Shown here one piece after another: positions 1 to 32,066 of a stretch of DNA of 32,066 nt. The notes beneath the pieces were generated by a model that saw nothing but the letters and a program-made list of their open reading frames with translations, was not told the DNA's origin and made no database searches. The position numbers were made by a program, and so were the translations under genes. The DNA lies in assembly GCF_014180685.1 (NCBI RefSeq), contig NZ_JACEHF010000007.1, positions 1 to 32,066 of the forward strand, given 5' to 3'. This DNA is from Nocardioides pelophilus. Lineage in GTDB: Bacteria; Actinomycetota; Actinomycetes; Propionibacteriales; Nocardioidaceae. The first letter of the stretch is position 1. Each line of letters begins with the position of its first letter.

Positions 1-1
1 C

Positions 2-3000
2 GACATCGCCCACCAGATCGGCGCCGTCACCCTCAGCGAGGTACACCGCTTCCGCAACCCCGACGGCAGCCTCAACCACGCCGAAGCGGCCGCCACCCTC
101 GCGCTGCGCGAGGGCGACCCGTCGGCGATCGCGTTCTACGCCGACCGCGGCCGCATCCACGTCGGCGACCTCGGCGCCTGCGCCGACCAGGCCTACGCCG
201 CCTGGGCCACCGACCGGGCCGACGGCACCGACTCAGTCCTGATCGCACCCACCCGAGACCTCGTCGCCGAGCTCAACACCCGCGCCCGCAACGACCGCCT
301 CGCCGGACTCGACGACGCGGAGATCGGGCGCGTCTTGACGCTGGCCGACGGCACCAAGGTGTCCGAAGGCGACCGGATCATCACCCGCGAGAACGACCGC
401 CGCCTGCGCATCAGCCGAACCAACTGGGTCAAGAACGGCGACCGCTGGCACGTCACGAAAGTCAACGCCGACGGCTCCCTGCTCGTCGTCCACGACCACC
501 TCGGCAACACCATCACCCTGCCCGCCGACTACGTCTCCAAGACCGTCCAGCTCGGGTACGCCACCACCGTTCACGGCGCACAGGGCATCACCACCGGCAC
601 CTGCCATGTCGTCCTCACCGGTGACGAAGACCGGAACCTGCTCTACGTCGCGCTCTCGCGTGGCAAGTTCGCCAACCACCTCTACCTCAACGTCGCCAGC
701 GACGGCGACCCGCACAACCTCATCAGGCCGGAGGCACTCATCCCGCCCACCGCACTCGACCGGATCGCCCAGATGCTGCGCCGCGACGGCTCGCCGGTCT
801 CCACGACCACCGCGCTGCGTGAGCAGACCAACCCGCACCAGCTGCTCGGCGACATGGCCGCCCGCTACCACGACGCCGTCACGACCGGCGCCGAGACCCT
901 CATCGGTCCCGTCGGCATGGACAAGATCGACGCCCACGCCGAAGCACTCCTCACCGGGCTCACCGAGGCCCCCGCCTGGCCGACACTCCGCTCCCACCTC
1001 GCGCTCATCGCACTCGACGAACACAGCCCTCTCAAGCTCCTGACCGCAGCAGTCGGCGTCGGGTCGCTCGCCGACGCCCGCGACCCCGCCGCCGTGCTCG
1101 ACGCCCGCATCGACGACCTCGTCGCCGAACTCACGGCCGCCCGGCCACACGATCCCGACACTCCTCCGCCCACCGACGGGCCACTGCCCTGGCTGCCAGC
1201 CATCCCCGCCCGGCTGGCCGAGGCCCACGACTGGGGTCCGTTCGCAGCCACCTACCACCAGCTCGTCCGCGAACAGATCGACGCAGTACGAGCACAGGCC
1301 CACGGATGGACCGGCGCTACCGCGCCCGTGTGGGCACAGCCCTTCCTCGAGGACGAGGACGCCGAACTGCGGGCCGACCTCGCCGTGTGGCGGGCAGTGG
1401 CCGGGACCGATGAGAACGACCTGCGCCCCACCGGCGATCGCACCATCGGCGCCCCCGGCGCCCACCAGACCAAGCTCAACCGGGCCGTCCGCTCGGCACG
1501 TCCGAGCTACCCCTTCTCCCAGCGCACCTGGTACCAGGTGCTGCCCGAGGCTGTCCACGCAGACCCGTGGATCACCCCGCTGTGCCAGCGACTCGCCCGT
1601 CTCGAGCGCGCCGGGCTGCCCGTGACCGACTACATCAAGCAGGCGCTCGCCACCGATCCATCGCTCTCCGGCTGCCACTCCGCCACCGACACGGACACCT
1701 CCGTCGCCGCGCGGCCCCTCCCCGACGAGCAGCAGGCCGCCGCGCTGTGGTGGCGTCTGGTTCCTCACCTCGGCCCGGCCGCACTCGGAGCCGACGAGCA
1801 TTCCGCGAACCTGCTGCAGCCCACATGGCGCACCGCGCTGGCCGAACTCGTCGGCACAACCAAGGCCGACTACCTGCAGAACGCGCCCGCGTGGCCCGCG
1901 CTCGTGGCCGCGGTCGACGAAGCCTGCGAACACCACGGCTGGACCCCGACCGAGATCCTCTCCAGCGCCCTGGCCGGCCTCCCCCAAGACGGCAGCCTCA
2001 CCGGCGTCGAGGTCGCCGACGCACTCGTGCTGCGCATCGCCATGCTCACCGACCAGCCCACAGAACCCCCTATCCACGGCGCCCAGCCAGCGCCGTACGG
2101 CGACGACGACGTTCCCCCGGACCCGGACATGCTGCCCCCCGAGGACGCCGACGCATTCATGGCCGCCTTCTACCGCGACCTACCCGACGACGACAACACA
2201 CCTGCCCTCCACTCCCCCGGCCCGGGCGAGTACCGCGACCTCGCGACCGAGCCGAGCGACTGGGAGCCGCCCATCGACGCCAACGAGCCACCGGCGTACG
2301 ACGACGTTGCCGTCAGCGGCTACCCGTACGTTGACGACCCGTACGCAACGCCGCTGCCGTGGGAGCAGGCCGCCAACGTCACCCCCGAGAACGCCTTCCC
2401 AGACCCGAACCAGCTCCCGGCCGAGCGGATCCACGAGCTCAACCAGCAGGCTATGGCCTACTTCGAATCCTGCTCCCCGCGCTCCTGGGCGCCGGGCTAT
2501 CTGCGGGAGCGGCTGGGAACCGACCTCGCCGACGACCCGAACTACGCCGTCGGATACGCCCCCGGCGGTGGCCGCAGCCTAATGCGCCACCTCACCGACC
2601 AAGGCGCCACCCTCGACGAGCTCGAGCACGCCGGCCTCATCTCCCGGCGCGAACGCGACGACGGCACGACCTACTACCGCGACTTCTTCCGCGACCGACT
2701 CATCATGCCCATCCGCGACCCCCACGACCCGAGCGGGCAGGCCATCCTGGGCTTCGTCGGCCGCCGCAACCCCACCAAGACCGACGACGACTACGCCGGA
2801 CCGAAGTACCTCAACACCCGCACCACCTCGGTCTTCACCAAGGGCGAGGCACTGTTCGGCTACGCCGAAGCGCGCGACCTGCTCGCAGCCAGGGCGCTCC
2901 CGGTCATCGTCGAAGGCCCCATGGACGCGCTGGCAATCACCCTAGGAAGCAACGGCGACGCCGTCGGCATCGCGCCGATGGGCACCGCGCTCACCGTCAA

Positions 3001-3643
3001 CCAGATCCGGCTCCTACGTGCCCACATCGACACGGTCAACGGCCGCGACCGCATCGCCGTCGCCACCGACTCCGACCCCGCCGGATGGACGTCGGCACAG
3101 AAGGCCTTCTGGCACCTCACCGCCGCAGACCTCGACCCCACCCACCTCGACCTACCCGACGGACTGGACCCCGCCAACCTGTTCGAGACCCAGGGAGCCG
3201 CCGCGATCACTGCTGCCCTCGAGAATCGAGCCCCGCTCGGCGACGCGATGATCGACCACCTGCTCCGCACCGCCGGGCACTGGACGGAGACCGACGTCCG
3301 TCAGCAGGTCATCCACCAGGCTGCCCGCATCCTCGCCTCCCGCGGGTCCGAACACTGGCTCGACGGGTTCGAGCATCTGCGCTGCAAGCTCCACTTCGCC
3401 CCGGGCATCCTCGAGCACCAGACCGTCACCGAAAGCATCGAACGCGACCGCAACCGCCCGACCTACGCCCAAGCCCGGATCGACGAGATCAACGCCGAAG
3501 AGCGCAAGAGGACCGCCAAGACCAGCCCGATGTCACGGCGCCGGGCAGCCGAGAAACGGCTCGCAACCACAGCCAGCACGCCCCGACCCGCACCCGATGA
3601 AACACCGACTTCCAGTACCGATCACCAAGGCCCGGCGCGTTGA
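2..3643 (+). CDS. MobF-type conjugative relaxase/helicase fused to a Toprim primase-like domain (5' partial)
   Basis: The reading frame is open from the first bases of the window, so the start and the relaxase domain lie upstream; 1213 residues are visible. The first part is the end of a superfamily 1 helicase: a TVHGAQG motif is encoded near position 566 and a LLYVALSRG motif near 640, as in TraI/TrwC/TraA proteins that nick and unwind DNA during conjugation. After a long Pro/Ala-rich linker, the region from about 2430 resembles the DnaG catalytic core, with EGPMDALA near 2911 and DSDPAG near 3068, the acidic residues of a Toprim fold. The C-terminus is Lys/Arg-rich. Relaxase-helicase-primase fusions are known in actinobacterial mobile elements, so a role in transfer and in priming the transferred strand is the likely inference. 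An internal TTG at 335 is not the start. The helicase and Toprim calls are secure; the relaxase domain is inferred from the family. Confidence 0.8.
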   Translation, partial: DIAHQIGAVTLSEVHRFRNPDGSLNHAEAAATLALREGDPSAIAFYADRGRIHVGDLGACADQAYAAWATDRADGTDSVLIAPTRDLVAELNTRARNDRLAGLDDAEIGRVLTLADGTKVSEGDRIITRENDRRLRISRTNWVKNGDRWHVTKVNADGSLLVVHDHLGNTITLPADYVSKTVQLGYATTVHGAQGITTGTCHVVLTGDEDRNLLYVALSRGKFANHLYLNVASDGDPHNLIRPEALIPPTALDRIAQMLRRDGSPVSTTTALREQTNPHQLLGDMAARYHDAVTTGAETLIGPVGMDKIDAHAEALLTGLTEAPAWPTLRSHLALIALDEHSPLKLLTAAVGVGSLADARDPAAVLDARIDDLVAELTAARPHDPDTPPPTDGPLPWLPAIPARLAEAHDWGPFAATYHQLVREQIDAVRAQAHGWTGATAPVWAQPFLEDEDAELRADLAVWRAVAGTDENDLRPTGDRTIGAPGAHQTKLNRAVRSARPSYPFSQRTWYQVLPEAVHADPWITPLCQRLARLERAGLPVTDYIKQALATDPSLSGCHSATDTDTSVAARPLPDEQQAAALWWRLVPHLGPAALGADEHSANLLQPTWRTALAELVGTTKADYLQNAPAWPALVAAVDEACEHHGWTPTEILSSALAGLPQDGSLTGVEVADALVLRIAMLTDQPTEPPIHGAQPAPYGDDDVPPDPDMLPPEDADAFMAAFYRDLPDDDNTPALHSPGPGEYRDLATEPSDWEPPIDANEPPAYDDVAVSGYPYVDDPYATPLPWEQAANVTPENAFPDPNQLPAERIHELNQQAMAYFESCSPRSWAPGYLRERLGTDLADDPNYAVGYAPGGGRSLMRHLTDQGATLDELEHAGLISRRERDDGTTYYRDFFRDRLIMPIRDPHDPSGQAILGFVGRRNPTKTDDDYAGPKYLNTRTTSVFTKGEALFGYAEARDLLAARALPVIVEGPMDALAITLGSNGDAVGIAPMGTALTVNQIRLLRAHIDTVNGRDRIAVATDSDPAGWTSAQKAFWHLTAADLDPTHLDLPDGLDPANLFETQGAAAITAALENRAPLGDAMIDHLLRTAGHWTETDVRQQVIHQAARILASRGSEHWLDGFEHLRCKLHFAPGILEHQTVTESIERDRNRPTYAQARIDEINAEERKRTAKTSPMSRRRAAEKRLATTASTPRPAPDETPTSSTDHQGPAR

Positions 3644-3650
3644 CGCGACG

Positions 3651-3673
3651 TCGCTCAGAATCGCTCTGAGCGA
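3651..3673 (+). terminator. Hairpin just after the relaxase stop codon
   Basis: The arms TCGCTCAG and CTGAGCGA are a perfect 8-bp inverted repeat around a 7-nt loop, starting 8 nt after the relaxase stop. There is no T-tract, so it is at best a weak intrinsic terminator or an RNA-end protecting hairpin. A protein-binding site is the alternative. Confidence 0.4.
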
Positions 3674-3831
3674 AGGAACAACACCCGCGTGTCGCAATTT
3701 GCCCGATCGAAGGCTCCCAGGGTTCGCCAGAAGGCGTTCTGAGAGCCCGCGTGGACCATCCGGCCCTCCTGCAGGGGTGCGCGCGGCCCCATTCCCGCTC
3801 CCCCGATGATGCTGTCGAGATGCAGCGAATA

Positions 3832-3855
3832 TGAGGCGATCGAAACTTCGCCTCA
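3832..3855. repeat. Inverted repeat, 8-bp arms
   Basis: TGAGGCGA and TCGCCTCA flank an 8-nt spacer. There is no T-tract on either side. Function unknown; it could be an operator or a transcript hairpin ahead of the small zinc-ribbon gene. Confidence 0.4.
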
Positions 3856-4006
3856 AGAAGACTGAATCGGTAGACATTGACGCGTCGGGCGTCCGCGGGA
3901 GAGTCCACCGGATCCGAACTGAGCCGAGCTCGGACGGTGGCATCTGCGCGGGCGCAACGAGTTGTGTCGGATGGTGGGCGGAGTGTCCTCGGAGGAGGTG
4001 ACCACG

Positions 4007-4285
4007 ATGACGGTCAGGCAGCACAGACCCTGCGGCAAGGTGCGCTACACCAGCGAGCGCACGGCGATCCGGAGGGCGATCGCCTCGTCGCGGCACGCGG
4101 GCCTGGCGCTCCGCGTCTACCGGTGTCCTGATTGCAAGGGATGGCACCTGACCAAGAAGCCGACGTGGACCGCCACACATCGACCGCAGCCGGCGGAGTC
4201 GAGCCGGGGACGCAACGCGCTCGGGCACCGGACCGGGTGCTCGTGTGGCCAGTGCGCCTGGCTCGACGTCGAACTCATCGCCTGA
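4007..4285 (+). CDS. Small zinc-ribbon-like protein
   Basis: This 92-residue protein begins at an ATG placed 6 nt after GGAGGAGGTG; earlier in-frame starts lack such a site. A Cys near the N-terminus (PCGK) and a CPDC motif followed by GWHLT suggest a zinc ribbon, and a second Cys pair (CSCGQC) sits near the C-terminus. The pattern CGK..Y.S...A followed by Y.CP.C.GWHLT is, from memory, typical of small orphan proteins on actinobacterial chromosomes and plasmids. Between the Cys groups is a basic helix, so nucleic-acid binding is plausible but unproven. It follows the relaxase on the same strand and lies 78 bp before the Mrr-like gene. No specific function can be given. Confidence 0.65.
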   Translation: MTVRQHRPCGKVRYTSERTAIRRAIASSRHAGLALRVYRCPDCKGWHLTKKPTWTATHRPQPAESSRGRNALGHRTGCSCGQCAWLDVELIA

Positions 4286-4363
4286 CCGACGCAGACCCAC
4301 TGGCGTTCCCTCGCTGAGAGCCGCAACCCGCATGGGGAGCGGCGGAGAACCTGGGATGCTTCA

Positions 4364-5365
4364 GTGGACGATCCGGTCGTCGGTGGCAAGAATTCCTGGG
4401 AGATGGTGTTAAGGGTGTCCAACTACAAGTCGGCGGCCACGGAGAGGACCTCCAACGCCCTGCTGATCGTCATTCTTGTCATGGTTGTGGTGTTTGCGGG
4501 TTGGCTCGCGAGCACCTCGAGCAAGGGTGTCGGCGGGGGCGTCGTGCTCTTCATTTGCGGTCTGGTGGGAGGCGCGATCCCCGGTACACTCATCTTCGCC
4601 GGGCTCGATCATGTCCTCGGCGCCAGCGGGCAAGGCGCGAAACCCGATGCTTCAAGGAAGTCGGGCTCGCCGACATCAGGCATTGCATTGGCAAAGCGAA
4701 TCCCTCAGACGAACCCGCGCGTCTGCCCGCACTGCGGACGCGCATCGGCTCGGCGGCTCTCTGGCTTCTGCGAAGGCTGCGGGAGCCTCCTCTACGAGGA
4801 TGGAATCTGGGTAGCAGGAGACATGCGGGACCCAGTAGCGACCTACGTGTGGGACAAGCAGAAGAGGGAGTGGTGGATCCTCACGACCCGAGAGAGGCGG
4901 GTCGAGGACGAGCGCAAGGCAGCCGAGGCGCAGCGCGTGGCGGCCGAGGCCGAACGCGCGAAGTTGGCATCGCGACCTGCCATCCCCACACCTCGCCTCA
5001 TCAGCAGGGCCGCCGAGGCTGAGGAACTCGCTGCCGAGTGGATCCGCTGGATGGGGTTCCCAGGGGCGGCGGTGACACCGGCAGGGACAGATGGCGGAAT
5101 CGACGTGATCGGTCCCGGCGCGAACGGGGTGATCGCCGCACAGGTGAAGTTCGAGGCGGTGCCGGCCGGCCGTCCCAAGCTGCAGGAGCTCTATGGGGCG
5201 GGCCTTGCCGCTGGCGCAACGGTCACTGCGTTCTTCTCCTCGGCGGGGTTCAGCGCGCAAGCGCAGGCGTGGGCGGATCAGGTCGGGATGGCGCTATTCG
5301 AGTTCGCCGTCGACGGCTCCGTCGTGCCCGTCAATCAACGCGGCAGGGGAATCTTCGAAGCGTGA
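4364..5365 (+). CDS. Membrane-anchored zinc-ribbon/Mrr-type restriction endonuclease
   Basis: The protein has up to 333 residues. Domains in order: two hydrophobic segments (about 31-51 and 59-81); a zinc ribbon (Cys121, Cys124, Cys136, Cys139); a charged, probably coiled stretch rich in Ala/Glu/Arg (about 175-202); and a C-terminal Mrr-like PD-(D/E)XK nuclease fold (about 216-332) with GGID (Asp247) and QVK (Gln260, Lys262), the usual D...QxK active site. Mrr-family enzymes cut DNA, often modified or foreign DNA; anchoring in the membrane would place it where incoming DNA enters. The start is uncertain: GTG at 4364, ATG at 4403 and GTG at 4412 are all possible, and none has a clear ribosome binding site. 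Base composition is less GC-rich than the core genes, consistent with transfer. The nuclease fold call is strong; the defence role is inferred. Confidence 0.75.
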   Translation: MDDPVVGGKNSWEMVLRVSNYKSAATERTSNALLIVILVMVVVFAGWLASTSSKGVGGGVVLFICGLVGGAIPGTLIFAGLDHVLGASGQGAKPDASRKSGSPTSGIALAKRIPQTNPRVCPHCGRASARRLSGFCEGCGSLLYEDGIWVAGDMRDPVATYVWDKQKREWWILTTRERRVEDERKAAEAQRVAAEAERAKLASRPAIPTPRLISRAAEAEELAAEWIRWMGFPGAAVTPAGTDGGIDVIGPGANGVIAAQVKFEAVPAGRPKLQELYGAGLAAGATVTAFFSSAGFSAQAQAWADQVGMALFEFAVDGSVVPVNQRGRGIFEA

Positions 5366-5502
5366 GTGCTGTCGCCGAGGCCGACTACAGCGAGGGATCG
5401 TCCGCCGAACGCTGGCCCGAGGAGGGAGGCCTGATCGTGAAGCGGCCCGGAAGCAACGTGCCGATCCATGAGTCCCGCCGAACCTGCGCCGCGGGAACTT
5501 GA
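5362..5502 (+). CDS. Possible 46-residue ORF overlapping the nuclease stop
   Basis: A GTG overlaps the stop codon of the Mrr-like gene in a GTGA arrangement and opens a 46-codon frame. A second in-frame GTG near 5437 follows a GGAGG-like sequence. The peptide has no recognised motif and could be a chance frame. The overlap with the upstream stop is its only support. The remaining bases up to 5588 show nothing else. Confidence 0.2.
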   Translation: MSAVAEADYSEGSSAERWPEEGGLIVKRPGSNVPIHESRRTCAAGT

Positions 5503-5588
5503 CCAGCACCGAACTCATCACCGTCACGGCCACGGGCGCCGGCAAGGGCGATCCGTCACAAACGCACAGGGAGAGAAGTCCCTGCCGC

Positions 5589-6767
5589 TTATGGCTGCTG
5601 CGACCATCCTGGCCAGTTGTCGAACCACCGGAACTCCATCGGCGTGAGTTCCTGTTGGGCATGCTCGGCTTTCGCGCCGCCGCGGTCCAACAGGTCGAGA
5701 AGAGAGTCCAGGCGGTCGCTATGCGACGCGATCACCTGGTCAGGGCCGAGTTGCTCCACGGTCACTCGTGCAGTCGACCAGATCGCGGCGACGAACTGGT
5801 GGGAGAAGAGGGCGAGCGGCACCACGTCCATGCCGCTGAAGTGGAACTGCAGCGAGTCGTTCCCACGCGAATCCCTAAAGGTGAGCTCATCGTCGCCGCT
5901 GAAGAACCACTGTTCGGCGAGGTCAAGCTCATCAGTTTGCATGGACGCGCGACGGACCCGCACAGCGAGGAGGCACTTGCTGATGTCCGCACTCTCACCC
6001 TTGTAGAGCGACGGCCGATCCTGACCGCCGGTCACGAATGCCAGCAAGTCTGCGAACTGCCCGAAATCGTTCGCCCTGATCCTCCAGCCCTGGTTCATCA
6101 GGTCGAACAACTGCCACGCGCCGCAGATGGTCGTCAGCCGGACGATCGGGTTCAGACCGAAGGACGCGCCGGTCGCGCCCGGACCGAGGTCAATCAGCCG
6201 ACCGAGCGTGTCATAGCGGTATCGCGGCGGCAGACGGTCGATGACCCCGGGCGCGGACGGGGCGTGAGGCGACAACCTCATGCGCTCCTTGAGTTCGAGC
6301 GCCCACGCAAGTGTGAAGCCAGCGACGAGGTCCGATGGCGTCTGCCAGCCTCTCGGATGGTCTGAGAACACGGGCGAACCAAAGATGCCGTCGGCCTTGC
6401 GCGTCAAAGGGCCGGTCTGCGCCAGCTTGGCCGGGGGCGGCGCTGCCGCTTGGGTGGACCGCTCGGCGCGACGGGGAGCAAGATCGTGAAGCGCCTTCGC
6501 GAGGTCGCTGCCCGGTTGGATCGAGAACGTCTCGTGCTCGCCGGTCTTGAGTTTGATCGACAGCTCATCCGAAACGACGCCGCCTGACACCTCGACGAGA
6601 TCAGCCAGCCAGAGTTGAAGCTCAGTGCGCCGGCTGAAGATCCCGCTCGGAGTGAACGTCAGTGTCCGAGCAGGCCAACTCGTCAGCGCAAGCGTTCCGC
6701 GGATGGTGCGCCCGTTGGCAACGTGACTGGCCGCGACCCTGTGCACGGGCTGGTTACTCGACGTCAC
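5589..6767 (-). CDS. Orphan 392-residue protein, unknown function
   Basis: I do not recognise this protein. It starts at a GTG with AGGG about 10 nt upstream. Residues about 20-95 have alternating hydrophobic strands (GTLALTSWPARTLTF, LWLADLVEVSGG) followed by a helix, as in small PH/GRAM-like beta domains; this is only a structural impression. A Pro/Ala linker follows. The larger C-terminal part is mixed alpha/beta with many Trp and charged residues, no signal peptide and no membrane segment. No catalytic motif stands out. It lies convergent to the Mrr-like nuclease, with about 220 bp between them, and divergent from the truncated Abi-like gene, so it sits inside a likely accessory or defence segment. 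The length and consistent coding make a real gene likely. Confidence 0.6.
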   Translation of the reverse strand: MTSSNQPVHRVAASHVANGRTIRGTLALTSWPARTLTFTPSGIFSRRTELQLWLADLVEVSGGVVSDELSIKLKTGEHETFSIQPGSDLAKALHDLAPRRAERSTQAAAPPPAKLAQTGPLTRKADGIFGSPVFSDHPRGWQTPSDLVAGFTLAWALELKERMRLSPHAPSAPGVIDRLPPRYRYDTLGRLIDLGPGATGASFGLNPIVRLTTICGAWQLFDLMNQGWRIRANDFGQFADLLAFVTGGQDRPSLYKGESADISKCLLAVRVRRASMQTDELDLAEQWFFSGDDELTFRDSRGNDSLQFHFSGMDVVPLALFSHQFVAAIWSTARVTVEQLGPDQVIASHSDRLDSLLDLLDRGGAKAEHAQQELTPMEFRWFDNWPGWSQQP

Positions 6768-6968
6768 GACGCAGAACCCTATTCTCGCGGGGCGGTTACC
6801 GCGGGGGATTTGGCTGACACCGTTCGTAAGAGTCCCCGGGAGTGGTGGGGTTTGAGGGGACCACGGCGGGGCTGCCTAACGTAGGCGGCCATCGGCGGGA
6901 TCTTCGGTGTGTACAGCGGAGCCGCCGGATGGGCAAACTCGTCGGATCGAACCGGCAGACTGAGTCTC

Positions 6969-7462
6969 GTGGCCGAGTACTTCGACGGATGGTTCCGCCC
7001 GACCGAGGTGAACCCGCTGCCGGCGGTCGCGTCGAAGCGCACACTTACCGCTGCGATCTGCGACGCGCTGATCCAGCGTTATACCCGGGTCGCGTTGGAG
7101 TCTGTCCTCCCTGAGGAGCTCCGACTGGAATGGCGGCGCGCTGGTGCAGAGCCCGGCCAGGCCGACACGAAGCGCGACCTCATCACGGGCTACATCGAGG
7201 ACTGGTCGATCGCTCAGTTGGCATCCCTCGCGCAACAACTCAGCACCTACGCCGACATCTACAAGCTCAATCAGGAGCAGTTGGCTTCGCTGGTGGAGGC
7301 GTACGAGCAAGGGGACGGCGTACAGGGCAGAACGAAGAACCTGATCTTCGCCAGCACCGGCCCGAAGCCTGACCTGGTGCTCAGGGATGCGGTCAGCAAC
7401 GACATCGAGGTCGTCGCGAACGGCGACGCCTGTCTGATCTACGACCCGCTCCATCGAGTCGG
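6969..7462 (+). pseudogene. Truncated gene, N-terminal part resembling abortive-infection (AbiJ-like) proteins
   Basis: The sensible protein begins at a GTG at 6969 (MAEYFDGWFRPTEVNP) and continues to about GDACLIYD near 7445. A conserved-looking stretch (KPDLVLRDAVSNDIEVV) lies just before. After this the frame stays open but reads the antisense of the neighbouring M48-like gene, so homology ends at the junction and the C-terminal domain is missing. I associate the segment with the N-terminal region of abortive-infection proteins, but only tentatively. No good ribosome binding site is seen. The end coordinate is the estimated breakpoint. Confidence 0.5.
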
Positions 7463-8246
7463 GGCCGAGCTGCCACTGGGCGTAGTGGACCAGCGAGCCA
7501 GCAAGGCCGGCGTGAACCACGATGCGGTCGGCGTCGCGCTCGACAACGCCACGCCACGCCCGGCCGGCCGCGGGCGCGATGTAGCTGATCGCGACCAGGA
7601 CGCCGCTCGCAACCCCGAGTGCGGGGTCGCCGCCGGGCTGGAAGCCCTGCACGACCACGATCACGCCAACCACGGCCCGCAGATGCCAGGCGAACCCCGC
7701 CGCCGGCACCCACGAGAAGGCGTGCGCGATCTGCCGAACGACGACGTACAGGAGCGTCCAGGGAAACGCCCACAGCCGCGCCGCGAGGTCGAACCGGGCC
7801 GGCCCGACGCGCTGGCTGGCCACCGCGTGACCGATCGCCGCAGCAGCGTCCTCGCGGGTGAGCCGCCGCTCGTAGAGCCCCTGGACCACGTTCGGCTCCA
7901 CGATCACGGTGCGGCGCCCGCTGGGGGAGGCGACCAGACCGCCGGTGTCGATCCCGCGCATCAGCACCCGGCCCGGGGCCAGGTCGAGAGCCTTGAGCAG
8001 GGCCAGCGTCGGCGCGAGGGTTGCGCGCTCTCCGGGGCGTAGACCGCGGGCGAACCCGAAGACCCGCGCAGCGGGGGGCTCCCACAGCCCTGTCGCCAAG
8101 ACAAGTGAGACGACGAGCGTGGCCGCGAACGCGGCAACCAGGCCGGCGCCGGGCAGGAAGCCAAGGCCGATGATCGCGAGGAAGCTTCCGGCGAGCGCGG
8201 CCGGGACGACCGCGAAGAGGCGGAGGATCTTGGTCGACGTTCGCAT
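7463..8246 (-). pseudogene. Truncated M48-like membrane metallopeptidase homologue with degenerate zinc motif
   Basis: Translation starts at an ATG behind a strong AAAGGGAGGTGAG site. The N-terminus has two hydrophobic helices (about 8-30 and 35-52); further hydrophobic stretches follow near residues 160-175 and 190-230. Where M48/HtpX proteases carry HEXXH there is IGHAVASQ, which lacks the Glu and second His; a later ERDAD resembles the third zinc-ligand motif. Recognisable sequence ends near 7465. Beyond it the frame remains open to 6876 but is antisense to the Abi-like fragment. It is therefore both catalytically degenerate and 3'-truncated. The family call is moderate and rests on topology plus the ERDAD motif. 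Confidence 0.5.
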
Positions 8247-8383
8247 CCGTCCTCACCTCCCTTTCCGTTGGGGGAGCCCCTGTCGTTTGAAGCTCGGCCC
8301 CTGGTCGGCAGCACCCGATCGTGCCGACACCTCAGTCCTGAGTGTGCGCCGATCCACCGACAGCGCAACCGAACCGCCCCGAT

Positions 8384-8412
8384 CCTGTGGATAGCCGCTC
8401 GCTATCCACAGG
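8384..8412. repeat. Perfect 12-bp inverted repeat made of two DnaA-box-like sequences
   Basis: CCTGTGGATAGC and GCTATCCACAGG flank a 5-nt loop. Each arm contains CTATCCACA, eight of nine bases of the classical DnaA box TTATCCACA, in opposite orientations. It lies about 35 nt beyond the stop of the leftward 54-residue gene, so a transcript-ending hairpin is an alternative, although no T-tract follows. Confidence 0.7.
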
Positions 8413-8447
8413 CAGTGGGTCGGATGCTTGACAAACAGCGGCCGCCG

Positions 8448-8612
8448 CTACTGGCGGACGGTGTCGTCGAGCCGGTCTTGGTCCGCCCCGGTGAGGTAGA
8501 CGAAGTCGACCTTCGCCCTGGGCTGCAACGGGTTGCGGCCGACCGTGGGTGGGGGAGTGGTGGGGAGGAGCCGCGCCAGGTGCTGCTCCAGCCGCGACGG
8601 CGTGCTGTTCAT
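8448..8612 (-). CDS. 54-residue hypothetical protein
   Basis: A GGAGGTG site 7 nt before the ATG at 8612 supports this short gene. The product is soluble-looking, with a Pro-rich middle (PTTPPPT) and a charged C-terminus, and has no recognised motif. It follows the DUF4192 gene on the same strand after 23 bp, so the two are probably co-transcribed. A longer upstream extension of the frame overlaps the DUF4192 gene and is unlikely. Confidence 0.55.
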   Translation of the reverse strand: MNSTPSRLEQHLARLLPTTPPPTVGRNPLQPRAKVDFVYLTGADQDRLDDTVRQ

Positions 8613-8635
8613 GTGATTCACCTCCAGTCCTTGGG

Positions 8636-9691
8636 TCAGCGGCCCGGCGCCGACGATGCTGGGCCGGTTTCTTCGATGCCCGGCCCCCGCCGGCGGTGGT
8701 CGTGACTGCTGCGCTCGTGTGCGGTGGTGTCGCGCAGCGCCGCGTGCTGCATGAGCGCCTGTGCTGCGACTGGGGCTGCCTTGTCCCATACGGCCGGGTC
8801 GATGGCCTGCTCCAGGGCCGTGGCGACCATGTCGGCCAGCCGGTCGCCCTCAGTCATCTGGTCGAGCGCGGTCCAAGCCTTGGCCCCCTTGCCGTCCAGG
8901 AACGAGCTCAGCGCGAGCATCGTCGCCGGGCTGTCGCGAACCTCCTCGGGGGCCCGACGTACGAGGTCTTGCCAGAAGTCGGAGAACGCGGGCGCGTTCT
9001 CTCGGCTCATCCTGAACACGGCGGCGTCGCGGGCGCCGCTGTCGTGGATGATCGCCAGTACGCGAGCAGCAGCATCGTCCTCGAGGTACTTCCCGGTCTC
9101 GAGGAACCCGTCGAGGCACGACCTCAGCCACCTGACCTCCGCGACGTTGGCGGAGGTGTCCATGTCGAGAACCCGCGCCTCCGCTGCGACCAGGTGTTCG
9201 GCTACTCCCGACGGATCACCTTGCATCGCGGCCGCGAGGTCCTCCCGGCGGCCGGTGGGGATCGCTCGGCCCATGAGCGCGAACTCCGCGTCCACGCGGT
9301 CACGCACGACCGGATCCACGGTTCCGCGGGAGTCGTTGAGGACGTCGTACCACTGGTCGCCCTTGACCCACAGCATCGGACCGATCTCCGGCCCACCGCC
9401 GCCGTAGTTCAGAGTCGCGCTCAGCGACGTCAGTGCCTCGAGGCAGTCATAGCCCTTCTCGCCGTAGGCGACCAACGCGAGGCGGCGGACCGGGTGGCGG
9501 TGGAGGTAGACGTCGGAGAGCTGCTGGAGAAGCTGCTCCATCCCCTCGGGCGAGTGCGGGAGGTCGATCCGGGAGTGCGGACCGCCGCCGACGCTCACGC
9601 AGACCAGGCTGGATTCCGGATGGAACCCCATGAGGTGACGGATGTAGGAGATCAGCTCGTCGTGCGAGCGGATCGTGCGCGTGTCAGTCAT
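8636..9691 (-). CDS. DUF4192 family protein
   Basis: This is a 351-residue protein whose N-terminus carries the family hallmark LMGFHPESSLVCVSVGG (about residues 20-36), followed by an alternating strand/helix fold with VALVAYGEKG-like sequence near residue 70. DUF4192 proteins are widespread in actinobacteria and on their mobile elements; their function is unknown. The ATG has an AGGTGG site about 9 nt upstream. The last 30 residues are Arg/Ser/Gly-rich and look unconserved. It forms a leftward pair with the 54-residue gene. There are no membrane segments. Confidence 0.75.
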   Translation of the reverse strand: MTDTRTIRSHDELISYIRHLMGFHPESSLVCVSVGGGPHSRIDLPHSPEGMEQLLQQLSDVYLHRHPVRRLALVAYGEKGYDCLEALTSLSATLNYGGGGPEIGPMLWVKGDQWYDVLNDSRGTVDPVVRDRVDAEFALMGRAIPTGRREDLAAAMQGDPSGVAEHLVAAEARVLDMDTSANVAEVRWLRSCLDGFLETGKYLEDDAAARVLAIIHDSGARDAAVFRMSRENAPAFSDFWQDLVRRAPEEVRDSPATMLALSSFLDGKGAKAWTALDQMTEGDRLADMVATALEQAIDPAVWDKAAPVAAQALMQHAALRDTTAHERSSHDHRRRGPGIEETGPASSAPGR

Positions 9692-9702
9692 CGAAGAACC
9701 AC

Positions 9703-10020
9703 CTACTCACGGTTGGGAAGGGACTGACCCAAGAAGCAACCGCGCATCCGGCGAATCGGACACCTTGTCTGTGACTGATCTGGCGTTGTGGTCGACCGTG
9801 CCTGTCCGGGCGCGTCCTCGGCCATCCACCGTGCGGGCCCGCCGGCGAGGTGACCCAGTGCGAGCGCCTGCAGGGTGCTGAGGCCGGGCGAGCCTCGGCC
9901 TTCAGGACGATCCCCCTGTTGGCCTGGTCGAGTTGTTCGAGCGCGATCTCCCAGGTGCGGCCAGTGAGGTGCACGAGTTCGCCCCGGCCTGGGCCGGTGC
10001 GCTCGACAAGCGCGTCGACG
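9703..10020 (-). pseudogene. Probable frameshifted gene fragment, unknown family
   Basis: One frame reads a protein-like stretch (ELVHLTGRTWEIALEQLDQANRG) down to about 9886. There it turns to nonsense, and an adjacent frame takes over with TLQALALGHLAGG until a stop at 9703. The join EARP/GLSTLQALALGHL is smooth if one base was lost. I do not recognise the family and no start codon is clear. It could also be chance coding-like composition. Confidence 0.3.
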
Positions 10021-10130
10021 CACCGTGCGGAAGAAGTTCGGCTCCAGATGTCCGATCCACCCGCCGGTCGGTTGCCTCTTCGGTCATCAGAACATCTGCA
10101 TTCACAACCACCAGGAAAGGAGGTCGGACG

Positions 10131-10343
10131 ATGACCACCGCTCCGATCGATATCCCCACCGAGTGGGACGACAACGACATCGTCCTCTTCGAGGAGTTTT
10201 GCTCCTTGATCCGCACTCCCCAGCGAACGGTCAGGTGCTGGCGCGTCGAGGAGCACGGCCCACAGTGGTGGCGCTTCAACGGGACCGGGCGCCTCTACAC
10301 GACCGTCGCCGAGATCAGGCGCTTCATCCGGGCCGGTGAGTGA
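10131..10343 (+). CDS. Small winged helix-turn-helix protein (excisionase-like)
   Basis: A 70-residue protein with a textbook AAAGGAGGT site 6 nt before its ATG. The sequence LFEEFCSLIRTPQRTVRCWRVEEHGPQWWRFNGTGRLY followed by EIRRFI matches the MerR/Xis-type winged helix (HTH_17) pattern: a recognition helix around RTVRCW, then a wing with GP and Y. Such proteins bind DNA and direct excision or regulate element genes. It overlaps the next excisionase-like gene, so the two are translated together. The exact role, excisionase or regulator, is not resolved. Confidence 0.7.
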   Translation: MTTAPIDIPTEWDDNDIVLFEEFCSLIRTPQRTVRCWRVEEHGPQWWRFNGTGRLYTTVAEIRRFIRAGE

Positions 10344-10542
10344 CGTGACCTCTGCCCACCCGCAGACGTCCGGCACCGAGACCATCTGGATGACCCTCCA
10401 GCAGGCCGCCGTCTACATCGCCGCGTCCGTCAAGACGATCCGCCGGCTGATCGCCGCAGGCGACCTGCCGGCGTACTTGTGCGGCAAGCGGGGCCTGCGC
10501 GTACGCCGCGAGGACCTCGACAATCTGATGAGGCCACTCTGA
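10336..10542 (+). CDS. Excisionase-family DNA-binding protein
   Basis: A 68-residue protein with WMTLQQAAVYIAASVKTIRRLIAAGDLPAYLCGKRGLRVRREDLDNLM, a clear HTH_17/excisionase domain: helix-turn-helix (QQAAVYIAASVKTIRRLI), wing (GLRVRREDL). Known members help the integrase excise actinobacterial elements. The start may be GTG 10336 or GTG 10345; both overlap or abut the upstream stop, and GGTGAG precedes the second. In intact elements an integrase gene usually follows; here none is present on either strand before the tRNA-Ala gene. Confidence 0.8.
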   Translation: MSDVTSAHPQTSGTETIWMTLQQAAVYIAASVKTIRRLIAAGDLPAYLCGKRGLRVRREDLDNLMRPL

Positions 10543-10546
10543 TCGG

Positions 10547-10615
10547 CAGCGTCTTCCCCCCACCAATTCCCGTGACAGCGTCACGACAATCCCGATAGTG
10601 ATTGGCGGGGCGCTG
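10547..10615. repeat. Nested inverted repeats after the excisionase gene
   Basis: Outer arms CAGCG/CGCTG (10547-10551, 10611-10615) and inner arms CCCCACCAAT/ATTGGCGGGG (10557-10566, 10601-10610, one non-Watson-Crick position) surround a short palindrome, GTGAC-AGC-GTCAC. No T-tract follows. It could be a recombination or regulatory site, or a structured 3' end. Confidence 0.4.
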
Positions 10616-10620
10616 TCGCC

Positions 10621-11058
10621 CTACACAATCCGTTCGCCCCTGGCGGCTACGCACCTGTGGCAGCTGCGGCACGCACACCAAACCCCTGCTCGAAGGCGAT
10701 CCGCTGTCTTTGCGACGGCCGCTGGCACCCCCGGCCGGCGGGGTTCTCGCACCTCGCCGGGCCTGCGGATTTCTGCGCGACGCTTCCGCTGGGCGTAGGC
10801 CAGGAGGACGATCTCGGTCTCGCGGACCAGGTAGGCGATCCGATACGGATACCCCTTGACCAGCACGAAAAGGTCTCGTCGCCTGTCCAGCCTGGGAATG
10901 GCCTGTGCGACCGCCGGCCAGGCACTGATGTCAGCGCGCGCCGCTTCCGCCCGGTCGATCAGGGCCGGACCAAGACCCGTCTCGAGGTCCTCTCACCAGC
11001 GCACAGCCGCGTCGAACTCCGCGCCCGCCTCCGGGTGCTCACGTTGCGGAAGACTCAC
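10621..11058 (-). pseudogene. ParE/RelE-type toxin gene interrupted by an in-frame TGA
   Basis: Read leftwards from a GTG at 11058, the product begins SLPQREHPEAGAEFDAAVRW, then meets TGA at 10993-10995, and continues in the same frame with EDLETGLGPALIDRAEAARADISAWP and LVKGYPYRIAYLVRETEIVLLAYAQRKR (to about 10783). This is a RelE/ParE toxin fold, in which W-Y-E is expected at the stop position, so a Tyr codon appears to have become TGA. After QRKR the usual short HQRR-PGYW ending is replaced by unrelated sequence up to a stop at 10621. The GTG overlaps the antitoxin stop (GTGA). The toxin is not expected to be made in full. Confidence 0.65.
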
Positions 11059-11305
11059 GCGGGCCGAGCGGCCAGTTCGCTTCGGAGCCGTGCGTAGTGC
11101 TTCGTCAGCGTCGATCAGCTCGCCACGATCGGCCAGCACGTCATCAACGTGCCGCGCGATCTCAGTCGCCCAGGCGCCATAGATCGCTGTCTGGTCCTCG
11201 GCTGATCCCGGCAGACTGGCGGGCAGGGCGCGCGCAGCAGCGGCTCGATCGTCCAGATCGAGAGCACGACCCGCCTCGAGGGATCGCGGCTGCGTCCGTT
11301 GCCAT
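11055..11305 (-). pseudogene. Antitoxin gene with two single-base frameshifts
   Basis: From an ATG at 11305 the reading is MATDAAAI, then a frame change restores LEAGRALDLDDRAAAARALPASLPG...AWATEIARHVDDVLADRGELIDADEA, and a second change restores YARLRSELAARPA and a TGA at 11055-11057 overlapping the toxin start. Both changes fit one extra base: in the GGG run at 11280-11282 and near 11097. The restored product matches addiction-module antitoxins of the PF09720 type that precede ParE/RelE toxins. As sequenced, no intact antitoxin can be made. Sequencing error could explain one lesion but less easily both, plus the toxin stop. Confidence 0.65.
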
Positions 11306-11361
11306 GCGTCCCAATGTACGGCTCGCCCGGAGCCGCGGAACTCTGACATTCCCACCGTCAA

Positions 11362-11401
11362 TCTGGCACCAATCTGGCACCACGGCTCCGTTCTGGCACC
11401 A
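11362..11401. repeat. Three direct copies of TCTGGCACCA
   Basis: Perfect 10-mers begin at 11362, 11373 and 11392 (spacings 11 and 19 bp), about 55-90 bp from the 3' end of the tRNA-Ala gene. Regular spacing near one helical turn beside a tRNA gene resembles recombinase or excisionase arm sites, but no binding evidence exists. Confidence 0.6.
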
Positions 11402-11411
11402 CCGATCGCCA

Positions 11412-11450
11412 CTCAAAACGAAAGAAACCGCAGTCTGACCTGCGATTTCT
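11412..11450 (-). terminator. Intrinsic terminator of tRNA-Ala
   Basis: Arms 11423-11433 and 11440-11450 form an 11-bp stem with one G-U pair and a 6-nt loop. On the leftward strand it is followed by TTCGTTTT. It begins 3 nt after the CCA end of tRNA-Ala, so it probably ends that transcript. Confidence 0.75.
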
Positions 11451-11452
11451 CG

Positions 11453-11528
11453 TGGTGGAGCCTAGGGGACTCGAACCCCTAACCCCCTGCTTGCAAAGCA
11501 GGTGCGCTACCAATTGCGCCAAGGCCCC
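11453..11528 (-). tRNA. tRNA-Ala (anticodon TGC), CCA encoded
   Basis: The leftward strand folds as a cloverleaf with acceptor GGGGCCT/AGGCTCC containing the G3-U70 pair that identifies alanine tRNAs. The D arm has AATTGGTAGC, the anticodon loop is TTTGCAA (TGC), and the T arm is GGTTCGAGT. Position 73 is A and is followed by an encoded CCA. It follows tRNA-Ile and the DLW-39 gene, as is usual downstream of gyrA in this group. Its 3' end faces the accessory region, making it a plausible integration site. Confidence 0.95.
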
Positions 11529-11540
11529 GAGAGGGAAGCT

Positions 11541-11669
11541 TCAGGACTCGGGCAGCTGGTCGGTGGCCTCGGCCCAGAGGGCCTGCTCGGCCTTGCTTTC
11601 CTGCAGCTTCTTGACCGCGAACGCGACGCCGGCCGTGGCGAGTGCGGTGAGCACGAGCTTCTTGATCAC
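11541..11669 (-). CDS. DLW-39 family small protein
   Basis: A 42-residue protein starting at GTG 11669 with GGAGG about 6 nt upstream: an N-terminal hydrophobic helix ([15 protein letters not shown]), a Lys-rich stretch, then [14 protein letters not shown]. This matches the tiny actinobacterial DLW-39 proteins, which are regularly found between gyrA and the adjacent tRNA genes. Function is unknown; a single-helix membrane peptide is likely. It lies between tRNA-Ile and tRNA-Ala on the same strand. Confidence 0.85.
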
Positions 11670-11717
11670 GCGGTCCTCCGTCAGTGGTGGCATGCCCGAT
11701 CGGGCGTGTGCGTGGAG

Positions 11718-11791
11718 TGGGCCTAACAGGACTTGAACCTGTGACCTCTTCCTTATCAGGGAAGCGCTCTAACCGTCTGAGCTATAGGCCC
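11718..11791 (-). tRNA. tRNA-Ile (anticodon GAT)
   Basis: The leftward strand begins GGGCCTATAGCTCAG and ends with the matching TAGGCCC plus A73. The anticodon loop is CTGATAA (GAT) on a CTTCC/GGAAG stem, and the T loop reads GGTTCAAGTCC. CCA is not encoded. It is the first RNA gene downstream of gyrA and the DUF3566 gene. Confidence 0.95.
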
Positions 11792-11885
11792 GGGTGGCCT
11801 GCGGCAGGGTGGAAGCCCCGAACCGCAGACCGAGGAGGAGGTTACCCGACCGCAGCCGGGCCCAACAAAACGGTGACCGGTCGGC

Positions 11886-12512
11886 TCAGGCGTCCTCGGC
11901 CAGCGTCACTTCGACGCCTCCGAGCAGTGCCGCGGCCATGTTGTAGAGGAACGCCGTCAGGGTGGCGCTCGCGGTCATCAAGATGACGTCGATCGCGGCC
12001 ACGAGCATGGTGAACCCGAGCACCCGGCTGGTGCCGACGTAGTCCTCGATCTGGAAGGTGGAGACGTCCTCGCCGCCGATGCCCTCCTGGATCGTGCTGT
12101 TGATCGACTCCCACACGCCGGCGGCGCCGAGCACCTGCCACACCATCGCCACCGACACGACGGTGACGACGGCGAACGCGATCGACAGCAGGAACGCGGT
12201 CTTCATGACCGACCAGGGGTCGATCCGGGTGAGACGCAGGCGCGCGCGGCGCGGGCCGCGCGGCCGGCCGGCGAGCGCCTGGGCAGTCGCCGCTGTGGGG
12301 GCAGCAGGGGTCGGTGCGTTCGCCGGGGGCGGCGGCAGGTCGGGCAGCGCCTGGGCGGGCTTCTTGCCGAACCGCGGCCGATGGGCCTTGTCGGCCTTGT
12401 CGGCCTTGCTCACGGGCGCGCCCGAGGGGGCTGGCCCCGGCCCAGCGGGCCCCTGGTCGACGGGCCCCTGGTCGACGGGAACAGTGGTCGGCTCCCTGGT
12501 GCGGTCCGACAT
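11886..12512 (-). CDS. DUF3566 domain membrane protein
   Basis: A 208-residue protein. About 90 residues of Pro/Ala/Lys-rich, probably disordered N-terminus precede the DUF3566 domain: LRLTRIDPWSVMKTAFLLSIAFAVVTVVSVAMVW (first membrane helix), an external segment (VWESINSTIQEGIG) and a second long hydrophobic region (about 165-200). The gene is found directly after gyrA in actinobacteria; function unknown. Its ATG shares one base with the gyrA stop (TGATG), so translation is probably coupled. A TTG one codon upstream is a less likely start. The 94 bp beyond its stop, up to tRNA-Ile, hold no strong terminator. Confidence 0.85.
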   Translation of the reverse strand: MSDRTREPTTVPVDQGPVDQGPAGPGPAPSGAPVSKADKADKAHRPRFGKKPAQALPDLPPPPANAPTPAAPTAATAQALAGRPRGPRRARLRLTRIDPWSVMKTAFLLSIAFAVVTVVSVAMVWQVLGAAGVWESINSTIQEGIGGEDVSTFQIEDYVGTSRVLGFTMLVAAIDVILMTASATLTAFLYNMAAALLGGVEVTLAEDA

Positions 12513-15277
12513 CAACTCTCACTCTCCCCGAGGCCTTGGGCGTCCCCGCTGTCGCCCGACTCGCCGGGCGCTTCCGCGTCGATTGTTACATCCGGTTCCC
12601 CAACCGACCCATTGCTCGGCCCATCATCCGGCCCAGCATCCGGCTCACCGCCGTCGTCGGGAGCGGTGGTTGCCGCGTCGTCGTCGTCGACCTTCGACTC
12701 GACCGACCGGGCCACCACGGCGACCATGTCGCCGGCCTTGGGCGACACGAACTTCACGCCCTGGGTCGACCGACCGACCGACGGCTTGAAGTTGCCGTCG
12801 ATGGGGCTCCGGACGACCTGGCCCGCCTGGGTGATCGCGAGCACCTCGTCGCCGTCCTCGACGATGAAGGCGCCGACGAGCCCGCCGCGCTCCTCGTTGG
12901 TCAGCTTCATGGTGGTGATGCCGACGCCGCCGCGGCCGGTGAGGCGGTACTCGTTGATGCGGGTGCGCTTGGCGTAGCCGGCGTCGGTCATCGTGAAGAC
13001 GTACTGCGCCTGCACCGCGCTGACCTGCTCGTCGGTCGCCTCGACCGCGGCCGCCTCGTCGTCGTGCTCGGCGAGACCTGCGGCCTCCTCCGCGGCGACC
13101 TGGGCGGCCCGGATCACCGACATCGACAGCACCGCGTCGTCGTCGTACTTGAACCGCATGCCGGTGACGCCGGACGTCGCGCGACCCATCGGCCGCAGCT
13201 GGTCGTCGCCGGCGCGGAACCGGATCGCCTGTCCCTTGCGCGACACCAGCAGGATGTCGTCCTCGGCGTTGACCAGCTCGGCGCCGATCAGCTCGTCGTC
13301 GTCCTCGCGGAAGTTGATGGCGATGACACCGGCCTGCCGCGGGCTGTTGTAGTCGCCGAGCCGGGTCTTCTTCACCAGGCCGTTGCGGGTCGCGAGCACG
13401 AGGTAGGGAGCTTGCTCGTAGTCGCGGATCGCGAGCACCTGGGCGATCGACTCGTCCGGCTGGAAGCTGAGCAGCCCTGCGACGTGGCCGCCCTTCGCGT
13501 CGCGCTGCGCCTCGGGCAGGTTGTAGGCCTTCGTCCGATAGACGCGGCCGGCCGTCGTGAAGAACAGCAGCCAGTGGTGGTTGGTGGTCGCGATGAAGTG
13601 CTCCACCACGTCGTCGCCGCGCAGGGTCGCGCCGCGCACGCCCTTGCCGCCGCGCTTCTGGCTGCGGTACTGGGTGGCGAGGGTGCGCTTGGCGTAGCCA
13701 CCCCGCGTGATCGAGACGACCAGCTCGTCGTCGGGGATCAGGTCCTCCATCGAGAGGTCCCCGTCGGCCGCGATGATCTGGGTGCGCCGGTCGTTGCCGT
13801 ACTTCTCGACGATCTCGGTGAGCTCCTCGGAGATGATCGAGCGCTGCCGGGTCTCGTTGGCGAGGATGTCCTCGAGGTCGGCGATGAGCTCCTCGAGCTC
13901 GGCCAACCGGTCCATGATCTTCTGCCGCTCGAGCGCCGCGAGCCGCCGCAGCTGCATGTCGAGGATCGCGTTGGCCTGGATCTCGTCGATCTCCAGCAGC
14001 GCGATGAGGCCCTGGCGGGCGTCGTCGACCTCGGGCGAGCGCCGGATCAGCGCGATCACCTCGTCGAGCATGTCGAGGGCCTTCACCAGGCCACGGAAGA
14101 CGTGAGCCTGACGCTCCGCCTCCGCCAGCCGGTAGCGGGTGCGCCGCTGGATGACGTCGACCTGGTGGGCGATCCAGTTGCTGATGAACTGGTCGATGCT
14201 CAGGGTGCGCGGCACGCCGTCGACGAGGGCGAGCATGTTGGCGGAGAAGTTGGTCTGCAGCTCGGTGTGCTTCAGCAGGTTGTTGAGTACGACGCGCGCG
14301 ACCGCATCGCGCTTCAGCACGACCACCAGTCGCTGGCCGGTGCGCCCGGAGGAGTCGTCGCGCACGTCGGAGATCCCCTGGACCTTGCCGGAGTCGGCGA
14401 GCTCGGCGATCTTCAGCGCGAGGTTGTCGGGGTTGACCATGTAGGGAAGCTCGGTGATCGACAGGCAGGTGCGTCCGCGCGCGTCCTCGTCGACCTCGAT
14501 CACGGCCCGCTGGGTGACCGAGCCGCGGCCGGTGCGGTAGGCCTGCTCGATGCCCTCCCGTCCGACGATCAGTGCGCCGTTGGGGAAGTCGGGGCCCTTG
14601 ATCCGCTCGATCAGCGCGTCCTGCAGCTCCTCGCGGGTCGCGTCGGGGTGCTCGAGCGCCCACTGCGCGCCGTCGGCCACCTCGCGCAGGTTGTGGGGCG
14701 GGATGTTGGTGGCCATGCCGACCGCGATGCCGGCCGACCCGTTGACGAGCAGGTTCGGGTAGCGCGCCGGGAGGACCGTCGGCTCCTCCGAGCGACCGTC
14801 GTAGTTGGGCTGGAAGTCGACGGTCTCCTGCTCGATGTCGCGGACCATCTCGAGCGCGAGCGGCGCCATCCGGCACTCGGTGTAACGCATCGCGGCCGCG
14901 GAGTCGTTGCCCGGCGAGCCGAAGTTGCCCTGGCCGTGCACCAGCGGGGCGCGCATCACCCACGGCTGGGCGAGCCGGACCAGGGTGTCGTAGATCGCGG
15001 TGTCGCCGTGGGGGTGGTACTGACCCATCACGTCACCGACGACGCGCGAGCACTTGGAGAACCCGCGGTCGGGGCGGTAGCCCCCGTCGTACATCGCGTA
15101 GAGCACCCGGCGGTGCACCGGCTTCAGACCGTCGCGCACGTCGGGGAGCGCGCGCCCCACGATCACGGCCATCGCGTAGTCGATGTAGGCGCGCTGCATG
15201 GAGGTCTGCAGCTCGATCGGCTCGATCCGGCCGCCGGGCCCCGGCGTTGCGGTGCTGTCCGTGGGAGTCTCAGTCAC
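12512..15277 (-). CDS. gyrA: DNA gyrase subunit A
   Basis: 921 residues, GTG start. GyrA breaks and rejoins DNA in the A2B2 gyrase that introduces negative supercoils. The catalytic Tyr is Tyr132 (AAAMRYTE). The quinolone-determining loop reads [10 protein letters not shown] (about 88-97), with Thr at the Ser83-equivalent of E. coli and the Asp87-equivalent kept. The long coiled coil ([15 protein letters not shown]) and the GyrA box, here QKRGGKG instead of QRRGGKG, are present, followed by the beta-pinwheel repeats. The last 70 residues form an acidic Asp/Glu/Gly/Pro tail longer than in E. coli, which in other gyrases tunes supercoiling. The stop overlaps the DUF3566 start by one base; gyrB lies 98 bp upstream on the same strand. 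Confidence 0.97.
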
Positions 15278-15331
15278 GATTGCTCTCTCTGGCGTTGTCT
15301 ATTGAAATCTCTAGATTCCTGGATACTGGCC

Positions 15332-15371
15332 TTGGTCTCGAGGCTCGCTGCACTCGGACCTCGACCAGCGG
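15332..15371. repeat. Dispersed palindromic-type repeat in the gyrB-gyrA gap
   Basis: Within the 98-bp space between gyrB and gyrA lies GGTCTCGAGGCTCGCTGC followed by a diverged second half ending TCGACCAGCGG. It is the reverse-complement relative of the repeats at 20488-20560. Such copies are, from memory, scattered in Nocardioides intergenic regions. Confidence 0.65.
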
Positions 15372-15375
15372 CGAG

Positions 15376-17466
<2,091 letters not shown>

Positions 17467-17734
17467 GGCACCTCATCGGTCGGAGCGGGTGGGGCATGAA
17501 GTCGCTTTCCGCGCGCACGCGCGCGGGCAAGCAGAAGGCCGACGCTCACGCTTGTGGGGCGTGCGCCCGGCCTGAGGGCCATGATACCGCCCAGAGGGCC
17601 CCAGAACACGTCAGCGTCCCCTCCGGCAGGGGGTCTGTGGACGAAAAGTGGCCCTGAGCGCCCCGTTAAGGCCATTTCCAGCGCCGAACAGGGGGTCCGC
17701 CAAGGGCCGGTACGACGGGCGGGGCCTGATCGGG

Positions 17735-18331
17735 TCAGCCGTAGGTGTCGCGCGGCCCGCGTCCGTCGCGGAGACCGCGGTTGCCGTGCTTCCAGCTCGG
17801 GGCGTGCGGTCCGAGCACCTCGACCACCGTCACCGTGTCGGCGCCGAGCTCGGTGTTGAGGCGCTTGACCAGGGTGGGAGCGAGCATCTTCAGCTGCGTC
17901 GCCCAGGCGCTGGAGTCGGTCCGCACGACCAGCGTGCCGTCGGTCAACGACTCCGGTTCGCAGTGCGCGCCGATCTCGTCGCCGACCACCTCGACCCAGC
18001 GCGCGAACACGCCGCGCACCTGGAGGTCGAGCCCCCACCCTCGCTGGTCGACCAGCCGACCGACCTCGCCGCCGAGCAGCTGCGGGTCGCGGTCGTCGGG
18101 GTACGCGCCGCTCATGCCGCCCCCGCTGTTGCGCCGGGCGCGCGCGGCCGGCGAGCCGGACCGGCGGCGCTTGCGCGCGGCCGGTGCCCCCGGGGCGACT
18201 GCGCCGCGCATCATCGCCCGGGCGAGGTCGAGGCCGTCGGCGCGGTAGGCCTCGTCCCCGCCGGAATCGTCGGCGGGGTCGACAGCAGGGTCGACAGCAG
18301 GGCCGTCACTCGGCGTCGGATCGTCCGGCAC
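17735..18331 (-). CDS. dciA: DUF721/DciA-family protein
   Basis: 198 residues, GTG start behind GGAGGTG. The N-terminal half is charged and low-complexity with an Arg/Lys patch ([15 protein letters not shown]). The C-terminal half (about 95-185) is the DUF721 domain: [55 protein letters not shown]721 proteins related to DciA recruit the replicative helicase DnaB in bacteria lacking DnaC/DnaI, which fits its place in the dnaA-recF-gyrB block. Its start overlaps the 3' end of recF by 26 bp, so the two are co-translated. The family is sure; the helicase-loader role is by homology. Confidence 0.85.
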
Positions 18332-19472
18332 GGGTCACCTCCCCTGCGGCGACGGTATAGGTGGCCCCCGCCAGCAACGCGGGCACGTCCGCCTCGACCG
18401 CGGCGGTCACCAGGACCTGCTCGGCTCCCGCGACCAGCTCGGCGAGCTGGGTGCGCCGGTCGACGTCGAGCTCGGCGAAGACGTCGTCGAGGATCAGGAT
18501 CGGGTCGTCGCCGTCGGCGCGCAGCAGGTCGTACGACGCCAACCGCAGCGCCAGCCCGAAGGACCACGACTCCCCGTGGGAGGCGTAGCCCTTGACCGGC
18601 AGCCGGCTCTCCTCCCCCGGCCCGAGGGTCAGTACCAGGTCGTCGCGATGGGGACCGACCAGGGTGAGGCCGCGACCGACCTCCTCGTCCTGGCGGCGCG
18701 CCAGCTCGGCCCGGAAGGCGTCGGCGAGCTGGTCTCGTGGCGGTCGCTGCGCGACCTCCTCGACCAACGGCGTGTTGTAGACGGCCCGCGCGTCGTCGCG
18801 GGACGCCCCGCGGGCCACCGCTTCGTACGCCTTGCCGAGGTACGGCGCCAGGTCGGCGACCAGCGTCATCCGGGTGTCGAGCAGCTCGGTGCCGGTGGCG
18901 ACCAGGTGGTCGTCCCAGACGGCGAGGGTGGCCAGCGCCGCGTCGCGGCTGCCCCCGCGCGCGGCGTAGATCGTCTTCAGCAGGCTGTTGCGTTGCTTGA
19001 GCACCCGGTCGTAGTCAGCCCGCACCCCCGCCAGCCGCGGTGTCCGCAGCACCAGCAGGTCGTCGAGGAAGCGCCGCCGCTCCGACGGGTCGCCCTTGAC
19101 CAGCGCCAGGTCCTCGGGGCTGAACACCACCGTGCGCAGCACCCCGACCAGGTCGCGGGCGCGCGGCAGCGGCGACCGGTTGATGCGGGCCCGGTTGGCG
19201 CGACCCGGGTTGATCTCGACCTCGAGCACCGCCGTGCGGCCGTCGCGCTCGACCGCGGCCCGCACCAGTGCCTGGTCGGCCCCCGCCCGGATCAGGGGGG
19301 CGTCGGTCGCGACCCGGTGCGAGGAGAGGCGGGAGAGGTAGTCGATCGCCTCGACCAGATTGGTCTTGCCCTGCCCGTTGCGCCCCACGAACGACGTGAC
19401 GCCGGCGTCGAGCGCGACGTCGACGTCGGCGTACGACCGGAAGTCGTGGAGGGTGAGGTGCGAGACGTGCAC
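18306..19472 (-). CDS. recF: DNA replication and repair protein RecF
   Basis: 388 residues from the GTG at 19472, which gives the standard N-terminus ([14 protein letters not shown]); the frame extends further upstream but without homology. RecF is an SMC-like ATPase that helps load RecA at gaps. Walker A is GRNGQGKT (30-37); the signature and Walker B region appear near the C-terminus ([11 protein letters not shown]), preceded by [12 protein letters not shown]. An internal [23 protein letters not shown] is the family hallmark. The start region has only a G-rich stretch as ribosome site. It overlaps dciA downstream. Confidence 0.95.
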
Positions 19473-19572
19473 GCCCCCATCATCCCCCGCGGCACCACGC
19501 CGGAGCCGCGGGAGGTGTGGCGATTTAACGAACCCATCCCGGGGATGATGTTTCAAGGGTGCCCCGGGGACC

Positions 19573-19578
19573 TAGGCT
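19573..19578 (+). promoter_or_regulatory. -10 element for a probably leaderless transcript
   Basis: TAGGCT fits the actinobacterial TANNNT -10 and ends 7 nt before the ATG at 19586. No Shine-Dalgarno sequence lies between, which is the layout of leaderless mRNAs. No convincing -35 is seen (TTTCAA at suitable spacing is weak). Confidence 0.5.
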
Positions 19579-19585
19579 GCACTCC

Positions 19586-20020
19586 ATGACTCAACCTCCA
19601 GTTCCCCCGCCCCCGGGCGGCTACGACTACGGCTCCCCCTCCCCTGCTCCGATGTCCGGCGGCCCGTTCTACGTCAACGTGCTCGGCCAGGAGCAGGGGC
19701 CGCTCGACTTCAACACCCTCGCCCAGATGGCGGTGTCCAACCAGATCAAGGCCGACACCCCGGTCCGCACCGGCGACAGCCAGCAGTACGTCGCGGCCAA
19801 GGACGTCCCCGGTCTCTACTCCGACAAGGAGTGGCTGACCGTCGTCCTGCTGTCGTGGCTGCTGGGCAGCTTCGGCGTCGACCGCTTCTACCTCGGCCAG
19901 ACCGGGCTCGGCCTCGGCAAGCTGTTCACCTGCGGCGGCTGCGGCATCTGGGCGATCTACGACCTGATCATGTTCGCGCTGCGCAAGCAGCACGACGTCG
20001 ACGGCCGCCCCTTCCGCTGA
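19586..20020 (+). CDS. GYF_2/TM2 domain membrane protein
   Basis: 144 residues. After a Pro/Gly/Tyr-rich N-terminus comes a GYF_2-like domain (about 28-80: [33 protein letters not shown]), then a TM2 domain: two membrane helices around [50 protein letters not shown]2 proteins are small inner-membrane proteins of uncertain function. The ATG at 19586 is chosen over an upstream in-frame ATG-equivalent because of the -10 element beside it. It is divergent from recF and followed 13 bp later by the DUF2752 gene. Confidence 0.88.
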
Positions 20021-20033
20021 GCACCGATTCCCC

Positions 20034-20477
20034 ATGACGACGACGACCCCGCCAACCCACGAGGAGCCCCGCACGAAGCGGTTCCTCGGACGCGTCCGCA
20101 TCTCGACTGCGGACGTCGTCGCGGCTGGCGGGGTCGCCGGCATCGGGGTGTCGTTCCTGCTCTCCCCCGATCACATCGAGGACGGGCCGGTCATCTGCCC
20201 GTTCCGTGCTCTCACCGGGCTGCCGTGCCCCGGTTGCGGCTTGACCCGTTCCTGGGTCTACGCCGCGCACGGCTGGTGGCGCGAGTCGTTCGCGGCCAAC
20301 GCGTTCGGCATGGTCGTGGTCGCTGCGATCGTCGCGCTCGCCGTACTCGTCGTGGTGCGGAGGGTACGACGCGCCTCGCCACCCGACCTCGACACGTTCC
20401 TCAAGCACCCGGTCGCCATCGGCATCGGTGCCATCTGGCTCGTCTACGCCCTCGTGCGCCTGGCCTCCGCGCTCTAG
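20034..20477 (+). CDS. DUF2752 membrane protein
   Basis: 147 residues with the family motif CPFRALTGLPCPGCGLTRSWVYAAHG (about 57-82), which carries three conserved Cys in CP...PCPGCGLTR. There are three membrane helices (about 26-45, 88-108 and 128-146). Function is unknown; the Cys set could bind metal. It probably shares the transcript of the TM2 gene. A GAG-type ribosome site is not evident; 13 bp separate the genes, so coupling is likely. Confidence 0.85.
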   Translation: MTTTTPPTHEEPRTKRFLGRVRISTADVVAAGGVAGIGVSFLLSPDHIEDGPVICPFRALTGLPCPGCGLTRSWVYAAHGWWRESFAANAFGMVVVAAIVALAVLVVVRRVRRASPPDLDTFLKHPVAIGIGAIWLVYALVRLASAL

Positions 20478-20487
20478 CTGCGCCCCG

Positions 20488-20560
20488 CCGCTGGTTGAGG
20501 TGCGAGCGGCCGCGCCACCGCCGCCGGTTGAGGTGCGAGCGCAGCGAGCCTCGAAACCAA
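20488..20560. repeat. Two tandem copies of a dispersed intergenic repeat
   Basis: A partial copy (GGTTGAGGTGCGAGCGG, about 20493-20509) is followed by a fuller one starting CCGGTTGAGGTGCGAGCG at 20524 and running through CAGCGAGCCTCGAAACC to 20560. The fuller copy has inverted ends (GGTTGAGG against CCTCGAAACC). It lies between the convergent DUF2752 and gnd genes, where it may also act as a terminator hairpin. A third copy lies at 15332-15371 in the opposite orientation. Confidence 0.7.
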
Positions 20561-20580
20561 GGCGGCCCGGTTCAGCCCGG

Positions 20581-21465
20581 TCAGCCCTTCTTGGTCACGG
20601 CGTGACCGCCGAAACCGTTGCGCATCGCCGCGATCGCCTTCATCGCCACGTCGTCGTCCTGCCGTGACACGAAGCGGGCGAACAGGCTGGCGGCGATCGC
20701 CGGCATCGGGACGGCGTTCTCGATCGCGGCCTCGACCGTCCACCGGCCCTCGCCGGAGTCGTCGGCGTAGCCCTTGAGCGCGTCGAGGTGCTCGTCGGCG
20801 CGCAGCTGGTCGACGAACAGGTCGAGCAGCCACGAGCGGACCACGGTGCCGGTGCGCCAGGAGGCGAAGATCTCGGGCACGTTGTCGACGATGTCGACCT
20901 TCTCGAGCAGCTCCCAGCCCTCCGCGAAGGCCTGCATCATGGCGTACTCGATGCCGTTGTGGACCATCTTGGCGAAGTGGCCCGCGCCCGGAGTGGTCCC
21001 GCAGTGGACCAGGCCGTCGGTGGTGTCGGCCGGCTTGAGCGCCTCGAACGCCGGCATCACCTTGGCGGCGTCCTCCGCGGAGCCGCCGTACATCAGCGCG
21101 TAGCCGTTCTGGAGGCCCCAGACCCCGCCGGAGACGCCGCAGTCGACGAAGCCGATGCCCCTCTCGGCGAGCGAGGCGGCGTTGATCGCGTCGTCGGTGT
21201 ACTTGGAGTTGCCGCCGTCGACGACCAGGTCGCCCTCGCTCAGCAGCTCCTTGAGGCGGGCGATGGTCGAGCGGGTCGGGTCGCCGGCCGGCACCATCAC
21301 CCAGACCACCTTCGGGGCGGGCAGCGCCTCGACCAGGGCCTCGAGGCTCTCGGCGTCGGAGTCCTCCGGGGTGCGGGAGTAGCCCACGACCGTGAGGCCG
21401 GCGTTGCGCATCCGCGTGCGCATGGGGCCGCCCATCTTCCCGAGTCCGACGAGTCCGATGTGCAT
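20581..21465 (-). CDS. gnd: 6-phosphogluconate dehydrogenase, short decarboxylating type
   Basis: 294 residues. It oxidises 6-phosphogluconate to ribulose 5-phosphate with loss of CO2. The N-terminal Rossmann motif is GLVGLGKMGGPM (4-15). The substrate region has DGGNSKYTDD and the SGGVWGL signature, and the catalytic Lys lies in HFAKMVHNGIEYAMMQ. At about 300 residues it is the short, YqeC/GndA-like class rather than the 470-residue form. It sits between recF and dnaN, a conserved oddity of actinobacterial origins; only 11 bp separate it from dnaN, so it is co-transcribed with it. Confidence 0.93.
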   Translation of the reverse strand: MHIGLVGLGKMGGPMRTRMRNAGLTVVGYSRTPEDSDAESLEALVEALPAPKVVWVMVPAGDPTRSTIARLKELLSEGDLVVDGGNSKYTDDAINAASLAERGIGFVDCGVSGGVWGLQNGYALMYGGSAEDAAKVMPAFEALKPADTTDGLVHCGTTPGAGHFAKMVHNGIEYAMMQAFAEGWELLEKVDIVDNVPEIFASWRTGTVVRSWLLDLFVDQLRADEHLDALKGYADDSGEGRWTVEAAIENAVPMPAIAASLFARFVSRQDDDVAMKAIAAMRNGFGGHAVTKKG

Positions 21466-21476
21466 CGCGAGGGTTC

Positions 21477-22622
21477 CTATCCCAAGAGGCGGCGGGGCAT
21501 GAGGAGGTAGCGGAACGAGCCCGCGGTGTCGGAGGCCGACTCGTCGGCCGTGCCGGTGATGACCACCGGCTTGGAGGCCTGCGTGAACGCGAGCTCGACC
21601 ACGGCCTCGTCGATGGCGCCGAGGCCGTCGAGCAGGAACTGCGGGTTGAAGCCGGTGACCAGGTCGTCGCCCTCGATCTGAGCCTCGACCGACTCGGAGG
21701 CCTGCGCCTCGTCACCGGACCCGGCGTCGAGCGTCAGCACGCCGTCCTTGAACGCCAGCTGGACGGCGGTGTTGCGCTCGGCGACGAGCGAGACGCGCTT
21801 CAGCGACTCGATCAGCGCGGCCTTGTCGAGCTTGGCGATGGTGAGCCGCTCGCTCGGGAACAGGCTGCGGACCTTGGGGAACTCTCCGTCGAGCAGTCGC
21901 GTCGTCGTACGACGCATGCCGCCGGGGCCGCTGCCCTCGAAGCCGATCAGGCCGTCACCCGAACCGCTGGCCGAGAGCGCGATGGTGACCTCGGGGCCGG
22001 CGGTCAGCGACTTGGCCGTGTCGCCGAGCACCTTGGCCGGGACCAAGGCGGCCAGGCTCGCGTCGGGCTGGCCCGGGGTCCAGGCGAGCTCGCGCTGGGC
22101 GAGGCGGAACCGGTCGGTCGCGAGCAGCGCGATCGTGTCGCCCTCGATCTCGAGCCGGACGCCCGTGAGGACGGGCAGCATGTCGTCGCGACCCGCCGCG
22201 GTGACGGCCTGGGCGACCGCGTGGGCGAAGGCCTCGCTCGGCACCGTGCCGGTCGCGGCCGGCATCGACGGGATCGACGGGTAGTCCTCGACCGGCATCG
22301 TCTGCAGCGAGAACCGGGCGGAACCGCATGTCAGCGAGACGCGGGTGCCGTCGATCATCACGTCGACCGGCTTGGCGGGGAGGCTGCGGCAGATGTCGGC
22401 CAGCAGCCGGCCGCTGACGAGGGCAGAGCCCTCGTCACTCACCTCGGCGGTGAGGGTGGCGCGACACGACGTCTCGTAGTCGAACGTGGACAGGACCAGG
22501 CCCTCGTCCCCGGCCTCGATCAGGAGGCCGGCGAGGACGGGCGCGCTCGGACGGACGGGGAGGCTGCGGGCGGCCCAGGCGACGGCGTCGGCGAAGACAT
22601 CGCGGTCGACACGGAACTTCAC
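21477..22622 (-). CDS. dnaN: DNA polymerase III sliding clamp (beta subunit)
   Basis: 381 residues, GTG start with AAGGA about 9 nt upstream; an overlapping ATG in another frame stops at once. The protein begins MKFRVDRDVFADAVAWAARSLPVRPSAPVLAGLLIEA, the classic first clamp domain, and ends in SFRYLLMPRRL, part of the partner-binding cleft. Three clamp domains of about 125 residues each are expected, and the length fits. It forms the ring that tethers polymerase to DNA. Confidence 0.97.
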   Translation of the reverse strand: MKFRVDRDVFADAVAWAARSLPVRPSAPVLAGLLIEAGDEGLVLSTFDYETSCRATLTAEVSDEGSALVSGRLLADICRSLPAKPVDVMIDGTRVSLTCGSARFSLQTMPVEDYPSIPSMPAATGTVPSEAFAHAVAQAVTAAGRDDMLPVLTGVRLEIEGDTIALLATDRFRLAQRELAWTPGQPDASLAALVPAKVLGDTAKSLTAGPEVTIALSASGSGDGLIGFEGSGPGGMRRTTTRLLDGEFPKVRSLFPSERLTIAKLDKAALIESLKRVSLVAERNTAVQLAFKDGVLTLDAGSGDEAQASESVEAQIEGDDLVTGFNPQFLLDGLGAIDEAVVELAFTQASKPVVITGTADESASDTAGSFRYLLMPRRLLG

Positions 22623-23063
22623 TTCATGCGTCCTTCACGTGGCGGAGGAGTAGGTGACTGACAAAGGAGCGGCGTCGCGTGGGGAATTACACGAATGTGC
22701 GCAGTGTGCATCCTGCCACGACTGGTTCAACGCGTGCAGTCCGGAGCCGATCCGAGGGCGTTCTCCACAGATCGGAGCCCGAGAGCTCGTTGGCGTCGCA
22801 TCGATACGTAGGGAATTCGGGAGTAGTCATAGCGTCGGTGGAATCTGTGGAGAAGTCGCATAGATGCAGGTGAGCGGCTGTTTCGACATGTGTACGACGG
22901 TGTGGAGCAACAGCGCTCGGCGTACGGGTGCCTGTGGAACCCGGGCGACCTGTGGAGTGAGGCGCCCCGTGGAACCACAGAATCCTCCCCGTGTAGTTCG
23001 TACCCGTCATGGCGTGTCGTCCACAGGCAGCCGGACCGTTCGGCGGCACCACGCGTCGTGTCA
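22623..23063. other. oriC: Candidate replication origin (oriC) between dnaN and dnaA
   Basis: No gene is seen in this 441-bp gap. It contains a cluster of DnaA-box-like 9-mers in both orientations: TTCTCCACA (22761), TGTGGAGAA (22846), TGTGGAGCA (22901), TGTGGAACC (22933), TGTGGAGTG (22951) and TCGTCCACA (23017). All keep the TCCACA/TGTGGA core, and most other positions vary. In related actinobacteria oriC lies between dnaA and dnaN. An obvious AT-rich unwinding element is missing; the least GC-rich part is about 22800-22860. Confidence 0.75.
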
Positions 23064-24617
23064 CTAGCTCTGCCGCGCCTGCATCTTGACCCGGTTGGTG
23101 AGCTCGCTGACCTGGTTGAACACGGCCCGCCGCTCACCGAGGAGCTGGTTGATCTTGCGCTCGGCGTACATCACCGTGGTGTGGTCGCGGTTGCCGAACT
23201 GGGCGCCGATCTTCGGCAGCGACAGTCCGGTGAGCTCGCGGCACAGGTACATCGCGATCTGGCGCGCCATCACCAGGTGCCGGCCGCGGCTGGGGCCGGT
23301 GAGCTCCTCGATCGAGAGCCCGAAGTACGCCGCGGTCTGGGCGATGATCAGCGGGGCGGTGATCTCGGGCTCGCCGCCCTCGGGGATCAGGTCCTTGAGG
23401 ACGATCTCGGCGAGGGTGAGGTCGACGTCCTGGCGGTTCAGGTTGGCGAACGCGGTGACCCTGATCAGGGCACCCTCGAGCTCGCGGATGTTCGTCTGGA
23501 TCTTGCTGGCGATGAACTCGAGCACGTCGGGCGGCGCGGTGAGCCTGTCCATCGCGGCCTTCTTGCGGAGGATCGCGATCCGGGTCTCGAGGTCCGGCGG
23601 CTGCACGTCGGTGATCAGGCCCCACTCGAACCGGTTGCGCAGCCGGTCCTCGAGCGCCTCGAGCCGCTTGGGCGCCTGGTCGGAGGTGAGGACGATCTGC
23701 TTCTGCGCGTTGTGGAGGTAGTTGAAGGTGTGGAAGAACTCCTCCTGCGTCTGGGTCTTGCCCTGCAGGAACTGGATGTCGTCGATCAGGAGTACGTCGA
23801 CCTCGCGGTAGCGCCGCTTGAACCGGTCCTGCCGGTCGTCGCGGATCGAGTTGATGAACTCGTTGGTGAACTCCTCGGAGCTGACGTAGCGGACCTTCGC
23901 CCCCGCGTAGAGGCTGCGGACGTAGTGGCCGATGGCGTGCAGCAGGTGGGTCTTGCCGAGGCCGGAGTCGCCGTAGACGAGCAGCGGGTTGTAGGACTTG
24001 CCGGGAGCCTCCGACACCGCGACGGCGGCCGCGTGGGGGAACCTGTTGGACGACCCGATGACGAAGGTCTCGAAGGTGTACTTCGGGTTGAGCCGCGACT
24101 CGGCCGTGTGCGGGACGTTCTGTCCACCCGTCGGGACCCCGGCCGGCGGGAAGGTGCTGCGGATCGCGTCGAAGGTCGGGGTGCCCCCGTCCGAGTCGTA
24201 GGTCGACGTATCGAGAAGTCGATTTGTCGACATGTCGCCGAATCCGTTCGACGGGGCCGGCTCGGCGGGTGCCGACGGCGCCGCCGGTTCGACGGGGTGA
24301 CCGGCGGGGGCCTGGTGGCGCAGGTTGGCATCCACCGTCACGGCCAGCTGCACGCCGTGACCGAACCGGTCGGTGAGGGCTTCCTCGAGGTAGCCCCGCA
24401 CCCGACCCTCGAGCCGCTTGCGCGTGAACTCGTCGGGGACAGCGACGATCGCGGTCGTTCCGTGCAGGGTGACCGGCCGGCTGGCCTGCAGCCACGCCCG
24501 CTGCGGTGCCTGGAGGTCACCGATGACGGCGTCCCACGCCTCCTCCAGCTGGGTGAGCGCGGGGTCCGCCCCCTGGGTCTCCGGCTGGTCGTCCGCGTGC
24601 TCGTCGTTGCCGGTCAC
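23064..24617 (-). CDS. dnaA: Chromosomal replication initiator protein DnaA
   Basis: 517 residues from the GTG at 24617, which has GAGAGG 6-7 nt upstream. The frame is open to 24758, but that region holds a consensus DnaA box and would add sequence unlike DnaA. Domain I covers about residues 15-100, domain II is an acidic/Pro-rich linker, and domain III is an AAA+ ATPase with Walker A GDSGLGKT (216-223) and Walker B LLIDDIQFL. Domain IV ends with the DNA-binding signature GAQFGNRDHTTVMYAERKI. DnaA-ATP opens oriC, and DnaA probably regulates its own promoter through the upstream boxes. Confidence 0.96.
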   Translation of the reverse strand: MTGNDEHADDQPETQGADPALTQLEEAWDAVIGDLQAPQRAWLQASRPVTLHGTTAIVAVPDEFTRKRLEGRVRGYLEEALTDRFGHGVQLAVTVDANLRHQAPAGHPVEPAAPSAPAEPAPSNGFGDMSTNRLLDTSTYDSDGGTPTFDAIRSTFPPAGVPTGGQNVPHTAESRLNPKYTFETFVIGSSNRFPHAAAVAVSEAPGKSYNPLLVYGDSGLGKTHLLHAIGHYVRSLYAGAKVRYVSSEEFTNEFINSIRDDRQDRFKRRYREVDVLLIDDIQFLQGKTQTQEEFFHTFNYLHNAQKQIVLTSDQAPKRLEALEDRLRNRFEWGLITDVQPPDLETRIAILRKKAAMDRLTAPPDVLEFIASKIQTNIRELEGALIRVTAFANLNRQDVDLTLAEIVLKDLIPEGGEPEITAPLIIAQTAAYFGLSIEELTGPSRGRHLVMARQIAMYLCRELTGLSLPKIGAQFGNRDHTTVMYAERKINQLLGERRAVFNQVSELTNRVKMQARQS

Positions 24618-25228
24618 GGCTACCTCTCCCACATCTGTCGCACAATTTCGTCGCACCCGGTCGGGCGCTACCTCCACAACTTTGTCCACAGGCTGTGAAC
24701 TCATGATCGCCGGGGTGTTGGCGCCATGCCGAGGCCGTCCGAGGTGAGGGTGATCCACCCGTTTGCGCAGGTCAGCCGCCAGTTCTTCGATCTGCGGCCG
24801 ACGTTCACGTCGACGCGTGGGCCACGATGCTGCCCGAACCGGCGGGGAATCCCGGAGAGGCCGAACCTAGTCCTGCTCGGCCTGTGGATCAACCCGTTCT
24901 CCACAGGATCTCAGGATCGTCTCCACATATCATCGGCGGGGTGCGGGCTGCTGTCCGGCTTTCCGGCATAAGGTCGTGAGTTTCGTCGGTTTGACCGGTC
25001 TGTCGCCTCGCGCGTACCGTTGTGCGGTCATCCGGTGTCGACCGGTGCCGCATGTCCGTGGCCGCTTGCCCTTCCGCTTCTGGAGGGTCCGGCATCCACG
25101 GACGCGCGGTGCCAGCCGAAGCTGCACCAACGCATCGGGCCGAGCGCGCACTCCTGCGCTCTGCTGCCGGGCCGTACCGGGTGGCCCTTCCCCAAGACGT
25201 ACATCGATAGCCAGCCGAGAGGTCGATC
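24618..25228. promoter_or_regulatory. dnaA-rpmH divergent regulatory region with DnaA boxes
   Basis: No gene is supported in this gap. DnaA-box-like sites are TTGTCCACA (24682-24690, consensus for high-GC actinobacteria), TGTGGATCA (24883), TTCTCCACA (24897) and GTCTCCACA (24919). They lie upstream of dnaA and suggest autoregulation or an extension of the origin. The right-hand part carries the rpmH leader, with a short hairpin (GGTGCCAGC-CGAA-GCTGCACC near 25109). Open frames here look like chance. Confidence 0.65.
24991..25020 (+). promoter_or_regulatory. Possible rpmH operon promoter
   Basis: TTGACC (24991-24996) and TACCGT (25015-25020) are 18 bp apart, fitting a housekeeping sigma-type promoter. 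It would give a leader of about 200 nt ahead of rpmH. The -10 is imperfect and no mapping data exist. Confidence 0.4.
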
Positions 25229-25366
25229 GTGAGCAAGCGGACGTACCAGCCGAACAACCGTCGTCGCCACAAGGTGCACGGGTTCCGACTGCGGATGCGC
25301 ACCCGCGCCGGTCGCGCCATCCTGGCGAACCGTCGCCGGAAGGGTCGCAAGAGCCTGGCAGTCTGA
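25229..25366 (+). CDS. rpmH: Ribosomal protein bL34
   Basis: 45 residues, very basic: [20 protein letters not shown], then [21 protein letters not shown]. This is the invariant bL34 pattern. GTG start with GAGAGG 6 nt upstream. It is a large-subunit protein and heads the rpmH-rnpA-yidD-yidC-khpB-rsmG cluster, divergent from dnaA. rnpA follows after 37 bp. Confidence 0.97.
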
Positions 25367-25403
25367 GGCGACGGGCCGTGCCCCAGCCTCCGGGAGGGCT
25401 CCC

Positions 25404-25769
25404 GTGCTGCATGCTGACCACCGGCTGACCCGCCCCTCCACGTTCCGACACGCCGTCAAGGCGGGCCGGCGCTCAGGGGCGCGCACGCTCGTGACCCACC
25501 TGGCGGTCGCTGACCCGCAGTCCGGCAGTGCTCCGCGCGTCGGCTTCGTCGTGAGCAAGGCCGTCGGACCGGCGGTCGTGCGCAACCGCGTGAAGCGCCG
25601 ACTCCGGCACGCTGCCGCAGCGCGGATCCCGCTGCTCCCCCGTGACACGCTGCTCGTCGTGCGTGCCCAGCCGGCCGCGGCCGCGGCGTCGTACGAGGAA
25701 CTCGTCGGCGATCTCGACCGTTGCCTCGAGAGGAGCCTGATGACCGGCTCCGGACGGGTGGACCGGTGA
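25404..25769 (+). CDS. rnpA: Ribonuclease P protein component
   Basis: 121 residues, GTG start behind GGAGGG. The RNR motif that contacts the RNase P RNA is RNRVKRRLR (60-68), preceded by VGFVVSKAVGPAVV. With the RNA subunit it trims the 5' leader of tRNA precursors. The stop overlaps the yidD start (GTGA). Confidence 0.95.
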   Translation: MLHADHRLTRPSTFRHAVKAGRRSGARTLVTHLAVADPQSGSAPRVGFVVSKAVGPAVVRNRVKRRLRHAAAARIPLLPRDTLLVVRAQPAAAAASYEELVGDLDRCLERSLMTGSGRVDR

Positions 25770-26023
25770 AGTGGCTGCTGGTCGCGCTGCTGCGCGGCTA
25801 TCGCTTGGTGATCAGCCCGCTCTACGGCGAGGTCTGCCGTTACTACCCCTCGTGCTCGGCCTACGCGCTGGAGGCCGTGCAGACCCACGGCAGCATCAAG
25901 GGCAGCTGGCTTGCCGCCCGACGGGTGGCCCGGTGCCACCCCTGGGCCGCCGGCGGCGTCGACCACGTACCCCCTGCATCTTCGCGCCACCGCGGCGCGG
26001 ACCACATCGAACAAGGAGCCTGA
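25766..26023 (+). CDS. yidD: Membrane protein insertion efficiency factor YidD
   Basis: 85 residues from the GTG at 25766, which overlaps the rnpA stop. Family features: an N-terminal amphipathic helix (VKWLLVALLRGYRLVISPLYG), then CRYYPSCSAYALEAVQTHG with conserved Cys, and RVARCHPWAAGGVD. It helps YidC/Sec insertion at the inner face of the membrane. yidC starts immediately after its stop. Confidence 0.93.
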   Translation: MKWLLVALLRGYRLVISPLYGEVCRYYPSCSAYALEAVQTHGSIKGSWLAARRVARCHPWAAGGVDHVPPASSRHRGADHIEQGA

Positions 26024-27046
26024 GTGGGCATCTTCGGCGACATCGGCCACTTCATCATGGTGCCGCTCTACTACGCGATCTCGGCGGTGCTGATCGGCTG
26101 GCACAAGCTGTTCACGCTGATGGGTCTCGACCCCGCCGGCGGTCTGTCGTGGACGCTGTCCATCATCGGCCTGACGGTCGTGATCCGCGCCGCGCTGATC
26201 CCGCTGTTCGTGAAGCAGATCAAGTCGAGCCGCAACATGCAGCTGATCCAGCCCAAGGTGCGTGAGCTGCAGAAGAAGTACGGCCACGACCGGCAGAAGC
26301 TGGCCGAGGAGACGATGAAGCTCTACAAGGAGGCGGGCACCAACCCGTTCGCCTCCTGCCTCCCGATCCTGCTCCAGATGCCGATCTTCTTCGCGCTGTT
26401 CCGGCTGCTCGACCAGGCCGCCAAGAAGGGCAAGGCGCACGGCTTCCTCACCGAGAAGCTCGCCGAGCAGTTCGGTGACTCCGAGGTCTTCGGCGTGATC
26501 GGACTCGCGAAGTCCTTCTGGGGCGCGACCCCGTGGGGCGAGGGTGCGGACAGCGGTGCGGTCGTCGCCGTGGCCGCGGTGCTCGTGCTCGCGATGACCG
26601 CGACCACCTTCTTCACCCAGCGCCAGCTGATGGCCAAGAACATGCCGGCCGACGCGCTCACCGGCCCGTACGCGCAGCAGCAGAAGATGCTGCTCTACAT
26701 CCTCCCGGTGGCCTTCGGCCTGGGTGGTGTCGCGTTCCCGATCGGCGTGCTCCTGTACTGGACCACCTCGAACCTGTGGACCATGGGCCAGCAGTTCTAC
26801 GTGATCCGCAACAACCCCGCTCCGGGCACGCCGGCGTTCACGGCGAAGCAGGAGCGCGACAAGGCCAAGGCGGCCAAGCACCCCGAGAAGTACGCCGCGT
26901 ACGAGCCGGTGCCCGAGGGCGAGTCCGTCGCGGAGCCGGAGCACCGGCCGACCCAGCGGGTGCAGCCCAAGCGGCAGACCCGCTCCCAGCGCAAGTCCGG
27001 CAAGCCGGGCACTGGAACCAACCCGAACAAGGGAGGCAGCAAATGA
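26024..27046 (+). CDS. yidC: Membrane protein insertase YidC
   Basis: 340 residues, GTG start directly after the yidD stop. It is the short Gram-positive/actinobacterial form without the large P1 domain. The first helix is at about 13-33 and the core YidC/Oxa1 fold follows, with the conserved Arg55 in the second helix (LTVVIRAALIP), a cytoplasmic helical hairpin (RNMQLIQPKVRELQKKYGHDRQKLAEE), and further helices near 105-125, 185-200 and 225-260. There is no lipobox. The C-terminal 70 residues are very basic (KRQTRSQRKSGK), as needed for ribosome contact. The stop overlaps the khpB start (ATGA). Confidence 0.95.
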   Translation: MGIFGDIGHFIMVPLYYAISAVLIGWHKLFTLMGLDPAGGLSWTLSIIGLTVVIRAALIPLFVKQIKSSRNMQLIQPKVRELQKKYGHDRQKLAEETMKLYKEAGTNPFASCLPILLQMPIFFALFRLLDQAAKKGKAHGFLTEKLAEQFGDSEVFGVIGLAKSFWGATPWGEGADSGAVVAVAAVLVLAMTATTFFTQRQLMAKNMPADALTGPYAQQQKMLLYILPVAFGLGGVAFPIGVLLYWTTSNLWTMGQQFYVIRNNPAPGTPAFTAKQERDKAKAAKHPEKYAAYEPVPEGESVAEPEHRPTQRVQPKRQTRSQRKSGKPGTGTNPNKGGSK

Positions 27047-27681
27047 GCACCGAGACCGACGTCGAAGAGACCATGACCGACGCCACCGAGCAGGAGGTCG
27101 TCGAGGACGACCTGACCGAGGACGACCTGACCGAGGACGACGCGAGCGCGGACGAGGCGAGCGCCGATGACGTGAGCGAGGAGGAGGAGGCCGACGCCCC
27201 CTCTGAGAGCGGGGACGCGCTCGTCGACCGTCTCGAGCGGGAGGGCGACATCGCGGCCGACTACCTCGAGGAGCTGCTCGACATCGCCGACCTCGACGGC
27301 GACCTGGACATGGACGTCGAAGCAGATCGGGCCGCAGTCTCGATCGTCGGTGCCGACCTGGCCCAGCTCGTCGGTCCCGACGGCAAGGTGTTGGAGGCGC
27401 TCCAGGAGCTCACCCGCCTCGCCGTCTACCGCGAGACCGGCGAGCGGTCCCGGCTGATGCTCGACATCTCCGGCTTCCGGGCCGACAAGCGCTCGCGACT
27501 CACCAAGATCGGCGAGGAGACCGCGGCCGAGGTGAAGGCGTCCGGTGAGCCGGTGTCCCTCGAGCCGATGTCGCCGTTCGAGCGCAAGATCGTGCACGAC
27601 GCGGTCGCCGCCGCCGGGCTCCGGTCGGAGTCCGAGGGCGTGGAGCCGCGACGCTACGTCGTCGTCCTCCCCGCCGACTGA
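27043..27681 (+). CDS. khpB: KhpB/Jag-type RNA-binding protein (KH and R3H domains)
   Basis: 212 residues; ATG with GGGAGG about 7 nt upstream, overlapping the yidC stop. The first 55 residues are extremely acidic, with a tandem DDLTE repeat. A KH domain (about 82-150, GxxG loop as GPDG at 111-114) and a C-terminal R3H domain (SPFERKIVHDAV, about 177-188) follow. Related proteins (Jag/EloR) bind RNA and influence cell elongation. The classical N-terminal Jag domain is replaced by the acidic tail, common in actinobacteria. Confidence 0.9.
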   Translation: MSTETDVEETMTDATEQEVVEDDLTEDDLTEDDASADEASADDVSEEEEADAPSESGDALVDRLEREGDIAADYLEELLDIADLDGDLDMDVEADRAAVSIVGADLAQLVGPDGKVLEALQELTRLAVYRETGERSRLMLDISGFRADKRSRLTKIGEETAAEVKASGEPVSLEPMSPFERKIVHDAVAAAGLRSESEGVEPRRYVVVLPAD

Positions 27682-27689
27682 CGGCGGAC

Positions 27690-27703
27690 GTTTCACGTGA
27701 AAC
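27690..27703. promoter_or_regulatory. parS: parS site covering the rsmG start codon
   Basis: GTTTCACGTGAAAC is a perfect 14-bp parS core palindrome bound by ParB. The rsmG GTG start (27697-27699) lies inside it, so ParB loading here could also affect rsmG expression. Confidence 0.9.
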
Positions 27704-28467
27704 CAACCGCTGGCGACGCCGGCGGTGCAGGGCCCGCGCCCGAGCTGGCGCGGGCCCTGTTCCCTGTTGACCGGCTTCCTCTGGTCGAGCGGTACTGCGA
27801 GCTGCTGGCGACCGACGGCGTCGTGCGAGGCCTGATCGGCCCTCGCGAGGTACCCCGTCTCTGGGACCGCCACCTCGTGAACTGCGGCTTGCTGGCCGCA
27901 GCGCTCCCCCGCGACGCGACGGTCGCCGATGTCGGCTCAGGAGCGGGTCTGCCGGGACTGGTGCTCGCGCTCGGCCGCCCGGACCTCTCGGTGACGCTGA
28001 TCGAGCCGCTCCTGCGGCGGACCACCTTCCTGGAGGAGGTGGTGGCCGACCTGGGCCTCGACAACGTCGTCGTGCGGCGCGATCGGGCTGACGCGCTCCA
28101 CGGGCGGTGGACCTACGACGTCGTGACCGCCCGCGCGGTGGCGCCCCTGGACCGCCTGCTCGGCTGGTGCATGCCGCTGGTCTCCCCGCACGGCGCTCTC
28201 GTCGCCATGAAGGGCGACTCCGCCGAGGAGGAGATCGAGGCCGCCCGTCCCGTGCTGCGGAAGCTGGGCTGTGCCGAGCCCGTCGTCGAGGTGTTGGCTG
28301 CTGACCCGTCGGGTTCGGAGCCGCTCGAGCCCGCTTCTGCACAGACCCGGGTGGTACGGGTTACCTGGTCCGATCCTTCCCGAGTATCGTTGCCGACTTC
28401 CGGGAAGCACGGCGGTTCGCGGCGTGGCAAGACCCGGGCGGCGCGTCACCAGAGGGGGACGTCGTGA
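27697..28467 (+). CDS. rsmG: 16S rRNA (guanine-527-N7)-methyltransferase
   Basis: 256 residues. The GTG start lies inside a parS palindrome and has only a weak ribosome site (GGCGGACG). The Rossmann SAM-binding motif is VADVGSGAGLPGLVLA (76-91), preceded by the family motif LWDRHLVNC and followed by VVTARAVAPLDRLLGW. It methylates G527 of 16S rRNA; loss gives low-level streptomycin resistance. The C-terminus carries a Ser/Arg/Lys-rich tail of about 30 residues. Its stop overlaps a GTG of the long parA frame (GTGA), but parA probably starts later. Confidence 0.93.
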   Translation: MKPTAGDAGGAGPAPELARALFPVDRLPLVERYCELLATDGVVRGLIGPREVPRLWDRHLVNCGLLAAALPRDATVADVGSGAGLPGLVLALGRPDLSVTLIEPLLRRTTFLEEVVADLGLDNVVVRRDRADALHGRWTYDVVTARAVAPLDRLLGWCMPLVSPHGALVAMKGDSAEEEIEAARPVLRKLGCAEPVVEVLAADPSGSEPLEPASAQTRVVRVTWSDPSRVSLPTSGKHGGSRRGKTRAARHQRGTS

Positions 28468-28552
28468 CCGGCCAGAACCATGGGGACACACCGGCTGGTA
28501 AGGGTCCCCTTCCTGAGTTTTCCACCGCTCCAAGCCCTCGTGCTGAGCCTGT

Positions 28553-28582
28553 TCGTCCACAGACAGCCCCGACTTTTCCACA
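28553..28582. promoter_or_regulatory. DnaA-box-like pair upstream of parA
   Basis: TCGTCCACA (28553-28561) and TTTTCCACA (28574-28582) lie 21 bp apart in the gap between rsmG and the preferred parA start. TTTTCCACA matches the classical box at eight of nine bases. They could link parAB expression to DnaA. Confidence 0.45.
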
Positions 28583-28592
28583 GGAGGCCCCG

Positions 28593-29627
28593 GTGTCGGG
28601 TGATCCCACCGAGCACGCGCAGGACCCGCCGATGAGCGATGTTTCACGTGAAACGAAGGCACCCGAGGTTTCACGTGAAACCAGCTTCTCGGTGCGAACA
28701 GCCGCCGACCTGGCGGCGTACGACCCCGAGTTCGACGAGGACCAGACGCCGCTCGCCGCTGCGGCCCAGAGGTCGGTCTTCGTTCGTCAGGGCATCCAGC
28801 GTCAGCCCGCTCCCCGACCGGAAGCGACCCGCGTCTTCGTGGTCGCGAACCAGAAGGGCGGCGTCGGCAAGACGACGTCGACCGTGAACATCGCGGCGGC
28901 GCTCTGCGAGCTCGGGCAGCGAGTGCTCGTGGTCGACCTGGATCCGCAGGGCAACGCCTCGACCGCTCTCAACATCGAGCACCGCCAAGGCACCCTGGGA
29001 ACCTACGAGGTCCTGGTCGACGGCATGGCTCTCGTCGACGTCATCCAGTCGTGCCCCGACAACGAGGGGCTCGACGTGGTGCCCGCCACGATCGACCTGG
29101 CCGGCGCGGAGATCGAGCTGGTCAGCGTCGTCGCGCGGGAGGGCCGGCTCAAGAAGGCGATCCAGGCGCACCCGCTGGTCGGCTCCGCGGAGAGCATCGG
29201 CGACGAGCGCTACGACTACGTGCTCATCGACTGCCCGCCGTCGCTCGGTCTGCTGACCCTGAACGCGCTGGTGGCCGGAGCCGAGATGATGATCCCGATC
29301 CAGGCGGAGTACTACGCCCTCGAGGGTCTCGGACAGCTGTTGGCGACCGTCGACATGGTGCGCGCCCACCTCAACCCCGACCTGGCCGTCTCCACCATCG
29401 TCCTCACGATGTACGACGCCCGCACCCGCCTCGCCGCCGGTGTCGCTCAGGAGGTGCGCGAGCACTTCGGCGACCAGGTGCTCAAGACCGCGATCCCCCG
29501 CTCGGTGCGGGTGTCGGAGGCCCCGTCGTACGGCCAGACGGTGATGACCTACGATCCGGCTTCGCCGGGCGCGCTCAGCTATCTGGAGGCCGCTCGGGAG
29601 ATCGCGACCCGAGGGAGGCTGTCATGA
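28593..29627 (+). CDS. parA: Chromosome-partitioning ATPase ParA (Soj)
   Basis: 344 residues from the GTG at 28593, which has AGGAGG 5 nt upstream. The frame is open from 28464, overlapping the rsmG stop, and an ATG lies at 28632; the strong site favours 28593. The first 75 residues are an unusual extension that contains VSRET twice (17-21 and 26-30), each encoded by a parS site. The deviant Walker A is KGGVGKTT (88-95), with [14 protein letters not shown] after it and [14 protein letters not shown] later. ParA dimers bind DNA with ATP and move ParB-parS complexes apart. The stop overlaps the parB start. Confidence 0.95.
28641..28654. promoter_or_regulatory. parS: parS site inside parA, first copy
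   Basis: Perfect GTTTCACGTGAAAC core, in frame with ParA and translated as VSRET. It is 27 bp from the second copy, between centres. Confidence 0.92.
28668..28681. promoter_or_regulatory. parS: parS site inside parA, second copy
   Basis: Second perfect GTTTCACGTGAAAC core in the parA 5' end, again in frame and read as VSRET. With the first copy and the site at rsmG, three sites lie within 1 kb. Confidence 0.92.
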
Positions 29628-30637
29628 GCAGCAACGCGCCGCGCCGCGGCCTTGGCCGGGGGCTGGGCTCGCTCATCCCGACCGCGCCTCCCGAGCCCGC
29701 ACAGCCGTCGACGCAGGCGACGACATCGACGTCGACCGAGACGGGTCCGTCGAGCCCTGTGACGGACGGGACCAGCGGGACCGCTGGGGCCAGTGCGCCT
29801 GGCGGCCGCGAGCTCCTGCCCGTCGACGGCGCCTACTTCGTCGAGCTCGAGCCGACCTCGATCAAGCCGAACGCCGTGCAGCCCCGCCAGGTCTTCGACG
29901 AGGAGGCGATGGCCGAGCTGGTCCACAGCGTCCGTGAGATCGGCCTGCTGCAGCCGATCGTCGTCCGCGAGCTCTCCCCCGGCTCCTACGAGCTGATCAT
30001 GGGCGAGCGCCGCTGGCGCGCCGCCCAGCAGGCCGGCCTCGAGAAGATCCCGGCCATCGTGCGGCAGACCGAGGACTCCGACATGCTGCGCGACGCGCTG
30101 CTGGAGAACCTCCACCGCTCCCAGCTGAACCCGCTCGAGGAAGCGGCTGCCTACTCGCAGCTGCTCGAGGACTTCGGCTGCACCCACGACGTGCTCGCCC
30201 AGCGGATCGGCCGCTCCCGGCCGCAGATCAGCAACACCCTCCGGCTGCTGAAGCTGAGCCCGGCCGTGCAGCGGCGGGTGGCCGCCGGCGTGCTCTCCGC
30301 CGGTCACGCCCGGGCGCTGCTCGCGATCGAGGACGCCGACATCCAGGACCGGCTCGCGCAGCGGGTGATCGCCGAGGGGATCAGCGTCCGTGGCCTCGAG
30401 GAGATCGTCGCCGTCGGCGAGACCGGTACGACGAAGCCCCGCACCGCGCACGCCAAGCCGTTCGCCCCCGGCCTGGTCGACCTCTCCGACCGGCTGGCCG
30501 ACCGGCTCGAGACCCGGGTCAAGATCGACCTCGGCAAGAGCAAGGGCAAGATCACCGTCGAGTTCGCGACGCTCGACGACCTGCGCCGAATTGTCGACAT
30601 CATGGACCCCCGCAACCGAAATGACCGCCCGATCTGA
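29624..30637 (+). CDS. parB: Chromosome-partitioning protein ParB (Spo0J)
   Basis: 337 residues; ATG behind GGGAGG, overlapping the parA stop. The N-terminus starts with the ParA-stimulating motif [12 protein letters not shown], then a Ser/Thr/Pro-rich linker (about 20-60). The CTP-binding clamp domain has [30 protein letters not shown] and [14 protein letters not shown] helix-turn-helix that reads parS follows ([23 protein letters not shown]), and the C-terminal dimer domain ends the protein. It loads at the parS sites a few hundred bases upstream. Confidence 0.96.
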
Positions 30638-30650
30638 GCGTGGATCCGGT

Positions 30651-30691
30651 GCTTTGTCGACAAAGCGACAAGTCGATTAGCCGACTTGTCG
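30651..30691. terminator. Paired palindromes between convergent parB and plsC-like genes
   Basis: GCTTTGTCGACAAAGC (30651-30666) is a perfect 16-bp palindrome. It abuts a perfect 10-bp stem, CGACAAGTCG/CGACTTGTCG (30666-30675, 30682-30691), with a 6-nt loop. It sits between two converging genes, so a two-way transcription stop is likely although no T-tract is present. A protein-binding site is the alternative. Confidence 0.55.
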
Positions 30692-30696
30692 ATGAG

Positions 30697-31485
30697 TCAC
30701 TTCGTCGACGAGTCCTTCTTCTCGGCGGCCTTGGCGGCTCGCCGGGCGGCCCGCTCCTTGAGCTCCGCGGCGTCGAGCAGCTTCGCCTCTGCAGGCGTCG
30801 GGGCTGAGCCGCCCAGGCGCGCCGGCGTCCACCACGAGCCGGGCGCCTTCTCGTCCTCGGGATAGGCCGCGAGGGTCTCGTCGAGCAGTCGCTGCATCTC
30901 CGCGCGGAGCTCGGCGGTCTCGGCCGCCGGGTCCTCGCCGGTCGGGTACAGCGGCGCCCCGACGCGGACGGCGATCGTCTTGCGCGAGCGAGAGAAGTCC
31001 TTCGGGTGGTCCTTGGTCATCAGCCGGTGGGCGCCCCAGACGATCACCGGGATCAGCGGAACGCCCGCCTCGGCGGCGATCCGCACCGCGCCGGTCTTGA
31101 GCTCCTTGATCTCGAACGAGCGCGAGATCGTGGCCTCCGGATAGATGCCGACCACCTCGCCGGCCTTGAGGTACTCGGTGGCGTCGCGCATCGACTGGAC
31201 GCCGGAGTCACGGTCGACCCGGATGTGGTGGAAGCTGCGGAGCAGGTGGCCGACGCCCGGCTTGTCCATCATCTCGCGCTTGATCATGAACCGGACCAAC
31301 CGCTTCGACGGGTTGGCGCCGAGGCCGCCGTAGATGAAGTCGACGTACCCGGTGTGGTTGATCGCGAGCAGCGCGCCCCCCTTGCGCGGCACGTGCTCCG
31401 TGCCCGACAGCTGGAAGCGCTGGCCGAGGAGCCTGAAGAGCAGCTTCGCCGTGACGATGACCGGGGGGTAGGTGATGTCGCGCAC
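30697..31485 (-). CDS. PlsC-type lysophospholipid acyltransferase
   Basis: 262 residues, GTG start. The acyltransferase motif NHTGYVD (43-49) contains the catalytic His44 and Asp49. The second motif, usually EGT-like, is PEATIS (116-121), a variant common in actinobacterial members. A hydrophobic N-terminal segment and PLIPVIVWGAHR complete the fold. Likely reaction: acyl transfer to 1-acylglycerol-3-phosphate in membrane-lipid synthesis; the exact substrate is not known. The C-terminal 25 residues are Ala/Lys/Arg-rich. It lies 12 bp after the aminotransferase gene on the same strand, so they may be co-transcribed. Confidence 0.85.
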   Translation of the reverse strand: MRDITYPPVIVTAKLLFRLLGQRFQLSGTEHVPRKGGALLAINHTGYVDFIYGGLGANPSKRLVRFMIKREMMDKPGVGHLLRSFHHIRVDRDSGVQSMRDATEYLKAGEVVGIYPEATISRSFEIKELKTGAVRIAAEAGVPLIPVIVWGAHRLMTKDHPKDFSRSRKTIAVRVGAPLYPTGEDPAAETAELRAEMQRLLDETLAAYPEDEKAPGSWWTPARLGGSAPTPAEAKLLDAAELKERAARRAAKAAEKKDSSTK

Positions 31486-31497
31486 CCGGCGAGTATG

Positions 31498-32066
31498 TCA
31501 GCGGTACGTCGCCAGGAATTCCGCGATCCGACCGATGGCCTCTTCGAGGACGTCGACGTCGGGGAGGGTCACCAGCCGGAAGTGGTCGGGCGCGGGCCAG
31601 TTGAAGCCGGACCCGTGCGTGACCAGGATCTTCTTGGCCCGGAGCAGGTCGATGACGAACTGCTCGTCGTCCTGGATGGGGTAGACCTCGGGGTCGAGCC
31701 GCGGGAAGCAGTAGAGCGCCCCCTGCGGCTTCACGGAGCTGACGCCGGGGATCTCGTTGAGCAACTTGTGGGCGAGCATGCTCTGCTCGTAGAACCGGCC
31801 GCCGGGCACGATCAGCTCGTTGATCGACTGGTAGCCGCCCAGAGCGGTCTGGATGGCGTGCTGGGCCGGCACGTTGGCGCACATGCGCATGTTCGCGATC
31901 AGGGTGAGGCCCTCGAGGAACTCCTCGGCGATCTCCTTGGGCCCGGAGATCATCACCCACCCGGCGCGGTAGCCGCAGACCCGGTAGGCCTTGGAGAGGC
32001 CGCTGAAGGTCAGGCAGAGGACGTCGTGGCCGGCGGGCGCCGCCCCGTGGGGGGGGGCCGCCGCCT
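31498..32066 (-). CDS. AlaA-like PLP-dependent aminotransferase (5' partial)
   Basis: Only the C-terminal 188 or so codons are inside the window; the true start lies beyond 32066. The frame includes LTFSGLSKAYRVCGYRAGW, where the Lys binds pyridoxal phosphate, and later GALYCFPRLDP and HFRLVTLP, typical of class I aminotransferases close to alanine-pyruvate transaminase AlaA. An ATG at 31956 is internal. The last 30 bases of the window contain a nine-G run, and the translation there (AAAPPHGAAP) fits the family poorly, so a base error is possible. Confidence 0.85.
   Translation of the reverse strand, partial: AAAPPHGAAPAGHDVLCLTFSGLSKAYRVCGYRAGWVMISGPKEIAEEFLEGLTLIANMRMCANVPAQHAIQTALGGYQSINELIVPGGRFYEQSMLAHKLLNEIPGVSSVKPQGALYCFPRLDPEVYPIQDDEQFVIDLLRAKKILVTHGSGFNWPAPDHFRLVTLPDVDVLEEAIGRIAEFLATYR

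Follow-up and report, generated by a model that had tools for sequence, protein, structure and literature searches.

SNIPE (DUF4041 plus GIY-YIG) is a single protein that carries a membrane anchor at its N-terminus, binds DNA with its middle domain and ends in a GIY-YIG nuclease. In the accessible part of its description, SNIPE deprived of its anchor is toxic through its nuclease, the tether prevents the cutting of host DNA, and SNIPE homologues differ most in the N-terminal region, with one predicted transmembrane helix in 59% and two in 7% (PMC13190303). Mrr domains are known effector modules that can be exchanged, and the accessible portions of two reports describe their fusion to a beta propeller (PMC9519451) and to a STAND NTPase (PMC9122126). 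No account of membrane-tethered Mrr nucleases was found in the open-access literature searched, part of which was available as excerpts.

The window, i.e., the whole 32,066-nucleotide stretch of DNA analyzed here, comes from a soil actinobacterium and contains a nuclease gene that adjoins a conjugation gene. The preferred reading, to which about an even chance is given, is that this gene on its own encodes a nuclease that is tethered to the membrane and acts on DNA as it comes in, similar to SNIPE in its working but based on an Mrr domain. The fold, the catalytic residues, the tether and the mobile setting are predicted from sequence and structure models, and a role in defence is inferred.

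The gene and its predicted product

The nuclease gene is one unbroken forward-strand frame of 333 codons with a GTG start, as given by the open reading frame and its translation. Its features are the following:

4364..5365 (+), gene of the Mrr-type, putatively membrane-tethered nuclease (open reading frame, Mrr_cat match, GC by codon position)
4403 (+), alternative start, an in-frame ATG (translation)
4457..4513 (+), predicted membrane helix 1, residues 32-50 (hydropathy 2.80; AlphaFold2 helix 11-51)
4541..4597 (+), weaker hydrophobic segment 2, residues 60-78 (hydropathy 2.29)
4724..4780 (+), four-Cys ribbon motif, C121, C124, C136 and C139 (sequence)
4832..4969 (+), predicted long charged helix, residues 157-202, with 11 K/R and 9 D/E (AlphaFold2; charge count)
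4973..5362 (+), Mrr-type PD-(D/E)xK domain, residues 204-333 (alignment; fold matches)

In every third of the gene GC is higher at the third codon position (0.755/0.806/0.785) than at the second (0.509/0.548/0.562), and thus the N-terminal part looks coding too. When the window protein is shuffled 20,000 times, 29 of the shuffles attain the hydropathy peak of helix 1 and 8 show two separate peaks that are 2.29 or higher. AlphaFold2, run on 30 rows (the window protein and 29 homologous stretches), produced a model with a whole-protein mean pLDDT of 77 and a pTM of 0.54, in which the later portion of the long helix is modelled well and the blocks 31-50 lie at pLDDT 88-91. Residues 55-112 remain below pLDDT 50, so that the second membrane helix is a prediction from hydropathy. 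Of the two N-terminal membrane helices proposed in a preliminary description of this DNA, the first is therefore backed by both hydropathy and model, and the second by its hydropathy but by no confident model. Four positive and four negative charges precede helix 1, one positive charge lies in the loop, and three positive and one negative follow hydrophobic segment 2. With two membrane helices the nuclease would lie on the same side as the N-terminus, a side that is taken here to be the cytosol.

The two CxxC knuckles fit a zinc-ribbon motif, and the pattern C..C-x(8-30)-C..C appears in one of 20,000 shuffles of the window protein. The four-Cys ribbon of the preliminary description holds at this level, but two Pfam ribbon models score below their cut-offs (13.3 and 13.5 bits vs. 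25.4 and 27.3), and the zinc ribbon is a motif call made on the sequence. The sole NCBIfam match, the gyrase inhibitor YacG (residues 111-136), reaches 14.3 bits against a cut-off of 79 and was set aside as a ribbon resemblance. What had been described as a charged coil is recovered by AlphaFold2 as the helix 157-202.

The C-terminal domain matches Mrr_cat (PF04471) with 41 bits, above the curated cut-off of 21, and in the alignment the catalytic D..(D/E/Q)xK and the glutamate of helix 1 of the domain are all kept (E220, D243, D247, Q260, K262 and Q274). The domain is modelled at pLDDT 93-98, and the 10-residue blocks from 161 to 333 at 83-98. In a fold comparison covering residues 206-333, the best solved structure found by Foldseek is AF1548 (1y88; E 2.7e-4), the sole one of 409 with E ≤0.001, and a second comparison gives it a Z of 12.2 and an rmsd of 2.7 over 104 residues with 20% identity. 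Further matches include the Can2-type nuclease 8bao (Z 10.5), EndoMS and its relatives (Z 9.8-10.2) and, among restriction enzymes, MspJI (4f0p, Z 9.2) and AspBHI (4oc8, Z 8.7). The modelled fold is an ordinary PD-(D/E)xK or restriction endonuclease fold. The intact D...QxK Mrr fold and the residue numbers Asp247 and Lys262 of the preliminary description are thus borne out. By profile, residues and predicted fold the window protein appears to be an Mrr-type nuclease, which would cut DNA. PADLOC adds weak matches of the Mrr part to PDC-S02 (E 1.1e-6) and mREase_IV (E 5.4e-6). Sequence searches of solved structures returned, up to E 1, six matches for profile A1, all of them autotransporter chains, and two ribosomal proteins for the full protein, none of them relevant.

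Relatives of the nuclease domain

Homologues with E ≤0.001 are found in 19 of 198 genomes of the family, 28 of 215 of the genus and 38 of 391 of the order, own genome included, and a domain profile applied at 1e-8 has matches in 59 of 394 genomes of the class. Occurrence is patchy. The nuclease domain is also encoded on 30 of 72,556 plasmid records, none at least 60% identical, and the full window protein has no match among 50,697 phage records and no PHROG match up to E 0.001. In a single-protein scan with the full protein, a pattern was matched by 64 stretches of genome contigs, none of which encoded a relative. Four of the 394 class genomes contain a match to the 204-residue N-terminal half, namely its own and three with short ribbon-region stretches (E 3.5e-4 to 5.3e-4, one interrupted by two stops) that were not accepted as relatives; L040/L085, which matches query residues 91-154, was likewise dismissed, as it has several CxxC pairs and no nuclease. 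The N-terminal half is without a convincing relative in the 394 class genomes, and conservation therefore lends no support to anchor or ribbon.

The architecture around the domain was surveyed in 87 distinct domains, which are search returns rather than a random sample and from which identical domains and the window's own copies had been dropped; a hydropathy threshold of 1.7 and the first start codon were used. D..QxK is kept in 53 of the 87 and lost in 34, including L110, which was scored as degenerate and where the alignment may be shifted. The losses fall mostly in a same-genus and a Streptomyces clade, and the expectation that most homologues would retain the catalytic residues was correct. 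Hydrophobic segments outside the domain are present in 24 of the 53 D..QxK homologues vs. 1 of the 34 degenerate ones, and among these 24 they lie before the domain in 14, after it in 12 and on both sides in 2. The remaining 29 of the 53 have no such segment, which indicates that the family can do without an anchor. At least two CxxC pairs occur in 23 of the 34 degenerate homologues and, among the 53, in the window protein only. On the domain tree (77 rows and 126 columns, with many forks unresolved) the anchored label changes nine times, six of which are forced by well-supported branches. The window protein groups with its two nearest sampled relatives, L002 and L003 (support 99/92), neither of which is anchored, so that its anchor and ribbon either joined the domain after this split or were lost twice. 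As judged from these sequences, the nuclease domain is a shuffled module, around which membrane anchors seem to have been gained or lost many times.

Among the degenerate forms, two clades are conspicuous. Nine near-identical relatives of the same genus (L025-L027, L029, L030, L032, L033, L035 and L037) have the catalytic lysine replaced by V or M, together with D243 replaced by A and Q274 by C, and their Mrr-like domain is conserved and probably inactive. A well-supported clade of 22 rows (L101-L108 and 14 of the loci L180-L195), which belongs to one other family and is Streptomyces where named, has K replaced by D; in most of its members the domain is preceded by two CxxC pairs with a spacing of some 49 residues, a ribbon joined to a probably inactive nuclease fold.

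The genes that surround the homologues give a mixed picture. A MobF relaxase is present in 4 of 42 homologue stretches (a number that includes one stretch without homologue and one duplicate). The four homologues concerned (L067, L076, L079 and L081) form one subclade without transmembrane segments, and their MobF differs from that of the window. TrwC (MobF) lies within 10 kb in 4 of the 27 homologue-bearing genomes vs. 0.19 expected; counted as one event for the four-member subclade, the proximity has a chance of 0.17. The L068 homologue has a defence gene on either side, one for PDC-S37 (1215 bits) and the other for a GmrSD-type HEC-05 protein (699 bits), the L110 fragment adjoins a type ISP restriction-modification gene, and the neighbours in L058 include a Mutator transposase as well as a type III/IIG-like helicase protein. 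Integrases were seen by eye at ~11 kb from the homologue in G087 and at ~2 kb in L066. In nine annotated regions, the plasmid copies are accompanied by recombinases and transposases, by one HNH and one SIR2 protein, by a cytosine methyltransferase together with a GIY-YIG protein, and by numerous hypothetical genes. In contrast, ribonucleotide reductase genes are found at a distance of 1-3 kb from L054 and L065, the L055 homologue stands beside oxidoreductase and dehydrogenase genes, and NrdR is also among the neighbours in this group of three loci. Such housekeeping surroundings argue against a uniform defence context, and the defence or mobile setting foreseen for the homologues therefore applies to part of them, i.e., those on plasmids or near relaxases and defence genes.

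The accessory segment and its conjugative setting

The first base of the window is also the first base of a 62,151-base contig, and the nuclease gene follows 0.7 kb behind a MobF relaxase-primase that is cut by the contig end. Outside the nuclease gene, the following features extend from there to the chromosomal side:

2..3643 (+), MobF relaxase-primase, 3' part, cut by the contig end (TraA and DnaG families)
3807..3882 (no strand), conserved pair of inverted repeats behind the relaxase (blastn and side-by-side letters)
5589..6767 (-), orphan gene, also in the accessory segment (without a match in the three family libraries)
6909..7440 (+), AbiJ_NTD3-like gene, 5' part, right end approximate (PF18860; identity to L136)
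7453..8246 (-), membrane peptidase-like gene, 5' part, left end approximate (frame and GC by codon position)
8636..9691 (-), DUF4192 gene (PF13830, E 3.5e-34)
11453..11528 (-), tRNA-Ala (tgc), chromosomal side of the segment (ARAGORN)

Up to positions 3674-3675 the relaxase is 87.1% identical in DNA to pNOCA01 and 85.3% to pTC1, both typed as conjugative. DNA similarity to conjugative plasmids ends right behind the relaxase stop, save for a 70-base element at 3807-3882. This element, about 160 bases past the stop, consists of two small inverted repeats that also occur at L111 15478-15553, L128 808-872 and L132 718-784. The letters of the first repeat are kept, and both arms of the second change together between the window and pNOCA01, for which reason its pairing seems to be kept; the pair might serve as an oriT, as a terminator or as a regulatory hairpin. 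Between relaxase and nuclease, 3962-4285 (+) encodes a small protein with two CxxC pairs that has no match in Pfam, NCBIfam or PADLOC. Twelve stretches of 4-14 kb behind close relatives of the window relaxase were examined (L127 repeats L111), and a relative of the nuclease (E 0.01) is encoded in none of the 11 distinct ones, which argues that the nuclease is not a fixed part of the element. As read from the sequence, the nuclease gene sits in an accessory segment beside a conjugation gene.

The orphan gene announced nearby is indeed without a family in Pfam, NCBIfam and PADLOC up to E 0.1. As to the Abi-like fragment, its AbiJ_NTD3 match (20.1 bits) lies below the cut-off of 32.5, but the stretch recurs behind the same-type relaxase of G207 (L136 4511-4972) with 48% identity over 159 residues. 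The opposite-strand membrane protein has no Pfam match and is, by eye, presumably M48-like. At about 7440-7453 the truncated 5' parts of these two genes run into each other tail to tail, as a single deletion would leave them, and with two of its genes cut off the accessory segment may be decaying.

Further along, a small HTH_17 protein is encoded behind the DUF4192 gene. DUF4192 also occurs within 8 kb of the nuclease homologues in L058, L076, L079, L081 and L196 (the last by annotation). Beside the tRNA-Ala, 10621-11412 (-) looks by eye like a broken toxin-antitoxin-like pair, and 10621-10866 has no Pfam match. A chromosomal run starts at 11453 with tRNA-Ala and tRNA-Ile, followed by a gene that is conserved in all 20 relatives that were searched. 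In 7 of 12 same-genus loci the similarity ends at 11452-11455, among them L142, whose sequence itself stops at that point; in 3 it ends at 11414-11422, and in 2 it does not extend as far as the tRNA-Ala. A 28-base pattern beside the tRNA-Ala, distinct from the tRNA end itself, has no second copy in the genome. The segment may have integrated at this tRNA.

Possible working and comparison with known systems

In the proposed mechanism, one or two N-terminal helices would hold the nuclease to the cytoplasmic membrane, on its inner face. The charged helix and the four-Cys ribbon, which lie between anchor and nuclease, could be in contact with DNA, with a partner or with another copy of the protein, and the C-terminal Mrr-type PD-(D/E)xK domain would cut DNA. 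The anchor would keep the nuclease off the nucleoid and at the point where phage, plasmid or conjugated DNA arrives. Placed at DNA entry, the nuclease would owe part of the self/non-self decision to its location, as has been shown for SNIPE. As cargo of a conjugative element it might serve both host and element against competing DNA. Cytosolic orientation, DNA cutting, action on incoming DNA and defence are all expected features of this mechanism.

The same protein could instead be a modification-dependent (type IV) restriction enzyme, in which the ribbon or the long helix reads a modification or sequence and the anchor only limits self-damage. Mrr-type domains are, in the available part of the literature, the cutting part of EcoKMrr and of the MspJI family (PMC3874153), and MspJI and AspBHI being among the best solved fold matches, as well as the weak mREase_IV match, agree with this. 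However, searches of Pfam, NCBIfam and PADLOC reveal, up to E 0.1, neither Mrr_N nor an SRA-like or other known DNA-reading domain, and according to the accessible part of the same review, similarity between nucleases does not determine which modification they prefer (PMC3874153). The type IV reading is considered unlikely. A role as an exclusion device of the conjugative element, directed against rival plasmids or elements entering by conjugation rather than against phages, would fit the relaxase 0.7 kb upstream, the subclade of homologues that in 4 of 27 genomes has a different MobF gene no more than 10 kb away, and the presence of relatives on plasmid but not phage records. It would be less easily reconciled with the 11 related-relaxase stretches that encode no relative, and is regarded as unlikely.

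Repair nucleases and junction resolvases are found among the PD-(D/E)xK fold matches, and with the housekeeping neighbours of L054, L065 and L055 this leaves a small probability for a non-defensive upkeep enzyme of the chromosome or the element that would, for instance, repair or process membrane-near DNA; patchy occurrence (28 of 215 genus genomes), shuffled architecture and plasmid carriage speak against such a function. Finally, the gene might be a relic, an intact-looking frame of no present function in a decaying segment, given that both the AbiJ-like gene and its opposite-strand neighbour break off at ~7440-7453 and the N-terminal half has no relative. This is very improbable for a frame that is unbroken, has coding-like GC throughout and keeps six of six examined active-site residues.

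The preferred reading of a membrane-tethered nuclease acting on incoming DNA can be extended, tentatively and with less than an even chance of being right, to Actinomycetes in general. In these bacteria Mrr-type domains would have been repeatedly anchored before or after the domain and spread by plasmids and by conjugative elements, forming a widespread class that tells self from non-self DNA by its place of entry, a PD-(D/E)xK counterpart of SNIPE with many origins, of which the window protein would be a member with a private anchor and ribbon. If so, more than one nuclease fold would have arrived at membrane tethering as a general means of distinguishing entering DNA from that of the host, and an unstudied pool of such proteins would exist in Actinomycetes. 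The existence of close relatives with and without anchors in one domain family makes the role of the anchor testable by swaps of N-terminal halves.

Several known systems share part of this architecture. Kiwa and Zorya are also membrane-tied defence systems but, in the accessible part of their description (PMC12904381), consist of several genes with separate membrane and effector proteins, whereas no partner gene is evident at the window locus. The Mrr and MspJI type IV enzymes have Mrr_cat with D..QxK, and MspJI and AspBHI resemble the window domain in fold; the window protein differs in lacking a known reading domain and in having a membrane anchor instead. PDC-S02, a single-gene phage defence candidate of PADLOC, matches the Mrr part with four models (E 1.1e-6 to 0.012), but the match covers residues 215-309 only and PDC-S02 is itself a candidate family. 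The closest solved fold, 1y88 (AF1548) of Archaeoglobus, aligns to residues 215-322 only and bears the PDB title of a protein of unknown function. SNIPE, as far as its available description goes, has its overall plan in common with the window protein: a single protein with an N-terminal anchor, a long helix in the middle, a C-terminal nuclease and N-terminal regions that vary, the anchor of the window protein being recognized from hydropathy (2.80 and 2.29). The nuclease of the window protein is, however, Mrr-type PD-(D/E)xK with no GIY-YIG match, there is no DUF4041 match up to E 0.1, and a four-Cys ribbon and two hydrophobic segments are present; lacking GIY-YIG and DUF4041, the window protein is not a SNIPE. 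SNIPE is an anti-phage protein, and the window protein, whose part in defence is putative, likely works like SNIPE and is built from another nuclease.
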